Assembly (NCBI RefSeq): GCF_020297055.1
Contig: NZ_JAIXCQ010000001.1
Location: 507,610 to 571,609 of the forward strand
Length of the DNA: 64,000 bases
Reading direction: 5' to 3'
Source: Isoptericola luteus
GTDB lineage: Bacteria; Actinomycetota; Actinomycetes; Actinomycetales; Cellulomonadaceae
Part shown: positions 1 to 64,000 of the stretch, in pieces
Position numbering within the stretch: the first letter of the stretch is position 1
Layout of the letters: every line of letters starts with the position of its first letter
Translations under genes and position numbers: made by a program
Notes under the pieces: generated by a model
The model's input: only the letters and a program-made list of their open reading frames with translations
What the model was told of the DNA's origin: nothing
Database searches by the model: none

Positions 1-627
1 GGCCGCGTGGTGGACTTCAAGAACACCGTGATCATCATGACCACGAACCTCGGCACGCGGGACATCGCCAAGGGCGTCCAGACCGGCTTCAACTCCGGCG
101 GCGACCTGGTGACCTCCTACGAGCGGATGAAGGCGAAGGTCAACGAGGAGCTCAAGCAGCACTTCCGGCCGGAGTTCCTCAACCGCGTCGACGACGTGGT
201 CGTGTTCCCGCAGCTCAGCCAGGACGAGATCGTCCAGATCGTCGACCTGGAGATCGCCAAGCTGGACAAGCGTCTGCGCGACAAGGACATGGGCATCGAG
301 CTCACGCCGGCCGCGAAGAACCTGCTGGCGGAGAAGGGCTACGACCCGGTGCTCGGCGCCCGTCCGCTCAAGCGCGCCATCCAGCGGGAGATCGAGGACA
401 CCCTGTCCGAGAAGATCCTGTTCGGCGACATCACGGCCGGCGAGCTCGTGATCGTCGACGGCGAGGGCGAGGGCATCCTCGGGGAGTTCACCTTCCGCGG
501 GGTGCCCAAGAGCGAGCACGAGCGGGGCCCGGTCTCGGTCGGTGCCGCCGCGGCGCTCGACGCCCCCACCGGCGTCTCGGTGCGCGACCTGCCCCCGACC
601 GGGCAGCTGCAGGCCGGCGCCGAGTGA
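1..627 (+). CDS. clpC: ClpC/ClpB-type ATP-dependent Clp protease ATPase subunit, C-terminal part (5' truncated by window)
   Basis: The reading frame is open from base 1 (G-R-V-V-D-F-K...), so the gene starts before the window. The visible part covers the end of the second AAA+ domain (TNTVIIMTTNLGTRDI-like sensor segment, here beginning NTVIIMTTNLG) and the C-terminal ClpB-D2-small domain, with the family signatures RPEFLNRVDDVVVF and GYDPVLGARPLKRAIQ, the latter being sensor 2. ClpC unfolds proteins and feeds them to the ClpP peptidase in the cytoplasm. The last 45 residues are a low-complexity acidic tail. It is a core gene unrelated in function to the sugar loci that follow, and a strong terminator closes it. 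ClpC is preferred over ClpB from the tail and the usual actinobacterial arrangement. Confidence 0.9.
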   Translation, partial: GRVVDFKNTVIIMTTNLGTRDIAKGVQTGFNSGGDLVTSYERMKAKVNEELKQHFRPEFLNRVDDVVVFPQLSQDEIVQIVDLEIAKLDKRLRDKDMGIELTPAAKNLLAEKGYDPVLGARPLKRAIQREIEDTLSEKILFGDITAGELVIVDGEGEGILGEFTFRGVPKSEHERGPVSVGAAAALDAPTGVSVRDLPPTGQLQAGAE

Positions 628-651
628 CGCTCTGAGCCGCTAGGCAGGCCG

Positions 652-687
652 AAGGCCCCGGACCCTCCTCACAGGGTCCGGGGCCTT
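652..687 (+). terminator. Rho-independent-like terminator after clpC
   Basis: A perfect 15-bp stem (652-666 with 673-687) encloses a six-base loop and lies 25 bases after the clpC stop codon. A U-tract is absent, as is usual in high-GC actinobacteria. It separates clpC from the convergent sialidase gene. Confidence 0.85.
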
Positions 688-708
688 CGTCGTGCCTGGA
701 ACCGCGAG

Positions 709-752
709 CTGTCAGGGCCACGTGCACCCATACGTGCACGAGAGCCTGACAG
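709..752. repeat. 44-bp palindromic element, single copy
   Basis: The element begins CTGTCAGG and ends CCTGACAG, with an inner inverted pair CGTGCAC/GTGCACG. It lies between the clpC terminator and the stop codon of the sialidase, so it sits in a convergent intergenic gap. The flanks extend the outer stem (CGCGAG before, CTCGCG after). The same length, ends and stem-loop plan recur at 38834-38877 and five times at 62745-63032. Confidence 0.8.
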
Positions 753-767
753 CTCGCGCATGGTCCG

Positions 768-2396
768 TCAGCCCGCGCTGGGCAGGGCCACGGCGGGCCC
801 GGAGCGCTCCAGCGTGGTCACCCGGTCCCCGGACGTCGAGGTCCACGTCGTGGTGGGCGTGAACGACCCGGCGGCGAGGTCCGCGGCCGTCACCACGTGG
901 TGCGCGAAGGTGCACGTGTACGTGCCGCCGGCCGGGAGGTTGCGCCAGCGGCAGTTGCGGGCGCTGGTGGCCGGGTCGAGGTTCGCCAGGTTGCCGGTCG
1001 GCACCACGGTGGTCGTCGCGTCCGACAGGTTGCGCACCGCGAAGGAGAACCGCAGGACGTCGCCGACGGCGTAGGCCTCCTGGGGGGCGGTCAGGGTCGC
1101 GTCGCCCACCTGGAGGGTGCCCGGCGCGACCGTGCCGGCGAGGATCCAGTCCAGGTCCACCTTGGCGAACCGGATGCCGCCGTTGCCGCCGCCGGGCTCG
1201 AACAGGATGCCGACGTCGCCGTCGGGCAGCGTCGCGAGGGTGGAGTAGGCCATGCCGGCCGAGCGGAAGACGCGGGACGCGGCCCACGTCTCGCCGTCGT
1301 CGAAGCTGACCCGCACGGTGCCGTTGACGCGTGCGCTCTGCGACGCGGCGTTGGAGAACAGCAGCACCTTGGCCTCGGCGGAGCCCTGCGGGGCGTTGGG
1401 GTAGGCGCGCACGATCGCCCCGTTGTTCGTGGGGTCGGGCAGCTCGCGGTCGAGGGTGACGGCGCCGTAGGTGACGCCGCCGTCGGTGGAGTACGCGACC
1501 TTGCGGTACTTCGACCCGGCGGAGTCGCGCGAGTTCAGCATGACGCGCCCGTCGGAGAGCTCGACGGTCTTGTTCTCGTCCATGCCCGTGCCCACGGGGG
1601 TGCCGACCTTCCAGGTGGCGCCGTGGTCGTCGGAGTAGACCGACACCGCCTGGACGGTGCCCGCGGCGTTGATGATCGTGTACTGCTGGAGCAGGCGGCC
1701 CGCGTGCTCGCCGTACTTGAGCTGGATGCCCTGGCCCGACGCCGCGAAGCGTGAACGCGCGCCGGTCGACCCCGTCACGTCGGCGGTGATGGTCCGCGGC
1801 GTCCACGTCCGCCCGTCGTCGGTGGAGACGGAGACGTTCGCCTGGATGACGTTGCGGTCGTCCGGGTCGGTGCCGGCCCTGGAGCCCCAGAAGCCCTGGT
1901 CGTAGGACTTCACGTGGAAGTTGAAGATCGTGCCGGTCTCGCGGTCGACGACGTAGCTCGGGTCCGAGTAGCCCTCGACGGGCGCGGCGGTCCGCCCGGC
2001 CGCGACGACCTCCTGCGGTCCCCAGGTGGCGCCGGCGTCGGTGGAGCGGCGCTGCAGGATCGAGTTCGGTGCGGGCGAGTCGCCTCCGGTGGGGCGTCCG
2101 TCGTAGGAGGCCAGCACCGTGCCGTCGTTCGTCACCGTGAGGGCGGGGATGCGGTAGTTCGGGAACCCGCCGGAGCCGTTCGTGGCGAGCTGCACCTCGC
2201 TGGAGGTGCCTGGACCCCCGGCGGGCGGTGCGACGTCGTGGTCGGGTGCGGGGTCCAGGTGGTGCGCCCCGGCCGGCGCGCCGGCGAGGGAGCCCGCGAC
2301 GACGAGGGAGATCGCGATCGCGGCGGCCCGCGCGGTCCGGGGTACGTGGGTGGAGCGCCGGTGGCGTGCGGCGCCGGCTGTTCCGGTCAGGGGCAT
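768..2396 (-). CDS. Secreted exo-alpha-sialidase (BNR/Asp-box, GH33-like)
   Basis: The 542-residue protein should release terminal sialic acid from extracellular glycoconjugates. A signal peptide occupies about residues 1-44 (basic start, AIAISLVVAGSLAG core, AGA cleavage site). The catalytic arginine motif appears as YRIP at 81-84. Five Asp-box repeats follow (STDAGATW, STDDGRTW, SDDHGATW, STDGGVTY, SFDDGETW), as expected for a six-bladed propeller. The last 110 residues form a separate beta-rich domain resembling NEW3/DUF11 modules. The start at 2396 has GAGGAAGG upstream; the frame stays open further upstream but without a ribosome site or signal peptide. No sortase motif or C-terminal membrane segment is visible, so it is probably released. 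It is divergent from the MFS gene across a shared regulator box. Confidence 0.88.
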   Translation of the reverse strand: MPLTGTAGAARHRRSTHVPRTARAAAIAISLVVAGSLAGAPAGAHHLDPAPDHDVAPPAGGPGTSSEVQLATNGSGGFPNYRIPALTVTNDGTVLASYDGRPTGGDSPAPNSILQRRSTDAGATWGPQEVVAAGRTAAPVEGYSDPSYVVDRETGTIFNFHVKSYDQGFWGSRAGTDPDDRNVIQANVSVSTDDGRTWTPRTITADVTGSTGARSRFAASGQGIQLKYGEHAGRLLQQYTIINAAGTVQAVSVYSDDHGATWKVGTPVGTGMDENKTVELSDGRVMLNSRDSAGSKYRKVAYSTDGGVTYGAVTLDRELPDPTNNGAIVRAYPNAPQGSAEAKVLLFSNAASQSARVNGTVRVSFDDGETWAASRVFRSAGMAYSTLATLPDGDVGILFEPGGGNGGIRFAKVDLDWILAGTVAPGTLQVGDATLTAPQEAYAVGDVLRFSFAVRNLSDATTTVVPTGNLANLDPATSARNCRWRNLPAGGTYTCTFAHHVVTAADLAAGSFTPTTTWTSTSGDRVTTLERSGPAVALPSAG

Positions 2397-2487
2397 GCTC
2401 GTCCTTCCTCGGGGTGGGCGAGCGGCACGCCGGGCCGTGGTGCGGCGACGGTGCCACTCGGTCCTTGCAGTACGTTGCATGACATCG

Positions 2488-2501
2488 GATGTCTGATGTC
2501 T
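2488..2501. promoter_or_regulatory. Probable GntR (NanR-like) operator, copy 1
   Basis: The 14-bp word GATGTCTGATGTCT lies between the divergent sialidase and MFS genes. The identical word, on the opposite strand, lies at 7752-7765 between the GntR regulator and the sialic-acid importer operon. It consists of two direct ATGTCTG-like halves and is preceded by GACATCG, which makes a partial palindrome. Assignment to the GntR regulator at 6955-7704 is inferred from the position of the two copies. Confidence 0.7.
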
Positions 2502-2617
2502 AGGCCAACCTAGGGCCTCGGCGGTGCCTCGCGCAACGGGTCCTGCCCGCGGTGCCGTCCCGTCCCGGCCGGGGCCTAGGATCAGCCGTCTCACGACCGA
2601 CGTCAGCAAGGAAGCCG

Positions 2618-3937
2618 ATGACGACCCCCATGCGTGCCGTGCCCGCGGCGCGCCCCCGCACCGAGGCGCTCGGCGCCCGGGCCTGGCTCACGGTGGTCGT
2701 CGTCGGCCTCGTGGGACAGCTCGCCTGGACCGTCGAGAACATGTACCTCAACGTGTTCGTCTACGACACGATCTCCACCGACCCCACCGTGCTCGCCGTC
2801 CTGGTCGCGGCCTCGGCGATCGCCGCCACCGTGGCCACGTTCCTCGTCGGCACCTGGTCCGACCGGGTGGCCCGTCGGCGCCCGTTCATCGCGGCCGGGT
2901 ACGTGCTGTGGGGCGCCACCACGGCAGCGTTCGGCCTCGTCTCGCCGTCGGCCGCGGCGCCTGTGGTGACGACCGTCGGTGCCGCCGTGGTGACGATCGT
3001 CGTGCTCGACTGCGCCATGTCGGTCTTCGGCTCGGGCGCGAACGACGCCGCGTTCAACGCCTGGGTCACCGAGACCACAACGCCCGCGAACCGCGGCCGG
3101 GTCGACGGCGTGCTGGCGATCATGCCGCTCGTGGCGATGCTCGTCGTGTTCGGTGTGCTCGACCCGCTGACCCGGGCCGGGCGCTGGGAGCTGTTCTTCG
3201 GCCTCGTGGGCGGTGCCACCGCCGCCGTCGGGGTGCTCGCCGCGTTCCTGGTGCGCGAGCCCGTCGCCGTGCGCCCGCCCGCGGACGGCTACCTCGCCGC
3301 CCTGGTGCACGGCCTGCGTCCGGCCACGGTGCGCCGCCACCCGCGCCTCTACCTGCTCCTGGCGGCCTGGGCCGTCGTCGGCACCAGCACCCAGGTGTTC
3401 CTGCCGTACCTGATCATCTACATCCAGCGGTACCTGCGGATCGAGGCCTACGCGCTGGTGCTCGCCACGGTGCTGGTCGCCGCCTCCCTGGTGAGCGTGC
3501 TCGGGGGGCGCGTCATCGACCGCGTGGGCAAGCAGCGCATGATCCTGCCCGCCGCCGCCGTGCTCGCCGCCGGGCTGCTGGGGATGTTCGTCGCCCGCGG
3601 GACCGTCCCCGTCATCGTCGCGGGCGCCGTCATGATGAGCGGCTTCCTCCTCGCCGTCGCCGCGCTGGCCGCGAGCGTGCGCGACGCGACCCCCGCCGGC
3701 CGGGTCGGCATGGTGCAGGGCCTGCGGATGATCGCCATGGTCGCGATCCCCATGGTCGCGGGGCCGTTCCTCGGGGCGTGGGTCATCACCGGGGCGAACG
3801 AGACGTACGTCGACCTCGGCGTGGTCAAGCAGGTGCCGACGCCGTGGATCTTCGTGGCGGCCGCCGTCGTGGCGCTGCTCGTCGTCGTGCCCGTGGCGTT
3901 CCTGCGCCGGCTCGCTCCGCAGGAGGCGCGGCGATGA
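2618..3937 (+). CDS. MFS sugar transporter
   Basis: The 439-residue protein has about 12 hydrophobic segments. The cytoplasmic loop between helices 2 and 3 reads GTWSDRVARRRPF, the major-facilitator motif A, and the N-terminal ENMYLN and the GANDAAFNAWVTE segment resemble sugar/cation symporters of the GPH type. The start at 2618 follows AAGGAAG. The next gene overlaps by ATGA, so the two are translationally coupled. Its position in the sialidase-linked operon suggests import of a saccharide released from sialoglycans, or of the GH2 substrate. The substrate cannot be read from the sequence. Confidence 0.8.
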   Translation: MTTPMRAVPAARPRTEALGARAWLTVVVVGLVGQLAWTVENMYLNVFVYDTISTDPTVLAVLVAASAIAATVATFLVGTWSDRVARRRPFIAAGYVLWGATTAAFGLVSPSAAAPVVTTVGAAVVTIVVLDCAMSVFGSGANDAAFNAWVTETTTPANRGRVDGVLAIMPLVAMLVVFGVLDPLTRAGRWELFFGLVGGATAAVGVLAAFLVREPVAVRPPADGYLAALVHGLRPATVRRHPRLYLLLAAWAVVGTSTQVFLPYLIIYIQRYLRIEAYALVLATVLVAASLVSVLGGRVIDRVGKQRMILPAAAVLAAGLLGMFVARGTVPVIVAGAVMMSGFLLAVAALAASVRDATPAGRVGMVQGLRMIAMVAIPMVAGPFLGAWVITGANETYVDLGVVKQVPTPWIFVAAAVVALLVVVPVAFLRRLAPQEARR

Positions 3938-5904
3938 GGGCGGGCGCCACGGCGCGGGCGACGATGACGACAGCGATGACGACAGCGATGACGACGCCCT
4001 GGACCGACGCCGTCGACCCGGACGCGCCGCTGCCGGAGCACCCGCGGCCCCAGCTGGTGCGCGGCGGCTGGCTCAGCCTCAACGGCCGGTGGCGGTACGC
4101 GATGACGCCCCTCGGTGCCGGGACGGGTGCCGACGACCCGCTCGCCGTGGACGACCCCCTCGACGCACCGCACGACTGGGACGGCGACATCGTCGTGCCG
4201 TTCTCGCCGGAGACGTCGCTGTCCGGCGTCGGGCGAGCGCTGCGTCCGGACCAGACGCTCTGGTACCGGCGCCGGTTCGCGCTGCCGCGCACGCCGGCCC
4301 AGGGGGAGCGGGTGCTGCTGCACCTCGGCGCGGTGGACCAGTCGTGCCGCGTCGCCGTCGACGGCGTCGAGGTGGGCGGCCACAGCGGCGGGTACCTGCC
4401 GTTCACGCTCGACGTCACGCACGCGCTCGCGCCGGGCTCGGAGCACGAGGTGACGGTCGCCGTCCGCGACGTCACCGACGGCTCGTGGCTCGCGCGCGGC
4501 AAGCAGTCCAGCCGCCGCGGCGGCATCTGGTACACCCCGCAGTCCGGGATCTGGCAGACGGTGTGGCTCGAGATCGTGCCGCGCGTCGCCGTCGACGGGC
4601 TCCGGCTGGTCCCGCACCTCGACGCCGGTGCCGGTGCCGGTGCCGGTGCCGGTGCCGGTCCGGGTGCCGGCAGCGACGGCGGCCCCCGCACCGGGCACGT
4701 CGAGGTGACGGTGACCTCCGCGCACGCGTCCCCGGGCACGACGGCGGACGTCACCGTGCGCGCGGACGGCGAGGTCGTCGCGACGGCCGCCGTGCCCGTG
4801 GGGGCGGCCGCACGCCTGGCGCTCGCGGGCGTGGTGCGCCCGTGGAGTCCCGAGGACCCGTACCTGTACGACGTCGAGGTCGCGCTCGGCGACGACCGGG
4901 TCACGAGCTACGTGGCGCTGCGCTCGTTCGGCGTCGGGCGGGACGCGGCGGGCCATCCGCGCCTGCTGCTCAACGGCGCGCCGTACCTGCCCGTGGGCCT
5001 GCTCGACCAGGGGTACTGGCCCGACGGCGGGTACACGGCGCCGAGCGACGAGGCGCTCGCGTACGACGTCCTGCTCGCGCGTCGCAGCGGCTTCACCATG
5101 CTGCGCAAGCACATCAAGGTCGAGCCGCTGCGCTGGTACCACCACTGCGACCGGCTCGGCATGCTCGTGTGGCAGGACGCCGTCAACGGCGGCACCGCGT
5201 ACCGCCCGCTGGTGATCACGGCGCCCGTGCTCGGCACCCCGGCGCTCGACGACCGCCGCCACGGCCGGTTCGGGCGGCAGGACGCCGACGGCCGGCAGCG
5301 GTTCGAGGTCGAGCTGCGCGAGATGATCGAGCACCTGCGCGACGTGCCGTCGATCGCGCTGTGGGTGCCGTTCAACGAGGGCTGGGGGCAGTTCGACGCG
5401 GCCCGGGTCGCCGGCCTCGTGCGCACGTGGGACCCGACGCGCCTTGTCGACCACGCCAGCGGCTGGCACGACCAGGGCGCGGGCGACCTGCGCAGCCTGC
5501 ACGTGTACTTCCGGCCGGTGCGGGTGCCGCGGCGGTGGCGCCGCGGGGGCGACGAGCGGGTGCTGGCGGTCACCGAGTACGGCGGGTACAGCCTGCTCGA
5601 GCCCGGCCACGGCTGGGGGCCGGGGGTCTTCGGCTACCGGCGCTACCGCTCGCGGGCGGCGCTGACGCGGGCGATCGCGCGCCTGCACGACCGTGAGATC
5701 GTCCCGGCGATCCGCCGCGGGCTCGCGGCGACGGTGTACACCCAGCTCTCCGACGTCGAGGACGAGGTGAACGGCCTGGTCACGTACGACCGGCGCGTGG
5801 TCAAGGTGCCGGAGGCAGCCATGCGACAGATCAACGACCGCCTGCGGGCGGCCGCAGCGCCGGGGTTCGCCGGTGCCGCCGACACCCTGGGAAGGACGCC
5901 ATGA
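3934..5904 (+). CDS. Intracellular glycoside hydrolase family 2 protein
   Basis: The 656-residue protein has the GH2 order: jelly-roll sugar-binding domain (about 30-200, with WYRRRF and GGIWYTPQSGIWQ), immunoglobulin-like middle domain, and TIM barrel. The likely acid/base is Glu482 in WVPFNEGWG, and the likely nucleophile is Glu548 in VTEYGG. There is no signal peptide, so it acts on imported oligosaccharides. Beta-galactosidase or beta-glucuronidase activity is plausible but not decided. The start at 3934 overlaps the MFS stop as ATGA behind AGGAGG; the first 25 residues contain a repeated MTTA motif with several further ATG codons, so the true N-terminus may be shorter. A six-fold hexamer repeat encodes an Ala-Gly linker at about residues 231-243. 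Confidence 0.85.
   Translation: MRAGATARATMTTAMTTAMTTPWTDAVDPDAPLPEHPRPQLVRGGWLSLNGRWRYAMTPLGAGTGADDPLAVDDPLDAPHDWDGDIVVPFSPETSLSGVGRALRPDQTLWYRRRFALPRTPAQGERVLLHLGAVDQSCRVAVDGVEVGGHSGGYLPFTLDVTHALAPGSEHEVTVAVRDVTDGSWLARGKQSSRRGGIWYTPQSGIWQTVWLEIVPRVAVDGLRLVPHLDAGAGAGAGAGAGPGAGSDGGPRTGHVEVTVTSAHASPGTTADVTVRADGEVVATAAVPVGAAARLALAGVVRPWSPEDPYLYDVEVALGDDRVTSYVALRSFGVGRDAAGHPRLLLNGAPYLPVGLLDQGYWPDGGYTAPSDEALAYDVLLARRSGFTMLRKHIKVEPLRWYHHCDRLGMLVWQDAVNGGTAYRPLVITAPVLGTPALDDRRHGRFGRQDADGRQRFEVELREMIEHLRDVPSIALWVPFNEGWGQFDAARVAGLVRTWDPTRLVDHASGWHDQGAGDLRSLHVYFRPVRVPRRWRRGGDERVLAVTEYGGYSLLEPGHGWGPGVFGYRRYRSRAALTRAIARLHDREIVPAIRRGLAATVYTQLSDVEDEVNGLVTYDRRVVKVPEAAMRQINDRLRAAAAPGFAGAADTLGRTP
3964..3997 (+). 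repeat. Short tandem ATGACGACAGCG repeat at the GH2 start
   Basis: Nearly three copies of a 12-bp unit encode MTTAMTTAMTTP and offer several in-frame ATG codons a few residues after the annotated start. The repeat makes the N-terminus ambiguous and could change length by slippage without breaking the frame. Confidence 0.7.
4624..4659 (+). repeat. (GCCGGT)6 hexamer microsatellite in the GH2 gene
   Basis: Six perfect copies of GCCGGT encode an alternating Ala-Gly linker between the sugar-binding and middle domains of the GH2 enzyme. Unit gain or loss would keep the frame, so linker length is expected to vary among strains. Confidence 0.85.
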
Positions 5905-6941
5905 AGCACCCCCCCTCGACGCCCTCGACGCCCCCGACGCTCCCCGAGCTGACCGAGCGGGTGCCGCTCACCCGCCCGGACGGCCGCCTGAACGCCGGCG
6001 CGGTCGGCTGGGCGCGCGGGCCGCTGGTCGACACCGACGGTATCGCCCGCGACGGGCGCCGGTTCTTCGGCCGCAACAAGCGGTGGGAGTACTGGGGCGT
6101 CGTGACGCCGACGCACCTGATCGGCGTCACCGTGTCCTCGATCGACTACGCGGCCGTGCACGAGGTGTGGGTGCTGGACCGCGCCACCGAGCGGACGTAC
6201 GGCGCCGCGGCGACCGTCGTCCCGGCCCGCGGGGTGCAGCTCCCGGGCACGCTGGGTGCGGGCCCGGTGCGCGCCCGGGCCAAGGGGCTCGATGTCGCGA
6301 TCGACGAGGTGCCCGGCGGCACCCGGCTGCGGGCCCGCACCGCGGACGCGTCGTTCGACGTCGTCGCCGAGCTGCCTGCCGGTCACGAGCGGCTCGCCGT
6401 CGTGGTGCCGTGGAGCGACACCCGGTTCCAGTACACCGTGAAGGACGTCGCGCGCCCCGCGCGGGGCACCGTCACGACGGCGGGGCAGACCCACGAGCTG
6501 GCCGACGGGGAGTCGTGGGCCGTGCTCGACCACGGGCGCGGCCGCTGGCCGTACGACGTGCGGTGGAACTGGGGTGCCGGCTCGGGCCGTTCGGGAGGGC
6601 GCACGATCGGGCTGCAGGTCGGCGGCCGGTGGACCGACGGCACCGGGTCGACGGAGAACGCCGTCGTCGTCGACGGCCGGCTGCACTTCATCCCCACCGC
6701 GCTCGTCTGGGACTACGACCTCGCCGACTGGCGACGACCGTGGCGTGTGACGGGCGGCGGGCTCGACGCGACGTTCACGCCGTTCTACGACAAGGTGACG
6801 CGGACGAACCTCGGCCTGCTCTCGTCGGCCACCGACCAGTGCTTCGGCCGCTGGTCGGGCACGTTCGCGCCGCCGGGCGGCGAGCAGGTCGCCTTCGAGG
6901 GCCTCACCGGCTGGGCGGAGGAGGTCCACAACCGCTGGTGA
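5901..6941 (+). CDS. DUF2804 family protein of unknown function
   Basis: The 346-residue protein matches the DUF2804 pattern: RNKRWEYWG near residue 56, WVLDR, FQYTVKD, WAVLDHGRGRWPYDVRWNWG about residue 210, and FTPFYDK near 290. It has no signal peptide or membrane segment. The ATG overlaps the GH2 stop as ATGA, so it is translationally coupled to a glycosidase and belongs to the MFS-GH2 operon. The many conserved Trp, Arg and Asp residues hint at a carbohydrate-binding or enzymatic beta-barrel fold, but I know of no established reaction. It converges on the GntR gene with only 13 bases between stop codons. Confidence 0.8.
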   Translation: MKHPPSTPSTPPTLPELTERVPLTRPDGRLNAGAVGWARGPLVDTDGIARDGRRFFGRNKRWEYWGVVTPTHLIGVTVSSIDYAAVHEVWVLDRATERTYGAAATVVPARGVQLPGTLGAGPVRARAKGLDVAIDEVPGGTRLRARTADASFDVVAELPAGHERLAVVVPWSDTRFQYTVKDVARPARGTVTTAGQTHELADGESWAVLDHGRGRWPYDVRWNWGAGSGRSGGRTIGLQVGGRWTDGTGSTENAVVVDGRLHFIPTALVWDYDLADWRRPWRVTGGGLDATFTPFYDKVTRTNLGLLSSATDQCFGRWSGTFAPPGGEQVAFEGLTGWAEEVHNRW

Positions 6942-6954
6942 CCCCGCTCACCGC

Positions 6955-7704
6955 TCACGGCGCTGTGACGCCCAGGGCGCGGTCGATGGGCTCGTAGTGG
7001 TCGACGACGGCGGCGAGGAACGCGTCGACGTCCCCGGCCTCCGCGGCGTCGAGCATCAGCCCGTGCGCCCGCGCCGTCTTGTCCAGGTCCGCGGCGACGG
7101 AGAGGCCCAGTCGCGGCACGACCGCCGTGTGCACGTCCCAGAAGGCGGCGACGAGCTGTCCGACGAGGGAGTTGTCGAGCCGGGCGAGCAGGGCGGTGTG
7201 GAACGCGCGGTCCTGCTTGGGGAAGCTGCGGCCCTCGGCGGCGGCCGCGACCATCTCGTCGACGAGGGCGTGCAGCTCGGGGTTCGAGGTGCCCGCGAGG
7301 CTCGCGACGATGCGGCCGGCCATGGCGCAGTCGAGCGCCTGGCGGACCTCGACGACGTCACGCAGCGCGCGCAGGTCGTCGCCGGGGCTCAGGACGCCGC
7401 GGAACACGAGCGCCTCGACGAGGGCGTCGAGCGACATGTCGCCGACGAACGTGCCGTGGCCGTGGCGCACCTCGACGATGTGGAGCGTGGACAGCGTGCG
7501 GATCGCCTCCCGCACGCTGGAGCGGGAGACGCCGAGGTGGCCGCACAGCTCGGCCTCCGTCGGGAGCGGGTCTCCCGGGCGCAGGCCCTCTCGCAGGATG
7601 AAGTCCTTGATCTGGTCGGCGGTGGTGGCCCGCCGCGACGCGCTCACCGGGTGGGACGCGTCCGCCGTGAGAGTGGAAAAACTCCTCCGCGGTGGTGTCG
7701 CCAT
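6955..7704 (-). CDS. GntR-family (FadR subfamily) regulator, probable sialic-acid regulator
   Basis: The 249-residue protein has an N-terminal winged helix (about 26-95) with PLPTEAELCGHLGVSRSSVREAIRTLS, followed by an all-helical FCD effector domain (about 105-235) that keeps the Asp/His metal-site pattern (AFHTALL, WDVHTAV, and HYEPI near the end). The start at 7704 follows GGAAGGGG. It is divergent from the importer-nan operon, and the 14-bp box in between recurs before the sialidase. A repressor relieved by a sialic-acid metabolite is the simplest model; the effector is not shown by sequence. NanR proteins of corynebacteria and bifidobacteria belong to the same subfamily. Confidence 0.88.
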   Translation of the reverse strand: MATPPRRSFSTLTADASHPVSASRRATTADQIKDFILREGLRPGDPLPTEAELCGHLGVSRSSVREAIRTLSTLHIVEVRHGHGTFVGDMSLDALVEALVFRGVLSPGDDLRALRDVVEVRQALDCAMAGRIVASLAGTSNPELHALVDEMVAAAAEGRSFPKQDRAFHTALLARLDNSLVGQLVAAFWDVHTAVVPRLGLSVAADLDKTARAHGLMLDAAEAGDVDAFLAAVVDHYEPIDRALGVTAP

Positions 7705-7705
7705 C

Positions 7706-7735
7706 TTGACCCCTTCCGTTTCGTGGTCCTAGTGT
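7706..7735 (+). promoter_or_regulatory. Promoter of the sialic-acid importer/nan operon
   Basis: A TTGACC -35 element (7706-7711) and a TAGTGT -10 element (7730-7735) are separated by 18 bases. Transcription would start near 7742, just before the GntR box, so a bound regulator would block initiation or early elongation. The -35 element almost touches the start codon of the divergent gntR gene. Confidence 0.6.
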
Positions 7736-7751
7736 CAGCCTACACAACGTC

Positions 7752-7765
7752 AGACATCAGACATC
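7752..7765. promoter_or_regulatory. Probable GntR (NanR-like) operator, copy 2
   Basis: AGACATCAGACATC is the exact reverse complement of the 14-bp word at 2488-2501. It lies 17 bases after the predicted -10 element of the importer operon. The flanks (GTC before, TACGTCTG after) extend the symmetry. Confidence 0.7.
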
Positions 7766-7810
7766 TACGTCTGTCCCCCCGGAGCTCCCCCTCCACTGTC
7801 AGGAGAACCA

Positions 7811-9409
7811 ATGAGGCTTCATGTCAGTCCGTCTCGCCGCCGCGGCACCGCTGCCGTCGCGGCCGGAGTCGTCGCCGTCATGGCGCTCGCCGCCTGCTCC
7901 GGGGGCGCGACCCCCGAGCAGCCCGGCGGGGGCGCCGCAGCAGGCGAGGTCGACCCGGACGCCGTGATCAAGGCGGGCATCTCGTACTCCCTGTCGGGCG
8001 GCTTCGACCCGATGACGACCACCGGTGCCGTGACCGTAGCGGCGAACTGGCACGTGTTCGAGGGCCTCACCGAGATCGACCCCGCGACGCGGGAGGTCTA
8101 CACCGCACTCGGCGCCGAGCTGCCGAAACAGATCGACGACACGCACTACGAGGTGGACCTCCGTGAGGGAGCAGTCTTCCACGACGGCAGCGCCGTGACC
8201 TCGGACGACGTCGTCTACAGCTTCGAGCGCGTGCTCGACCCCGAGAACGCGTCCCTGTACGCCGGGTTCATCGACTTCATCGACTCGGTCGAGGCCGTCG
8301 ACGAGGACACCGTGTCGATCGAGCTCAAGTACGAGTTCAGCCTCGTGCCGGAGCGTCTGAGCGTCGTCAAGGTCGTGCCCCAGACGCTGGTCGAGGCCGA
8401 CTACGACGCCTTCAACGCGCTGCCCGTCGGCACCGGCCCCTACACGCTCACCGAGGCCACGCCGGGCGAGGTCATCACCTTCGAGCGTTTCGACGACTAC
8501 ACGGGCACGCGCCCCGCACAGGCCGCCGGCCTGCAGTGGGATCTGCTGGCCGACCCCGCCGCCCGGGTCACCGCGCAGAGCTCGGGCACGGTCTCCGCCA
8601 TCGAGGACGTCCCCTACATCGACGTCCCGACCCTCGAGGGCCAGGCCACCGTCGAGTCCGTGCAGTCCTTCGGCCTGCTGTTCATGATGTTCAACACCGA
8701 CGAGAAGCCGTTCGACGACGCCCGCGTGCGTCAGGCGTTCTTCTACGCGCTGGACATGGACAAGATCATCGACACCGGCATGCTCGGCAACGCCGAGGCC
8801 GCCACGAGCTTCCTCCCGAAGGGCCACCCGAGCTACAACGAGGCCTCGACGGTCTACACGTACGACCCGCAGGAGGCCAAGGACCTGCTGGCCGAGGCAG
8901 GCGTCAAGGACCTGACGATCGACCTCACCACGACCGACACGGGCTGGGTCGCCGACGTCGCGCCGCTCATCAAGGAGGACCTCGAGGCGATCGGCGTCAA
9001 GACGTCGCTCGACGTCGGGCAGTCCGCGGGCCAGTACGCCAAGGTCGACGAGGGCAACTTCCAGGTGATGGTCGCTCCCGGCGACCCGTCGGTGTTCGGC
9101 AACGACGCGGACCTGCTCATGCGCTGGTGGTTCGGCGACAACGTCTGGGCCGACCGCCGCTACCGCTGGAACGACGACCCGAAGTTTGCCGAGCTGCAGG
9201 AGCTGCTCGACGGCGCCGTGCAGACCGGCGGCGACGAGCAGCAGGAGCTGTGGAACCAGGCCTTCGACCTGATCTCGGACGAGGTGCCCCTGTACCCCCT
9301 GTTCCACCGCAAGCTGCCCACCGCCTGGGCCACCGACGAGCTGTCCGGCTTCACGCCGCTGCCGGTCACGGGCCTGTCGTTCCTCGACGTGGGCGCCTAC
9401 GGGCAGTGA
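7811..9409 (+). CDS. Lipoprotein substrate-binding protein, family 5 (Dpp/Opp type), probable sialic-acid binder
   Basis: The 532-residue protein starts with a lipoprotein signal: basic start, hydrophobic core and lipobox ALAAC with Cys at about residue 29. The mature part is an SBP family 5 protein (WHVFEGLTEID, ATSFLPKG, ARVRQAFFYALD-like segment). The start follows AGGAG. Family 5 proteins usually bind peptides, but the downstream nanA-nanK-nanE genes indicate sialic acid, as for the Dpp-like sialic-acid importers of Haemophilus ducreyi (SatABCD) and Corynebacterium glutamicum (SiaEFGI). A 16-bp hairpin follows the gene and probably raises its expression relative to the permeases. Confidence 0.87.
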   Translation: MRLHVSPSRRRGTAAVAAGVVAVMALAACSGGATPEQPGGGAAAGEVDPDAVIKAGISYSLSGGFDPMTTTGAVTVAANWHVFEGLTEIDPATREVYTALGAELPKQIDDTHYEVDLREGAVFHDGSAVTSDDVVYSFERVLDPENASLYAGFIDFIDSVEAVDEDTVSIELKYEFSLVPERLSVVKVVPQTLVEADYDAFNALPVGTGPYTLTEATPGEVITFERFDDYTGTRPAQAAGLQWDLLADPAARVTAQSSGTVSAIEDVPYIDVPTLEGQATVESVQSFGLLFMMFNTDEKPFDDARVRQAFFYALDMDKIIDTGMLGNAEAATSFLPKGHPSYNEASTVYTYDPQEAKDLLAEAGVKDLTIDLTTTDTGWVADVAPLIKEDLEAIGVKTSLDVGQSAGQYAKVDEGNFQVMVAPGDPSVFGNDADLLMRWWFGDNVWADRRYRWNDDPKFAELQELLDGAVQTGGDEQQELWNQAFDLISDEVPLYPLFHRKLPTAWATDELSGFTPLPVTGLSFLDVGAYGQ

Positions 9410-9427
9410 TCCTGCCGACGTCCTGAC

Positions 9428-9464
9428 CCCGACCCGGCGCCGGCCACCCCGGCGCCGGGTCGGG
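9428..9464 (+). promoter_or_regulatory. Intercistronic hairpin after the substrate-binding protein gene
   Basis: A perfect 16-bp GC stem (9428-9443 with 9449-9464) with a five-base loop lies in the 93-bp gap between the binding-protein gene and the first permease. The permease follows on the same strand with its own ribosome site, so partial termination or 3'-end protection of the upstream mRNA is likelier than a full stop. Confidence 0.75.
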
Positions 9465-9502
9465 CCCCGCCCGCCCCCGCCCGCGCGCTCCGGAGGAGCA
9501 CC

Positions 9503-10459
9503 TTGAGCAACCTGCTGCGGCTGATCGCGCGCCGCCTCCTGCAACTACCCGTCATGATCCTGGGCATCACGCTCCTGGTCTTCTTCGTCATGTCATTCTC
9601 ACCGATCGACCCGGCGATCCTGGCGCTCGGCGAGGGCTCCTCCCTCGAGGCCCGCGAGAAGTACCGCGAGGAGAACGGGCTGAACGCCCCGCTGCCGCTC
9701 CAGTACGTGCAGTTCCTCGGCGGTCTCCTGCAGGGCGACCTCGGCACCTACAGTGCGCGGCACCTGCCAGTGGCCGACGCCGTGGCCGCCGCCCTGCCCG
9801 TGACCCTCGCCCTGACCTTCATCGGTCTCGCGATCGCGATCGTCCTCGCGTTCCTGCTCGGCGTCGTCGCCGCCGTCTTCCGCGACCGCTGGCCCGACCA
9901 GGCGGTCCGCGTCTTCTCGATCGCCGCGATCGGCACGCCGTCGTTCTGGCTCGCGGTGCTGTTCATCCAGCTCTTCACGCTGCAGCTCGGCGTGCTGCCC
10001 GGCAGCGGACCTCTTCCCGCCTTCGCCGACGACCCGGCGGGCTACCTCTCCCGCATGGCGCTGCCGGCGCTCGCGCTCGCCGTGCCCGTCGTCGGGCAGA
10101 TGACGCGCGTCATCCGCACCTCCATGGTCACCGAGCTCGACAAGGACTACGTGCGCACCGCGATCGGCGCGGGCCTGCCGCGGCACGTCGTCGTCGGGCG
10201 CAACGTGCTGCGCAACGCCCTCATCACCCCGATCACCGTGCTCGGGCTGCGGGTCGGCTACCTCATCGGTGGCGCCGTCGTCATCGAGGTGATCTTCGCG
10301 CTCCCGGGGATGGGCACGCTCATCCTCGAGGGCGTCACCTCCAACCAGGCGAACCTTGTCCAGGGCGTCACGCTCACCGTGGCCCTGGCGTTCGTTCTCA
10401 TCAACATCGTGGTCGACATGCTCTACGTGCTCGTCAACCCGCGGATCAGGACGGTGTGA
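9503..10459 (+). CDS. ABC transporter permease, DppB type
   Basis: The 318-residue protein has six hydrophobic segments and the DppB/OppB pattern: N-terminal helix LLQLPVMILGITLLVFFVM, a large periplasmic loop, and the EAA-like loop ELDKDYVRTAIGAGLPRHVVVGRNVLRNAL that contacts the ATPase. Translation starts at TTG (9503) behind GGAGGAG; no ATG fits. The stop overlaps the GTG start of the next gene. It forms the channel of the predicted sialic-acid importer with the next gene. Confidence 0.88.
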   Translation: MSNLLRLIARRLLQLPVMILGITLLVFFVMSFSPIDPAILALGEGSSLEAREKYREENGLNAPLPLQYVQFLGGLLQGDLGTYSARHLPVADAVAAALPVTLALTFIGLAIAIVLAFLLGVVAAVFRDRWPDQAVRVFSIAAIGTPSFWLAVLFIQLFTLQLGVLPGSGPLPAFADDPAGYLSRMALPALALAVPVVGQMTRVIRTSMVTELDKDYVRTAIGAGLPRHVVVGRNVLRNALITPITVLGLRVGYLIGGAVVIEVIFALPGMGTLILEGVTSNQANLVQGVTLTVALAFVLINIVVDMLYVLVNPRIRTV

Positions 10460-12534
10460 CGATGCGACGCCACCTCACCGAACGACTCTCCACCCCGGCC
10501 CTGCGGCTGCGCGCGATGCCGCTGCCGTCGAAGATCGCGCTCGCGCTGGTCGCGATCATCACCCTCGCCGCGATCTTCGCACCGCTGGTGACCACCTACG
10601 ACCCGCTGGCCAGCGGTACCCCTGTGCAGCCGCCGAGCGGCGAGCACTGGTTCGGCACCGACCGGCAGGGTCGCGACATCTACTCGCGGCTCGTCTACGG
10701 CGCCCGCTACTCGTTGGTCATCGGCCTCGGCGCCACCCTGGTCGCGCTGCTCGCGGCCGCCGTGCTCGGCGCGGTCGCCGCGACGGCGAACAAGCACGTG
10801 TCCGAAGCCCTCATGCGGGTGCTCGACATCATCATGTCGTTCCCCGGCATCGCGCTCGCCGCCGTGTTCGTCGCCGTGTTCGGGCGTTCGCTGCCCGTCC
10901 TGGTACTCACCCTGGCGTTCCTGTACACGCCGCAGTTGACCCGCGTGGTCCGCGCCAACATCCTCGACGAGTACGGCGAGGACTACGTCTCCGCCACCCG
11001 CGTCATCGGTGCCCGCACGGCACGGATCCTGGTCAAGCACGTGATGCGCAACTGCCTGGCGCCCGTCCTGGTCTTCGCCACGGTCCTGGTGGCCGACGCG
11101 ATCGTCCTCGAGGCGTCGCTGTCCTTCATCCAGGCCGGTGTGCAGCCGCCGCAGCCCTCGTGGGGCAACGTCATCTCCGACGGCCGCGACCTGGTCATGG
11201 GCGGCTACTGGTGGGCGACGATGTTCCCCGGCCTCGTCATCATGATCACCGTCCTCGCGCTCAACGTGCTCTCCGAGGGCATGACGGACGCGATGGTCGC
11301 CGCGCCGCGCTCCGCGAAGGGCAGGAACGCCACGGCCGAGCAGAAGGTGCCGGCGCCCGACGCCGCTGTGGCGCACGAGGCGGCCGAGGCCGCGGACGCG
11401 GCCACGGACATCCCCGACGTCGAACCGGACCTGGCCCCCGTCGAACCCGAGGTGCCGCTCGACGAACGGCTCGCCACGCTGCGCACCGCCGAGCTGCGCC
11501 GCACCGACCGGCACGAGTACACCGGCGACGCCGAGCCCCTGCTCGAGGTGCGCAACCTGTCGATCCGCTTCCCCGAGCGGCACGGCGACGTCGCGGTCGT
11601 GGACGACGTGTCCTTCGCCGTCCGGCCGGGCGAGGCCATGGCGCTCGTCGGGGAGTCCGGCTGTGGCAAGTCGATCACCTCGCTCGCGATCATGGGCCTG
11701 CTCGGTCCGAGCGCACAGGTCAGCGGCGAGATCCGGTACGGCGGGCGTGACCTGCTCGCCATGTCGGACCGGGAGCGGGCGTCCCTGCGCGGCACCGAGA
11801 TCGCGATGATCTACCAGGACGCGCTGAGCTCGCTCAACCCGTCCATGCTCGTGCGATCCCAGATGAAGCAGCTCACGCGTCGTGGCGGCACGCGCACCGC
11901 GCACGAGCTGCTGGAGCTGGTCGGCCTCGACCCCGAGCGCACGCTCAAGAGCTACCCGCACGAGCTGTCCGGCGGGCAGCGCCAGCGGGTGCTCATCGCG
12001 ATGGCCCTCACCCGCGACCCCAGGCTCATCATCGCGGACGAGCCGACCACCGCCCTCGACGTCACCGTGCAGGCCCAGGTGGTCGAGCTGCTCGAGGAGC
12101 TGCGCGAGAAGCTCGGCTTCGCGATGGTGTTCGTGAGCCACGACCTGGCGCTCGTCGCCGAGATCGCCCACCGCGTCACCGTCATGTACGCGGGCCAGGT
12201 GGTGGAGCAGGCCACGACGCGCGAGCTCCTGCTCGACCCGCGCCACGAGTACACGCGCGGGCTGCTCGGCTCGGTGCTGTCCATCGAGTCGCGCTCGACC
12301 CGGCTGCACCAGATCCCCGGCACCGTGCCGTCGCCGCGCGACTTCCCGCCCGGGGACCGGTTCGCGGCGCGCTCGACGCGCTCCGACCGGCGGTCCGACG
12401 TCCGGCCCGTGCTGCGCGCCGTGCCCGGGCACGCGCACCACCTCGTGGCCGTGGCCCCCGGCGCGGACGCGCTCGAGACCGGCTTCACGGCGCCCGCCGG
12501 CGCCGAGCCCAGCACGATCGGAGGGACGCGATGA
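10456..12534 (+). CDS. Fused ABC permease (DppC type) and ATPase (DppD type)
   Basis: The 692-residue protein joins two subunits that are normally separate. Residues 1-285 are a DppC-type permease (WFGTDRQGRDIYSRLVYGARYSL, EDYVSATRVIGARTARILVKHVMRN). A charged Ala/Pro/Glu linker spans about 285-360. Residues 365-620 are an ATPase with Walker A GESGCGKS, signature LSGGQRQR and Walker B LIIADEPTTALD. The C-terminal segment keeps IPGTVPSPRDFPPG, but the cysteine positions of the usual oligo_HPY domain (GCRF...RC...C) read D, S and other residues, so the iron-sulfur site is absent. The GTG start overlaps the previous stop; the end overlaps the next gene by ATGA. Confidence 0.88.
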   Translation: MTMRRHLTERLSTPALRLRAMPLPSKIALALVAIITLAAIFAPLVTTYDPLASGTPVQPPSGEHWFGTDRQGRDIYSRLVYGARYSLVIGLGATLVALLAAAVLGAVAATANKHVSEALMRVLDIIMSFPGIALAAVFVAVFGRSLPVLVLTLAFLYTPQLTRVVRANILDEYGEDYVSATRVIGARTARILVKHVMRNCLAPVLVFATVLVADAIVLEASLSFIQAGVQPPQPSWGNVISDGRDLVMGGYWWATMFPGLVIMITVLALNVLSEGMTDAMVAAPRSAKGRNATAEQKVPAPDAAVAHEAAEAADAATDIPDVEPDLAPVEPEVPLDERLATLRTAELRRTDRHEYTGDAEPLLEVRNLSIRFPERHGDVAVVDDVSFAVRPGEAMALVGESGCGKSITSLAIMGLLGPSAQVSGEIRYGGRDLLAMSDRERASLRGTEIAMIYQDALSSLNPSMLVRSQMKQLTRRGGTRTAHELLELVGLDPERTLKSYPHELSGGQRQRVLIAMALTRDPRLIIADEPTTALDVTVQAQVVELLEELREKLGFAMVFVSHDLALVAEIAHRVTVMYAGQVVEQATTRELLLDPRHEYTRGLLGSVLSIESRSTRLHQIPGTVPSPRDFPPGDRFAARSTRSDRRSDVRPVLRAVPGHAHHLVAVAPGADALETGFTAPAGAEPSTIGGTR

Positions 12535-13370
12535 GCGCCACGAAGACCCCGCCGTCCGACACCCCGGCCAGGACGGTGAAGGACGACGCCCCGGTCGTCG
12601 AGCTGCGCGGCGTGCACGTCGTGTTCAAGTCCCGCGCGGGCACCGTGTTCAAGGCCAAGCACGTGCACGCCGTGAACGACGTGACCATCGCCGTCCGCCG
12701 TGGCCAGACCGTCGGCATCGTCGGCGAGTCCGGGTCGGGCAAGTCCACGATGGCGAAGGTCCTCGTCGGCCTCCAGGCGCCCAGCCAGGGGGAGGTCCGG
12801 TTCCGCGGGAACGTCGTGACGCGGTACACGCCCGCTGTGCGCAAGCAGGTGGGCCGGGTCGTGTCCGTCGTGTTCCAGGACCCGGCGACGGCGCTCAACG
12901 CGCGGATGACCGTGCGGGACGCGCTGCGCGACCCGCTCGACGTGCACCAGGTGGGTGACGCCGCCTCGCGGGAAGCCCGCGTGCGCGAGCTCGTCCACCT
13001 GGTCGGGCTGCCGCCGTCCGCGCTGGAGGCGCTGCCCGGCCAGCTCTCCGGCGGCCAGCGTCAGCGCGTGGCGATCGCGCGCGCCCTGGCGCTGGAGCCG
13101 GACGTCATCGTCGCCGACGAGCCGACCTCCGCCCTCGACGTGTCCGTGCGCGCGCAGATCCTCAACCTGCTCGCCGACCTCAAGGCGACCCTCGACCTGG
13201 GGATGGTCTTCATCTCGCACGACATCCAGACCGTGCGCCACGTGTCCGACCAGATCGTCGTCATGCGCGACGGTCGCGTGGTCGAGTCCGGCCCGGCGGC
13301 GCGCGTGCTCGACGACCCGCAGGACGACTACACGCGCACCCTGCTCGCCGCGGCGCCCGCGCTGCTGTGA
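12531..13370 (+). CDS. ABC transporter ATPase, DppF type
   Basis: The 279-residue protein has Walker A GESGSGKS at about 66, Q-loop VVFQDPATALN, signature LSGGQRQR and Walker B VIVADEPTSALD. It pairs with the ATPase half of the preceding fusion protein. It ends shortly after the DYTRTLLAAAPAL helix and lacks the C-terminal oligo_HPY extension found in many family members. The start is translationally coupled (ATGA). The next gene, nanA, follows after 97 bases without a strong hairpin, so transcription probably continues. Confidence 0.88.
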   Translation: MSATKTPPSDTPARTVKDDAPVVELRGVHVVFKSRAGTVFKAKHVHAVNDVTIAVRRGQTVGIVGESGSGKSTMAKVLVGLQAPSQGEVRFRGNVVTRYTPAVRKQVGRVVSVVFQDPATALNARMTVRDALRDPLDVHQVGDAASREARVRELVHLVGLPPSALEALPGQLSGGQRQRVAIARALALEPDVIVADEPTSALDVSVRAQILNLLADLKATLDLGMVFISHDIQTVRHVSDQIVVMRDGRVVESGPAARVLDDPQDDYTRTLLAAAPALL

Positions 13371-13467
13371 CCAGGCGCCACGGCCGGGGCCGCCCCGGGT
13401 GCCCCTGCCCGCGCGCCTCCGCACTCCCCGAGAAACTCTCGACGCACACCCAGAACCGGAGCTCCAC

Positions 13468-14394
13468 ATGACCACGCGCACCTTCCACGGGATCGTCCCG
13501 CCCGTCCTCACCCCGCTCACCGCGGACGGCGAGGTCGACACCGCCTCGCTCGAGCGCCTCGTGCGCCACCTCGTCGAGTCCGGCGTGCACGGCGTGTTCG
13601 TGCTCGGGTCGACCGGCGAGGTCGCCTACCTCACCGACGCGCAGCGCGACCTCGCCGTGCGCACGGTCGTCGCTGCCGTCGACGGGCGCGTGCCGGTGAT
13701 GGGCGGTGCCATCGAGCTCACGACGGCGCGCGTCGCCGCCCAGGCACGGGCGCTCGAGGCCGCAGGGGTCGACGCGGTCGTCGCGACCGCGCCGGTGTAC
13801 GCGATCAACGACGCCGACGAGATCGAGCGGCACCTGCGCGCCGTGGCGGCCGCCGTCGACGTGCCGCTGTTCGCATACGACATCCCCGTGCGCGTGCATC
13901 GCAAGCTCAGCGTCGACCTGCTCGTGCGCCTCGGCGCCGAGGGCGTGCTGGCGGGCGTCAAGGACTCGTCGGGCGACGACGTCGGCTTCCGCCGCCTCGT
14001 GGCGGCGAACGCGGCCGCCGGGTCGCCGCTGGCCCTGTTCACGGGCCACGAGGTCGTCGTGGACGGCATGCTCCTGCTCGGCGCCGACGGCGTCGTGCCG
14101 GGCCTGGGTAACGTCGACGCCGCCGGGTACGTGCGGCTGTGGGACCTGGCCCGGGCCGGCAGGTGGGAGGACGCCAGGGCCGAGCAGGACCGTCTCGCGG
14201 CCCTGTTCGAGATCGTCTTCCAGGCCCAGGGCCGCTCGGGCGACGCCGCGGGCGTCGGGGCGTTCAAGGTCGCCGCGCAGCGCCAGGGCCTCATCGACAG
14301 CACGGCGGCGGCGTTCCCCGTCGAGCCGCTCGACGACGAGACGGCCGAGCGCATCGAGGCGATCGTCCGCGCCGCGGGGCTCCTGGGTGACTGA
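13468..14394 (+). CDS. nanA: N-acetylneuraminate lyase (DHDPS/NAL family)
   Basis: The 308-residue (beta/alpha)8 barrel protein should cleave N-acetylneuraminate to N-acetylmannosamine and pyruvate. Tyr137 (FAYDIP) and the Schiff-base Lys165 (GVKDSSGD) fall at the same numbers as in Escherichia coli NanA, and the substrate-carboxylate loop GSTGE places Ser and Thr at 48-49. The segment GYDE, which contacts the sugar tail in E. coli NanA, reads GHEV here, so side-chain recognition may differ. The start at 13468 follows GGAG. Co-location with nanK, nanE and a sialidase favours NAL over dihydrodipicolinate synthase or another pyruvate-dependent aldolase. Confidence 0.85.
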   Translation: MTTRTFHGIVPPVLTPLTADGEVDTASLERLVRHLVESGVHGVFVLGSTGEVAYLTDAQRDLAVRTVVAAVDGRVPVMGGAIELTTARVAAQARALEAAGVDAVVATAPVYAINDADEIERHLRAVAAAVDVPLFAYDIPVRVHRKLSVDLLVRLGAEGVLAGVKDSSGDDVGFRRLVAANAAAGSPLALFTGHEVVVDGMLLLGADGVVPGLGNVDAAGYVRLWDLARAGRWEDARAEQDRLAALFEIVFQAQGRSGDAAGVGAFKVAAQRQGLIDSTAAAFPVEPLDDETAERIEAIVRAAGLLGD

Positions 14395-15409
14395 GACGCG
14401 CCCTGCGGAGGGGGGCGTCGTCGTCGGCGTCGATCTCGGCGGCACCAAGACGGCGGCCGCCGTCGTGGCCGCCGACGGGTCGCTCGGGCCGGTGCGCACC
14501 GCGCCGACCCCGGCCGCGAGCGGCCCCGCGGCGGTGCTGGACGCCGTCGCCGCGCTGGTCACTGAGGTCGTCCTGGCGGCCGACGCCGGCACCGGCGGAG
14601 CCGGCCTGCGGCTCCGGGCGCTCGGCGTCGGCGCGGCCGGGGTGATCGACGTCGCCCGCGGCGTCGTGGTCTCCGCGACGGAGACGTTCCCCGGCTGGCC
14701 GGGCACCGACATCGCGGGCGGGCTGCGCGAGCGGCTCGCCGCGCTGGCCGCCCCGGGCCCGCTCGACGTCGTCGTCGAGAACGACGTCGACGCGCACGCC
14801 GCGGGCGAGGCCTGGCTCGGCGCGGCGGCGGGGGCGCGCAGCGCGCTCCTCGTGGCCGTGGGCACCGGCGTCGGCGGGGCGGTCGTCCTGGACGGCCGCC
14901 CCCTGCGCGGCGCGCACCACCTCGCCGGCGAGATCGGGCACGCGCCTGTCCCCGGCGCCGAGGGGCTGCGCTGCGCCTGCGGCCGCCCCGGCCACCTGGA
15001 GGCCGTCGCGGCAGGACCCGCGATCCACCGGCACTACCTGCGGCTCGGCGGCGACCCCGCGAGCCCCGACGCGCGTGACGTGGTCGCGCGGGCCGCAGGC
15101 GGCGACGACCTCGCCGCCCGCGTCGTCCGGGCCTCCGGCGAGGCGGTGGGACGGGCGATCGCCGCCGTCGCGACCGTGCTCGACCCCGAGGTGGTCGTCG
15201 TCGGCGGGGGACTGGCCGGCGCAGGAGAGCTCTGGTGGACCGCGCTCCAGGACACCGTCCGCGCCGAGGTGGTGGACGTGCTCGCCGACCTGCCCGTCGT
15301 CCCCGCCGCGCTGGGCGGCGAAGCGGCGATCGTCGGGGCCGCACGGAACGCCTGGGCGGCCGTCGCGCCGTCGGAGGTCACCAGAGCGAACGAGGGAGAC
15401 GCACGATGA
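14387..15409 (+). CDS. nanK: N-acetylmannosamine kinase (ROK family)
   Basis: The 340-residue protein has the ROK ATP-binding start VVVGVDLGGTKTAAAVV, a central ENDVDAHAAGEAW and the zinc loop IGHAPVPGAEGLRCACGRPGHLEA. The third zinc cysteine of the ROK consensus (GC-x-E) is His here. It should phosphorylate N-acetylmannosamine to the 6-phosphate. The GTG start at 14387 overlaps the end of nanA by eight bases, and the stop overlaps nanE as ATGA, so lyase, kinase and epimerase are translationally coupled. By sequence alone it could be another hexose ROK kinase; context decides. Confidence 0.85.
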   Translation: MTETRPAEGGVVVGVDLGGTKTAAAVVAADGSLGPVRTAPTPAASGPAAVLDAVAALVTEVVLAADAGTGGAGLRLRALGVGAAGVIDVARGVVVSATETFPGWPGTDIAGGLRERLAALAAPGPLDVVVENDVDAHAAGEAWLGAAAGARSALLVAVGTGVGGAVVLDGRPLRGAHHLAGEIGHAPVPGAEGLRCACGRPGHLEAVAAGPAIHRHYLRLGGDPASPDARDVVARAAGGDDLAARVVRASGEAVGRAIAAVATVLDPEVVVVGGGLAGAGELWWTALQDTVRAEVVDVLADLPVVPAALGGEAAIVGAARNAWAAVAPSEVTRANEGDAR

Positions 15410-16122
15410 CGGAACCACAGACGGCGCGGCGGCGGGCCTGGACCCGCGAGCGCGTCCTGGACGCGATGCGCGGACGGCTCACCGTCTCGTGCCAGGCGTA
15501 CCCCGGCGAGCCGCTGCGCGACCCGCGCACCACCGCGCAGATGGCCCGCGCCGTCGTCGCGGGCGGCGCCGCTGCCGTGCGGGCACAGGGCCTCGAGGAC
15601 GTCGCCGCCGTCGTGGCAGCCGTCGACGTGCCCGTGGTCGGCCTCTGGAAGGACGGCGAGGACGGGGTGTTCATCACCCCGACGCTGCGGCACGCGGTCG
15701 CCGTCGCCGAGGCCGGGGCGCACGTCGTCGCGATCGACGGCACGAGGCGGCCCCGACCGGACGGGCGCACCCTCGGCGAGACCGTCGCCGGGCTGCGCGA
15801 GGCGGCCGACGTGCTCGTCATGGCGGACTGCGGCTCGCTCGACGACGCCGTCGCAGCGCAGGCCGCCGGGGTCGACCTGCTCGGCACGACGCTCGCCGGC
15901 TACTCCGGCGAGCGGCCCCGGACGGACGGTCCCGACCTCGAGCTCGTCGACGAGATCCTCGCGGCGTGCGACCTGCCCGTCGTCGTCGAGGGCCGGGTGC
16001 ACTCGCCCGCCCACGCGGCTGCCGCGCTCGCGCGCGGCGCGTTCAGCGTGTGCGTGGGGACGGCGATCACGCACCCCACGACCATCACCGGCTGGTTCGC
16101 CGCCGCCCTCCCGCCGAGATAG
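15406..16122 (+). CDS. nanE: N-acetylmannosamine-6-phosphate 2-epimerase
   Basis: The 238-residue TIM-barrel protein matches NanE: SCQAYPGEPLRDP near the start, VVGLWKDG, VVAIDGTRRPRPDG, VMADCGSLDDAVAAQAAGVDLLGTTLAGYS, VVVEGRVHSPAHAAAALARGAFSVCVGTAITHP. The catalytic lysine is in LWKDG. It converts ManNAc-6-P to GlcNAc-6-P; the NagA/NagB steps that would follow are not in this window. The ATG overlaps the nanK stop. The last codons, CCG CCG AGA TAG, lie inside the first unit of the GAGATAG repeat array, so the repeat provides the stop codon. Confidence 0.9.
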   Translation: MTEPQTARRRAWTRERVLDAMRGRLTVSCQAYPGEPLRDPRTTAQMARAVVAGGAAAVRAQGLEDVAAVVAAVDVPVVGLWKDGEDGVFITPTLRHAVAVAEAGAHVVAIDGTRRPRPDGRTLGETVAGLREAADVLVMADCGSLDDAVAAQAAGVDLLGTTLAGYSGERPRTDGPDLELVDEILAACDLPVVVEGRVHSPAHAAAALARGAFSVCVGTAITHPTTITGWFAAALPPR

Positions 16123-16282
16123 AGACCCCCATGTGCCGAGATAGAGACCTCCCCCCGCCGAGATAGAGACCTTCCCCCGCCGAGATAGAGAGGTGCGTGG
16201 CGCTTCTCTATCTCGGCACCGGTGGCTCTCTATCTCGGCACATGGGGGTCTCTATCTCGACGGGGGGAGGTCTCTATCTCGC
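16113..16282. repeat. Inverted array of GCCGAGATAGAGACC units (4 forward + 4 reverse)
   Basis: Forward units begin at 16113, 16135, 16157 and 16179; reverse-complement units end at 16217, 16239, 16260 and 16282. Spacers are 7-9 bases and several are themselves complementary across the array (CCCCCATGT with ACATGGGGG, TCCCCCCG with CGGGGGGA). The innermost pair forms a 13-bp hairpin with a 12-base loop; outer units can pair in more than one register. The array fills the whole gap between convergent nanE and the HAD gene, and both genes stop at the TAG inside GAGATAG. It probably acts at least as a bidirectional terminator. Confidence 0.9.
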
Positions 16283-16975
16283 GGGGGTGGGGGTGACCGG
16301 CAGACGGGTCAGGACGGCGGCGGTGAGGTCGCGGACGTCGTCGACGACGGCGACGGCCCCCGCGGCCAGCAGCTCGCCGTCGTCGGCGTACCCCCAGGAG
16401 ACGCCGAGGCAGTCGATGCCGTGCGCGGCGGCGCCGTGCACGTCGTGCAACCGGTCGCCCACCATGACGACGGGCCCGTCGGCGGGGTCCGCGGGGGTGG
16501 CCCGGCCCAGCGTGGCGAGCGCCGTCGCGATGACGTCCGCCTTCGTGGAGAGGCCCTCCTCCAGGGGTGCGCCGAAGATGCCGTCGACCAGCTCGCTCAG
16601 CCCGAAGCGGTCGCAGATGGGCTTGGCGAAGACCTCCGGCTTGGACGTCGCGACGGCGAGCGCGCAGCCCGCGTCGCGCAGGGCGACGAGCGTCTGCGGG
16701 ATGCCGTCGTACACGCGGTTGTCGTACATGCCGCCGGCGGCGAAGACCGCGCGGTAAGCCACCACGGCCTCGTCGACCCGCGCGGCGGGCACGCCGTGGG
16801 CGGCGAAGGAGTCCGTGATCGGCGGCCCGACGAACGAGCGCAGCGCCGCGTCGTCGGGCACGGGCAGCCCCAGCACGCCGTACGCGTGCCGGATTCCCGC
16901 GAGGATGCCGGGCGCGGAGTCGGTGAGCGTGCCGTCGAGGTCGAGCAGGACAAGAGGCGTGGAGGTGCGAGTCAC
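16274..16975 (-). CDS. HAD-superfamily phosphatase, phosphoglycolate-phosphatase-like
   Basis: The 233-residue protein has HAD motif I DLDGTLTDS (nucleophile Asp12, acid/base Asp14), motif II ATSKP, and the motif III/IV region VVMVGDRLHDVHGAAAHGIDCLGVSWGYAD. The helical cap inserted after motif I is of the Gph/PGMB type. The substrate may be phosphoglycolate or a sugar phosphate; specificity is not visible. The reading frame ends Pro-Ala-Arg-TAG with the stop inside the repeat array. It is 23 bases downstream of the epimerase gene on the same strand, so they likely share a transcript. Confidence 0.85.
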   Translation of the reverse strand: MTRTSTPLVLLDLDGTLTDSAPGILAGIRHAYGVLGLPVPDDAALRSFVGPPITDSFAAHGVPAARVDEAVVAYRAVFAAGGMYDNRVYDGIPQTLVALRDAGCALAVATSKPEVFAKPICDRFGLSELVDGIFGAPLEEGLSTKADVIATALATLGRATPADPADGPVVMVGDRLHDVHGAAAHGIDCLGVSWGYADDGELLAAGAVAVVDDVRDLTAAVLTRLPVTPTPAR

Positions 16976-16998
16976 GACGGCAGGTTACGTGGCCGCCG

Positions 16999-18003
16999 TC
17001 AGACGGCGCGTGCTTGTGCCACCAGCACGTCGAAGCCGACGTCGAGCACGTCGTCGACGACCTGCGCCTCGGGGTGCGCGTCGTACCAGGCGACCTGCTC
17101 GGCCGCGGCCTGGTCGTAGGTGATCGTGGTGCGGAGCTCCGGCACGAGCGCCTGCACCTTGGCGCAGTCGAACACCATCGAGTGGGCCTTGTCGCCGAGC
17201 AGTCCCGGGCCGACGTCGGGCAGCGCGTGCGCGATCGTCTCGGACGCGACGTGCACGAGCTCGGGCTCGTCGACGCCCGCCGCCCGCGCGAGCCAGCGGT
17301 ACACCTGGTCCCAGGTGGGGGCGTGGGTCCCCATGATGTGGAACGAGTCGCCGACGGCGGCGGGGTGGCCGAGCAGCCCGACAAACCCGACCGCGAAGTC
17401 GTCGGTGTGGGTGAGCGTCCACAGCGAGGTGCCGTCGCCGTGCACGACGACGGGCTTGCCGGCGCGCATGCGGGCGACGTCGGTCCAGCCGCCGGTGGTG
17501 GGGATCAGGGTGCGGTCGTAGGTGTGGGAGGGGCGCACGACCGTCGCGGGGAAGCCGCGGTCGCGGTAGGCGCGCACGAGCACGTCCTCGCAGGCGATCT
17601 TGTCGCGGGAGTACTGCCAGAACGGGTTGCGCAGCGGGGTGGACTCGGTCATGGGCAGGCGGTTCGGCGGGGTCTGGTAGGCGGACGCGGAGGAGATGAA
17701 GAGGTACTGTCCCGCCCGGTCGGTGAACCGGGTGACGTCGCGCGCCACGTGGTCCGGGGTGAACGCCCGGAACTGGGCGACGACGTCGAAGTCCCGGCCG
17801 GCGAGCGCGGCGTCCACGGCGGCGTCGTCGGTCACGTCGGCCACCAGCGTCTCGACCTCCGGGGGTAGCGGCCGGGTGGTGGACGTGCCCCGGTTGAGGA
17901 CGGTGACCCGGTGGCCGAGCGCGACCGCCCTTCGGACGCTCGCGGCGCTGATGACGCCGGACCCGCCGATGAACAGGACGTCGAGGGGAGTGCGGATGCT
18001 CAT
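16999..18003 (-). CDS. NAD-dependent epimerase/dehydratase (extended SDR)
   Basis: The 334-residue protein begins with a Rossmann fold (VLFIGGSGVIS at 9-19) and a second-strand LNRG that favours NADP or NAD binding. An active-site Ser-Ser-Ala and the YSRDK tetrad segment (Tyr-x-x-x-Lys at about 129-133) mark an extended short-chain dehydrogenase. The C-terminal half is the sugar-nucleotide-type substrate domain. The substrate is unknown; nearby ketodeoxygluconate genes suggest a sugar or uronate, but this is only context. It starts 60 bases downstream of a 20-bp perfect hairpin that contains the stop of the IclR gene. Confidence 0.8.
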   Translation of the reverse strand: MSIRTPLDVLFIGGSGVISAASVRRAVALGHRVTVLNRGTSTTRPLPPEVETLVADVTDDAAVDAALAGRDFDVVAQFRAFTPDHVARDVTRFTDRAGQYLFISSASAYQTPPNRLPMTESTPLRNPFWQYSRDKIACEDVLVRAYRDRGFPATVVRPSHTYDRTLIPTTGGWTDVARMRAGKPVVVHGDGTSLWTLTHTDDFAVGFVGLLGHPAAVGDSFHIMGTHAPTWDQVYRWLARAAGVDEPELVHVASETIAHALPDVGPGLLGDKAHSMVFDCAKVQALVPELRTTITYDQAAAEQVAWYDAHPEAQVVDDVLDVGFDVLVAQARAV

Positions 18004-18062
18004 GGCGGCATCGTGCCCGAGCGAGCGGGGGTCGGCATCAGCGGGCCGGAATCGACAGGGCC

Positions 18063-18125
18063 CCGTCGACGTAGCGATCTCTCACCGTCCCGGCGCGGGA
18101 TGACGAGAGATCGCTACGTCGACGG
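18063..18125. repeat. 20-bp perfect inverted repeat containing the iclR stop codon
   Basis: Arms 18063-18082 and 18106-18125 are perfectly complementary around a 23-base loop. The outer part contains GTCGACGTAGCGATCTCT. The TAG stop of the IclR gene (18114-18116) lies inside the right arm. The element separates the IclR gene from the downstream epimerase on the same strand and probably terminates iclR transcription. Confidence 0.85.
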
Positions 18126-18869
18126 CGCCGGGACGGTCATGCCGGGCGGGAGCGCCGCGGGCAGGGCGTCGAGCAGGGCCGCGACGCGGGCGGCGCGGGG
18201 CTCGCCCGTCATCCGCTCGACGGGCGCGGTGACGCTCACCGCGGCCACGGGCCGGCCGGCGCGCAGCACGGCGACGGCGACGCACGCGATCCCGGGCTCG
18301 TTCTCCTCGGTCTCGGTGGCGTACCCGAGGCGGCGGGCGTCGGCGACGGTGGCGGTGAGCCGTGCGACGTCCTCCGCGTCGGTGGCGTACCGGGCGAGGT
18401 GGATCTCCCGCGGGTCGTGCGCCGCGAGCAGCGCACGACCGAGCGCCGTGGTCGCGGCCGGCTGGCGGCGCCCGACGGCGGACCAGACCCGTACGGGCCG
18501 CTGCGGCTCGACCTTGTCCAGGTAGACGACCTCCCGGCCCGCGAGGGTGCCGAGGTGCACGAGCTCGTCGACGTCGTCGCGCAGGCGCTCGAGCGCGGGC
18601 CGCAGCAGCGCGGGCAGGTTGTCCTCGGCGAGGAACGCCGTGCCGAGCGCCAGCACGGCGGGCCCGAGGCGGTAGCCGCCGTCGTCGGCCTGCTCGGCGT
18701 AGCCGCGGTGCCGCAGCGCCGCGAGGGTGCGGTGCAGGGTGGACTTGTTGGCCCCGACGTCGGCGGCGAGCCGGGCGAGCGAGAGCCCGCCGGCTCCGGC
18801 GCGAGCGAGCGCGTCGAGCGCGAGGAGGGCCTTGTCGACGCTGCCCAGGGGGCTCGCGGATTCCGTCAT
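18114..18869 (-). CDS. IclR-family transcriptional regulator, probable KDG-pathway regulator
   Basis: The 251-residue protein has an N-terminal winged helix (about 8-70; GSVDKALLALDAL, LARLAADVGANKSTLHRTLAALRHRGY) and the IclR effector domain (TLAGREVVYLDKVE, TALGRALLA, ATETEENEPGIACVAVAVL). It is divergent from the KDPG aldolase and KDG kinase genes; regulators of this type (KdgR) commonly respond to ketodeoxygluconate. The start at 18869 has a weak ACGGAG site. The stop lies in a hairpin arm. Confidence 0.87.
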   Translation of the reverse strand: MTESASPLGSVDKALLALDALARAGAGGLSLARLAADVGANKSTLHRTLAALRHRGYAEQADDGGYRLGPAVLALGTAFLAEDNLPALLRPALERLRDDVDELVHLGTLAGREVVYLDKVEPQRPVRVWSAVGRRQPAATTALGRALLAAHDPREIHLARYATDAEDVARLTATVADARRLGYATETEENEPGIACVAVAVLRAGRPVAAVSVTAPVERMTGEPRAARVAALLDALPAALPPGMTVPAPST

Positions 18870-18892
18870 CGTGCTCCGTCGTCTAGAGTGCG

Positions 18893-18921
18893 TTGCGTAG
18901 TGAACAACTGGCGTTCATCAT
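18893..18921 (+). promoter_or_regulatory. Promoter and IclR operator for the KDG genes
   Basis: TTGCGT (18893-18898) and CATCAT (18916-18921) form a -35/-10 pair with 17-base spacing. The spacer holds TGAAC-N7-GTTCA (18901-18917), a palindrome of the shape bound by IclR proteins. It lies between the divergent iclR and aldolase genes, so binding would occlude RNA polymerase. Confidence 0.55.
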
Positions 18922-18938
18922 AGCGAAACGGAGTGGGA

Positions 18939-19580
18939 ATGTCATCCGCAGTCCTCGACAGCCTCGCCGCACACCGGCTCGTCCCCGTCGTCGTGGTCGA
19001 CGGCGCCGACCAGGGGGCGCGCCTCGCCGACGCGCTCGTCACCGGCGGCCTGCCCGTCGCCGAGATCACCCTGCGCACGGCCGGCGGCCTCGACGCGATC
19101 CGCGCCGTCGCGCAGACCCAGTCCGGTGTCGTCGTCGGCGCGGGCACCGTGACCACCGCGGGGCAGGTGGACGACGTCGTCGCCGCGGGCGCGCGCTACA
19201 TCGTCTCCCCCGGCCTGTCCGAGGCCGTCGTGCGACGGGCGCAGGAGCACGGCGTCCCCGTGCTGCCCGGCGTGGCGACCGCTACCGAGATCATGCGCGC
19301 GCTCGACCTGGGCGTCGACGTCGTCAAGCTGTTCCCCGCCTCCGTCGTCGGCGGGCCGGCGGCGATCAGGGCGCTGGCCGCACCGTTCCCCGGCCTCCGG
19401 TTCGTGCCCACCGGCGGCGTGAGCGCCCAGAACCTCGGCGAGTACCTGTCCCTGGCGCCCGTCGTCGCCGTCGGCGGCTCGTGGATGGTCGAGAAGTCCC
19501 TCGTGACCGCCGGCGACTGGGCCGAGATCACCCGCCGCACCGTCGAGGCCGTCGCCCTCGCCGCCCCGAAGGAGAAGTGA
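18939..19580 (+). CDS. eda: 2-dehydro-3-deoxyphosphogluconate (KDPG) aldolase
   Basis: The 213-residue class I aldolase should split KDPG to pyruvate and glyceraldehyde-3-phosphate. Glu42 (VAEITLRT) and the Schiff-base Lys130 (DVVKLFPAS) match the family pair (Glu45/Lys133 in E. coli) with the same spacing, and GGV near 160 binds phosphate. The ATG at 18939 is preferred over GTG at 18933 because GGAG lies five bases before it. The kinase gene follows after six bases. The enzyme receives uronate carbon from the uxu/uxa genes at 39-49 kb. Confidence 0.9.
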   Translation: MSSAVLDSLAAHRLVPVVVVDGADQGARLADALVTGGLPVAEITLRTAGGLDAIRAVAQTQSGVVVGAGTVTTAGQVDDVVAAGARYIVSPGLSEAVVRRAQEHGVPVLPGVATATEIMRALDLGVDVVKLFPASVVGGPAAIRALAAPFPGLRFVPTGGVSAQNLGEYLSLAPVVAVGGSWMVEKSLVTAGDWAEITRRTVEAVALAAPKEK

Positions 19581-19586
19581 CCCGAC

Positions 19587-20693
19587 ATGACCAACCCCTC
19601 CGTCACCACGCGCCCGGCCGCCGAGTGCCGCTACGACGTCGTCGCCCTCGGCGAGGTCATGCTCCGCCTCGACCCGGGCGACCGCCGCGTGCGCACCGCC
19701 CGCTCCTTCGACGTCTGGGAGGGCGGTGGCGAGTACAACGTGGCCCGCGGGCTGCGCCGGGCGTTCGGGCTGCGCGGCGCGATCGTCACCGCGCTCGCCG
19801 ACAACGAGGTGGGCCGCCTCGTCGAGGACTTCATGCTCACCGGCGGTCTGGACACGTCCTGGGTGAAGTGGCAGGAGTACGACGGCATCGGCCGGTCCGT
19901 GCGCAACGGGCTCAACTTCACCGAGCGCGGCTTCGGCGTGCGCGGTGCGGTGGGCGTCAGCGACCGCGGCAACACGGCGATCTCCCAGATGCGGCCCGAC
20001 GACGTCGACTGGGACGCGCTGTTCGGGTCCGGAGTGCGGTGGCTGCACACCGGCGGCATCTTCGCGGCGCTGTCGGAGTCGGCGGCCGAGGTCGCCGAGG
20101 CCGCGATGTCGGCCGCGCGCCGGCACGGCACGGTCGTCTCGTACGACCTCAACTACCGGCCCTCGCTGTGGAAGGGCATCGGTGGCGTCGAGCGCGCCCG
20201 AGAGGTCAACCGTCGCCTGGCCCGTCACGTCGACGTGATGATCGGCAACGAGGAGGACTTCACCGCCTCCCTCGGCTTCGAGGTCGAGGGCGTGGACGAG
20301 AACCTCACCGACCTCGACACCGGCGCCTTCCGCGCGATGATCGGCACGGCCGCCGAGGCCTACCCGAACTTCCAGGTCATCGCGACGACGCTGCGTGGCG
20401 TGAAGTCCGCGTCCGTCAACGACTGGGGCGCCATCGCCTGGTCGCGCGCCGAGGGCTTCGTCGAGGCCACGCACCGCGCGGACCTCGAGATCTTCGACCG
20501 CGTGGGCGGCGGCGACTCCTTCGCCTCCGGGCTGGCCTACGGCCTCATGGAGCTCGGGTCGCTGGCCGAGGCCGTCGAGTACGGCGCCGCGCACGGTGCG
20601 CTCGCCATGACCACGCCGGGCGACACGACCACCGCGAACCTCGCCGAGGTCGCCAGGCTCGCCGGCGGCGGGAGCGCCCGCGTGCAGCGCTGA
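19587..20693 (+). CDS. kdgK: 2-dehydro-3-deoxygluconate kinase (PfkB family)
   Basis: The 368-residue protein shows PfkB signature 1 (EGGGEYNVARGLRRAFGL, about 47-63) and signature 2 (FDRVGGGDSFASGLAYGL, with the catalytic Asp in GGGDS near 311). The RNGLNFTERGFGVRGA and SYDLNYRPSLW segments resemble KDG kinases. It phosphorylates KDG to KDPG, the substrate of the aldolase encoded just upstream. The gene ends before a 25-bp hairpin shared with the convergent LacI gene. Confidence 0.87.
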   Translation: MTNPSVTTRPAAECRYDVVALGEVMLRLDPGDRRVRTARSFDVWEGGGEYNVARGLRRAFGLRGAIVTALADNEVGRLVEDFMLTGGLDTSWVKWQEYDGIGRSVRNGLNFTERGFGVRGAVGVSDRGNTAISQMRPDDVDWDALFGSGVRWLHTGGIFAALSESAAEVAEAAMSAARRHGTVVSYDLNYRPSLWKGIGGVERAREVNRRLARHVDVMIGNEEDFTASLGFEVEGVDENLTDLDTGAFRAMIGTAAEAYPNFQVIATTLRGVKSASVNDWGAIAWSRAEGFVEATHRADLEIFDRVGGGDSFASGLAYGLMELGSLAEAVEYGAAHGALAMTTPGDTTTANLAEVARLAGGGSARVQR

Positions 20694-20711
20694 CCGCCTC
20701 CAGACCGGGGC

Positions 20712-20772
20712 GACGAGCGTGCTGACCTGATCCTCAAGACTGCGTGGTGAGGATCAGGTCAGCACGCTCGTC
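20712..20772. terminator. 25-bp perfect hairpin between convergent kdgK and lacI
   Basis: Arms 20712-20736 and 20748-20772 match perfectly over 25 bp with an 11-base loop. It starts 18 bases after the kdgK stop. The TGA stop of the convergent LacI gene (20754-20756) lies inside the right arm, so the arm also encodes the last LacI residues. It can terminate transcription from both sides. Confidence 0.88.
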
Positions 20773-21803
20773 ACCTCCGCGGGCGGTGCGGTGGAGCTGC
20801 GGACGACAAGCTCGGTCGACAGGTTCACCCGCCGCGCGAAGGGGTCGTGCCCGCCGGCGAGGTCGAGGAGCATGCCGACGGCGGTCGCGCCCATCTCCAT
20901 GAGGGGCTGGCGGACGGTGGTGAGCGGTGGGGTGGTCCACTCGGCCACCGGGAGGTCGTCGTAGCCGACGATCGACAGGTCGTCCGGCACGGTGAGCCCG
21001 CGCTCGTGCGCTGCCCGGAGCAGCCCGATCGACTGCATGTCCGAGCCGGCGAAGACGGCGGTCGGGCGCTCGGGCAGGTCCAGCAGCTCGCACCCCGCCT
21101 CATACCCCGACATCACCTCGAAGTTCCCGGAGCGCACGAGCCCGGGGTCGTAGGTGAGCCCGGCCTGCTCGAGGGCGCTGCGGTAGCCGTCGAGGCGCGC
21201 CCGGCTGCAGAGCATGTCGGACGGCCCGGCGATGGCGGCGATCCGCCGGTGCCCCAGGTCGAGCAGGTGACGGGTGGCCGCCAGGCCGCCGTTCCAGTTG
21301 TCCGAGCCGATGGTCGGCACGTGCGCCGGGGGCTCGCCGTCGGTGTCGATGACGACGCACGGGATCGCCCGGCTGGAGAGCTGCCGCTGCTGCGCGGTCG
21401 TGAGCTGGGAGGCCACGAGCAGCACGCCGATCGGCGGGCGGGCGAGCGTCGCGTCCAGCCAGGTCTGGGGCGGGCGGTGCCCGCCGCCCAGCTCGGAGAG
21501 GATCACGCTGGTGCGCGCGGCGGCCGCGGCCGACTCGACCCCGCGGATGATCTCCATCGACCAGGTCGACCCCAGGCGGTGGAAGACCAGGTCCAGGAGC
21601 CCCGTGCCCTCCGCCGGGGGCGCCGTGCGGCGTCGGCGGTACTGGTGCCGGTCGAGCGCCTCCTCGACCCGGGAGCGGGTCGCGGCCGCGACGTCCGGCC
21701 GGCCGTTGAGCACCTTGGACACGGTCGGCGCGGAGACGCCGATCTCGCGGGCGATCGCGGCGATCGTCGGGACGTCGACGCGGCCCGAGGGCGGTGAGGT
21801 CAT
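20754..21803 (-). CDS. LacI-family regulator, probable repressor of the LplABC-GH39-GH42 operon
   Basis: The 349-residue protein has the LacI helix-turn-helix at the N-terminus (VPTIAAIAREIGVSAPTVSKVLNGRPDVAAATRSRVEEAL) and a periplasmic-binding-like effector domain (VIDTDGEPPAHVPTIGSDNWNGG, GHRRIAAIAGP, SIVGYDDLPVAEWTTPPLTTVRQP). The hinge helix carries RRRRTAP. The start at 21803 is the last ATG before the helix-turn-helix; the frame continues upstream without support. It is divergent from the importer operon, with two CGAAA-S-TTTCG boxes in the gap. Confidence 0.87.
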   Translation of the reverse strand: MTSPPSGRVDVPTIAAIAREIGVSAPTVSKVLNGRPDVAAATRSRVEEALDRHQYRRRRTAPPAEGTGLLDLVFHRLGSTWSMEIIRGVESAAAAARTSVILSELGGGHRPPQTWLDATLARPPIGVLLVASQLTTAQQRQLSSRAIPCVVIDTDGEPPAHVPTIGSDNWNGGLAATRHLLDLGHRRIAAIAGPSDMLCSRARLDGYRSALEQAGLTYDPGLVRSGNFEVMSGYEAGCELLDLPERPTAVFAGSDMQSIGLLRAAHERGLTVPDDLSIVGYDDLPVAEWTTPPLTTVRQPLMEMGATAVGMLLDLAGGHDPFARRVNLSTELVVRSSTAPPAEVTSVLT

Positions 21804-21906
21804 GGCGTGTGCTTTCGGTCTGGGCCGGTGGTGTGCTCCGGTCCGGCGGGTGGTTCCCGCGTGCGCACGCGTGCGGGACGCAGGTGCGGACAGCGGGGAC
21901 GAGCAT

Positions 21907-22075
21907 CGAAACTTTCGGTCGTTCTCAGCGTAGGACGACCGTGCGGCAGCGGTGGCGCGCCGCACGGTGGCGGCGGTGTCGTGACCAGACCGTGATGCGG
22001 ATAGCGCTTGACCGGGGCCTGTCGCAGTCCCTAGGGTCGCACCGATCGACATCGTTTTCAATGACGAAAGTTTCG
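21907..22075. promoter_or_regulatory. Promoter and paired CGAAA-S-TTTCG operator boxes
   Basis: This covers most of the 335-bp gap between lacI and the importer operon. CGAAACTTTCG lies at 21907-21917 and CGAAAGTTTCG at 22065-22075; each is an 11-bp palindrome with a C or G centre and each is the reverse complement of the other. Between them, TTGACC (22008-22013) and TAGGGT (22032-22037), 18 bases apart, form a promoter for the importer with a start near 22044, so the second box lies just downstream of initiation. Confidence 0.65.
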
Positions 22076-22138
22076 GGCCGCCTGCGTCGATGCAGCGGCC
22101 CGAGCCACGACGACGTGACATGCCGGAAGGACGTATCC

Positions 22139-23140
22139 ATGGCACAGGGGACAGGGACGGTCGAGGCCGTTCCCGTGGGCGGTGGTGCGCCCCCACCGCA
22201 CCGGAGCGGTGAGTCGCCGCCTCAGGTGCTGCACGGCAGACGGAGCTGGCGCCAGGCGCTGCGCAAGGACTGGAGGCTCTACACCTTCCTCGTCCTGCCG
22301 GTGCTGTTCTTCGTCATCTTCAAGTACCTGCCGATGGCGGGGAACATCATCGCGTTCCGCCGGTTCCGCCCCGGCAGCAGCGTCTTCGGCGACGAGTGGG
22401 TGGGGTTCTACTACTTCGAGATGTTCATCCAGAACCAGCAGTTCTGGACGGTCTTCTGGAACACCGTCATCCTCGGGCTGCTGACCCTGGCCATCTGCTT
22501 CCCCCTGCCGATCGTCCTGGCGCTCATGCTCAACGAGCTGCGCTCGCGCCGGTTCAAGAAGATCGTGCAGACGATCTCCTACCTGCCGCACTTCATGTCG
22601 ATCGTCATCGTCGCCGGGCTCGTCCTGCAGATCACGTCGGTCCCGGGCACGGTCAACCAGATCGTGACGGCGTTCGGCGGCGACGCCGTCGCCTTCATGC
22701 AGCAGCCGGACTGGTTCCGCACCATCTACGTGAGCTCGGAGGTCTGGCAGACCGTCGGATGGGGCACGATCCTCTACCTCGCGGCCCTCACGACGATCGA
22801 CGACCAGCTCTACGAGGCCTCCCGGATCGACGGGGCCAACCGCTGGCAGCAGACCTGGCACATCACCCTGCCGGGCATCCGCCCCACCATGATGGTCCTG
22901 CTCATCCTCAACATCGGCTCCTTCATGGCGGTCGGGTTCGAGAAGGTCCTGCTGCTGCAGAACCCGCTGATCTACTCCACGGGCGACGTCATCTCGACGT
23001 ACCTGTACCGGGTGGGCATCCAGTCGGCGCAGTTCTCCTACGGCACGGCGATCGGCCTCTTCGAGGCGCTCATCGGCCTCGTCCTCGTCCTGACCGCGAA
23101 CTTCGCGTCGCGCCGACTGGTGGGAGCTTCCCTGTGGTGA
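22139..23140 (+). CDS. ABC transporter permease, LplB/YteP type
   Basis: The 333-residue protein has six membrane segments after a 35-residue cytoplasmic tail. The RKDWRLYTFLVLPVLFFVIFKYLPMAGNIIAF start and the IDGANRWQQTWHITLPGIRPT EAA loop are typical of the LplB/YteP group that carries oligosaccharides. The ATG at 22139 follows GGAAGG; the frame is open earlier but lacks a ribosome site. It forms the channel with the next gene. No ATPase is encoded in this operon. Confidence 0.88.
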   Translation: MAQGTGTVEAVPVGGGAPPPHRSGESPPQVLHGRRSWRQALRKDWRLYTFLVLPVLFFVIFKYLPMAGNIIAFRRFRPGSSVFGDEWVGFYYFEMFIQNQQFWTVFWNTVILGLLTLAICFPLPIVLALMLNELRSRRFKKIVQTISYLPHFMSIVIVAGLVLQITSVPGTVNQIVTAFGGDAVAFMQQPDWFRTIYVSSEVWQTVGWGTILYLAALTTIDDQLYEASRIDGANRWQQTWHITLPGIRPTMMVLLILNIGSFMAVGFEKVLLLQNPLIYSTGDVISTYLYRVGIQSAQFSYGTAIGLFEALIGLVLVLTANFASRRLVGASLW

Positions 23141-24060
23141 TCGAGACCCCGACCCCGGACCTCGCCGCGGTCCGGACCGAGCCGTCGACCATCCGGGAGT
23201 CCACCGGCTACCGCACCTTCCGGGTCGCCAACGTCGTGGTGCTCCTCGTGGTCTGCGCCGTCACGCTGTACCCGTTCGTCAACCTCGTGGCGAAGGCGTT
23301 CTCGTCCGAGGGCTTCATCGCGGCCGGCGAGGTGAACGTGCTGCCGCGCGGGTTCAACCTCGAGACCTTCAAGGTCGTCCTGGGCGACTCGCTGTTCTGG
23401 ACCAACTACCGGAACACGGTCGTGTACACCGTGGTGGGCACCGTGATCTCGATGGCGCTCACCACGACGTTCGCCTACGCGCTGAGCCGCCGTGAGCTCA
23501 AGGGCCGCACGTTCTTCATCGGCATCGCCGTCTTCACCATGTTCTTCAGCGGCGGCCTCATCCCGAACTACATCCTCGTGGCCGACCTGCTCGGGATGCG
23601 GAACTCGATGTGGGCGATCGTCGTCCCCACCGCGATCTCCGTGTTCAACCTGCTGGTCATGAAGTCCTTCTTCGAGAACTTCCCGACCGAGCTCGAGGAG
23701 GCCGCCGCGATCGACGGCCTGACCACCTACGGCATCTTCTTCCGCATCGTGCTGCCGCTGTCCAAGGCGGTGCTGGCGACGATGACGCTGTTCTACGCCG
23801 TCAGCCAGTGGAACTCCTGGTTCAGCGCCTTCCTGTACCTGGACCAGAAGGAGATGTTCCCCGTCACCGTCTACCTGCGGAACCTCATCGCCGCGGCCAC
23901 CAACCCCGGCGTGGGGTCGGGCGCGGCCGAGGCGGTGCAGATCGGCGCCAACATCCAGTCCGTGACGATGCTGCTCACGGTGCTGCCGATCATCTGCTTC
24001 TACCCCTTCATCCAGAGGTACTTCGTCTCCGGCGTGATGCTCGGCTCCGTCAAGGGCTGA
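23134..24060 (+). CDS. ABC transporter permease, LplC/YtcP type
   Basis: The 308-residue inner-membrane protein has six hydrophobic segments, FSGGLIPNYILV and the EAA loop ELEEAAAIDGLTTYGIFFRIVLPLSKAV. Two adjacent GTG codons (23134, 23137) could start it; the first is placed seven bases after GGGAG, and either way the start overlaps the stop of the preceding permease. The C-terminus FIQRYFVSGVMLGSVKG is typical of the LplC/YtcP group. Confidence 0.88.
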   Translation: MVIETPTPDLAAVRTEPSTIRESTGYRTFRVANVVVLLVVCAVTLYPFVNLVAKAFSSEGFIAAGEVNVLPRGFNLETFKVVLGDSLFWTNYRNTVVYTVVGTVISMALTTTFAYALSRRELKGRTFFIGIAVFTMFFSGGLIPNYILVADLLGMRNSMWAIVVPTAISVFNLLVMKSFFENFPTELEEAAAIDGLTTYGIFFRIVLPLSKAVLATMTLFYAVSQWNSWFSAFLYLDQKEMFPVTVYLRNLIAAATNPGVGSGAAEAVQIGANIQSVTMLLTVLPIICFYPFIQRYFVSGVMLGSVKG

Positions 24061-24142
24061 GCGCACGCACGCGTCCCGCCGGGGCGCACCGACCCACCCC
24101 ATCCGCGTCAGAGCAACGACGCTCGTCCAACCGAGGAGAAAC

Positions 24143-25807
24143 ATGAAGCACACCAGGATGCGCGCGGCGGTGGCCGCCGCGTCGCTCACGACACTGGCCC
24201 TGGGCCTGGGCGCCTGCAGCAGCGGCGGGGGCGAGGACGGCGGCACCGAAGAGGACAGCGGTGCCGTCACCATCGACGCCGAGCACTCGGTGGGTGCGAT
24301 GGAGGACTTCGCCGCCGGGACCACCTTCAAGGCGACCGAGCCGGTGGAGTTCTCGCTGATGTACCGCGACCACCCCAACTACCCGGTCCTGGAGGACTGG
24401 TCGATCTTCCAGCACCTCGAGGCCGACCACAACGTCACCTTCGAGCGGACCGACGTCCCGCTGGCGGACTGGGACCAGAAGAAGGCGCTGCTCATCGGCT
24501 CCGGCGAGGGGTCGGAGCTCATCCCCGTGACCTACCCCGGCCAGGAGACGCAGTTCGTCTCCGGTGGCGCCCTCCTGCCGGTCTCGGACTACCTCGACTA
24601 CATGCCGAACTTCTCGCAGAAGGTCGAGGAGTGGGGCCTGCAGGCGGAGCTCGACAACCTCCGCCAGGATGACGGCAAGTTCTACCTGCTGCCCGGCATC
24701 CGCGAGGTGCCCGACGTGCAGTACACGGTCGTCATCCGTGACGACCTGTGGAAGAAGGCCGGGATCACCGAGGACCCGGCGACGTGGGAGGACTTCGCCG
24801 CCGACCTCAAGAAGGTCAAGGACGCGAACCCGGAGCTCGACTACGCGTTCTCCGACCGCTGGACCGACACGCAGCCTCTCGGCGCGCTCATGAACGTCAT
24901 GGGCCCGAACTTCGACGCGGCCGGCGGCTGGGGCTACAACAACGTCTGGTACGACCAGGCCGCGGGCGAGTTCGTGTTCAACGGCGCGAGCGACGGCTAC
25001 AAGGGGATGGTCTCGACGCTGGCCGGCATGGTCGCGGACAAGACGATGGACCCCGAGATCACGCAGAACGACGACCAGGCCAAGGCGAAGTTCTTCGCCG
25101 GCAAGTCCGCGGCGATCTCGGGCAACACGCAGGAGATCACGGCCTACCGCGACGCGTTCGAGGACGCCGGCAAGGACGCGGACCTGCGCATGCTCGTCAT
25201 CCCGGGCGGGCCTGCGGGCGACCTCCTGGCTTCGAGCCGCCTCTCGTCCGGCCTGATGATCTCCAGCAAGGCCGCCGAGAACCCGGGCTTCAAGGCGATG
25301 CTGCAGTACGTCGACTGGCAGTACTACTCCGACGAGGGCATGGAGTTCGCCCAGTGGGGCGTCGAGGGCGAGACCTTCTCTCGGGGCTCGGACGGAGTGC
25401 GCACCATGAACGAGGACATCAGCTGGAACGCCATCAACGTGGGCGCGCCGAAGGCGCTCAACACCGACTTCGGCTACAGCAACGGCGTGTTCCTGCTCGC
25501 CAACGGCTCCTCGCAGGACCTGCTGGAGTCCGTGATGTCGGACGAGGTCAAGGAGTGGACCCGCGCCGTCCTCGACCGCAAGGAGACCCTGCCGATCGCG
25601 CCGGCCGCGCGCCTGAACGAGATGGAGCTCGAGCAGGCGTCGCTGCTGGACACGCAGCTCAAGGACGCCGTCTTGGCCGCCACCGCCGGCTTCATCACCG
25701 GCCAGCGCTCGCTCGACGAGTGGGACGCGTACGTGGCCGAGATGGACGGTCTGGGCTCCTCCCAGCTCATCGAGACCTACAACACGGCGCTCGAGCGCCA
25801 GAAGTAG
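24143..25807 (+). CDS. Lipoprotein sugar-binding protein, LplA/YtcQ type
   Basis: The 554-residue binding protein has a lipoprotein signal with lipobox GLGAC (Cys about 26) followed by a Ser/Gly/Asp-rich spacer. Its length and the segments FERTDVPLADWDQKKALLIGSGEG, YLLPGIREVPDVQYTVVIRDDLW and GVRTMNEDISWNA are those of the large LplA-type proteins that bind oligosaccharides. The start follows GAGGAG. A 14-bp hairpin downstream probably adjusts its expression over the enzymes that follow. The ligand may be a xylose- or galactose-containing oligosaccharide, judged from GH39 and GH42 in the same operon. Confidence 0.87.
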   Translation: MKHTRMRAAVAAASLTTLALGLGACSSGGGEDGGTEEDSGAVTIDAEHSVGAMEDFAAGTTFKATEPVEFSLMYRDHPNYPVLEDWSIFQHLEADHNVTFERTDVPLADWDQKKALLIGSGEGSELIPVTYPGQETQFVSGGALLPVSDYLDYMPNFSQKVEEWGLQAELDNLRQDDGKFYLLPGIREVPDVQYTVVIRDDLWKKAGITEDPATWEDFAADLKKVKDANPELDYAFSDRWTDTQPLGALMNVMGPNFDAAGGWGYNNVWYDQAAGEFVFNGASDGYKGMVSTLAGMVADKTMDPEITQNDDQAKAKFFAGKSAAISGNTQEITAYRDAFEDAGKDADLRMLVIPGGPAGDLLASSRLSSGLMISSKAAENPGFKAMLQYVDWQYYSDEGMEFAQWGVEGETFSRGSDGVRTMNEDISWNAINVGAPKALNTDFGYSNGVFLLANGSSQDLLESVMSDEVKEWTRAVLDRKETLPIAPAARLNEMELEQASLLDTQLKDAVLAATAGFITGQRSLDEWDAYVAEMDGLGSSQLIETYNTALERQK

Positions 25808-25819
25808 GCGCACCGCACA

Positions 25820-25855
25820 CCGTCGCCGCCGGGGCACCCGTCCCGGCGGCGACGG
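25820..25855 (+). promoter_or_regulatory. Intercistronic hairpin after the LplA-type gene
   Basis: A perfect 14-bp GC stem (25820-25833 with 25842-25855) with an eight-base loop begins 13 bases after the stop codon. The GH39 gene on the same strand begins 89 bases later, so partial termination or mRNA stabilisation is likely. It mirrors the hairpins after the binding-protein genes at 9.4 and 44.4 kb. Confidence 0.75.
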
Positions 25856-25944
25856 CCGCACGCCGCGCACCGCGCGCGACGGTCCGCGGCACCCGCGGCC
25901 GCACGGCGGCCGAACCGACCCGAACAGCAGGAGTGACCGCCGTC

Positions 25945-27477
25945 GTGACCAGCATCGTCGTCCCCGCCGACCCCGTCGGCACCCTCTCCGACGCGTGGCG
26001 CCAGTGTGTCGGCACGGGGCGCCTCAACCTCGCGCTGCGGCAGGACTACCGCGCCTCGCTCGAGCTGGTGCAGTCGCAGATCGGGTTCCGGTACGTGCGC
26101 GGGCACGGCCTGCTCTCGGACGACGTCGGCATCCACCGCCCGTACGACGCGGCGGGCCACCGCGGCACGCAGTACGCGTTCACGTACGCCGACCAGATCG
26201 TCGACTCCTGGCTCGAGCTCGGCATCCGGCCGTTCCTCGAGCTGGGGTTCATGCCGTCGGGGCTGGCGTCGGGCGACCAGACGGTGTTCTGGTGGAAGGG
26301 CAACGTCACCCCGCCCCGCGACCACGGCGAGTGGGCGGCGCTGGTGCAGGCCGTCGTCCGGCACGCCATCGACCGGTACGGCCTCGACGAGGTGCGGCAG
26401 TGGCCGATCGAGGTGTGGAACGAGCCGAACCTGGTGCACTTCTGGCAGGGTGCGTCGCAGGAGGCGTACTTCCGGCTCTACGAGGTCACGGCGGCCGCGG
26501 TGAAGGACGTCGACGCGGAGCTCCAGGTGGGCGGCCCGGCGATCTCGCCCGGCGCCGACGACTGGTGGGCGCCGTTCGCGGACTTCGTCACCGCGCGCGA
26601 CGTGCCCGTCGACTTCGTCTCCTTCCACGCGTACACGACCGGCCCGGCCCAGCCCGTGCCGTTCGGCACCTACCAGACCCTGCGCCCGCCGCAGTCGCTG
26701 CTGGACCAGTTCGCGCGGCCCGCGAAGCTGCTCGCCGGCACCCGGCTGGAGGGCCTGCCCGCCCATGTGACCGAGTTCAGCACCAGCTACCGCCCGGACA
26801 ACCCCGTGCACGACACGGCGTACCAGGCGGCGTCGCTGGCCCCGGTGCTGGCGCAGGGCGGCGACCTGGTCGACTCGTTCTCCTACTGGACGTTCTGCGA
26901 CGTCTTCGAGGAGGAGAACATCCCGACGTCGGTCTTCCACGGGGGGTTCGGCATGCTGGGCCACCGCCAGCTCCGCAAGCCGGTGTTCCACCTGTACGCG
27001 TTCATGGCGCGGATGGGTGACGCCGTCCTGGCCCGGGGTGCGGACCACCTGGTGACGCGCGACGCCTCCGGCCGGGTGACGGTGCTCGCCTGGCAGCCCG
27101 TCGGCGGCACGGACGCCCCGGACGAACCGGGCTCCCATGCGCTGCGCCTGAGCATCCCCGTGGGCGACGCCACGACGACGAGCGCGTACGCGCACCGGTC
27201 GCGCGTCGACGACGAGCACGGCAACGCGTTCACGGCCTGGCGGCGGCTGGGCAGGCCCGCCTCGCCCAGCCGCCGCCAGCTCGACCTGCTCCACGAGGCG
27301 TCCGAGCCGGGCCGGTCCACCACCGCGCTGGAGGTGACGGGCGGCCGCGCCGACCTGACGCTCACGCTGTCCCGGCACGAGGTGACGCTGGTCGAGATCG
27401 AGGCGGTGCGTGACGAGACGCCGCCGTGGCTCCACGACGCGCGGATCCTCGGCCGCGCGGCGGACGGCACCCCGTGA
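25945..27477 (+). CDS. GH39 beta-xylosidase
   Basis: The 510-residue intracellular enzyme is a GH39 (beta/alpha)8 barrel with a C-terminal beta domain. With the GTG start at 25945 (AGGAG upstream), the acid/base is Glu160 (EVWNEPNL) and the nucleophile Glu277 (HVTEFSTSY); both numbers equal those of Thermoanaerobacterium saccharolyticum XynB, which supports start and activity. It would trim xylo-oligosaccharides taken up by the LplABC-like importer. GH39 also contains alpha-L-iduronidases, a less likely alternative for a bacterium of this type. The last codon overlaps the next gene (GTGA). Confidence 0.87.
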   Translation: MTSIVVPADPVGTLSDAWRQCVGTGRLNLALRQDYRASLELVQSQIGFRYVRGHGLLSDDVGIHRPYDAAGHRGTQYAFTYADQIVDSWLELGIRPFLELGFMPSGLASGDQTVFWWKGNVTPPRDHGEWAALVQAVVRHAIDRYGLDEVRQWPIEVWNEPNLVHFWQGASQEAYFRLYEVTAAAVKDVDAELQVGGPAISPGADDWWAPFADFVTARDVPVDFVSFHAYTTGPAQPVPFGTYQTLRPPQSLLDQFARPAKLLAGTRLEGLPAHVTEFSTSYRPDNPVHDTAYQAASLAPVLAQGGDLVDSFSYWTFCDVFEEENIPTSVFHGGFGMLGHRQLRKPVFHLYAFMARMGDAVLARGADHLVTRDASGRVTVLAWQPVGGTDAPDEPGSHALRLSIPVGDATTTSAYAHRSRVDDEHGNAFTAWRRLGRPASPSRRQLDLLHEASEPGRSTTALEVTGGRADLTLTLSRHEVTLVEIEAVRDETPPWLHDARILGRAADGTP

Positions 27478-28244
27478 GCGGCCCCGGCCCCGGCGGCGGG
27501 CGGGCACGGGACCTCGGCGACGGTCCGTTGGGCCGTTTCACGGGGGCCGTCTACGCGTACCTCGTCGTGGGGGTGCTGCTCGCGCTCGGTCACGTCCCGT
27601 CGCTGGTGCTGCTCGCGCTGCTCGACCGCTCGTCGGGCAACGCCCTGCTGGTGCCGCTGTGCCTGCTCCCGGCCGTGCCGTTCTGGTGCGCGGCGCTGTT
27701 CGCGCTGCACGCCCGGACGACGCCGGGTGCTCGGACGTCGGGTGGTTCGTCGTCGGCCGCGCCGTCGTCGAGCGGGCCGGCGCCGGCCGACCTGGCGCCC
27801 GCCCGATCGTTCGGCCGCGGACTGCGCCTCGGAGCGCGCGACGGTCTCGCGCTCGCGGCGCCGGACCTGCTGCTGGTCGGGGTCGTCACGACGTCGGTGG
27901 TGCACCGCGAGGCGGCCGGCATCTCCGCGCTGTACGCGGGCCTGCTCGTGGGCATCGGCGTCGTCGTGCTGCTCTGGCTGATGGAGGCCCTGCTGCTGGC
28001 GTCCGTGTTCTCGTTCCGCGTGCGCGACGTCGCCCGTCTCGCGCTGTACCACCTGAGCCGCAGGCCGCTGGTGACCCTCGGGCTGCTGGCGCTGCTCGTC
28101 GTCGCGGCGGGGGTGGTGTGGGCCGCCGGTGAGCTCGTGCTGGCCTTGTTCGCCGTCGTGGGGGCATGGTTCTGGCTGCGTCTCGGGCGCCCTGTGCTCG
28201 ACGACGTCCGACGCCGGTTCGTCGCCGAGCCGCCCCTTGCCTGA
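27474..28244 (+). CDS. YesL/DUF624-like membrane protein
   Basis: The 256-residue protein has five or six hydrophobic segments and resembles DUF624 (YesL) in the N-terminal pattern: GPLGRFTGAVYAYLVV, then LLVPLCLLPAVPFWCAALFALH. A Ser/Pro/Ala-rich loop of about 35 residues follows the second pair. YesL-like genes accompany LplABC-type importers in many Firmicutes and Actinobacteria, but their role is not established. The GTG start overlaps the GH39 stop, so it is translationally coupled. A second such gene lies at 52630 beside another importer. Confidence 0.55.
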   Translation: MSGPGPGGGRARDLGDGPLGRFTGAVYAYLVVGVLLALGHVPSLVLLALLDRSSGNALLVPLCLLPAVPFWCAALFALHARTTPGARTSGGSSSAAPSSSGPAPADLAPARSFGRGLRLGARDGLALAAPDLLLVGVVTTSVVHREAAGISALYAGLLVGIGVVVLLWLMEALLLASVFSFRVRDVARLALYHLSRRPLVTLGLLALLVVAAGVVWAAGELVLALFAVVGAWFWLRLGRPVLDDVRRRFVAEPPLA

Positions 28245-28297
28245 GCCGCCCGGCCGAGCCCCGTCGTCGTCGTCGACAACCCCGGAGGAACACCCGC

Positions 28298-30382
28298 ATG
28301 AGCGCCCTTCTGCCCGCCGGACCGAAGGTCCGCTACGGCGGTGACTACAACCCCGAGCAGTGGCCCCGCGAGGTCTGGGAGGCCGACTACGCGGCCTTCG
28401 ACCTCGCGTCGATCGACACCGTCACGCTCAACGTCTTCTCCTGGGCGACCCTGCAGCCCGCCGAGGACACCTACGACTTCGCCCTCCTGGACGCCGTCGT
28501 CGAGCGGGCCGTGGCTGGCGGGCGCGACGTGGTTCTCGCGACGTCGACCGGCGCCCTGCCGCCGTGGCTCGCCCACCGCCATCCGGAGGTGGAGCGCACG
28601 GACTTCTCCGGGCGCCGGCACGTGTACGGCCAGCGGCACAACGCGTGCCCGAGCTCGCCGGTCTACCGCCGGCTCTCGGCGGAGCTCGCCGGTCGGCTCG
28701 CCGGGCGGTACGCGGGCACGCCCGGGCTCGTCGCCTGGCACGTCGGCAACGAGTACGGCGGGTTCGACGGCGGCTGCTGGTGCGACCTGTGCGCCGCCGG
28801 GTTCCGGGACTGGCTGCGGGAGCGCTACGGCACGTTGGAGCGGCTCAACGACGCGTGGAACGCCACGTTCTGGTCCCACACCTTCTCCGACTGGGAGCAG
28901 GTGGTGCCCCCCAACCTGCTCAGCGAGCACTGGCGCGGCCCGGACCACACGGCGTTCCAGGGCATCACGCTCGACTACCGCCGGTTCATGTCGGACGCGA
29001 TGCTGGCGAACTTCCGCGACGAGAAGGAGCGGATCCGCGAGCACGACGCGACCACGCCGGTGACCACCAACTTCATGGGCATGTTCCGGCCGATCGACTA
29101 CCACCGCTGGGCCGACGACCTCGACTTCGCCTCCTGGGACAACTACCCGCCCGGGCAGCGCGAGCACGCCCGCATGGCGCTGGCCCACGACGTCATGCGC
29201 GGGCTCAAGGGTGGCGCGCCGTTCTGGGTGATGGAGCAGACGCCCACCATCACCGCGTCACGCGACGTCAACCCGGTCAAGCGGCCGGGAGTGCTGCGGC
29301 TGTGGTCGTGGCAGGCCGTGGCGCACGGCGCGGACGCCGTCCTGTACTTCCAGATGCGCCAGTCGAAGGGCGCGTGCGAGAAGTACCACGGGGCCGTCCT
29401 CGACCATGCCGGGCGCACCGACACCCGTGCCTTCCGTGAGGTCGCCGCGCTCGGGGCGGAGCTCGACGCGCTGGGTGACGCCGTGCTCGGCGCCCGCACG
29501 CCCGCCCGCGTCGCGCTGCTGTTCGACTGGGACTCCTGGTGGGCCGCGGAGATGACCGACGGCTTCAACCGGCACGCGCGGTATGTCGACACCGTGCTGG
29601 CGTACTACCGCGCCACGTGGCAGGCGGGCGCGCAGGTGGACGTGGTGCCGCAGACGGCGGACCTCGCCGGGTACGACGTCGTGCTCGCGCCGATGCTGCA
29701 CGTGCTGCGCGGGGACGTGGCCGCCCGCCTCGAGGGCGTCGTGGCGCGCGGGGCGTCGGTGCTCGCGTCGTTCTGGTCCGGCCGCGCGGACGAGGACGCC
29801 AACGCGTTCCTCATGGACGCCCCCGGGCCCCTGGGCCCGCTGTTCGGCATCCGCGTGGAGGAGACCGACTCCGCCGAGCCCGGTGTCACCAACCCGGTGA
29901 CGCTCGGGGATCCGCTCGGCCCTGCGGGAGGCCCGGACGGCGTCGTCTCGCAGGCGGGCCTGGTCTTCGAGGTCGTCGTGCCGCAGGGCGCGGACGTCGT
30001 CGGCACGTACGGCGCGGAGTTCTACGCCGGCACCCCGGCGGTCACCCGGCATCGTGCCGGCGGGGGCGAGGGCGACCCGGGGGAGGCCTGGTACGTCGCG
30101 ACCGGGCTCGACGACGCGGGCACCGCCTGGGTGGTGGGCCGCGTGCTCGAGCGACACGGGCTCGTGGGCCCGTACGCCGACGTGCCCGATGTCGAGCTCG
30201 CCGTCCGGGAGAACGCGAACGGGCGGTTCGCGTTCGTGCTGCACCACGGCACCGAGCCGGTGGACGTCGTCGCGCACGCCTCGGGCACGGACCTGCTCAC
30301 CGGCCGCGCCGTCACCGCGGGCGAGCCGCTGCACCTGGAACCCGCCGACGTCGTCGTCCTGCGCGAGCACCGAGCGTTGTGA
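28298..30382 (+). CDS. GH42 beta-galactosidase
   Basis: The 694-residue cytoplasmic enzyme has the GH42 order: TIM barrel, trimerisation domain (from about 390) and small beta domain. It starts with GGDYNPEQW. The acid/base is Glu152 (VGNEYGG) and the nucleophile Glu313 (WVMEQTP), close to Glu141/Glu312 of Thermus A4 beta-galactosidase. Cys residues in GCWCDLC fit the family zinc cluster. The start at 28298 follows GGAGGAA. It closes the operon, and its last 71 bases overlap the convergent response-regulator gene, which is unusual. Confidence 0.92.
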   Translation: MSALLPAGPKVRYGGDYNPEQWPREVWEADYAAFDLASIDTVTLNVFSWATLQPAEDTYDFALLDAVVERAVAGGRDVVLATSTGALPPWLAHRHPEVERTDFSGRRHVYGQRHNACPSSPVYRRLSAELAGRLAGRYAGTPGLVAWHVGNEYGGFDGGCWCDLCAAGFRDWLRERYGTLERLNDAWNATFWSHTFSDWEQVVPPNLLSEHWRGPDHTAFQGITLDYRRFMSDAMLANFRDEKERIREHDATTPVTTNFMGMFRPIDYHRWADDLDFASWDNYPPGQREHARMALAHDVMRGLKGGAPFWVMEQTPTITASRDVNPVKRPGVLRLWSWQAVAHGADAVLYFQMRQSKGACEKYHGAVLDHAGRTDTRAFREVAALGAELDALGDAVLGARTPARVALLFDWDSWWAAEMTDGFNRHARYVDTVLAYYRATWQAGAQVDVVPQTADLAGYDVVLAPMLHVLRGDVAARLEGVVARGASVLASFWSGRADEDANAFLMDAPGPLGPLFGIRVEETDSAEPGVTNPVTLGDPLGPAGGPDGVVSQAGLVFEVVVPQGADVVGTYGAEFYAGTPAVTRHRAGGGEGDPGEAWYVATGLDDAGTAWVVGRVLERHGLVGPYADVPDVELAVRENANGRFAFVLHHGTEPVDVVAHASGTDLLTGRAVTAGEPLHLEPADVVVLREHRAL

Positions 30383-31046
30383 GCGGGGAGACGATGCCCG
30401 ACTCGTAGGCGAACACCACGAGCTGGGCGCGGTCGCGGACACCCAGCTTGGTCATCGCGCGGCTGACGTGCGTCTTCGCCGTCAGCGGGCTCAGCACCAT
30501 CCGGCCGGCGATCTCGTCGTTGGACAGGCCGTGCGCCACCAGGGCGACGACCTCGCGCTCGCGCGGCGTGAGCAGGTCCCCGCCCGCGCCGGCGAGCGTG
30601 TCCGGCGGCCGGGAGACGAACTCGCTGATGAGGCGGCGGGTGATCGCGGGCGAGAGCAGCGCGTCGCCCTGCACTGCGACGCGCACGGCCTGCAGCAGGT
30701 CGGCGGGCTCGGTGTCCTTGACCACGAACCCGCTCGCGCCGGCGCGCAGGGCGTCGAACACGTACTCGTCCAGCCCGTAGTTGGTCAGGACGACGACGCG
30801 CACCTCGGCCAGGTCGTCGTCCGCGCAGATCTGCCGCGTCGCGCCGATACCGTCCAGGTCCGGCATCTGCACGTCCATGAGCACGACGTCCGGCCGCAGC
30901 CCGCGGGCGAGCGCGACGCCCTCGCGGCCGGTCGCGCCCTCGGCCACGACCTCGACGTCGTCCTCGGCATCGAGCAGCGCGCGGATCCCGGAGCGGATCA
31001 GTGCCTGGTCGTCCACCAGCAACACCCGGATCACGGGATCAGGCAC
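30312..31046 (-). CDS. NarL/FixJ-type response regulator
   Basis: The 244-residue protein has a receiver domain (VLLVDDQ at 9, phospho-acceptor Asp58 in VVLMDVQMPDLDG, Lys in FVVKD) and a C-terminal LuxR helix-turn-helix (LTPREREVVALVAHGLSNDEIAGRMVLSPLTAKTHVSRAMTKLGVRDRAQLVVFAYESGIV). The GTG start overlaps the end of the histidine kinase gene by eight bases. After GIVSP, where relatives usually end, the frame continues 22 residues with an Arg-rich tail encoded antisense to the end of the GH42 gene. Its targets are probably the flavoenzyme-DrrAB operon beyond the kinase. Confidence 0.88.
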   Translation of the reverse strand: MPDPVIRVLLVDDQALIRSGIRALLDAEDDVEVVAEGATGREGVALARGLRPDVVLMDVQMPDLDGIGATRQICADDDLAEVRVVVLTNYGLDEYVFDALRAGASGFVVKDTEPADLLQAVRVAVQGDALLSPAITRRLISEFVSRPPDTLAGAGGDLLTPREREVVALVAHGLSNDEIAGRMVLSPLTAKTHVSRAMTKLGVRDRAQLVVFAYESGIVSPLTTLGARAGRRRRRVPGAAARPR

Positions 31047-31836
31047 CGCCGGACGACGGCCCGGCCAGTGGCAGCTCGGCGCGCACGGAGAACCCGCCGC
31101 CGGGCCGGGCCCCTGCGTGCAGCCGCCCGCCGAGGGCGGTGACGCGCTCCCGCATCCCGGTCAGCCCGTGCCCTGACGCCGGCCCGCCGTCGGTGCCGTC
31201 CAGGGTTGCACCCCCACCGTCGTCGTCGACCTGCACGGTGAGCGAGTCCGGCGCGTACCGCACCCGCACCGTGGCGCGGGCGGCGCCGCCCGCGTGCCGG
31301 CCGACGTTGGTCAGGGCCTCCTGCACCACGCGGTAGGCGGCCTCGTCCACGTCCGTGGGCAGGGTCCGGCGGACGCCGGTGGTCGTGACGGACGTCGGCA
31401 CCCCCGCGACCTCGGCCCGCTCGACCAGTGCCGCGAGCCGCGCGAGGCCGTTGCCGTTCGCCTCCCCGTCGCGGCGCAGCACGTCGAGGGTGGAGCGCAG
31501 CTCGCGGACGGCGTCGGTGCTCGCCTCCTGGATGGCGAGCAGCGCCGGCGGCGGCTCCTGGCCCTGCTTGCGCGCGAGGTGCGCGGCGACCCCGGCCTGC
31601 ACCTTGATCACGGAGATGCTGTGGGTCAGCGAGTCGTGCAGCTCGCGGGCGATGTGCAGCCGCTCCTCGACGGCGCGCCGGCGCGCCACCTCGTCACGGG
31701 TGCGCTCGGCGTCCTCGGCACGCTGCTCCACCTCCCGCACATAGGCCCGCCACTGGACGTAGGCCACGGCGGTGATGCCGAGGGAGACGAGCCATCCCGC
31801 GGCGAAGAACCGCCGCCATCCCCGTTCGGTCCGCAT
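31039..31836 (-). CDS. Sensor histidine kinase, HisKA_3 (NarX/DesK group)
   Basis: The 265-residue protein has one N-terminal membrane helix (about 10-28, FFAAGWLVSLGITAVAYVQW), a coiled-coil stretch, the HisKA_3 box with phospho-His67 (ARELHDSLTHSISVIKVQAG), and HATPase motifs (N-box VVQEALTNVGRHA, G-boxes DDDGGG and GHGLTGMRERV). With no large extracellular domain it may sense a membrane-associated signal or partner. The start at 31836 lacks a good ribosome site, so a leaderless mRNA is possible. It is cotranscribed with the response regulator and divergent from the flavoenzyme operon. Confidence 0.85.
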   Translation of the reverse strand: MRTERGWRRFFAAGWLVSLGITAVAYVQWRAYVREVEQRAEDAERTRDEVARRRAVEERLHIARELHDSLTHSISVIKVQAGVAAHLARKQGQEPPPALLAIQEASTDAVRELRSTLDVLRRDGEANGNGLARLAALVERAEVAGVPTSVTTTGVRRTLPTDVDEAAYRVVQEALTNVGRHAGGAARATVRVRYAPDSLTVQVDDDGGGATLDGTDGGPASGHGLTGMRERVTALGGRLHAGARPGGGFSVRAELPLAGPSSGGA

Positions 31837-32032
31837 CGAGCCAGCGTAGGGCGCCGCCTGCCGGTGGCGCATCCGCCGTCGGGAGTACCCCGGGCCTGCT
31901 CCCGGCGGGGTACCGGGCGCCCGTCGGCCCGCCTCGGCCGGTAGCCGCAGGTGTCGTCGCCGGGACGACGACGCCGGGCCCCGCGCCGCGAAGGATCGAG
32001 GCATCACGACCACGCGAACCGAGGAGCACACC

Positions 32033-33478
32033 GTGAGCATCACGAGGAGCGAGCGACAGCGCGTCGCCGGCCCGGTCGCCGGCGCCGGGATCGACGTCAC
32101 CGGCCTGGGCGAGACGTTCGTGCCCGGCGACGAGGGCTTCGCCGAGGCGAGCGGCACCCTCTTCCCCGCGGGCACGCCGGACGTCGTGGTCCGGCCCCGC
32201 GACGAGGGCGAGGTCGCCGGCGCGGTGCGCGCCGCGGCCCGCGCGGGGGCGGCGCTGTCGGTCCGGTCCGGCGGGCACGGCCTGCTGGGGCACGGCGCCG
32301 ACGGCGGCATGATGCTCGACCTGCGGCACCTGGACTCGGTCGAGGTCGTTGACAGGACGCCGTCGCGGCACCGGGTGGTCCGCGTCGGGGCGGGCGCCAC
32401 CTGGGGACGGGTGGCTGCGGCGCTCGCGCCGCACGGCCTCGGGATCACGGCGGGGGACACGGCGAGCGTCGGGGTCGGCGGTCTCACGCTCGGTGGCGGC
32501 GTCGGCTGGATGGTGCGCCGCCACGGGCTCACGGTCGACTCCCTGGTGGGGGCCCGTGTGGTGACCGCCGACGGCCGGACGGTCGTGGCGAACGCCGACC
32601 GGCACGCCGGGCTGTTCTGGGCGCTGCGCGGCGGGGGCGGGAACTTCGGCGTCGTCGTGAGCCTCGACCTCGTGGCCCAGCGAGTCACGGACGTGCGCTT
32701 CGGGTCGCTCTCGTACGCGCCCGACGACGTGGCCGGGCTGGTCCGGGGCTGGCGCGACGTCATGCGGGACGCCGACGACGAGCTCAGCAGCACGCTGGTG
32801 CTCGCGCCGGCGATGGCGGGCCGCCCCGCCGCGGTGACCGTCCTCGTCTGCGCCGCGCACGACGACCCCGCCGCGGCGGACCGTTCGATCGCGCCGCTGC
32901 TCGGGCTGGGCACGCTGACCGGGAGCACCGTCGCGACGGTCCCGTACGCCGACGTGCTCGCGGACGGCGGCCACCCGCCGGGCGTGCGCGTCGTCGCACG
33001 CAACGTGCTGGTGCCGGGGCTGACGGACGCCGTCGTCGACGACCTGGTCGCGGCGTCCGCCGACGCGACCGCCCCGGCCGCCGTGTCCGTGCGCGCCCTC
33101 GGGGGCGCGTTCTCGCGCGTGCCGGCTGACGCGACGGCGTTCGCGCACCGCGACGCCGAGGTGCTGGTCGTGGGCGGCGCCCTGGTCGCGGCCGACGCGA
33201 GCGACGCCGAGGCCGACGCCGCGCTCGCGGGGTGGCGGCGCGTCGCGGCGCACGGCACCGGCGTCTACGCGAACTTCCAGGGGTCGGCGACCGGCGCCGA
33301 CCTGCGCGCCGCCTACCCGCCGGCGACGCTCGACCGGCTGCGGGCGGTCAAGCGCGCCTACGACCCGCACAACCTGTTCGACCGCAACCTCAACGTCGCA
33401 CCCGGTGAGCGGGACGCGGCCTCGACGGCCGGTGCCGCCTCGGCGGCGCCGGGCCTCCCGGACGGGGCTCACCGATGA
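32033..33478 (+). CDS. FAD-linked oxidoreductase (BBE/PCMH type)
   Basis: The 481-residue protein has an FAD-binding PCMH domain (about 45-225): RPRDEGEVAGAVRAAARAG, SVRSGGHGLLG with the flavin-linking His82, and GGLTLGGGVGWMVRRHGL. The C-terminal BBE motif reads YPPATLDRLRAVKRAYDPHNLFDRNLNV. The second flavin-linking Cys of bicovalent enzymes is not evident. Such enzymes oxidise sugars, alkaloids or antibiotic intermediates. The GTG start follows GAGGAG, and the gene overlaps the ABC exporter ATPase by ATGA. The tight coupling to DrrAB suggests that it acts on an exported compound. The substrate is unknown. Confidence 0.85.
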   Translation: MSITRSERQRVAGPVAGAGIDVTGLGETFVPGDEGFAEASGTLFPAGTPDVVVRPRDEGEVAGAVRAAARAGAALSVRSGGHGLLGHGADGGMMLDLRHLDSVEVVDRTPSRHRVVRVGAGATWGRVAAALAPHGLGITAGDTASVGVGGLTLGGGVGWMVRRHGLTVDSLVGARVVTADGRTVVANADRHAGLFWALRGGGGNFGVVVSLDLVAQRVTDVRFGSLSYAPDDVAGLVRGWRDVMRDADDELSSTLVLAPAMAGRPAAVTVLVCAAHDDPAAADRSIAPLLGLGTLTGSTVATVPYADVLADGGHPPGVRVVARNVLVPGLTDAVVDDLVAASADATAPAAVSVRALGGAFSRVPADATAFAHRDAEVLVVGGALVAADASDAEADAALAGWRRVAAHGTGVYANFQGSATGADLRAAYPPATLDRLRAVKRAYDPHNLFDRNLNVAPGERDAASTAGAASAAPGLPDGAHR

Positions 33479-34434
33479 CCGCGGCGTTCGAGGCCGAGGG
33501 CCTGGTCAAGCGGTTCGGGTCGACGACGGCGCTCGACGGCGTCGACCTGCACGCCGCGCGGGGTTCCGTGCTCGGCGTCCTCGGACCCAACGGCGCCGGC
33601 AAGACGACGGCGATCCGCATCCTGACGACGCTGCTGCGGCCGGACGCCGGGCGGGTCGTCGTGGACGGGCTGGACGTCACCCGGCGGGCGGTCGACGTGC
33701 GGCGGCGCATCGGCCTCGCCGGCCAGTCCGCCACCGTCGACGAGGACCTCACCGGCACCGAGAACCTCGTGCTCTTCGGCCGGCTGCTCGACCTGCCCAC
33801 CCCCGAGGCGCGGCGCCGCGCCGGCGACCTGCTGGAGCGGTTCGGCCTCACCGAGGCCGCGGGGCGCCGTGCGTCGACGTACTCCGGCGGGATGCGCCGC
33901 CGGCTGGACCTCGCGGCGAGCCTGGTCGGCACGCCGCGCGTCCTCTTCCTCGACGAGCCCACCACCGGCCTCGACCCCGGCAAGAGGTCGGAGCTGTGGC
34001 AGACGATCCGCTCGCTGGCCGACGACGGCACCACCGTGCTGCTCACCACGCAGTACCTCGAGGAGGCGGACGCGCTCGCCGACGCGATCACCGTGATCGA
34101 CCACGGCCGCGTCATCGCCCACGACACCCCCGCCGGGCTGAAGCAGCAGGCCGGCGGGCAGACCGTCGTCGTGCGGCCCAGCGACCCGGGTCAGGCGGTC
34201 GCCGCGGCCGAGGTCGTCGGGCGGGTCACCGGCCGGCCGGCCGAGCGGCCGCACGGCGGGACCGTCACCGCGCCGGTGGCGGGCCAGCGCGAGTTCGCCG
34301 ACGTCGTGCGCGGGCTCGAGCACGCGGAGGTGGCCGTCGCCGAGGTGGCGCTGCGGCTGCCCAGCCTCGACGAGGTGTTCTTCACGCTCACCGGCAGGCC
34401 TGCCGGCGACGCCGTCACGAGGGAGGCATCATGA
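33475..34434 (+). CDS. ABC exporter ATPase, DrrA (daunorubicin-resistance) type
   Basis: The 319-residue protein has Walker A GPNGAGKTT, Q-loop GLAGQSATVDEDLTGTENL, signature YSGGMRRRLDLA, Walker B VLFLDEPTTGLD and the C-terminal DrrA extension with LPSLDEVFFTLTGRPA. These features match the DrrA1 subfamily that energises ABC-2 drug exporters. It overlaps both neighbours by ATGA, so the flavoenzyme, ATPase and permease are made together. Resistance is inferred from family; the drug is unknown. Confidence 0.88.
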   Translation: MTAAFEAEGLVKRFGSTTALDGVDLHAARGSVLGVLGPNGAGKTTAIRILTTLLRPDAGRVVVDGLDVTRRAVDVRRRIGLAGQSATVDEDLTGTENLVLFGRLLDLPTPEARRRAGDLLERFGLTEAAGRRASTYSGGMRRRLDLAASLVGTPRVLFLDEPTTGLDPGKRSELWQTIRSLADDGTTVLLTTQYLEEADALADAITVIDHGRVIAHDTPAGLKQQAGGQTVVVRPSDPGQAVAAAEVVGRVTGRPAERPHGGTVTAPVAGQREFADVVRGLEHAEVAVAEVALRLPSLDEVFFTLTGRPAGDAVTREAS

Positions 34435-35267
34435 CCGACACGCTGCGCTCGACCCCGACCGAGACCCGTGGGCACCGCCGTGAGCCCCCCGGTCCGTCGT
34501 CACGCCGCTGGCCGTTGGCGCGGCACAGCCTGGCGCTGGCGCACCGCGCACTGCGCAAGACCCTGCGCAACCCCGGCGAGCTGTCGGACGCGGTGATCCT
34601 GCCCGTCGTGTTCCTCGTCCTGTTCGTCTACCTCTTCGGGGGTGCCGTCGCGGGCTCGACGCAGGAGTACCTGCAGTACCTGTTCCCCGGCATCCTCGTG
34701 CTCACGACGGTGCTCACCGGGCAGATCGCGACGGGCCTGAGCATCGTGCAGGACATGCACAAGGGAGTCTTCGACCGGCTGCGCAGCCTGCCCGTGCCCC
34801 GGGCCGCGATCCTGCTCGGTTCCGTGCTCGCGGACGCCGTGCGCTACCTCATCGCCCTGGTCGTGCTGTTCGGCGTCGGGTACGCCATGGGATTCCGTGT
34901 CGAGACCGACCTGGCCTCCGCGCTGGCGGCCTGCGCCCTCGCGGTCGGCCTCGGCTTCTCGCTGAGCTGGCTGACCGTGCTCATCGCCGTCGTCCTGCGC
35001 AACGAGGTCATGGTGACGACGGTGGGGTTCCTGCTGCCGTTCCCGCTGGTCTTCGGCACAGGGATGACCGCGCCGGTCGAGACCATGCCCTCCTGGCTGC
35101 AGTCGTGGGCCGAGGTGAACCCGGTCGGCCGGGCGATCGAGGCCAGCCAGGGGCTGTTGACCGGCGGGCCCGTGGCCGGGCCCGCGACGGCGACGCTCCT
35201 GTGGAGCGGCGTCTTCCTGGCGGTGTTCGGCACCGCCGCGGTGACCGCCTTCCGCCGCCTGGTCTGA
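34431..35267 (+). CDS. ABC-2 type exporter permease, DrrB type
   Basis: The 278-residue protein has six membrane segments and the ABC-2 domain. VFDRLRSLPVPRAAILLGSVLADAVRYL is the conserved coupling segment, and VETMPSWLQSWAEVNPVGRAIEASQGLLTGGP is the hallmark of the DrrB C-terminal part. It partners with the preceding ATPase. The gene ends 37 bases before the stop of the convergent serine-hydrolase gene; no strong hairpin is visible in that gap. Confidence 0.88.
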   Translation: MTDTLRSTPTETRGHRREPPGPSSRRWPLARHSLALAHRALRKTLRNPGELSDAVILPVVFLVLFVYLFGGAVAGSTQEYLQYLFPGILVLTTVLTGQIATGLSIVQDMHKGVFDRLRSLPVPRAAILLGSVLADAVRYLIALVVLFGVGYAMGFRVETDLASALAACALAVGLGFSLSWLTVLIAVVLRNEVMVTTVGFLLPFPLVFGTGMTAPVETMPSWLQSWAEVNPVGRAIEASQGLLTGGPVAGPATATLLWSGVFLAVFGTAAVTAFRRLV

Positions 35268-35304
35268 GCCAGCCCCGGCGCCGACGGGCGGAGACGTGCG
35301 GGCC

Positions 35305-36810
35305 TTAGCCCACCGGGAAGGTGCGCGGGACGGCGAGGGTCGTCAGGCTCGGCCGCCACAGGGGCGTCGTCAGCCAGGCGAGGTCCAGCCGCTCGCCGGG
35401 CAGCCCGCGCGCGACCAGGCGGTGCGGCGACGTGGGCACGACGGCGTGGATCTCCGCCCGCCCGTCGTCGCCGGTCCGCGCCCGCACGGACAGCACCAGG
35501 GTCGGGTCGTCGACCGCGTAGCCGTCCGCTGCCCCGTGCGGCCACGGCACGACGTGCGTGCGCCAGGCGTCGTGCGTCGCGTCCAGGACGTGCCCGCCGA
35601 CGTCGACCCGCCAGGTGCCGGGGGTGCCCGCCGCGTCGCCCGCCGCGTCGCCCGCCGCGTCGCCAGCCTCCAGCAGCGTCCACGGCACGGGGCTGATCAC
35701 CTGTGGCGGCGTCGTCTCCGGGTCGGGACCCGTGCGCGCGCCGTCGGGGGTCCAGGTGTCGAGGGCGGCCAGCCGGCGACCCAGGCGCGCGACGGCGTGG
35801 TCACCGGCGGCCACGGGGCCGTCGGAGAGCCGTTCGGCGAAGCGCCAGAACGCGTCGAGCACGCGGTCCGTGGTGCGGGTCGCGCCGAGGTACCCGACGG
35901 CCAGGCCCTGGTCGGGCACCGCGAGCCCGAACTGCCCGTACGCGCCGTCCGCCCGGAACCCGCGCCTGCTGCGCCACACCTGGTAGCCGTAGCCCTGCGC
36001 CCAGTCGTGGTCGGTGCCACCGTCGGCGGACCGGTCGGCGTTGTCGGACCACCCCCGCTGCATCGCGTCGACCCACGCGGCCGGGATCACCTGCGCGCCG
36101 TCGTACCGGCCGCCGTCGACCATCGCCGTCGCCAGGCGCGCGACGTCGTCGACCGTGAGGTGCAGCCCGGAGAAGCCCTGCTCGATGGCGAGCCCGCCGT
36201 CCACGTGCGGCACCCACCACGGGCTCTCGATCCCCAGCGGGTCGAGCACCCGCGGCCGCAGGTACGCGGTGAGCGGCTGCCCGGTGAGGGCCGTGACCAC
36301 CGACGACAGCACCATCGACGCCGGCGAGCTGTAGACGAAGTGGGTGCCGGGCGCGTGCTCGGGCACGGCCGCCAGCAGCGAGGCCGAGTCGAACCCGGCC
36401 GCCGCGACCTGCTCCGTGGTGTGCCCGCTGTTCATGGTGAGCAGGTGCCGCACCGTGATCCCCGTGGGGTCGGGCAGGCCCAGGATCTGGCCGGCGAGGT
36501 CGTCGACCGTCAGGCGTCCCTCGGCCACCAGGTGGCCGATCGCGATCGACGTGAACGTCTTCGACACCGAGTAGACGAGCCCCGGCACGTCCGCCCGGTA
36601 CGGGGCCCAGGTGCCACGCAGCACCGGGACGCCGTGCCGCGCGACCACCAGGGCGTGGGGGTCCAGGCCGGGCTGCTCCAGCGCGTCGAGCAGGTCCTCC
36701 ACGGCGGCCGGGTCGACGCCGAGCTCGGCGATGCGCGCGCCGACGTGCGCACCCGCCCCGGGGCGCGAGGCCGTGCCGAGGCCGGGCGACGACGGTGTCG
36801 TGGAGGTCAT
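35305..36810 (-). CDS. Serine hydrolase, class C beta-lactamase fold (possible esterase)
   Basis: The 501-residue protein has the SxxK catalytic motif S81-V-S-K84 (VYSVSKTFTSIAIGHL), a YSSPA segment matching the Tyr-x-Ser/Asn motif (about 156-160), and a C-terminal beta domain. No signal peptide is seen, so it is probably cytoplasmic. It lies directly downstream of the GH67 alpha-glucuronidase on the same strand, and an esterase acting on acetylated or otherwise esterified xylan fragments is a reasonable guess; a peptidase or lactamase role is less likely here. A three-fold 12-bp repeat encodes GDAA units near residue 390. The ATG at 36810 follows AAGGAG. Confidence 0.75.
   Translation of the reverse strand: MTSTTPSSPGLGTASRPGAGAHVGARIAELGVDPAAVEDLLDALEQPGLDPHALVVARHGVPVLRGTWAPYRADVPGLVYSVSKTFTSIAIGHLVAEGRLTVDDLAGQILGLPDPTGITVRHLLTMNSGHTTEQVAAAGFDSASLLAAVPEHAPGTHFVYSSPASMVLSSVVTALTGQPLTAYLRPRVLDPLGIESPWWVPHVDGGLAIEQGFSGLHLTVDDVARLATAMVDGGRYDGAQVIPAAWVDAMQRGWSDNADRSADGGTDHDWAQGYGYQVWRSRRGFRADGAYGQFGLAVPDQGLAVGYLGATRTTDRVLDAFWRFAERLSDGPVAAGDHAVARLGRRLAALDTWTPDGARTGPDPETTPPQVISPVPWTLLEAGDAAGDAAGDAAGTPGTWRVDVGGHVLDATHDAWRTHVVPWPHGAADGYAVDDPTLVLSVRARTGDDGRAEIHAVVPTSPHRLVARGLPGERLDLAWLTTPLWRPSLTTLAVPRTFPVG
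35626..35661 (-). repeat. Three-fold 12-bp repeat in the serine-hydrolase gene
   Basis: Three perfect copies of GCCCGCCGCGTC (+ strand) encode a Gly-Asp-Ala-Ala repeat in a linker before the C-terminal beta domain. Copy-number change would keep the frame. Confidence 0.8.
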
Positions 36811-36864
36811 GCGGGCCGTGCTCCTTCGGGTTGGTGCCTGGTGCCTGGTGCGTGGTGCCGGGAG

Positions 36865-38982
36865 TCAGTAGATCGTGCGGCCGTGGGCGTCGGCCACCCC
36901 GGACTTGCGCCACACGTACGTGTTGAGCTGGTCGCGCCACTCGGTCGCCGAGCGCAGCTGCTCGGCGAGGCGCTCGCGCACCCGCGTGTCGACGTCGCCG
37001 GGCACGAGACCGGCCAGGGACTCCCAGGCTGCGACCGTCTCGCGCACGCGCTCCACCCCCGCGAAGTGGGTGTCGTAGACGTGCTGGGCGACCGTGACCC
37101 CGGAGTGGAGCACGTGCGTCCAGGGCACGTGGTGGAAGAACAGCAGCAGCTCGTCGGGGCAGGTCTCGAGGGACTCGTAGACGTCGCGCCACGGCGCCGG
37201 GTACTGGCCCGTGAACCCGGTCCCGGTGGCCCGGGTGCGGTCGACGCCGATGCCGTCGCGGTCGGCGAAGTGGTACGTCCCCCAGGGGGTGTACTCGTAG
37301 CCGTCGACGTCGGGCCCGTAGTGGTGGCCCGGCCGCACCATGAAGCCCACGCCGAGGGGCGCGGTGTACGACTCGTAGGTGTGCCACGAGTCGTCCAGCA
37401 CGGCGTGCAGCACCTCGCGCACGCGCACGTCCACCGTGCCGTCGTCGCCGGGGAACGTGAGCGAGACCCACTCGTCGAGGACGTCCGCGGCGTCGAGCGC
37501 CGGGTCCCAGGCGAGGCGCCCGAACGCGTACAGGTTCGCCTGCGCCAGGGGGTGCCCGGTCCAGAACCGGTCGTCGCCGACGTTCGAGACGGCGGCGATC
37601 CCGCCGCCCGGGCCGGGCCCGCGGCCGGCGACGACGTCCGCGACCCGCGCGCCGTCGTCGCCCCACGGCCGGAAGGCGAGGTTCTCGCTCCACCACGGCC
37701 CGAGGTAGCAGGCGTGCCGCTGCTGGCCGGTGTACTCCTGGGTGACCTGGAGCTCCAGGGCGAGGCGCGTGCGCGGCATGGCGGCCAGGACGGGAGAGAC
37801 CGCCTCGCGCGTCTGGAAGTCCAGCGGGCCGTGCTTGACCTGCACCACCACGTTGTCGGCGAACCTGCCGTCCAGCGGGGCGAAGTGGTCGTACGCCGCG
37901 CGGGCGCGGTCGGTGGACCGGTCGCGCCAGTCCTGCGTGTGGTCGTAGACGAACGCCCGCCAGTGCACGACGCCCCCGTGCGGCGCCACGGCGGCGGCGA
38001 GCAGGTTCGCGCCGTCGGCGTGGTCACACCCGTAGGCGAACGGGCCGGGCTGGCCCTCGGAGTCCGCCTTGACCACGAACCCGCCGAAGTCGCCGATCGT
38101 CGCCCACACGCGGTCCGCGGCGGCGCGCCACCAGGCGCGCACGTCGTCGTCCAGCGGGTCCGACGTCGGCAGTCCGCCGAGCGTCATCGGCGCGGCGAAG
38201 CTCACCGCGAGATGGGTGCGGACGCCGTAGGGGCGCAGCGCGGCGGCGATGCGGGCGACCTCGGCCAGGTCGTCGGTGAGCAGGCGCGCCTCGCGGGCGT
38301 GCACGTTGACGTTGTTGATGCACACGCGGTCGATGCCGACCGCCGCCAGCAGGCGGGCGTACGCCGTGACCCGGGACAGGTCGTCGCGCACGCGGCCGTC
38401 GTCGTAGAAGATCGAGCCGCCGGCGTAGCCGCGCTCCACCTGGCCCATGACGGCGTGCACGTCGACGTTGTCCCAGTGGTCCAGCACGCGCAGCGCCTGG
38501 GCGGGGGCGTGGGTCTCGTCCGTGTCGGGCCCGGTGAACGCGTCCTCACCCTGGCGCACGACGTGGAAGAACCCGTGCAGCAGCGCCGTCGGTCCCGTGG
38601 CCGAGACCGTGACGCGGCCGTCGTCGCGCACCACGCGGAACCCCGAACGGGCCGGGGCTGGGGATGGGGGCGGGGTAGGGGCGGAGCCGGGGTGAGGGGG
38701 ACCGGGGTGAGCGGGGCCGGGCAGCAGGGTGAGCAGCAGGTCGGGGGCCTCGTCCTGCCCGACGACGGCGCCGCCGTGCGCGGCGGTCGCCGCGGCCACC
38801 TCGTGGTGCAGCGTCGCGAGCACCTCGCGCGACCTGTCAGGCCCAGGTGCAGGTATCCGTGCGCCTGGTCCTGACACGTCCGGAGCGAGGACCGCGACGC
38901 GACGGCGTCCCACCGCGGTGAACGCGGCGTCGGGTAGCCAGGCGGCGTGCGGCGGGTGGTCGACAACGTTTTCGACGGTCAC
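36865..38982 (-). CDS. GH67 alpha-glucuronidase (with repeat-derived N-terminal insert)
   Basis: The 705-residue cytoplasmic enzyme removes 4-O-methyl-glucuronic acid from xylo-oligosaccharides. GH67 motifs are intact: GFVVKADSEGQPGPFAYG with the acid Glu, VVVQVKHGPLDFQTRE with the catalytic Asp, and ALELQVTQEYTGQ with the second catalytic Glu. The GTG start at 38982 follows GAAGGGG. Two parts of the N-terminal domain look foreign: residues 35-50 are encoded by the 44-bp palindromic element, and about residues 86-110 are a Pro/Ala-rich low-complexity stretch encoded by G-runs on the other strand. Neither disrupts the frame or the catalytic core. The released glucuronate enters the UxaC route encoded upstream. 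Confidence 0.92.
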   Translation of the reverse strand: MTVENVVDHPPHAAWLPDAAFTAVGRRRVAVLAPDVSGPGARIPAPGPDRSREVLATLHHEVAAATAAHGGAVVGQDEAPDLLLTLLPGPAHPGPPHPGSAPTPPPSPAPARSGFRVVRDDGRVTVSATGPTALLHGFFHVVRQGEDAFTGPDTDETHAPAQALRVLDHWDNVDVHAVMGQVERGYAGGSIFYDDGRVRDDLSRVTAYARLLAAVGIDRVCINNVNVHAREARLLTDDLAEVARIAAALRPYGVRTHLAVSFAAPMTLGGLPTSDPLDDDVRAWWRAAADRVWATIGDFGGFVVKADSEGQPGPFAYGCDHADGANLLAAAVAPHGGVVHWRAFVYDHTQDWRDRSTDRARAAYDHFAPLDGRFADNVVVQVKHGPLDFQTREAVSPVLAAMPRTRLALELQVTQEYTGQQRHACYLGPWWSENLAFRPWGDDGARVADVVAGRGPGPGGGIAAVSNVGDDRFWTGHPLAQANLYAFGRLAWDPALDAADVLDEWVSLTFPGDDGTVDVRVREVLHAVLDDSWHTYESYTAPLGVGFMVRPGHHYGPDVDGYEYTPWGTYHFADRDGIGVDRTRATGTGFTGQYPAPWRDVYESLETCPDELLLFFHHVPWTHVLHSGVTVAQHVYDTHFAGVERVRETVAAWESLAGLVPGDVDTRVRERLAEQLRSATEWRDQLNTYVWRKSGVADAHGRTIY
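38654..38726 (+). other. G-rich tract with G-quadruplex potential inside the GH67 gene
   Basis: The + strand carries at least five runs of four or five G separated by one to three bases, then more G-runs to 38726. This is the template strand of the GH67 gene. It encodes the Pro/Ala-rich linker near residues 86-110. A quadruplex here could slow RNA polymerase. Confidence 0.6.
38834..38877. repeat. 44-bp palindromic element inside the GH67 coding sequence
   Basis: The element has the same length and end sequences (CTGTCAGG ... CCTGACA) as those at 709 and 62745-63032, with an inner stem CAGGTGCA/TGCGCCTG that differs in sequence but pairs. It lies in frame and encodes residues 35-50 of the alpha-glucuronidase (DVSGPGARIPAPGPDR). 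Confidence 0.75.
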
Positions 38983-39020
38983 GGACGGCCCCTTCGGCGT
39001 GCGTGCGGTGGATCGTGGAC

Positions 39021-39044
39021 GTGCGTGCGTGCGTGCGTGCGTGC
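39021..39044. repeat. (GTGC)6 tetranucleotide microsatellite upstream of the GH67 gene
   Basis: Six perfect GTGC units lie in the 81-bp gap between the uxuA stop and the GH67 GTG start, about 39-62 bases upstream of that start. Slippage would alter spacing in the leader or promoter region of the alpha-glucuronidase gene. Confidence 0.75.
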
Positions 39045-39063
39045 GGGTGGGCGGCCCGAGGGC

Positions 39064-40197
39064 TCAGGCCCCGGGCGGCCCGGCGTACCGGAACGCGTCC
39101 CACGCGCCCAGCAGGTACTGGGCACCCAGCGCCCGGTCGTACAGACCGTATCCGGGCCGTGGCCGGTTCGTGGTGTTCTCGTCCCACAGGTGGCGGCCGT
39201 GGTCGGGCCGCACGTAGCCGGTGTACCCCGCCTCGGCGTACGCGCGCATGATGCCGGTCGTGTCGACGTCGCCCTCGCACGCCCGGTGCCCGACCTCGGT
39301 GAAGTCGCCGTTGCCGAAGTGCTTGATGTTGCGCACGTGGGTGAAGTGGATGCGGTCCATGAACGTGCGCACCGCGTCGACGGCGTCGTGCCCGGGGTTC
39401 GCGGAGAAGCTGCCGAGGCACAGGGTGAGCCCGTGGTACGGGCTCGGGTGCAGGTCGAGCACCCGCGCGAGGTCGGCCTTCGTCGACACGACGCGCGGCC
39501 AGCCGAAGATGTCGAACGGCGGGTCGTCGGGGTGCACCCCCAGCTTGACGTCGTGCTCCTCGCAGACGGGGATCACGGCCTCGAGGAAGTAGCGGTAGGC
39601 GGCGTACATGTCCTCGTGGGTGACGCCCTCGTAGGCGGCGCGCAGCTCGGCGAAGCTCGCGAGCCGCTCGGGCTCCCAGCCCGGCAGCGTGAGGCCGCCG
39701 GCCCCGGCCTCCATCTCGGCGATGAGGCTCTCCGGCGTCATCCGTTCCACCACGGCCTGCTCGTAGAACAGCGCGGTGGAGCCGTCGGGCAGCGGGTGCC
39801 ACAGGTCGGTGCGCAGCCAGTCGAAGACGGGCATGAAGTTGTAGCAGACGACCTTGACCCCGGCGCGCCCCAGCCGGCGGATGGTGGTGCGGTAGTTCTC
39901 GATCGCCTCGTCGCGGCTGCGGCCCAGCACCGTGCGGCCGAGCTTGATCGACTCGTGCACGTTGACCGACTCCACCACCTCGGCGTCGAGCCGGCGGGTG
40001 ACGCCGCGGGCGCGCGCGTCGTCGGACAGCCCGGTGATCCGCGCGACCTGCTCGTCGATCTCCGCCTGATCCCAGGCCTCGCCCGCCGCCTTGTGGTGCA
40101 GCGACCACACCACGGTGTCGACACCGGGGATCTGGCGGATCTGGTCGAGCGAGACCGTGTCGTTGCCCTCGCCGTACCAGCGGAAGCCCATCTTCAC
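39064..40197 (-). CDS. uxuA: D-mannonate dehydratase
   Basis: The 377-residue TIM-barrel enzyme converts D-mannonate to 2-keto-3-deoxygluconate. The FRWYGEGNDTVSLDQIRQIPGV start, LGVHPDDPPFDIFGWPRVV, LCLGSFSANPG with the metal-binding Cys, and HFTHVRNIK/RPDHGRHLW with metal-binding His/Asp are diagnostic for UxuA. The GTG start at 40197 is favoured over the ATG two codons later because GAGGAA lies seven bases before it. It follows uxaC on the same strand after 110 bases that contain an 8-bp inverted repeat (40234-40241 with 40282-40289). Confidence 0.93.
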   Translation of the reverse strand: MKMGFRWYGEGNDTVSLDQIRQIPGVDTVVWSLHHKAAGEAWDQAEIDEQVARITGLSDDARARGVTRRLDAEVVESVNVHESIKLGRTVLGRSRDEAIENYRTTIRRLGRAGVKVVCYNFMPVFDWLRTDLWHPLPDGSTALFYEQAVVERMTPESLIAEMEAGAGGLTLPGWEPERLASFAELRAAYEGVTHEDMYAAYRYFLEAVIPVCEEHDVKLGVHPDDPPFDIFGWPRVVSTKADLARVLDLHPSPYHGLTLCLGSFSANPGHDAVDAVRTFMDRIHFTHVRNIKHFGNGDFTEVGHRACEGDVDTTGIMRAYAEAGYTGYVRPDHGRHLWDENTTNRPRPGYGLYDRALGAQYLLGAWDAFRYAGPPGA

Positions 40198-40307
40198 GTC
40201 GTGTTCCTCGTGCTCTGCTCGTCGTGCCGCGTTGTGAGCGGGCGTCTGGCCCACCGGATGCCGCGTGAGGGGGCCGAACGACCGCTCACGGCGGTGGGAG
40301 GGTCGGG

Positions 40308-41726
40308 TCAGGGGCGGGCGTAGGCCGCCTGGGGGAGGCGGTAGGCGAGGTCGACCGCCGTGTCGGTGGCCTCGTCGAGGTCCAGGCGGTGCTCGAGGAC
40401 GAGGCGGGCGAGATAGCCCGCGTCCACGCGCCGGGACAGGTCGTGCCGCGCCGGGATGGAGCAGAAGGCGCGGGTGTCGTCGACGAAGCCGCTCATGTTG
40501 GAGAAGCCCGCGGTCTCCGTCGCGGCCTCGCGGAACCGCCGCATGGCGTCGGGGGCGTCGAGGAACCACCACGGCGCGCCGAGGCGCAGCGCCGGGTAGA
40601 CACCGGCCAGCGGCGCGAGCTCTCGCGAGTAGACGTCCTCGTCGACGGTGAACGCGATCATGCGGAACCCCGGGTGGTGCCCGAACGCGTCCAGCACCGG
40701 CCGCAGCGACCGGGTGAACTCGGTGACCACGGGGATGTCGTAGCCCTTGTCGGGGCCGAAGGCGGCGAACGGGTCGCTCGCGTGGTTGCGCAGCACGCCG
40801 GGGTGGAGCTGCATGACCAGGCCGTCCTCGGCCGACATCGCCGCCATCTGGAACAGCATGTGCCCGCTGAACGCCTGCGCCTCCGCGGCCGTCACGGTGC
40901 CCGCCAGCGCGGCGTCGAAGACGCGCCGCGCCTCGACGTCGTCGAGCGGGGTGGTGTCGGCGGCCAGGTGGCCGTGGTCGGTGGCCCGGGCGCCCGCCGC
41001 GACGAACCGGTCGCGCTGCGTGCGCAGCGCCTCGAGGTAGCGGTCGTAGGAGGTGACGTCGACGCCGGCCGCCGCGCCGAGCCGTGCGACGTCGTCGGAC
41101 CAGGTGGGCAGGTCCACGTGCAGCAGGGGGTCGGGACGGAACGTGGGCAGGATGCGGTCGCCGAGGCCGGCGGCGGCCAGCTCGGCGTGGGCGTCGAGCG
41201 CGGCCCACGCCGGGTCGGTCGTGGCGATGACCTCGATGTCGAACGTGTCCAGCAGCGCGCGCGGGCGGAAGGCGGGGTCGGCGATGCGGGCGGCGACCTC
41301 GTCGTACAGGGCGTCGGCGGTCTGGGCCGACGGCCGCTGCGTGACGCCGAGGTTCTCCACCAGCGCGTGCTCGAGCCAGTAGCGCGTGGGCGTGCCGCGG
41401 AAGTGCTTCCAGCCTGCGCAGAACCGGCGCCAGATCTCGCGCGGGTCGGTCTCGACGGCCTCGTCCGGCGTGGAGCCGACGCCGAGGCGCGGCAGGGTCT
41501 CCCCCTGGGAGACGAGCATGCGGGTGAGGTAGTGGTCGGGCACGACGAAGAGCTGGGCCGGGTCGCCGAACGACGGGTCGTCGCGGAACCACTCGACGGG
41601 GACGTGACCGTGCATCGAGACGATGGGCAGGTCGCGCACCGCGGTGTAGATCTCGCGGGCGACGTCGCGGGCCGCCGGGTCGGCGGGCAGCGCGCGGTCG
41701 GGGTGCAGGGTCCAGGGTTCGGTCAC
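40308..41726 (-). CDS. uxaC: Glucuronate isomerase
   Basis: The 472-residue amidohydrolase-fold protein converts D-glucuronate to D-fructuronate and may act on galacturonate too. Family motifs include LPIVSMHGHVPVEWFRDDPSF (metal-binding His-x-His), CAGWKHFRGTPTRYWLEHALVE, QLHPGVLRNH and PWWFLDAPDAMRRFRE. Translation starts at GTG 41726 behind GAGGAG. It is divergent from the LacI regulator, with a GGAATCGATTGCA box 68 bases upstream of the start. It is the first step for glucuronate released by GH67. Confidence 0.93.
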   Translation of the reverse strand: MTEPWTLHPDRALPADPAARDVAREIYTAVRDLPIVSMHGHVPVEWFRDDPSFGDPAQLFVVPDHYLTRMLVSQGETLPRLGVGSTPDEAVETDPREIWRRFCAGWKHFRGTPTRYWLEHALVENLGVTQRPSAQTADALYDEVAARIADPAFRPRALLDTFDIEVIATTDPAWAALDAHAELAAAGLGDRILPTFRPDPLLHVDLPTWSDDVARLGAAAGVDVTSYDRYLEALRTQRDRFVAAGARATDHGHLAADTTPLDDVEARRVFDAALAGTVTAAEAQAFSGHMLFQMAAMSAEDGLVMQLHPGVLRNHASDPFAAFGPDKGYDIPVVTEFTRSLRPVLDAFGHHPGFRMIAFTVDEDVYSRELAPLAGVYPALRLGAPWWFLDAPDAMRRFREAATETAGFSNMSGFVDDTRAFCSIPARHDLSRRVDAGYLARLVLEHRLDLDEATDTAVDLAYRLPQAAYARP

Positions 41727-41793
41727 GTCGTCTCCTCGTCGGCACGGGCGACGACGACGTCGCCCCGCGGGCAGGGACGGTGCCCGCACGCTT

Positions 41794-41806
41794 GGAATCG
41801 ATTGCA
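41794..41806. promoter_or_regulatory. Probable LacI operator, uronate regulon, copy 1
   Basis: GGAATCGATTGCA lies upstream of uxaC. A copy with one substitution (GGAATCGTTTGCA) lies at 41939-41951 before the divergent lacI gene. The palindromic core around CG is typical of LacI operators. Assignment to the regulator at 41990 is by position. Confidence 0.65.
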
Positions 41807-41925
41807 GCCATCCTGCCGTGAAGCGCTGTCCCGGCGCAAGGGTTTCCTTCAGCTGTCACGGGTGGGCGGCGCACTCCGGGGCCCCACCACGGGAAACGCA
41901 CGGAGAACTCGTCCGGCCCGGGCCC

Positions 41926-41955
41926 TTGACGGCGCACCGGAATCGTTTGCACACT
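41926..41955 (+). promoter_or_regulatory. Promoter with LacI operator copy 2, uronate regulator
   Basis: TTGACG (41926-41931) and CACACT (41950-41955), 18 bases apart, make a plausible promoter for the lacI gene. The operator-like GGAATCGTTTGCA (41939-41951) fills the spacer and touches the -10 element, which suggests autorepression. Confidence 0.5.
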
Positions 41956-41989
41956 GTCGTCATCAACGACGATCGGACCGGGAGGTGGC

Positions 41990-43108
41990 ATGGCGAACGC
42001 TCGTGACGTGGCGCAGCTCGCCGGGGTGTCGGTCTCGACCGTCTCCCGGGCGCTGGCCCGGGCCGGCAACGTCTCCGCCGCGACCCAGCAGCGCGTCGCC
42101 GAGGCGGCCGCCCGCCTCGGCTACCAGCCGGACCCCACGGCCCGCGGGCTGCGCATGGGCCGCACCAACGCCATCGGGCTCGTGGTGCCGGACCTCGAGA
42201 ACCCCTACTTCGCGTCGGTGACCAAGGGCGTGCAGGCCCGGGCCCGGGCGGCCGGCTACGCCCTGTTCGTCACCGACTCCGAGGAGGACCCTGCCACCGA
42301 GCCCACGCTCGTCGCGGAGTTCGCCCGCCGCGTCGACGGCATCATCCTCGCCTCGCCGCGGACCGACGACGAGACCCTGCGCGGCATGGTCCACGGCGCC
42401 CCGACCGTGCTCGTCAGCCGCGACGCGGACGGCGTGCCCTCGGTCGCCGTCGACGACGCGGACGGCATGACGCAGGTGCTGGGGCACCTGCACGCGCTGG
42501 GGCACCGGCGCGTGGGCGTGGCCGCAGGCCCGGGCAACTCCTGGTCCGGCCTGCGCCGGGTCGCCGGGCTGCGCCGTGCCGCGGAGCAGCTCGACGGCGT
42601 CACCCTCGTCGAGCTCGGCTCGTTCCCCCCGTACTTCTCCGGCGGCTTCGCGGCCGCCGACCACGCCGTGGCCGCGGAGGTCACCGCCGTGGTCGCGTTC
42701 AACGACCTCATGGCCCTCGGCATCCTGGACCGGCTGCGCGGCCGCGGGGTGCGCGTCCCGGACGACATGTCGGTCGTGGGGTTCGACGACGTCGCGGTCG
42801 CGACGCTCGTGTCACCGGCCCTGACCACGGTCCACGTGCCCCGCGCCGGGCTCGGACGGCGTGCCGTCGACCTGCTCGTGGCCGCGATCGAGGCCCGCGG
42901 GTCCGAGTCGCCCGAGCTGGCATCGCCCGAACAGTCGTCACCCGAGCCGGGGGGAGCCGGTCAGGCGCCGTCGAGGGCCGCCGCGGCGGCCCGTCACCGG
43001 CTCGGCGTCGAGATCGTCATCCGTGGTTCGACGGGCGTGCCCGGCGAACCGTTCCGCCGTTCCCCGCTCCCGGGGACGGCCACCAGCAACGCCTCCAGCA
43101 CCACCTGA
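41990..43108 (+). CDS. LacI-family regulator of the uronate genes
   Basis: The 372-residue protein has the N-terminal LacI helix-turn-helix (ARDVAQLAGVSVSTVSRALARAGNVSAATQQRVAEAAARLGY) and the effector-binding domain (GLVVPDLENPYFASVTKGVQARARAAGYALFV, GHRRVGVAAGP, SVVGFDDVAVATLVSPALTTVHVP). A Ser/Glu/Pro-rich insert (about 304-328) separates the core from the final IRGST strand. The start follows GGGAGG. It is divergent from uxaC, followed on the same strand by the importer genes after 71 bases, so it may share their transcript. Confidence 0.88.
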   Translation: MANARDVAQLAGVSVSTVSRALARAGNVSAATQQRVAEAAARLGYQPDPTARGLRMGRTNAIGLVVPDLENPYFASVTKGVQARARAAGYALFVTDSEEDPATEPTLVAEFARRVDGIILASPRTDDETLRGMVHGAPTVLVSRDADGVPSVAVDDADGMTQVLGHLHALGHRRVGVAAGPGNSWSGLRRVAGLRRAAEQLDGVTLVELGSFPPYFSGGFAAADHAVAAEVTAVVAFNDLMALGILDRLRGRGVRVPDDMSVVGFDDVAVATLVSPALTTVHVPRAGLGRRAVDLLVAAIEARGSESPELASPEQSSPEPGGAGQAPSRAAAAARHRLGVEIVIRGSTGVPGEPFRRSPLPGTATSNASSTT

Positions 43109-43179
43109 CGAGCACCTCCGCGTCGTCGTCGACGCGCTGGTTCCCGGGCACCGTCGCCCGGGGGAAGGAAGGAACGCTC

Positions 43180-44421
43180 ATGCGCACCACCCGCACCAGG
43201 AACCGTCGCCCCCGGCTCGCCGCCGTCGTCGTGGGCGCCACCGCGCTCGGCCTCGTGGCCGCGGCCTGCGCGCCGCCGGCGACGGAGTCGGACGAGCCCG
43301 CCGCCGAGGCGGGCGACGTCCCGGACACGCCGTCGGAGCCCGTCGAGCTGCACATCCTCGACGTCGCCGGAAACCAGAAGCTCACCGAGCCGATGGTCGA
43401 CGCGTTCGTCGAGGCGCACCCGGACGTCATCTCGTCCGTCACGTGGGAGACCGGCGGTGCGCCCGACGTCACCGGCATCGTCAAGCCGCAGGTGGACTCG
43501 GGGAACCTCTCGGTCGACCTCGTCCTCACCGGCAACGACGGCCTGTCCGCAGGGATCGGCCAGGACCTGTGGGTGCCGGTCGTCGACGACCACGGCGACC
43601 GGCTGACCAACCAGGAGAACTACCTGGAGCCGGCCGCGAAGATGCAGGAGCTCGCCGAGGGCTTCGGCGTCGTCGTCACGTACTACCCGTCCGGCCCGCT
43701 GCTGCAGTACGACCCGGGCGTGGTCAAGGACGTGCCGTCCGACCCGCAGGAGCTGCTCGACTGGGCCGAGGCGAACCCGGGCAAGTTCGGGTACGCGCGG
43801 CCGGCCAACTCCGGCCCGGGGCGCACGTTCCTCATGGGCCTGCCGTACATCCTGGGCGACTCCGACCCGCAGGACCCGGAGAACGGCTGGGACAAGACAT
43901 GGGCGTACCTCAAGGAGCTGGGCCAGTACGTCGACAACTACCCGACGGGCACCGGCCAGGTGATCACCAACATGGGCGACGGCACCTGGAGCATGATCCC
44001 GACGACGACCGGCTGGGAGATCGAGCCGCGCAGCGACGGCCGGCTGCCCGACACGGTCGAGGCGGCGGCGTTCGACGACTTCACCTGGGTGACGGACGCG
44101 CACTACGCGGCCATCCCGAAGGGGCAGTCGGCGGACAAGATCTCGGCCATCGTGCTGCTGCTGCAGGACATCCTGACGCCGGAGCAGAACGCCAAGGCGT
44201 ACGACCACGGCTACTTCTACCCCGGCCCGGCCGTCGAGGGCGCCACGCTCGACCTCGCGCCCGCGGAGTCGCAGCAGGTCATCGAGGAGTTCGGCCGCGA
44301 CTGGTTCGACGACCTCATCGAGTCCGAGGAGAAGGCGACCCCGCTCGCTCCTGCCGAGATGGTCAAGGCGTTCGACATCTGGGACCGCGAGATCGGCGCG
44401 GGCAAGTACACCGAGGAGTGA
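43180..44421 (+). CDS. Lipoprotein substrate-binding protein, PotD/FbpA-like, probable uronate binder
   Basis: The 413-residue protein has a lipoprotein signal with lipobox VAAAC (Cys about 30) and an SBP family 1 mature part (LHILDVAGNQKLTEPMVDAFVEAHP, YARPANSGPGRTFLMGLPYI, GTWSMIPTTTGWE). Its importer type (own PotA-like ATPase, two PotB/PotC-like permeases) often carries spermidine, iron or phosphonates, but the gene lies between the uronate regulator and fructuronate reductase, so a uronate or aldobiouronate is the likely ligand. The start follows GGAAGGAA. A hairpin with a nested small hairpin follows. Confidence 0.8.
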   Translation: MRTTRTRNRRPRLAAVVVGATALGLVAAACAPPATESDEPAAEAGDVPDTPSEPVELHILDVAGNQKLTEPMVDAFVEAHPDVISSVTWETGGAPDVTGIVKPQVDSGNLSVDLVLTGNDGLSAGIGQDLWVPVVDDHGDRLTNQENYLEPAAKMQELAEGFGVVVTYYPSGPLLQYDPGVVKDVPSDPQELLDWAEANPGKFGYARPANSGPGRTFLMGLPYILGDSDPQDPENGWDKTWAYLKELGQYVDNYPTGTGQVITNMGDGTWSMIPTTTGWEIEPRSDGRLPDTVEAAAFDDFTWVTDAHYAAIPKGQSADKISAIVLLLQDILTPEQNAKAYDHGYFYPGPAVEGATLDLAPAESQQVIEEFGRDWFDDLIESEEKATPLAPAEMVKAFDIWDREIGAGKYTEE

Positions 44422-44428
44422 CCGGAGC

Positions 44429-44473
44429 CCGGCCCGCGCCGCCCACGAGGTCGTGGAGCAGGGCGCGGGCCGG
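44429..44473 (+). promoter_or_regulatory. Intercistronic hairpin after the uronate binding-protein gene
   Basis: Arms 44429-44440 and 44462-44473 pair over 12 bp, and the 21-base loop holds a smaller hairpin (CCACGA with TCGTGG). It starts eight bases after the stop codon and precedes the ATPase gene on the same strand, like the hairpins at 9428 and 25820. Confidence 0.7.
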
Positions 44474-44512
44474 CGGGCAGCACGACCACCCAGACGAGGA
44501 GAAGAGGTCACG

Positions 44513-45655
44513 ATGGCGATCACTGCCGGCACGTTCGAGTCGCTCGAGCTGCGCGGGGTCGGACGCACCTTCGGCGGTCACGAGGCGCTGGTCGGGCTGG
44601 ACCTGACGGTCCGGGCGGGCGAGTTCATCGCCCTGCTCGGGCCGTCGGGCTGCGGCAAGTCCACCGCCCTGAACTGCCTGGCGGGCCTGCTGCCGCTGAC
44701 GCACGGGCAGATCCTGCTCGACGGTACGCGGGTGGACACCGTCCCGAGCGAGAAGCGCGGCTTCGGCATGGTGTTCCAGAGCTACGCGCTGTTCCCGCAC
44801 CTCTCGGTCGAGAAGAACGTGGCGTTCGGACTGCAGATGCGGGGCCTGGGCAAGCAGGAGATCCGGCGGCGCGTCGACGAGGCGATCGACCTGGTCAAGC
44901 TGGGCGAGCACGCGCGCAAGCTGCCTGGTCAGCTCTCGGGCGGCCAGCAGCAGCGTGTCGCCATCGCGCGCGCCGTCGTGCTGGAGCCGTCGCTCGTGCT
45001 CATGGACGAGCCGCTGTCGAACCTGGACGCCAAGCTCCGGCTCGACATGCGCACGGAGATCCGCCGGCTGCACCAGTCCCTGGGCCTGACGACGATCTAC
45101 GTGACGCACGACCAGGAGGAGGCGCTGTCCCTGGCGGACCGCCTGGTCGTGCTGCGCGAGGGCCGGGTGCAGCAGGTGGGCACCCCCGACGAGCTGTACG
45201 ACCACCCGCGCAACTGGCACGTGGCGGACTTCATGGGCTACCGCAACATCCTGCCCGGCGTGGTCGTCGCGCCGCAGGGTGCCGGCGACCGCGTGCAGGT
45301 CTCGGTGGGATCGCTCGCGCTGTCCGGCCGCCAGGTGGACCCGGCGGGCTCGACGGCCCGGGACGTGCGCGTCGCGGTGCGGCCGGACGACCTCGTGGTC
45401 CTCGCCCCCGGCGAGGAGCCGCGCGACGGCAACGTGCTGCGCGGCACCGTGCTCGTGGTCGAGTACCACGGGCGCGAGTTCGCGGTCGTCGTGCAGGCGC
45501 CGGACGGCACCCTGCTGCACGTGCGGACCCCGGTGGCCCCGCAGGTCGGCGCGGAGCTCGCGCTCACCGCACCGGCGGAGCGGATCCTGGTGTTCCCCGC
45601 CGACCTGACGGAGCGGTCGGCCGAGCCCGACCGGGCGGAGGCGGTGGCGGCATGA
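44513..45655 (+). CDS. ABC importer ATPase, PotA/CysA/FbpC type
   Basis: The 380-residue protein has Walker A GPSGCGKST at about 43, Q-loop GMVFQSYALFPHLSV, signature LSGGQQQR, Walker B LVLMDEPLSNLD, H-loop YVTHDQEEA and a C-terminal TOBE domain (about 290-370). The start at 44513 follows GAGGAGAAGAGG. It is the only dedicated ATPase among the three sugar importers that have split permeases in this window. The stop overlaps the permease start. Confidence 0.9.
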   Translation: MAITAGTFESLELRGVGRTFGGHEALVGLDLTVRAGEFIALLGPSGCGKSTALNCLAGLLPLTHGQILLDGTRVDTVPSEKRGFGMVFQSYALFPHLSVEKNVAFGLQMRGLGKQEIRRRVDEAIDLVKLGEHARKLPGQLSGGQQQRVAIARAVVLEPSLVLMDEPLSNLDAKLRLDMRTEIRRLHQSLGLTTIYVTHDQEEALSLADRLVVLREGRVQQVGTPDELYDHPRNWHVADFMGYRNILPGVVVAPQGAGDRVQVSVGSLALSGRQVDPAGSTARDVRVAVRPDDLVVLAPGEEPRDGNVLRGTVLVVEYHGREFAVVVQAPDGTLLHVRTPVAPQVGAELALTAPAERILVFPADLTERSAEPDRAEAVAA

Positions 45656-46605
45656 GCACCGCGCCCACCGCCTCCGGGCACAGGACGCCGGACCGAAGGG
45701 CGCCACGCAGCACGGCCAGCCTGCGCCACCGGCTCGCGGAGCGCGGCGTCGACTCGTCGCTGTGGCTCATGGTGCCGGCCCTGGTGTTCGCGCTGGCGCT
45801 GTTCGTCTACCCGTTCTCCTACGGGATCGGTCTCACGTTCCAGCCGAGCCTGGCCGCGCAGGAGCGCTGGGGCGGCGGCGTGCTGGCGAACTACGTGGCG
45901 TTCTTCCGCGACCCGTTCGTCTTCGACTCGGTGTGGATCACGATGCGGCTGGCGCTGCCCGCCGCGCTGTTCAACGTGATCGCGTCCATCCCGGTGGCCC
46001 TGGTGCTGCGGCGCAGGTTCCGGGGCAAGCGGCTCATGACGTCCGTCCTGGTGCTCCCGATCACGCTCGGCACCGTGCTCACGGCGCAGGGCCTGCTGAT
46101 CTTCGCCGGGCGGCAGGGCTGGCTCAACCGCTTCCTCATGGCGGCCGGGCTGGTCGACGAGCCGCTGCAGCTCGTGAACAACTACGTCGGCGTGATGCTC
46201 TCGCTGATCATCACGGGCTTCCCGTTCGCGTTCCTGCTGGTGTCGTCGTACCTGTCGGGCATCGACCCGTCGCTGGAGTCGGCGGCCCGGACGCTGGGCG
46301 CCGGCTGGTGGCAGCGGTTCCGGCGCATCACGATGCCGCTGCTGGCCCCGGGCCTCGCGACGACGTTCATCCTCACGTTCGTGCTCGCGTTCTCCGTGTT
46401 CCCCTCCGCGCGCCTCGTCGGTGACGCGATGGGCTCGACCCGCGTGATGTCGCTGATGGCGTTCCGGGCGTTCGGCGAGCAGAACGACTACCCGATGGCG
46501 TCCACGATCGCGCTGATGATGGGCGTGGTCGAGCTCGCCGTCGTCGCGCTCGTGCTCGCCTGGCGCGCTCTGCTCTACAAGGGATCGACGGGAGGCAAGG
46601 GCTGA
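45652..46605 (+). CDS. ABC importer permease, PotB type
   Basis: The 317-residue protein has six membrane segments after a 35-residue basic tail, with the coupling loop SLESAARTLGAGWWQRFRRITMPLLAPGL. It starts in an ATGA overlap with the ATPase and its stop overlaps the next ATG (TGATG). With the next gene it forms the channel of the predicted uronate importer. Confidence 0.88.
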   Translation: MSTAPTASGHRTPDRRAPRSTASLRHRLAERGVDSSLWLMVPALVFALALFVYPFSYGIGLTFQPSLAAQERWGGGVLANYVAFFRDPFVFDSVWITMRLALPAALFNVIASIPVALVLRRRFRGKRLMTSVLVLPITLGTVLTAQGLLIFAGRQGWLNRFLMAAGLVDEPLQLVNNYVGVMLSLIITGFPFAFLLVSSYLSGIDPSLESAARTLGAGWWQRFRRITMPLLAPGLATTFILTFVLAFSVFPSARLVGDAMGSTRVMSLMAFRAFGEQNDYPMASTIALMMGVVELAVVALVLAWRALLYKGSTGGKG

Positions 46606-47543
46606 TGGCACTCGACGACGACGTCGACCGCGGCACGGTGGCGACCACCGAGGGCTCCGGCTCGGGCGGTCGCGCCCCGCGACCCCGCCCGGCCCGGGCA
46701 CCGGGCGAGAGGTCGCTCGCGGCGTCCCCGTCCACCTGGTTCGTCTGGGCCGGTATGGCGGCCTTCCTCGTGCTGCTCCTGGGCATCCTCGTGGCGGTGG
46801 TGGTCGACTCGTTCGGCCGCGGATGGTTCCGCACCTGGCTGCCGCCGGAGTGGACCACCGACTGGTACTCCGGGGCCTGGGACCGGTTCGACCTGACGCA
46901 CGTGGTCGGCGTGACCGTCGGCGTGGCGGTGACCGTCGTGGTGCTGTCCGTGCTGATCGGGGTTCCGGCCGCGTACCTGCTGGCCCGGCGCAGCTTCCCT
47001 GGCAAGCGGCTCGTGAACGTGCTGTTCCTGCTGCCGATCCTCATGCCGCCGATCACGTTCGGCATCCCGCTCGCGACGGTGATGTACGCGTTCGGGCTCG
47101 GCCGGTCCGTGATCGCGGTGATCCTGGTGAACCTCGTGCCGTCGGTGCCGTTCGTGATCCTGACGATGACGCCGTTCATCGAGCAGATCAACCCCGCCAT
47201 CGAGTCGGCGGCGCGCATGTGCGGCGCCGGGATCCGCCAGGTGTTCACCCGGGTGCTGGCCCCGCTGCTGGTGCCGGGCATCCTGGCCGCGGCGATCCTC
47301 GTGCTCGTGCGGACCGTCGGGATGTTCGAGCTGACGTTCCTGGTCTCCGGGCCGCAGTCCGACACGCTCGTCGTCGCGATCTACCGTGCGATGACGTCGG
47401 CCGGCGGCGGCGAGGCCAGGCAGCTGATCTCCGCCATGGCGGTGATCTACACGACGACCATGCTCGCGATGCTGGTCGTCGCCCTCCGATTCGTGAACCC
47501 GACCCAGCTGGTCGCCCAGGTAAAGGACGCTCGTGACGACTGA
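46605..47543 (+). CDS. ABC importer permease, PotC type
   Basis: The 312-residue protein has a long polar N-terminal tail, six membrane segments and the coupling loop AIESAARMCGAGIRQVFTRVLAPLLVPG. The region VFLLPILMPPITFGIPLATVMYAFG is typical of binding-protein-dependent inner-membrane components. It overlaps the preceding stop and is itself overlapped by the GTG start of the reductase, so importer and reductase are coupled. Confidence 0.88.
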   Translation: MALDDDVDRGTVATTEGSGSGGRAPRPRPARAPGERSLAASPSTWFVWAGMAAFLVLLLGILVAVVVDSFGRGWFRTWLPPEWTTDWYSGAWDRFDLTHVVGVTVGVAVTVVVLSVLIGVPAAYLLARRSFPGKRLVNVLFLLPILMPPITFGIPLATVMYAFGLGRSVIAVILVNLVPSVPFVILTMTPFIEQINPAIESAARMCGAGIRQVFTRVLAPLLVPGILAAAILVLVRTVGMFELTFLVSGPQSDTLVVAIYRAMTSAGGGEARQLISAMAVIYTTTMLAMLVVALRFVNPTQLVAQVKDARDD

Positions 47544-49104
47544 CAGGCTCCACCGCTCCGCCGTTCCCTCCGGCCTCGTCGCCCCCGTGGCGCCGGACCA
47601 GGTGGGCATCGTCCACCTCGGGATCGGCGCGTTCCACCGTGCCCACCAGGCGGTCTTCACCGAGCTGGCCGCTCGCGAGACGGGTGACCTGCGGTGGGGG
47701 ATCCTCGGCGTCACGCAGCGGTCCGCGTCCGTGCGGGACCAGCTGCGCCCGCAGGGCGGCGTCTACTCGGTGCTCACGGCGGGCACGGACGGCACGACTC
47801 TCGACCTGGTCGGGTCCGTCGTCGACGTCGCGTGGCCGGCCGAGGAGACGCCGCGCGTGCTGGCCGCCCTCGCGGCGCCGACGACGCACGTCGTGACCCT
47901 CACCGTGACGGAGAAGGGGTACGCCCGGGACGCGGACGGTCGGCTCGACGTCGCGCGGGTGTCCGGGGACCTCGCCGCGCTCCGTGCCGAGCACGTGGTC
48001 GACGTCGACGTCGACGGCGATCCCGGCCCCGGGGCCGACACCCACCACCTGCTCGGCGGCGAGCCGGCGCATGCTCGGCCGGGGGAGAGCGCCGTCGGCC
48101 TGCTCGTCCGCGGGCTCGCGGCCAGGCAGCGGGCCTCCGCCGCCGCGGGCCAGGCACGGCCGGTCACCGTCCTGACGTGCGACAACATGGTCGACAACGG
48201 CCGGGTGCTGCAGCGCCTGGTGTCCGAGGCCGTCGACGCCGCGCTGCCGGGCGAGGCCGGCGACGACCTGCGGGCCTGGCTGGCGGCGGAGGTCACCTTC
48301 CCCTGCTCGATGGTCGACCGCATCGTCCCGGCCACCACGCCCGACCAGCGGGACCAGGTGGCCCGGGAGCTCGGTGCGCGCGACGAGGGGCTCGTCGTCG
48401 GCGAGCCGTTCCGGCAGTGGGTGATCGAGGACGATTTCGCCGGGCCCCGGCCGGCGTGGGAGCTTGCGGGCGCCACCTTCACGACCGACGTCGCCCCGTG
48501 GGAGCGGGCGAAGCTGCGGCTGCTCAACGGCACGCACTCGCTGCTCGCGTACGCCGGGCGGCTCGCGGGGCACACGACGCTCGCCGAGGCCGTCACCGAC
48601 CCGGTGCTGGCCCGCCGGGCGCGCGCGTTCATGCTCGACGACGCCCTGCCGACGCTCGAGGCGCCGCAGGGCGCGGACCTGGGGGCCTACGCCACCTCGC
48701 TGCTGGAGCGGTTCGCCAACCCCGCCACCGGGCACACCACCGTGCAGGTGTCGATGGACGGGACCCAGAAGATCCCGATCCGCTGGGGCGGCACGATCGC
48801 GGACCGGCTGGCCGCGGGCGTGGTGCCGCGTCAGGCCGCGTTCGCGCTCGCCGCGTGGAGCGAGGTGGTGCGCCGGGAGGCGGCCGCCGGGCGCGAGGTC
48901 GACGACCCGCGGGCCGCGGAGCTGAGGCACGTGGTCCTGGACGCGGGCGGCGGTGACGCCGCGGCCGCCGGCGCCGCCGACGTGGCCCGGGCGCTCGTCG
49001 GGCTGCCCGGGCTGCTGCCGCCGGACGTCGCGGGCGACGCCGGGCTGGTGGCCGCCGTCGTCGCGGAGGTCGAGGCGCTCGCGGCGGTGCCGACCGCGGT
49101 CTGA
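47533..49104 (+). CDS. uxuB: Fructuronate reductase / mannitol-dehydrogenase family
   Basis: The 523-residue long-chain polyol dehydrogenase reduces D-fructuronate to D-mannonate with NADH. IVHLGIGAFHRAHQAVF binds the cofactor, TVTEKGY and PCSMVDRIVPATTP are family hallmarks, and the catalytic Lys lies in KLRLLNGTHSLLAY. An insert around residues 150-180 is Asp/Gly/Pro-rich. Mannitol dehydrogenase is the main alternative; uxuA and uxaC in the same locus decide for UxuB. The GTG start at 47533 follows AAAGGA and overlaps the permease end by 11 bases. Confidence 0.87.
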   Translation: MTTDRLHRSAVPSGLVAPVAPDQVGIVHLGIGAFHRAHQAVFTELAARETGDLRWGILGVTQRSASVRDQLRPQGGVYSVLTAGTDGTTLDLVGSVVDVAWPAEETPRVLAALAAPTTHVVTLTVTEKGYARDADGRLDVARVSGDLAALRAEHVVDVDVDGDPGPGADTHHLLGGEPAHARPGESAVGLLVRGLAARQRASAAAGQARPVTVLTCDNMVDNGRVLQRLVSEAVDAALPGEAGDDLRAWLAAEVTFPCSMVDRIVPATTPDQRDQVARELGARDEGLVVGEPFRQWVIEDDFAGPRPAWELAGATFTTDVAPWERAKLRLLNGTHSLLAYAGRLAGHTTLAEAVTDPVLARRARAFMLDDALPTLEAPQGADLGAYATSLLERFANPATGHTTVQVSMDGTQKIPIRWGGTIADRLAAGVVPRQAAFALAAWSEVVRREAAAGREVDDPRAAELRHVVLDAGGGDAAAAGAADVARALVGLPGLLPPDVAGDAGLVAAVVAEVEALAAVPTAV

Positions 49105-49420
49105 CGCCGCGGGCGCGGTCGTGCGGCCGGGGGGGGGCTCGGGCCTCCCGGCCGTCGTCGTGCCACGACCGGTGCCGGCCTGCCGGCGGCCGGTCGTGTC
49201 GCTCCGCCCGACCGGTCGCCCGCGGCGAGTGTGAGCGCTCACATCGTCGCGTCGTGGGCGCCGTCGGAAAGTCCGCTGTCCGGGCATGGCCGTTGCCAGA
49301 TCGTGACCCGGGGGTCTGGACAACGCTTGCCGTCCGAGTATTGTATCGTTTCAAGTCGGCGGCCCACGGGCGGTGCTGAAGAGGGCACCGACGCGCCGAC
49401 CACTGAGCAAGGAGGCTCAC
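49105..49420 (+). promoter_or_regulatory. Control region of the rhamnogalacturonan importer operon
   Basis: This 316-bp gap holds no gene. After a G/C-rich inverted-repeat stretch (49115-49195), a perfect 14-bp palindrome TGTGAGCGCTCACA lies at 49230-49243, of LacI/CebR-like shape. TGGACA (49317-49322) and TATTGT (49339-49344), 16 bases apart, form a promoter. TGTATCGTTTCA (49343-49354) overlaps the -10 end and matches the rhamnose-regulon box TGAAMCGATWCA on the other strand. AAGGAGG precedes the start codon. Confidence 0.65.
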
Positions 49421-50737
49421 ATGAGGATCACGCGCAAGGCCGCCGGCGCGGCAGCGGCCACCGTCACCCTGGCCATGGCCCTGACGGCCTGCGGGAACGG
49501 TGGCGAGCCCGCGGAGCCGGGGTCGGCCGAAGAGCTGAGCACCGAGGACGACATCACCATCTCCCTCGCCTGGTGGGGCGACGACGACCGTGCCGCGAAG
49601 TACGAGGAGGCGGTGGACCTCTTCGAGAAGGCCCACCCCAACGTCACGGTGCAGACGCAGTTCCAGGCCTGGGACGACTACTGGACGGCGCGGGCCACCG
49701 AGGCCGCGGGCAAGGCACTGCCCGACGTCGTCCAGATGGACCTGTCCTACCTGCGCCAGTACGGCGGCACGGGCCAGCTCCTCGACCTCAGCGGGCAGGT
49801 GGACGTCAACCTCGACGTCGCCGGGCTCGACGAGGCGCTGCTGTCCTCCGGGCAGATCGACGGCGCCCAGTACGGCATCCCCACCAGCACCAACACGCTG
49901 GCCCTCTTCTACAACGCCGACGTCCTGGCCGACCTCGGCATCGACCCGCCCGCCGAGGGCTACACCTGGGACGACTACAACGCCTGGGTCGAGGAGGTCT
50001 CGGCCAAGGGCGCCGGCGGCGAACCGGCCATCTACGGTTCCGCCGACTACACGGGCACCTTCTGGTTCTTCCTGCAGTGGCTGATCCAGCAGGGGGTCGA
50101 TCCGTTCAGCGCCGACGGCCAGCTCAACTTCGACCAGGCGCAGATGGCCGAGTGGCTGAACAGCGGCCAGAACCTGCGCGACGGCGAGGCGTTCTTCCCG
50201 ATCGCCCGCACCAAGCAGATCGAGCCGCTGGGCGGGTTCACCGTCAGCGAGGCGGCGTCCGAGGCGAGCTGGGACAACTTCCTCGCCGGCTACGTGGCCG
50301 AGACGGAGCAGGACATCCAGATGCTCCCCATGCCGTCCGGCGACAACGGGCCGCAGCAGTTCTACAAGCCGTCGATGCTGCTCTCGGCGTCGGCCAGCAC
50401 CGAGCAGCCGGCGGCCGCCGCGGCGCTCGTCGACTTCCTCATCAACGACCCGCAGGTCGGCACGATCTTCGGCACGTCGAAGGGCGTGCCCGCCGTCGCC
50501 GCGCAGCGGGACGCGATGAACGTCGAGCCCGGCTCCATCGACGAGCAGGTCGTGGGCTTCGAGGAGCAGGTCGCGGACATCGTCACCGAGCCGGCCCCCG
50601 TGCCGGTCGAGGGCTTCGGCGAGATCGAGGCCGAGTTCAAGCGGCTGAGCGAGGAGCTCCAGTACGGCAACGTGAGCGTGGACGACTTCGTCTCGCAGTG
50701 GTTCACCTTCGCCGACGACGCCGTGGGGTCGGAGTGA
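49421..50737 (+). CDS. Lipoprotein sugar-binding protein (SBP family 1), probable rhamnogalacturonan-oligosaccharide binder
   Basis: The 438-residue protein has a lipoprotein signal with lipobox ALTAC (Cys about 25) and the mature start ITISLAWWGDDDRAAKYEEAVDLFEKAHPNVTV of MalE-like proteins. PDVVQMDLSYLRQYGG and GYTWDDYNAW are family segments. The start follows AAGGAGG. It heads an operon with two permeases and a YesL-like gene, next to rhamnogalacturonan lyase, under a rhamnose-type box, so unsaturated rhamnogalacturonan oligosaccharides are the likely ligand. Confidence 0.85.
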   Translation: MRITRKAAGAAAATVTLAMALTACGNGGEPAEPGSAEELSTEDDITISLAWWGDDDRAAKYEEAVDLFEKAHPNVTVQTQFQAWDDYWTARATEAAGKALPDVVQMDLSYLRQYGGTGQLLDLSGQVDVNLDVAGLDEALLSSGQIDGAQYGIPTSTNTLALFYNADVLADLGIDPPAEGYTWDDYNAWVEEVSAKGAGGEPAIYGSADYTGTFWFFLQWLIQQGVDPFSADGQLNFDQAQMAEWLNSGQNLRDGEAFFPIARTKQIEPLGGFTVSEAASEASWDNFLAGYVAETEQDIQMLPMPSGDNGPQQFYKPSMLLSASASTEQPAAAAALVDFLINDPQVGTIFGTSKGVPAVAAQRDAMNVEPGSIDEQVVGFEEQVADIVTEPAPVPVEGFGEIEAEFKRLSEELQYGNVSVDDFVSQWFTFADDAVGSE

Positions 50738-50739
50738 CG

Positions 50740-51705
50740 ATGACGCTCGACGGCTCGGCAGCCGAGGCCGGCACCGCGCGGGGGACGGACGCTCCGTCCC
50801 CCGCGCGGGGGCGCAAGGCTTCCCGCCGCGGCGACGTCCGTGCGGGCTACGCGTTCCTGTCGCCGTGGCTGCTGGGGTTCGTGGCGCTGACGGCGTTCCC
50901 CATGGTGGCGTCGTTGTACCTGGCGTTCACGGACTACGACCTGTTCCGCCCGCCGTCGTGGGTGGGGCTGGAGAACTTCGTGGACCTGTTCCACGACCCG
51001 CGCTTCTGGGCGTCGGCGAAGGTGACGGCGATCTACGTGGTCGTGGGTACGCCGATCAAGCTCGCCGCGGCCCTGGCCGTCGCGATGCTGCTGAACATGA
51101 AGCACCGGGGGCAGGGTGCGTACCGGTCGATCTTCTACGCCCCCTCGCTCATCGGCGCGTCGGTGTCCATCGCGATCGTGTGGAAGGCGATGTTCATCGA
51201 CGACGGCATCGTGGACCGGATCGCGCAGTTCTTCGGCGCGGAGCCGGGCGGGTGGGTCGGTGACCCGTCCAAGACGATGCCGATGTTCGTGCTGCTCGCG
51301 GTCTGGACCTTCGGCGCCCCGATGGTGATCTTCCTGGCCGGGCTCAAGCAGGTCCCCACCGAGCTGTACGAGGCCGCGGCGGTCGACGGTGCGGGACCGG
51401 TCCGGAAGTTCTTCCGGATCACGATTCCCATGCTGTCGCCGGTGCTGTTCTTCAACCTGCTGCTCGAGACCATCGGCGCGTTCCAGGTGTTCGCGTCGGC
51501 GTTCATCATCTCGGGCGGTACGGGCGGACCAGCGGACTCGACGCTGTTCTACACGCTGTACCTCTACATCAAGGGCTTCACCCAGTTCGACATGGGCTAT
51601 GCCTCGGCCATGGCCTGGGTCCTGGTCGTCGTCGTCGGGGTCATCACCGCGATCTTGTTCAAGACGTCGAACGCGTGGGTCCACTACTCCGGAGACAACC
51701 GATGA
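50740..51705 (+). CDS. ABC sugar importer permease (MalF/UgpA type)
   Basis: The 321-residue protein has a basic N-terminal tail, six membrane segments (AGYAFLSPWLLGFVALTAFPMVASLYLAF start), and the coupling loop ELYEAAAVDGAGPVRKFFRITIPMLSPV. ATG 50740 is chosen because GGAG lies five bases before it; the in-frame GTG at 50734 is possible and would overlap the previous stop. The stop overlaps the next gene by ATGA. Confidence 0.88.
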   Translation: MTLDGSAAEAGTARGTDAPSPARGRKASRRGDVRAGYAFLSPWLLGFVALTAFPMVASLYLAFTDYDLFRPPSWVGLENFVDLFHDPRFWASAKVTAIYVVVGTPIKLAAALAVAMLLNMKHRGQGAYRSIFYAPSLIGASVSIAIVWKAMFIDDGIVDRIAQFFGAEPGGWVGDPSKTMPMFVLLAVWTFGAPMVIFLAGLKQVPTELYEAAAVDGAGPVRKFFRITIPMLSPVLFFNLLLETIGAFQVFASAFIISGGTGGPADSTLFYTLYLYIKGFTQFDMGYASAMAWVLVVVVGVITAILFKTSNAWVHYSGDNR

Positions 51706-52619
51706 CCACACCGGCCACCACCACACAAGCCCCACCCGGACAGGTGCCAGGACGGGCCGGCGCGCTGCGGGCGGCGGCCCGGCGGCGCAAGGGCGCGCGC
51801 TCGGCCGGGTCCCACCTGCTGCTGATCGCCCTGACGGTCGTGGTCCTCTACCCCGCGGTCTGGATGCTCTCCAGCGCGCTCAAGCCGTCGTCCGAGATCA
51901 TCGGGAACGTCTCCCTGTGGTCGGACCGGTTCTCCCTGGACAACTTCGCCACCGCGCTGTCCGGCATCGGCGGCGTGAGCTTCTGGACGTTCTTCGCCAA
52001 CTCGATGATCCTCGCCGTGCTGTCCGTCGTGGGGGTCACCCTGTCGGCGTCGGTCAGCGCCTACGCCTTCGCACGGATCAGCTTCCCGGGCCGCAACGTC
52101 TACTTCGCGATCATGATCGGCACCCTGCTGCTGCCGTTCCACGTGGTGATCATCCCGCAGTACATCATGTTCAACGAGCTCGGCCTGGTGAACACCTTCA
52201 TCCCCCTGCTCGCGGGCAAGTTCCTCGCCGCCGAGGCCTTCTTCGTCTTCCTCATGGTCCAGTTCATGCGCAACCTGCCGCGCGAGCTCGACGAGGCCGC
52301 CCGGATCGACGGGTGCGGGCACGCCCGCATCTTCGGCTCCATCATGCTGCCGCTGATGCGGCCCGCGATCATCACCAGCTCGATCTTCGCGTTCATCTGG
52401 TCGTGGAACGACTTCCTCGGCCCCCTGCTCTACCTCAAGAAGCCCGACATGTACCCGCTGCCGATCGCGCTGCGCCTCTACGTGGACCAGACCAGCGTGT
52501 CGGACTACGGCGCCCAGATGGCCATGGCCGTCCTGGCCCTGCTGCCGGTGATGATCTTCTTCATCCTCTTCCAGCGCTACATCGTCGACGGCGTCGCCAC
52601 CCAGGGCCTCAAGGGCTGA
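51702..52619 (+). CDS. ABC sugar importer permease (MalG/UgpE type)
   Basis: The 305-residue protein has six membrane segments and the coupling loop ELDEAARIDGCGHARIFGSIMLPLMRPA; the end QRYIVDGVATQGLKG is typical for MalG-type permeases. The start overlaps the preceding stop as ATGA. The operon lacks an ATPase gene, so a shared MsiK/MsmX-like ATPase elsewhere is expected. Confidence 0.9.
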   Translation: MTTPATTTQAPPGQVPGRAGALRAAARRRKGARSAGSHLLLIALTVVVLYPAVWMLSSALKPSSEIIGNVSLWSDRFSLDNFATALSGIGGVSFWTFFANSMILAVLSVVGVTLSASVSAYAFARISFPGRNVYFAIMIGTLLLPFHVVIIPQYIMFNELGLVNTFIPLLAGKFLAAEAFFVFLMVQFMRNLPRELDEAARIDGCGHARIFGSIMLPLMRPAIITSSIFAFIWSWNDFLGPLLYLKKPDMYPLPIALRLYVDQTSVSDYGAQMAMAVLALLPVMIFFILFQRYIVDGVATQGLKG

Positions 52620-52629
52620 GGCGGCGACG

Positions 52630-53325
52630 GTGATCAGGGCGACGGCGAGGACGACGGCGAGGGCGACAGCGAGAGCGGCCGGCGGAGGGCAGGCGCGGAC
52701 GGCGTCCGGGCACGGCGGCGAGAGCCGCACGACGGCGGCCCTGGGGCTGTTCGCCGAGGTGGCGCTGGCCGGTGTGCTGGTCGCGGTGGGCAGCGTGCTG
52801 CTGGTGACGGCCGTGCCCTCGCTCGCCGCGGGCGTCGCGCACGTGCGCCGGCAGGTGAGCGGGCACGACGTCGGCCTGGGCCGGTTCGCCCGCGACTGGT
52901 GGGCGGCCGTGCGGTCGCTGTGGACGCTTGGCCTGGCGGCCGTGGGCGTCGCGCTGCTGCTGGTGCTCGACTGGCAGCTCGCGTCGTCGGGCGTCCTCCC
53001 GGGCGCTGACGTCGTCGCCGTCGTGGTGGCGCTCGCCGCGGCGGTCGTGGTCGTCGTGCTCGCCCGCGCCGCGGGCGTGTGGGCCGAGGGCGCCGCTCCG
53101 GCGACCGGCTCGCGAGGTGACGTCACCGTCCGCCGGGCACTGGCCGCGGGCGCCCGGCGCGCGCAGGACGACCTGGGCGGGTCGGCGCTGCTCGTGGCCG
53201 CCGTCGGGCTGTGCGCGGTGTTCGTCTGGATGCTGCCCCCGCTCGCCCTGCTCGCGGGCGGGCTGCTGGCCATGGCGGTCGTCGGCGTCGAGGCGCGGGG
53301 GGTGACCGACCGACCGGCCGCATGA
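52630..53325 (+). CDS. YesL/DUF624-like membrane protein
   Basis: The 231-residue protein has about five hydrophobic segments after a basic Thr/Arg-rich tail. LFAEVALAGVLVAVGSVLLVTAVPSLAAGVAHVRRQVSG followed by RFARDWWAAVRSLWTLGL fits the DUF624/YesL pattern. It starts at GTG 52630, ten bases after the permease stop. B. subtilis yesL lies in the rhamnogalacturonan gene cluster, which matches this neighbourhood; its role is not known. The true start is uncertain because the first 30 residues are low complexity. Confidence 0.55.
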   Translation: MIRATARTTARATARAAGGGQARTASGHGGESRTTAALGLFAEVALAGVLVAVGSVLLVTAVPSLAAGVAHVRRQVSGHDVGLGRFARDWWAAVRSLWTLGLAAVGVALLLVLDWQLASSGVLPGADVVAVVVALAAAVVVVVLARAAGVWAEGAAPATGSRGDVTVRRALAAGARRAQDDLGGSALLVAAVGLCAVFVWMLPPLALLAGGLLAMAVVGVEARGVTDRPAA

Positions 53326-53394
53326 GGGCCGAGCACGACCAGGCAACGTCTCGTGAGTGACCAACAGTGCAACGACGCATGGGAGGAACGAACG

Positions 53395-55737
53395 ATGAGA
53401 ACGAGCAGAGCGACGAGGTATGCCGTCGCCGCGGCGACGGCGGGGGCGCTCGCCCTGACGGGGACGGCGGCGACGGCGTCCCCTGGGCACGGGCACGGGC
53501 ACGGCCACGGGCCCGACGACGGCGTCCAGCTGGAGCGGCTCGACCGCGGGTTGGTCGCCGCCAGCACGAGCGAGGGAGTCTTCCTGTCCTGGCGCCTGCT
53601 GGGCCAGGAGGTCACGGGCGCCACCGCCACCGGGATGGCAGGCCCGGGCTTCGCCGTCTTCCGCGACGGGCGGCGCATCGCGACGGTCAAGGACTCGACC
53701 AGCTACGTCGACGCGGACGGCGACGCCACCGCGCGGTACGCCGTCGCGCCGCTGCGAGGCGGCAAGCACGGCGAGCCCGGCAAGCACGGGAACGAGGGGC
53801 GTCGCAGCGCGACGGTCACGGCCTGGGACTCCGGGCACCTCGACATCCCGCTGAACAAGCCGGCCGGCGGCGTCACCCCGGCCGGCGAGGAGTACACCTA
53901 CTCCGCGAACGACGCCTCGGTCGCCGACCTGGACGGCGACGGCACCTACGAGATCGTGCTCAAGTGGGACCCGTCGAACTCCAAGGACGTCTCCCAGAAG
54001 GGGTACACCGGCAACCAGTACCTCGACGCGTACGAGCTGGACGGCACCCAGCTGTGGCGTATCGACCTGGGCGTGAACATCCGCGCCGGCGCGCACTACA
54101 CGCAGTTCCCGGTCTACGACTTCGACGGCGACGGCCGGGCCGAGGTCATGGTCAAGACGGCGCCGGGCTCCAAGGTCACGACGTACCGGCACGGGAAGCC
54201 GACGAGCACGCGGTACGTCAGCATCCCGAAGGACGACCGCCGGGCGGGGGTCACCCACGCGGACGACTACCGGTACAGCGCCGACGACTACGCCGAGCAC
54301 CTGGTCCGCATGTTCCAGGGCTGGAGCGAGCAGCCCGAGGTGGTCTCCGGGCAGTGGCCCGCGACGCTCGAGGAGGCGTTCGGCGTCGAGCAGACGCACG
54401 ACTACCCGCTGAGCGAGCAGGACGCGCGCGAGCTCGTCGACTACTTCATCGACGTGTACGCGCCGGGCCGCTCGGCCCGCAACGACCTGCGCACCTTCGA
54501 GGGCTTCGTCATCTCGGGGCCGGAGTACCTGTCCGTCTTCGACGGCCGCTCCGGCCGGCCCCTGGACACCGTGGACTACGAGCCGGGCCGGTTCGACGAC
54601 GGACTGCGCTGGGGCGACTACGCGATGTCGCGGATCGAGCCGGGCAACCGCGTCGACCGGTTCCTCTCGGGCGTCGCCTACCTGGACGGCGAGCACCCGT
54701 CCGCGGTGTTCGCCCGCGGCTACTACACGCGCACCACGCTCGTGGCCTACGACTGGGACGGGCGGCACCTGTCGAAGCGCTGGGACGTGGACTCGGGCTG
54801 GACGCCGATGTCCAACCCGTTTGACGACGGACCCCACGGCGTCCCCGGCACGGACCCGGAGTTCGGCCTCATCACGACGCAGGGCTTTCACTCGATGTCG
54901 GCCGCCGACGTCGACGGCGACGGCAGGCAGGAGATCGTGTACGGGGCGGCGACGATCGACGACGACGGCTCGCTGCTGTACTCGTCGTTCGACACGCTGC
55001 CGGAGGGCAGCGCGAACCCCGGCGCGTCGGCCGGGCTCGGCCACGGCGACGCGATGCACGTCTCGGACCTCGACCCGGCCCGTCCGGGGCTGGAGATCTG
55101 GACCTGCCACGAGGGCGGCGCCTGGGCGCCGTACGGCTCCGCGATGCGTGACGCCGCCACGGGCGACGTGCTCTTCGGCGCCTACTCCGGCCGCGACACC
55201 GGTCGCTGCCTGGCCGGTGACGTGCGCACCGACGTCCCGGGCCTCGAGGTGTGGGCGTCCATGCCGGACGGCACCGACGCGTCGGGCCTGCTCAGCGCGT
55301 CGGGCGAGCAGCTCGGCGCTGCCACCCCCGGCACGAACCAGTCCGTGCGCTGGGCCGCCGACGGGTCCACCCAGATCATCACGGGCGCCGGTGACGTGAC
55401 GCCGCAGATCGTGGACGGCGACGGCACGGTGCGCGAGACCCTCGAGGGCACGCGCACCAACAACGGCACCAAGGGCAACCCGTCGTTGGTGGCGGACGTG
55501 CTCGGCGACTGGCGTGAGGAGGTGCTCGTGCGGACGGCGGACTCGTCGGCCCTGCGGCTGTACCTGTCCACCGAGGTCGCGGACACGGCGATGTACACCC
55601 TCATGCACGACCCGCAGTACCGCGCCGAGGTGGCACGGAAGCAGACCACCTACAACCAGCCGTCGTACCCGGGGTTCTACCTCGCGTCCGACACCGACTG
55701 GTCGCAGGTGCCGCTGCCGCGGACCAGCACCCGCTGA
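53395..55737 (+). CDS. Secreted rhamnogalacturonan lyase, PL11
   Basis: The 780-residue protein cleaves the rhamnose-galacturonate backbone of pectin RG-I by beta-elimination. A signal peptide ends near residue 29; the mature protein begins SPGHGHGHGHGPDDG, a His-rich segment. The first domain (QLERLDRGLVAASTSEGVFLSWRLLGQE) and the propeller with calcium-binding Asp-rich loops (ADLDGDGTYEIVLKWDPSNS, YDFDGDGRAEVMVKTAPG, ADVDGDGRQEIVYGA) are typical for PL11. The end YNQPSYPGFYL is characteristic. No carbohydrate-binding or anchor domain follows. The start at 53395 follows GGGAGGA. Confidence 0.92.
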   Translation: MRTSRATRYAVAAATAGALALTGTAATASPGHGHGHGHGPDDGVQLERLDRGLVAASTSEGVFLSWRLLGQEVTGATATGMAGPGFAVFRDGRRIATVKDSTSYVDADGDATARYAVAPLRGGKHGEPGKHGNEGRRSATVTAWDSGHLDIPLNKPAGGVTPAGEEYTYSANDASVADLDGDGTYEIVLKWDPSNSKDVSQKGYTGNQYLDAYELDGTQLWRIDLGVNIRAGAHYTQFPVYDFDGDGRAEVMVKTAPGSKVTTYRHGKPTSTRYVSIPKDDRRAGVTHADDYRYSADDYAEHLVRMFQGWSEQPEVVSGQWPATLEEAFGVEQTHDYPLSEQDARELVDYFIDVYAPGRSARNDLRTFEGFVISGPEYLSVFDGRSGRPLDTVDYEPGRFDDGLRWGDYAMSRIEPGNRVDRFLSGVAYLDGEHPSAVFARGYYTRTTLVAYDWDGRHLSKRWDVDSGWTPMSNPFDDGPHGVPGTDPEFGLITTQGFHSMSAADVDGDGRQEIVYGAATIDDDGSLLYSSFDTLPEGSANPGASAGLGHGDAMHVSDLDPARPGLEIWTCHEGGAWAPYGSAMRDAATGDVLFGAYSGRDTGRCLAGDVRTDVPGLEVWASMPDGTDASGLLSASGEQLGAATPGTNQSVRWAADGSTQIITGAGDVTPQIVDGDGTVRETLEGTRTNNGTKGNPSLVADVLGDWREEVLVRTADSSALRLYLSTEVADTAMYTLMHDPQYRAEVARKQTTYNQPSYPGFYLASDTDWSQVPLPRTSTR

Positions 55738-55772
55738 CCCGGCGCACCGGACGGAACGACGAAGGGAGACCC

Positions 55773-56906
55773 ATGAAGGTGACCATCCTGGGGGCCGGCG
55801 CGATCGCCGGGGCCCACGCCGAGGCGATCCGGGCGCTGGAGGCCCACGGCGGCCCGGCGGGCGTGGAGCTGACGCACGTCGTCGACGTCGACGCCGCGCG
55901 CGCCCAGGAGGTCGCCGCCAGGTTCGGGGTGCCCCACCACGGCACGGACCTGCAGGAGGTCCTCGACGGCGGCGAGGCGGACGTCGTGCACGTCTGCACG
56001 CCGCCGTCGGTCCACCTGGGGGCCGCGGTGGCGGCCCTGGGTGCGGGGGCGCACGTGGTGGTGGAGAAGCCGGCGGTGCTGTCGCTGGCCGAGGTCGACG
56101 CGCTGGCCGCCGCGCAGCGGCGAGCGGTCGACGCCGGTCTGCCGGGGCGGTTCACCCAGATCGTCCAGCACCGGTTCGGTGCGGGCATCGGCCGCCTGCG
56201 CGGGCTGCTCGACGACGGCACGCTGGGACGGCCGCTCGTCGCGCAGTGCGAGACGTCGTGGTTCCGCCCGCCGGCGTACTTCGACGTGCCGTGGCGCGGG
56301 CGCTTCGACACCGAGGGCGGCGGGACGACGATGGGCCACGGCATCCACCAGTTCGACCTGCTGGTGGCGGTGCTCGGGCCGTGGGAAGAGGTGCGGGCCA
56401 TGGCCGGGCGGCTCGCGCGCCGCACGGACACCGAGGACGTCTCGACGGCGCTGGTGAGGTTCGCGAACGGCACGCTGGCGACGATCACGAACTCGGCGGT
56501 CTCCCCTCGCCAGACGTCGCGGCTGCGGTTCGACACCGAGGCCGCCACCGTGGAGCTGGAGCACCTGTACGGGTACTCCGACGCCGACTGGACGGTGACG
56601 CCCGTCGCCGGGCGCGAGGACGTGGCGGAGCTCTGGGCGGCGGACGTCGCCCGCACCCGGGGCGCGGGCGAGAGCGGGCACCTGGCCCAGCTCGTGCCCA
56701 CCTACCGGGCGTTCGCCGAGGGCCGGACGCCGCCGGTGACCCTCGCGGACACGCGGTCCACCCTCGAGCTCGCGGCGGCGATCTACCGGTCGGCGTTCAC
56801 GGGGCTGCCCGTGCTCGCCGGGGACATCGTCGCGGGCGACCCGTTCCACGCCTCCATGGCCGGGTCGGGCACGCCCTGGCCCGCGGTCAAGGACGTCCCC
56901 GTCTGA
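55773..56906 (+). CDS. Gfo/Idh/MocA-family oxidoreductase
   Basis: The 377-residue protein has an N-terminal Rossmann fold (VTILGAGAIAGAHAEAI) and the family motif VVVEKPAVLSLAE (Glu-Lys-Pro at about 93-95), followed by the alpha/beta substrate domain with GHGIHQFDLL containing the catalytic His. It probably oxidises or reduces a sugar or sugar acid using NAD(P). Its place behind the PL11 lyase suggests a rhamnose or galacturonate derivative, without further evidence. GAAGGGAG precedes the start. Confidence 0.85.
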   Translation: MKVTILGAGAIAGAHAEAIRALEAHGGPAGVELTHVVDVDAARAQEVAARFGVPHHGTDLQEVLDGGEADVVHVCTPPSVHLGAAVAALGAGAHVVVEKPAVLSLAEVDALAAAQRRAVDAGLPGRFTQIVQHRFGAGIGRLRGLLDDGTLGRPLVAQCETSWFRPPAYFDVPWRGRFDTEGGGTTMGHGIHQFDLLVAVLGPWEEVRAMAGRLARRTDTEDVSTALVRFANGTLATITNSAVSPRQTSRLRFDTEAATVELEHLYGYSDADWTVTPVAGREDVAELWAADVARTRGAGESGHLAQLVPTYRAFAEGRTPPVTLADTRSTLELAAAIYRSAFTGLPVLAGDIVAGDPFHASMAGSGTPWPAVKDVPV

Positions 56907-56940
56907 CCCTCCGCCGCTGCCCACCCCGTCCGCTGTGGGC

Positions 56941-57063
56941 GGGGGGGGGGGGGGGGGGGGGGGGGGGCCCGCCCCCCCCCCCCCCCCGGGGGGGCCCGCC
57001 CCCCCCGCCGGGGGGGGGGGGGGGCCGCCCCGGTTGCCCCCCCCCCCCCGGCCCCCCCCCCCC
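56941..57063. other. Extreme G/C homopolymer tract, probable sequencing or assembly artefact
   Basis: The tract starts with 27 consecutive G and continues with runs of up to 16 C and G, with almost no other base. It lies between convergent genes, flanked by complementary words (CCGCTGTGGGCGGG left, CCCGCTCACAGCG right). That pattern suggests a real hairpin whose centre was not read correctly. Long open frames of Pro and Gly crossing it are meaningless. Confidence 0.75.
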
Positions 57064-57091
57064 GCTCACAGCGACGACGGGTGGGGAGTGG

Positions 57092-58810
57092 TCACGACGA
57101 CGACGGGCGCTCGTCCGCGACGATCGCCCCGTCGTCGAGACGGATCCGCCGGCCGCGGAAGCGCTCGAGCATCGTGCGGTCGTGCGAGACGAGCACGAGG
57201 GTGCCGGCGAACGCGGTGAACGCGCGCTCCAGCTCCTCGACCAGCGCGGGCGCCAGGTGGTTGGTCGGCTCGTCGACGAGGAGCACGTCTGTGGTGGTCG
57301 TGACCACCCGGGCCAGCTCGAGACGCGAACGCTGCCCCTGGGACAGCTCGCCGATCGGGCGGGGCAGGTCCTCGGGGCGGAACAGCCCCGTCGCCAGCAA
57401 GGCTTCCGCGTGCTCGTCCAGGTCGCCGGGGCGCCCGGCGGCGAACCCGTGCAGGACGGTGCGCGCGTCGTGCCGCGTGAACGTGCCCGCCTGGCGCAGG
57501 AACCCCACCCGGCCCTCCGTGCGTGCCGCACCCGCGTCAGTCGGGACCTCGCCCGCGACGACGCCCAGCAGCGTGCTCTTGCCCGCGCCGTTCGCCCCCG
57601 TCACCAGCACGTGCTCGCCCCGGGCCACCACCAGCCGCGGGACGACGAGCCGCCCGTGCACCACCACACCGTCGAGGTCGATCGATGGCCCGCCGGGCGG
57701 ACTGGTGGTGCCGTCCGCCGGGCCGGTGGTGCGCCCGGAGCGGTGGGTGCCGGCGGCGCCCGCGCCGGCGCCCGTGGTGGCGACGTCGGTGCGGAACTCG
57801 GCCCGCTCGGCGGGTCGCTCCGCCGGGTCCTGGGTCAGCCGCCGCACCCGCTCCTTGGCGTTGCGGATGCGGCCCGTCGCGCCGTGGGTGCGCCCGCGCA
57901 TGCGGAACCCGCCGGCGCCGAACACCGACAGCGGCAGACGGCGGGGGATATGGTCCATCCGTCCGACGTTCGTGTCGACCAGGCGCTGCTGGCGTGCGAG
58001 GTCGGCGCGCCAGCGCTCCCACGCGAGCCGCGCCTGCTCGCGCTCGGTCTCCTTCGCCGTGACGTAGCCCGCCCAGCCGGTGCCGTACCGGCGGGCCCGG
58101 CCCGCCTCGACCTCGACGAGAGTGGTCGTCAGGGCGGCCAGGAACGCCCGGTCGTGGGTCGCCGTGACGACGGTGCCGTCGTGCGACCGCAGCCGCTCGG
58201 CGAGCCAGTCGAGGGCGTCGTCGTCGAGATCGTTGGTCGGCTCGTCCAGGAGCAGCAGCTCCGGGTCGGCCGCGAGCGTCGCTGCCAGCGCGAGCCGGGA
58301 GCGCTCCCCGCCGGAGAGCGAGCCGAGCGCGCGCGACCGGTCCAGGCCCGGCATCCCGAGCCGGTGCAGCGCCACCTCGACCCGGCGGTCGGCGTCGTGC
58401 CCGCCGCGGGCCTCGAAGCGTGCGGTGAGCGCGCCGTACTGCTCGATGGCGCGGTCGAGCGGTGCGCCGTCGAGCGCGCCGAGCGATCGCCCGAGGTTCG
58501 CGACCTGCCGCTCGAGCGAGCGCAGGTGCGCCAGCGCCCGGTCGACCGCCTCGGCCACCGTGCTCGTCGCCGGCAGGTCGAGGGTCTGGGGCAGGTAGCC
58601 GATGCCGTCCGGCGCGCGCACCGTGCGGGTGCCGTTCTGCGGCGCCAGCACGCCGGCTACGACGGCCAGCAGGGTGCTCTTGCCGGATCCGTTGTCGCCG
58701 ACGAGCCCGACGCGCTCGCCCGGCGAGACGGTCAGGGACAGGCGGTCGAGCACCACGCGGTCGGCGTAGCGCAGGGTGATGTCGGTGAGGGCGAGCTGTG
58801 ACGGGTCCAT
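57092..58810 (-). CDS. ABC-F ATPase, possible antibiotic-resistance type
   Basis: The 572-residue protein has two ABC domains on one chain and no membrane segments. Walker A motifs are GDNGSGKST (about 41) and GANGAGKST (about 405); signatures are LSGGERSRLALA and LSQGQRSRLELA; Walker B motifs are LLLLDEPTNDLDDDAL and VLLVDEPTNHLAPAL. The interdomain linker (about 235-345) is long and Arg-rich, as in ABC-F proteins that displace antibiotics from ribosomes, and carries a Gly/Ala/Thr-rich stretch. A housekeeping ABC-F translation factor is the alternative. GGAAGGAG precedes the ATG. The long leader contains a mini-ORF and a hairpin, which supports attenuation and a resistance role. Confidence 0.85.
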   Translation of the reverse strand: MDPSQLALTDITLRYADRVVLDRLSLTVSPGERVGLVGDNGSGKSTLLAVVAGVLAPQNGTRTVRAPDGIGYLPQTLDLPATSTVAEAVDRALAHLRSLERQVANLGRSLGALDGAPLDRAIEQYGALTARFEARGGHDADRRVEVALHRLGMPGLDRSRALGSLSGGERSRLALAATLAADPELLLLDEPTNDLDDDALDWLAERLRSHDGTVVTATHDRAFLAALTTTLVEVEAGRARRYGTGWAGYVTAKETEREQARLAWERWRADLARQQRLVDTNVGRMDHIPRRLPLSVFGAGGFRMRGRTHGATGRIRNAKERVRRLTQDPAERPAERAEFRTDVATTGAGAGAAGTHRSGRTTGPADGTTSPPGGPSIDLDGVVVHGRLVVPRLVVARGEHVLVTGANGAGKSTLLGVVAGEVPTDAGAARTEGRVGFLRQAGTFTRHDARTVLHGFAAGRPGDLDEHAEALLATGLFRPEDLPRPIGELSQGQRSRLELARVVTTTTDVLLVDEPTNHLAPALVEELERAFTAFAGTLVLVSHDRTMLERFRGRRIRLDDGAIVADERPSSS

Positions 58811-58868
58811 GGGCGGGACTCCTTCCGTCGTCGGTGTCGACGACCGTGACCGGCGGTGGGCGCGCAGA

Positions 58869-58939
58869 CGCCGACGCGGAGCGAGGCTCGACGCGTCGGC
58901 GCTGGTGCGGTCACAGAGTTCCCATCGCCCTGCACGCTA
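58869..58939 (-). promoter_or_regulatory. Candidate attenuator leader of the ABC-F gene
   Basis: Reading towards the gene, TAGCGT (58934-58939) is a possible -10 element preceded at about 58967-58970 by an AAAA stretch. A five-codon mini-ORF (58925-58911: Met-Gly-Thr-Leu-stop) follows, then a perfect 10-bp hairpin (58869-58878 with 58892-58901, loop 13) some 60 bases before the ABC-F start. Ribosome stalling on the mini-ORF could change the hairpin, as known for other ribosome-protection genes. Confidence 0.4.
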
Positions 58940-59024
58940 CGGACCGGGCGGCCGGGGCGCGAGGTGTTTTCCCGCGCCGTCGGCCGCCCGTCTGCGGTGC
59001 GCGCCGGCGGTGCCCGGCCCGGCG

Positions 59025-61118
59025 TCAGCCGGCCCGCACCACCCGCACCGCACCCGCGGGCACGGTGAGGAGGCCGTCCACGGCGGCGTCGGTCAGCAGC
59101 TCCCGGCCCGTCACGGGTGCGTCGGCGGTGCCGAGCGTCGCGTCGGTGTCGGTGTGGTTGATCGCGAACAACCACGACGTGCCGGTGCGCTGCCCTGGCG
59201 CGGCGTCGTCCGACCAGCGGCGCACCACCTCGACGCCTGCGGGGGCCGCGACGTCCGGGGCCACGCCGGCCTCGTCGACGAGCGTGCCGACCAGGGCGTC
59301 GAGCCCGCCCTCGTCGAGCCGGGCGCCCACGTACCAGGCCCGGCCGGAGCCCGTCTCGCGGCGGGTCACGGCGGGCCGCCCCCGCAGCACGCCGTCGTCG
59401 TAGGTGGCGACGGCCTCGGTCCCGTCGGCGAGGCGGGTCTTCTCCGTCCAGAGGTCGACCTGCGACGTGCCGCCCACGACCTTGCCGCTCACCGTGACCG
59501 TCTCGCCGGCCTGGAGCGTCACGAACTCCTCCGTCCGCACGCCGAGCAGGTCGCGGAACGCCCCGGGGTAGCCGCCGAGGCGGACGTGGTCGTGCTCGTC
59601 GACGACGCCGGAGAAGTAGGTGATCGCCACGGTCGCCCCGCGACGTGCCGCCGCCGCGACGTTCGCCGCGTCGGCGTCCGTGACCAGGTACGTGGTGGGC
59701 AGGACGACGAGGTCGTAGCCGCCGAGGTCGGCGTGCGGGGGCACGAGGTCGACGGTGACGCCGCGGCGCCACAGCGCGCGGTACCAGGCCTGCACCTGGT
59801 CGATGTAGCGCAGCTCCTGCGTCGGGTGCGAGTCCAGCTCGGCGCCCCACCACGAGGGCCAGTCCACGACGAGCGCCGTCCGGGCCCGCACCCGCGACCC
59901 GCGCACCTCGCCGAGCGACCGCAGCGTCCGCCCGAGGTGCACGACGTCGCGCCACACGTCCGTGTCCCGGCCGGCGTGGGGGACCATCGCCGAGTGGTAC
60001 TTCTCGGCGCCGGCCCTCGAGGCGCGCCACTGGAAGAACATCACGGAGTCCGCGCCGCGGGCCACGTGGGCGAGCGAGTCGCGCAGCATCTCGCCGGGCG
60101 CCTTCGCATGGTTGCGCGGCTGCCAGTTCACCGCCGACGTCGAGTGCTCCATGAGGATCCACGGCGCGCCGCCCGCGACGCCGCGCGACAGGTCGGCCGA
60201 GAACGCGAGCTCGACGTAGCGCTCGGCGTCGGCCGCGACCGTGTAGTGGTCGTTGGCGACGACGTCCAGCTCCGGTGCCCAGGAGAAGTAGTCCATGCCC
60301 TTGGTGGCGCTGGTCGCCATGAGGTTGGTCGTGGTGGGCACGTGCGGGGTGATCGCACGCAGGGTGTCGCGCAGGTCGCGGTAGTAGTCCAGCAGGGCAT
60401 CGGAGGAGAAGCGGTCGAAGTCGAGCTGCTGGGTCGGGTTGGCGAACGTCGGCGCGACGAGCGGCGGCAGCACGTCGTGGAACGAGCCGTACCGCTGCGA
60501 CCAGAACGCCGTGCCCCACGCCTCGTTGAGCGCGTCGACGGTGGTGTAACGCTCGCGCAGCCAGTCGCGGAACGCGGCGGCCGCGGCGTCGGAGTAGTCG
60601 CGCGGCACGTGGCAGCCGATCTCGTTGTCCACGTGCCACAGCGCCAGCGCGGGGTGGTCGCGGTAGCGCTCCGCGACACGGGTGGCCATGCGCAGCGCGT
60701 AGTCGCGGTGCACCGGGTGCGTGACGGCGTACGACTGGCGGCCGCCCTGGTGCAGCACGGTGCCGTCGGCGAGCCGCGGCAGGATCTCCGGGTGCTTGCG
60801 GGTGAGCCACGGCGGCGGGGAGGCGGTGGCGGTGGCGAGGGCCACCTGGATGCCGGTGGTGTGCAGCCGGTCCAGCGTCTCGTCGAGCCAGCCCCAGTCG
60901 AGCTCGCCCTCGCGTGGCTCGAGGGTGGCCCAGGAGAAGATCGCCACGCTGACCAGGTTGACCCCGGCCTCGCGCATGAGCTCGAGGTCCTCGAGGCGGA
61001 CCTCGTCCGGCCACTGCTCGGGGTTGTAGTCGCCGCCGAAGCCGAGGCCTGTGAGGCCGGCGTTCCAGGCGCGGACCTGGGAGGGGTCGAAGGACTCCGG
61101 TGTGGTGCGTCGTCGCAT
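59025..61118 (-). CDS. GH42 beta-galactosidase
   Basis: The 697-residue cytoplasmic enzyme has the GH42 barrel, trimerisation domain and C-terminal beta domain. GFGGDYNPEQW opens it; the acid/base is Glu166 (HVDNEIG) and the nucleophile Glu324 (ILMEHST). It lacks the Cys-rich zinc cluster present in the GH42 enzyme at 28298, so the two represent different GH42 subgroups. It would remove galactose from RG-I galactan side chains. ATG 61118 has no good ribosome site; a TGAATCGGTTCA box lies 17 bases upstream, placing it in the rhamnose-type regulon. Confidence 0.92.
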   Translation of the reverse strand: MRRRTTPESFDPSQVRAWNAGLTGLGFGGDYNPEQWPDEVRLEDLELMREAGVNLVSVAIFSWATLEPREGELDWGWLDETLDRLHTTGIQVALATATASPPPWLTRKHPEILPRLADGTVLHQGGRQSYAVTHPVHRDYALRMATRVAERYRDHPALALWHVDNEIGCHVPRDYSDAAAAAFRDWLRERYTTVDALNEAWGTAFWSQRYGSFHDVLPPLVAPTFANPTQQLDFDRFSSDALLDYYRDLRDTLRAITPHVPTTTNLMATSATKGMDYFSWAPELDVVANDHYTVAADAERYVELAFSADLSRGVAGGAPWILMEHSTSAVNWQPRNHAKAPGEMLRDSLAHVARGADSVMFFQWRASRAGAEKYHSAMVPHAGRDTDVWRDVVHLGRTLRSLGEVRGSRVRARTALVVDWPSWWGAELDSHPTQELRYIDQVQAWYRALWRRGVTVDLVPPHADLGGYDLVVLPTTYLVTDADAANVAAAARRGATVAITYFSGVVDEHDHVRLGGYPGAFRDLLGVRTEEFVTLQAGETVTVSGKVVGGTSQVDLWTEKTRLADGTEAVATYDDGVLRGRPAVTRRETGSGRAWYVGARLDEGGLDALVGTLVDEAGVAPDVAAPAGVEVVRRWSDDAAPGQRTGTSWLFAINHTDTDATLGTADAPVTGRELLTDAAVDGLLTVPAGAVRVVRAG

Positions 61119-61134
61119 GGTCGGGAGTCTGCCA

Positions 61135-61146
61135 TGAATCGGTTCA
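61135..61146. promoter_or_regulatory. Rhamnose-regulon LacI box before GH42
   Basis: TGAATCGGTTCA (TGAACCGATTCA on the GH42 strand) matches 62359-62370 exactly and the boxes at 63073 and 49343 closely. It lies 17 bases upstream of the GH42 start codon. Confidence 0.7.
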
Positions 61147-61152
61147 ACGCCG

Positions 61153-61221
61153 CGAGATCGAGGTACCCGTCGCGAGATCGACCTTCTGAAGGTCGATCTC
61201 GCGACGGGTACCTCGATCTCG
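61153..61221. repeat. 33-bp perfect inverted repeat between lacI and GH42
   Basis: Arms 61153-61185 and 61189-61221 are perfectly complementary over 33 bp with a three-base loop. Each arm contains CGAGATCGAGG and GCGAGATCGACC, so the arm itself has a degenerate internal repeat. It begins 25 bases after the stop of the upstream LacI gene and lies just upstream of the GH42 regulator box; it would be a strong terminator for lacI and leaves little room for a GH42 promoter. Confidence 0.9.
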
Positions 61222-61246
61222 GGGGAGGCTCGGGGGAGCGGGCGGG

Positions 61247-62266
61247 TCAGCCGACGCCGGTCGTCGACTCCCGCACCACGAGCTCGGGCTGGAACGTCAC
61301 GTGCGCGACGGTGTCGTCGGCGTCGAGCAGCAGGTCCGCCGCCCGGTAGCCGAGCTGGTGCGTGGGCTGCCGCACCGACGTCAGCGGCGTCGCCAGCTCG
61401 CCCGCGAACGCGACGTCGTCGTATCCGACCACGGCCATGCCCGACGGCACCGGCACGCCGGCGATGCGCAGGGACCGCAGCGCGCCGAGCGCGGTGAGGT
61501 CGTTGACGCAGACCATCGCGGTGGGGCGATCCTCGAGCGCGAGCACCCGCTGGGTGCCGGCCTGGCCGCCGTCGGCGTTGAGGCTGCGGATGGTCACCTC
61601 GACGAGCGCCTCGTCAGGGTCCATGTCCGCCGCCGCGAGGGCCGACCGGATGCCGTCGGAGCGGTCGGCGCACTGCCGGATCGAGTGCGGCCCGTTGAGG
61701 AACGCGAGGCGCTCGTGGCCGAGCCCGACGAGGTGCTGCGTCGCTGCCGCGGCGCCCGCGCGGTCGTCGACGGCGACGGAGGACAGGGTGTCCGAGGGGG
61801 AGGGGCGGTCGAGCAGGACGACGCGCAGACCGCGCGCCCGCAGCGACTCCAGGTGGTCGAGCTCGTCCGTGGCCGGTACGACCATGACGCCCTGCACGCC
61901 GTGCTCCTCGAAGAGCCGCAGGTACCGGGCCTCGCGCTCCGGCTCCTCGTCGGAGCTGGCGAGCATCAGGGTGTACCCCGCCTCGTCGAGACGGTCCTCG
62001 ATGCCGCGGGCGACGTCGGTGAAGAACGGGTTCGCGACGTCGAGCACGATCGCGCCGGCGGTGGTGATCGTGCCCGCCCGCAGCTGGCGGGCGGAACCGT
62101 TCGGCACGAACTCGAGCTCGTCGATGGCGGCGACGACGCGCTCGCGGGTGGCGGGCGAGACGCGGTCGGGGCGGTTGAGGACGTTCGAGACCGTGCCGAC
62201 GGAGACCCGAGCCAGGCGGGCGACGTCGCTGATGGAGGCGCGGCGTCGCGGTGCGGTCGTGGTCAT
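61247..62266 (-). CDS. LacI-family regulator of the rhamnose/rhamnogalacturonan regulon
   Basis: The 339-residue protein has an N-terminal LacI helix-turn-helix (SISDVARLARVSVGTVSNVLNRPDRVSPATRERVVAAI) and the effector domain (GAIVLDVANPFFTDVARGIEDRLDEAGYTLMLASSDE, GHERLAFLNGP, AVVGYDDVAFAGELATPLTSVRQP). GAGGAG lies eight bases before ATG 62266. It lies between the GH42 gene and rhaM, and four TGAAMCGATWCA boxes sit at the promoters of its neighbours. Rhamnose or a rhamnose-containing product is the probable effector. Confidence 0.88.
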   Translation of the reverse strand: MTTTAPRRRASISDVARLARVSVGTVSNVLNRPDRVSPATRERVVAAIDELEFVPNGSARQLRAGTITTAGAIVLDVANPFFTDVARGIEDRLDEAGYTLMLASSDEEPEREARYLRLFEEHGVQGVMVVPATDELDHLESLRARGLRVVLLDRPSPSDTLSSVAVDDRAGAAAATQHLVGLGHERLAFLNGPHSIRQCADRSDGIRSALAAADMDPDEALVEVTIRSLNADGGQAGTQRVLALEDRPTAMVCVNDLTALGALRSLRIAGVPVPSGMAVVGYDDVAFAGELATPLTSVRQPTHQLGYRAADLLLDADDTVAHVTFQPELVVRESTTGVG

Positions 62267-62345
62267 GGTGGGTGCTCCTCGTGGTCCGGGCGCCACGTCG
62301 CGCCGTCGCCCCAGGGTACGGGCAGCCGGGCGGCGACGGGCCTGC

Positions 62346-62370
62346 TAGGTTCGCGTGATGAACCGATTCA
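62346..62370 (+). promoter_or_regulatory. Leaderless-type promoter and LacI box at the rhaM start
   Basis: TAGGTT (62346-62351) ends six bases before ATG 62358, so transcription would begin at or next to the start codon. TGAACCGATTCA (62359-62370) overlaps the start codon by two bases and encodes the N-terminal Asn-Arg-Phe. No ribosome-binding site is present, which fits a leaderless mRNA. Confidence 0.6.
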
Positions 62371-62732
62371 CAGGGGACGGTGCGACGACGCACGTCTGCT
62401 TCGTGTCGCGGGTGCGGCCCGACCGGCTCGACGAGTATCGCGCTGCCCACGCCGCCGTCTGGCCCGAGATGCTCGAGGCCCTCGCCGAGACCGGCTGGCA
62501 CGACTACCGGCTGTTCCTCGGCGCCGACGGGTTGCTCGTCGGCGTCCTGCGCACCGACGACTATGCGCGCGCGCAGCGGGACATGGCCGCGCGCGAGGTC
62601 AACGACCGGTGGCAGGCGCAGATGAAGGACTTCTTCCTGCCCGCCGACGGTCGGCCCGACGAGGGGTTCGTCCAGCTCGAGGAGGTCTTCCACCTGGAGT
62701 CGCAGCTCGAGGACGCCCGCCGTCAGCGCTGA
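62358..62732 (+). CDS. rhaM: L-rhamnose mutarotase
   Basis: The 124-residue protein interconverts the anomers of L-rhamnose. The RhaM pattern is clear: CFVSRVRPDRLDEYRAAHAAVWPEMLEALAETGWHDYRLFL with the catalytic His, then VNDRWQAQMKDFF near the end. The size is close to the usual 105-115 residues. The preceding GTG at 62355 is also in frame; ATG 62358 is chosen because it fits a leaderless start. It is divergent from the LacI regulator and upstream of L-rhamnose isomerase. Confidence 0.87.
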   Translation: MNRFTGDGATTHVCFVSRVRPDRLDEYRAAHAAVWPEMLEALAETGWHDYRLFLGADGLLVGVLRTDDYARAQRDMAAREVNDRWQAQMKDFFLPADGRPDEGFVQLEEVFHLESQLEDARRQR

Positions 62733-62744
62733 ACCGCCGCGACC

Positions 62745-63032
62745 TGTCAGGACGAGGGCCACGAAGACGTGCACGTGACCCTGACAGGTCGCAGCGCCCG
62801 GGAGCTGTCAGGACGAGGACCACGAAGACGTGCACGTGACCCTGACAGGTCGCAGCGCCCGGGAGCTGTCAGGACGAGGGCGATGAAGACGTGCACGTGG
62901 CCCTGACAGGTCGCAGCGCCCGGGAGCTGTCAGGACGAGGGCGATGAATACGTGCACGTGGCCCTGACAGGTCGCAGCGCCCGGGAGCTGTCAGGACGAG
63001 GATCACGAAGACGTGCACGTGACCCTGACGCG
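62745..63032. repeat. Five-fold tandem array of the 44-bp palindromic element (61-bp period)
   Basis: Elements begin at 62745, 62806, 62867, 62928 and 62989, each 44 bp with CTGTCAGG ... CCTGACAG ends and an ACGTGCACGTG centre, separated by a constant 17-bp spacer GTCGCAGCGCCCGGGAG. The last unit ends in a degenerate CCTGACGC. Copies differ at a few inner sites. The array occupies most of the 426-bp gap between rhaM and the isomerase. Confidence 0.9.
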
Positions 63033-63043
63033 ACGCAGGCGGT

Positions 63044-63084
63044 TGACGACGGCCGGCGCCGACCTTACGCTATGAAACGATTCA
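63044..63084 (+). promoter_or_regulatory. Promoter and LacI box of the rhamnose isomerase gene
   Basis: TTGACG (63044-63049) and TACGCT (63066-63071), 16 bases apart, form a promoter. TGAAACGATTCA (63073-63084) follows the -10 element directly, over the expected transcription start. The leader to ATG 63159 is about 80 bases and ends with GAGGAGGA. Confidence 0.65.
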
Positions 63085-63158
63085 AGCCACGTGGTCGACA
63101 CGTCGACGACGATGGGCCGCACATCGTCGCGCGACGGAGCGTGACCGAGGAGGAAGAG

Positions 63159-64000
63159 ATGACGGTGAGGACGCCCGTGCTCGACGCGCGGCTGCGCAAG
63201 GCGCTCGGTGAGCAGACGATCGAGCTGCCCTCGTGGGCGTTCGGCAACTCCGGCACCCGGTTCAAGGTGTTCAGCACACCGGGGACGCCGCGGGACCCGT
63301 ACGAGAAGATCGCGGACGCCGCCCAGGTGCATCGCCACACCGGGATCGCGCCGCGGGTCTCGCTGCACATCCCGTGGGACCTGGTCGACGACTTCACCGA
63401 CCTGGCCCGGCACGCCCAGGAGCACGGCGTGACCATCGGGATGATCAACTCGAACCTGTTCCAGGACGACGACTACAAGCTCGGCTCGCTCACCCACGCC
63501 GACCCGGCGGTGCGCCGCAAGGCGGTCGCCCACCACGTGCAGTGCGTCGACGTCATGCGGGCCACGGGCTCGACGGAGCTGAAGGTCTGGCTGCCGGACG
63601 GCACCAACTACCCCGGCCAGGACTCGATCCGCGCCCGGCAGGACCGGCTCGCGGAGTCGCTCGCGGAGATCTACGCGGCGCTGGACGACGACCACCGGAT
63701 GGTGCTCGAGTACAAGTTCTTCGAGCCGGCGTTCTACCACACGGACGTGCCCGACTGGGGCACGTCGCTGCTGCACTGCCTGGCGCTGGGCCCCAAGGCG
63801 AAGGTCGTCCTCGACACGGGCCACCACGCGCCGGGGACCAACATCGAGTTCATCGTCGCGCAGCTGCTGCGGCAGGGCCGGCTCGGCGCGTTCGACTTCA
63901 ACTCGCGCTTCTACGCCGACGACGACCTCATGGTGGGCGCGGCCGACCCGTTCCAGCTCTTCCGGATCATGCACGAGATCGTCCAGGCCGACGCGCTGCG
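63159..64000 (+). CDS. rhaI: L-rhamnose isomerase, 5' part (cut by window end)
   Basis: The frame is open from ATG 63159, behind GAGGAGGA, through the end of the window (280 codons visible). It is a TIM-barrel sugar isomerase converting L-rhamnose to L-rhamnulose. Metal-site motifs in order are VLEYKFFEPAFYHTD (Glu), VVLDTGHHAPGTNIE (Asp and His) and FDFNSRFYADDDLMVGA (Asp); these match the Pseudomonas stutzeri-type L-rhamnose isomerase used by actinobacteria rather than E. coli RhaA. Further rhamnose genes (aldolase/dehydrogenase, kinase) are expected beyond the window. Confidence 0.9.
   Translation, partial: MTVRTPVLDARLRKALGEQTIELPSWAFGNSGTRFKVFSTPGTPRDPYEKIADAAQVHRHTGIAPRVSLHIPWDLVDDFTDLARHAQEHGVTIGMINSNLFQDDDYKLGSLTHADPAVRRKAVAHHVQCVDVMRATGSTELKVWLPDGTNYPGQDSIRARQDRLAESLAEIYAALDDDHRMVLEYKFFEPAFYHTDVPDWGTSLLHCLALGPKAKVVLDTGHHAPGTNIEFIVAQLLRQGRLGAFDFNSRFYADDDLMVGAADPFQLFRIMHEIVQADAL

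Follow-up and report, generated by a model that had tools for sequence, protein, structure and literature searches.

Plasmid-origin iterons are short, protein-bound direct repeats with a pitch of about 19-22 bp, and the mycobacterial interspersed repetitive units are actinobacterial intergenic repeats that overlap flanking stop codons, have longer units than those reported here and lie chiefly in codirectional gaps; we know of no facing inverted arrays or dialects among the latter. The portions of two reports drawn on here (PMC3733652, PMC3116915) describe REP, BIME and REPIN sequences as dispersed extragenic repeats found mostly downstream of genes, in convergent or unidirectional gaps and often in opposite pairs. 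The DUS of Neisseriaceae are presented, in the part of the source used here, as short sequences with species dialects around a common inner motif, with inverted pairs tied to terminators and with 2245 and 3269 copies in two genomes (PMC3630211). No published description of arrays like those examined in this study was found in the open-licence literature, a weak absence given that scope.

The window analyzed here is a 64,000-nucleotide stretch of the genome of Isoptericola luteus (G000; other G numbers denote compared genomes and L numbers denote loci). Between nanE and a convergent HAD-family hydrolase gene it contains eight 11-bp cores, four forward followed by four reverse, at positions 16115-16281 (Table 1). 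An earlier note on this DNA had described an inverted 4+4 repeat in this gap and had placed both stop codons at the TAG of the outermost units; the repeat search and the coordinates agree with it on both points, with the HAD gene ending ..CCC GCG AGA TAG inside the outermost reverse core. The pitch in each half is exactly 22 bp, and GAGATAGAGAC, with at most one mismatch, has 8 matches in the window compared to a mean of 0.36 and a maximum of 2 in 100 shuffles. As RNA, the locus folds at -157.4 kcal/mol (z -12.75 relative to shuffles); the forward half alone does not fold above shuffles as either RNA or DNA, nor does the reverse half as DNA. Two spacers recur across the halves, one of them with a change, and, read in the sense direction, the spacers run A,B,C on the nanE side and B',A,D on the HAD side, so the halves are not a simple inverted duplicate of a single block. 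The earlier suggestion of growth by inverted duplication of blocks therefore has the two common spacers in its favor and their order against it. A scan of positions 15500-17000, limited to the classical terminator form (a GC-rich hairpin plus a U-tract), returned no sites, the hairpin being present and the T-run absent. At positions 14000-19000 no Rfam family matched at gathering score, and in further Rfam scans the sole matches were microRNA models far below their own thresholds. Elsewhere in the window, a direct tandem array at 62737-63029 (61-bp unit, 4.8 copies, 93% match) contains CTGTCAGGAC...CTGACAGG in its unit, and a single pair resembling CTGTCAGGAC...CTGACAGG lies at 709-746. Long G and C runs occur at 56937-57064 and also in the array centers of L040, L043 and L058 (the last with N as well), and these runs, some of them within arrays, look like assembly artefacts.

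Table 1. Features of the nanE/HAD locus, in positions of the window.
Feature	Positions	Strand	Remarks
nanE	15406..16122	+	Pfam NanE PF04131, E 4e-51; last codons CCG CCG AGA TAG within forward core 1
Forward core 1, CGAGATAGAGA	16115..16125	+	its TAG at 16120-16122 is the nanE stop
Forward core 2	16137..16147	+	sequence, repeat search
Forward core 3	16159..16169	+	sequence, repeat search
Forward core 4	16181..16191	+	sequence, repeat search
Center between halves, 13 bp	16192..16204		no internal perfect 7-bp stem
Reverse core 4	16205..16215	-	sequence, repeat search
Reverse core 3	16227..16237	-	sequence, repeat search
Reverse core 2	16249..16259	-	sequence, repeat search
Reverse core 1	16271..16281	-	contains the HAD stop, TAG at 16274-16276 (minus strand)
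HAD-family hydrolase gene, convergent with nanE	16274..16975	-	Pfam HAD_2 PF13419, E 1.1e-18

The 10-bp core GAGATAGAGA occurs 137 times in the 3.97-Mb genome G000 (74 forward, 63 reverse), its reversed control occurs 0 times, and 81 pairs of cores lie 20-23 bp apart. Flanking sequence was read for 36 loci, drawn from places among the matches listed, and genes were called with our own codon-usage script, which missed at least one real gene. By these calls, 47 of the 51 same-strand runs of two or more cores lie behind a called gene read in their own direction, at -8 to +38 nt relative to its stop codon, and their orientation differs from random (p = 1e-10, near-copies L039 and L040 counted); the four runs without a called sense gene belong to L052, L060, L065 and L066. 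All 17 adjacent opposite runs point inward. By hand count, 23 of the 30 loci uncut by a contig end are convergent (21 of 28 without L039 and L040), compared to 52 of 339 gaps in a sampled relative (p = 1e-13). One-sided sense arrays occupy the codirectional gaps L055 and L063, and at L056 an inverted array separates ndh from a tRNA-Leu gene of the same orientation. The search for further copies that the earlier note had proposed thus places nearly all of those in G000 at 3' gene ends; most convergent pairs have arrays on both sides, and some codirectional gaps have a one-sided array. The idea that the element serves to supply stop codons did not survive this wider set, as the stop codon lies within a core in 18 of the 47 runs with a sense gene, no excess over the one-third expected from frame (p = 0.54), and cores of the forms CGAGTCAGCGC and CGAGACAGGG are stop-free in every sense frame; that function was rejected, and the stop codons supplied by arrays look incidental.

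Several features of the assembly and of single loci accompany these counts. The near-identical array loci L031/L032 (contig C1) and L039/L040 (contig C3), about 15 kb apart on two contigs, indicate a segment duplicated in the genome or in the assembly; L039 and L040, as near-copies of L031 and L032, were excluded only from the counts of core and spacer conservation and of mirrored variants. Six contig ends, namely the starts of C7, C8, C9, C15 and C26 (L046, L047, L048, L054, L066) and the end of C6 (L045), lie within arrays or no more than about 70 bp from them, so the assembly was probably broken by arrays and their true number may be higher. The interval between pepN and its convergent neighbor contains a 333-aa gene (L062:3241-4242) with an array on either side. 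This gene was rejected as a transposase because Pfam gave no match at E 0.001 and because, in G149 and G003, the corresponding position holds genes of similar length that by eye are alike at their ends; it seems to be an inherited gene of the ordinary kind.

The arrays follow a common plan in which a stop codon is followed by tandem cores and then usually by a hairpin, with convergent pairs consisting of two modules that share one apex. A perfect GC stem of 9-21 bp lies in the center of L032, L034, L042, L052, L056 and L062, at or beside the innermost cores in the first four of these. The center is just 3-14 bp long in L031, L033, L035, L036, L039, L044, L049, L050, L051, L053, L057 and L064, so that the innermost forward and reverse cores would pair, and L038 and L059 have longer centers without a 7-bp perfect stem. 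Among the one-sided arrays, L048, L054, L055 and L060 are directly followed by a hairpin, L063 has just a 7-bp stem about 100 bp off, and L037, L061 and L065 have no stem of 7 bp within 120 bp. L063 (z -2.3) and L055 with its abutting hairpin (z -3.05) fold above shuffles, and the one-sided array in L356 does not. A single unit of G000 folds at 0 kcal/mol as DNA and as RNA, a unit pair from genus g8 (genomes G118 and G134) folds no better than shuffles (z 1.1), and a unit pair from G141 forms a weak stem (-6.4 kcal/mol, z -0.7).

The exact double core of G000 was found in 6 of 150 genomes of the family, and arrays in relatives have the same design with other cores, of the pattern CGAG-N-YAG-NNN, at a species-typical pitch of 19-22 bp. 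At the pepN end, the core is GAGATAGAGC in G110, GAGGTAGGCA in G058 and G042, GAGGTAGCGC in G141, G150 and G151, GAGGTAGAAC in G137, and GAGTCAGCGC in G122 and G094. Read pattern-free, these pepN dialects share CGAG-N-YAG except in degenerate units, an invariant inner motif as in DUS. Additional dialects were also read, but those found by searching for CGAG-N-YAG cannot test the invariance of that motif. At least 10 occurrences per strand of CGAG-N-YAG repeated after 10-16 bp were counted in 45 of 150 family genomes (11 of 25 genera) and in 2 of 229 genomes from other families of the order, both hand counts from rows with most matches uninspected. The reversed-pattern control reached at least 10 on both strands in only one of those 45 genomes (G090); in one scan the reversed pattern was about as frequent as the pattern itself, being the same repeat shifted by one base, and was not used as a control. 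A scan of named genomes gave, among the matches listed, Isoptericola, Puerhibacterium and Krasilnikoviella, together with single matches in unrelated taxa that were taken as chance. In a tree of 18 genomes, the dialect switches between the close sisters G058 and G094, and the array-poor G132 and G072 group with G000, G145, G149 and G110, in a branching order that the tree does not settle; of the 18 genomes of the genus, 15 carry arrays and three (G021, G072, G132) are nearly array-free.

The pitch is 19 bp in G093, G107, G041 and two genomes outside the family. Counting same-strand spacings of 18-24 bp, it is 20 bp in 37 of 37 spacings in G141 and 8 of 8 in G122, 21 bp in 115 of 121 in g8, and 21 or 22 bp in 90 of 91 in G000. 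A core-free scan for tandem 9-mer pairs at 17-24 bp also gave a pitch of 20 in G141 (267 of 303 pairs) and G122 (36 of 45), and no pitch peak among the 23 pairs of G021. Strict two-turn DNA phasing was set aside as loosely supported at most, because the pitch varies from 19 to 22 bp between species. Outside G000, a called sense gene precedes 8 of 13 runs in G141, 2 of 4 in G122 and 33 of 47 in g8, where one array pair points outward. Of the five remaining G141 runs, one lies behind a real gene missed by the script and one behind a gene that was called only weakly; two more are the antisense halves of inverted arrays that occupy codirectional gaps, and the fifth stands alone as an antisense run of five. 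Of the exact 11-mer cores in a 400-kb sample of G141, 35 lie outside genes or in their last 15 bp and 4 lie inside, compared to totals of 0, 1 and 2 in simulations. When one mismatch is allowed, 52 of the 66 core clusters in G141 fall within genes, nearly all as single one-mismatch cores; such cores number 73 compared to 44-58 in simulations, so most of them are attributable to chance.

Judged by the features that the sections cited above give for REP, BIME and REPIN, the arrays are similarly dispersed, extragenic, gene-downstream (47 of 51 runs at called sense ends in G000) and often in opposite orientation; however, the G000 unit is non-palindromic and does not fold, the arrays are tandem at a pitch of 19-22 bp with species dialects of one core, and no Y1 transposase was found in the 18 genomes of the genus. 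A REP/RAYT origin was rejected on the unit folding and on the lack of a Y1 match in those 18 genomes. Like mycobacterial interspersed repetitive units, the arrays are intergenic and overlap stop codons, but they have shorter units, facing pairs and dialects. Like plasmid iterons, they are short direct repeats at a pitch of about 19-22 bp, but they occur dozens of times along the chromosome, at the ends of genes and in facing pairs.

Orthologous gene ends carry either arrays or other structures. The pepN end has an array in 12 of the 18 genomes of the genus, and all 6 genomes without one have a perfect GC stem of 11-23 bp. Perfect stems of at least 11 bp are present in 6 of 6 array-free but only 3 of 12 array-bearing genomes (Fisher p = 0.009), a contrast that serves as a guide only, because the genomes are related, the cut-off was set post hoc, cores were masked ahead of the stem search and the array-bearing G094 and G137 have imperfect hairpins at this end. 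The L050 gene end has arrays in 4 of the 18 genomes, with various hairpins or none in the rest, and the ndh end has arrays in three genomes and a single core in a fourth; both ends are array-free in most relatives, so the sites are not strictly kept. At the ndh end in G149, G110 and G145 (L224, L226, L227), arrays or a single core replace a stretch that is conserved in array-free relatives, and arrays between ndh and tRNA-Leu may have changed transcription of the tRNA. In G058, G021, G116, G094, G122 and G042 (L373, L376, L377, L380, L382, L384), the L050 gene end shows long inverted repeats beginning CGAGCGTGC where G000 has an array, and by eye these repeats form a separate family of gene-end hairpins.

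The nanE/HAD pair itself is array-free in G132, an array-poor genome of the same genus, with 15 bp between the convergent stops, a 7-bp hairpin around the HAD stop, and a nanE C-terminus (...ARALP) two residues shorter than that of G000 (...AAALPPR); the window array was therefore either gained in G000 or lost in G132. The convergent pair was not seen in G084 and G103, which hold the other strong nanE matches. As evidence against its proposal, the earlier note had named nanE/HAD orthologues that stop at those residues, lack the repeat and show no termination at the site; G132 goes half of the way, as its pair is array-free and ends close by, with a short hairpin instead. In 400-kb samples examined by eye, long inverted repeats occupy the gaps orthologous to L049 and L062 (G021), L052 (G141) and L064 (G122), and the gap orthologous to L050 in G141 holds an array in another dialect. 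Neither an array nor an inverted repeat was clear by eye at the gaps orthologous to L051 and L054 in G141 or at a doubtful match to L058 in G122. Allowing one mismatch, another hairpin of at least 12 bp is found in 0 of 5 array-bearing versus 13 of 43 array-free short convergent gaps of G141, a small sample, and in 13 of 58 short convergent gaps of G021.

Conservation is uneven within the arrays. In G000, 125 of 145 cores at pitch positions beside a good core are exact, and spacers compared between loci are 0.49 identical versus 0.50 from composition alone. Exact cores number 35 of 69 in G141, with spacers at 0.38 versus 0.41 expected, and 75 of 183 in g8, where the spacers themselves are partly conserved. 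Spacer length is near-constant in G000 and G141 despite the saturated spacer sequence. Core variants are mirrored on the opposite half in 0 of 8 loci in G000, 1 of 4 in G141 and 2 of 9 in g8. Facing spacers in G141 are no more alike than chance (0.39); in G000 they reach 0.61 versus 0.49 by chance, and tandem neighbors reach 0.71, a pattern that would fit recent local copying and leave room for pairing. Taken together, the exact cores, saturated spacers and unmirrored variants of G000 suggest that the core itself is read. Core sequence and spacing seem to be kept more than the pairing of halves in G000 and G141, and a trans-acting reader would be the simplest cause. Spacers are 57% C and 28% G in G000 and 31% C and 42% G in g8; C-rich spacers acting as Rho sites were rejected as a general account, since those of g8 are richer in G than in C.

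With somewhat less than even confidence, we interpret the window array as one member of a genome-wide set of gene-end modules that are read by a putative factor. Each module would consist of a stop codon, about 2-8 tandem sense cores of 10-11 bp at the species-typical pitch, and usually a hairpin, which would be either a GC hairpin located on or close to the last core or one made up of the innermost cores facing across a short center; at a convergent pair, two modules would face across a single apex. A putative sequence-specific, trans-acting factor would bind the cores, either as DNA or as sites in the nascent 3' UTR, and the core spacing would let adjacent bound copies touch. The factor would secure termination or 3'-end formation and would limit read-through into the opposing gene. 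Its specificity may drift, with the sites following, and such co-evolution would give rise to the species dialects.

There are several potential alternatives to a dedicated reader, the first of which involves mobility. Genus g8 contains a 186-bp non-coding dispersed element that forms a hairpin with 27-bp arms (one copy at L361:2498-2683). Sitting 3' of an array are 12 of its 13 copies in the fetched g8 DNA, which was chosen around arrays, so that stray copies would be missed, and which covers 19 loci from listed places taken partly for far-apart arrays, so that the share with the hairpin element is biased upward. Eleven copies (query included) are 88-94% alike, one is 70% alike and one is partial. 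The same array-plus-hairpin module lies behind several unrelated genes in the two genomes, and the L356 cluster contains three successive codirectional genes, each with a sense array. Array modules do spread, or else they are copied, and the "two-sided, portable gene-end module" of the earlier note is a fair description of a pattern much broader than the window. It is possible, if on the whole doubtful, that the arrays represent a non-autonomous mobile repeat (MITE- or REPIN-like), the ends of which would be tandem sites of a putative enzyme, with insertion at gene ends being harmless and any terminator role secondary. The joining of g8 arrays to the dispersed hairpin keeps such a repeat a strong rival, and it would also explain the patchy presence among genomes, the orthologous gaps without arrays and the one outward-pointing array pair of g8.

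However, a decaying repeat would predict something other than the exact cores and saturated spacers of G000. Y1/RAYT transposases (Y1_Tnp, PF01797) match 0 of the 18 genus genomes compared to 5 of 14 control genomes; the ten centers examined between g8 arrays contain no gene by our own calls; and no parent transposase for a MITE was found, with facing arrays and a dispersed hairpin present in g8. The double core of the G000 dialect occurs in 0 viral contigs and matches no phage or plasmid record, the 186-bp element likewise has no match in phage or plasmid records, and one copy of it has no Rfam match near gathering level; a phage or plasmid origin was rejected on these results. A looser viral scan gave 101 stretches, and the 80 listed each have a single match, taken as chance. 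The interpretations by a reader, by mobility and by hairpins alone overlap, as arrays may have multiplied through copying and also serve the host.

It is unlikely that the arrays are simply intrinsic bidirectional terminators, in which both transcripts fold into long hairpins through the inverted arrays and the core recurs only because it was copied along. They do resemble intrinsic terminators in following the stop codon, in often being closed by a GC hairpin, and in alternating with hairpins at orthologous ends, as at pepN, at nanE/HAD and, by eye, at L049, L052, L062 and L064; the strong fold of the window locus, the inward arrangement of runs, the GC hairpins central to several arrays, the better-than-chance likeness of facing G000 spacers and the folding of L063 and of L055 with its hairpin all agree with such a role. 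They differ from intrinsic terminators in that the scan of the window locus found no classical terminator, tandem cores precede the hairpin, and one core is used genome-wide, which hairpin formation does not need. Furthermore, no core variant is mirrored in G000, facing spacers in G141 are at chance, L037, L061 and L065 have no nearby stem, and the forward half of the window array and the one-sided array of L356 fold like shuffles. A terminator resting on the inverted repeat alone is thus not enough, given the unmirrored core variants and the one-sided arrays.

It is very improbable that the arrays act at the DNA level as sites of supercoiling or nucleoid proteins, at points where positive supercoils accumulate through convergent transcription. 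BIMEs contain gyrase or IHF sites, and the convergent bias of the arrays and their pitch of about two helical turns would suit such a site, but one-sided arrays also occupy codirectional gaps (L055, L063, L356), and conserved housekeeping proteins would not need species dialects. There is hardly any likelihood of a DNA uptake (competence) signal that has settled in terminators, since the arrays, which in being short and dialect-bearing around a constant inner motif and inverted at gene ends resemble DUS as the part of the source used here presents them (PMC3630211), are far fewer (137 copies in 3.97 Mb, not thousands), are tandem at a fixed pitch and lie mostly at gene ends, with the 35 to 4 split of exact G141 cores opposing the very high copy number and presence in coding regions associated with DUS.

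Within the interpretation of gene-end modules read by a putative factor, a narrower version is conceivable but rather doubtful, namely that a lineage-specific, fast-evolving putative factor reads tandem fixed-pitch arrays on the stop side of a terminator hairpin, such that a shift in the factor re-spells all arrays. To our knowledge, how transcripts end without U-tracts in GC-rich actinobacteria is poorly settled. The arrays amount to a definite cis element that recurs dozens of times in G000, accompanied by orthologous gaps that lack arrays, by hairpins at corresponding gene ends of relatives and by several dialects in a single genus, and the question thereby becomes testable through the identity of the core reader and through joint change of factor and sites. 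The arrays may also explain breaks in assemblies, and they offer a two-sided gene-end part. If they prove to be a mobile repeat, it would be an unusual one, with a non-palindromic core that is exact in G000, free spacers and a tandem fixed pitch. If the reading by a putative factor is true, these arrays would constitute an array-coded, dialect-bearing system of termination or 3'-end formation in bacteria.
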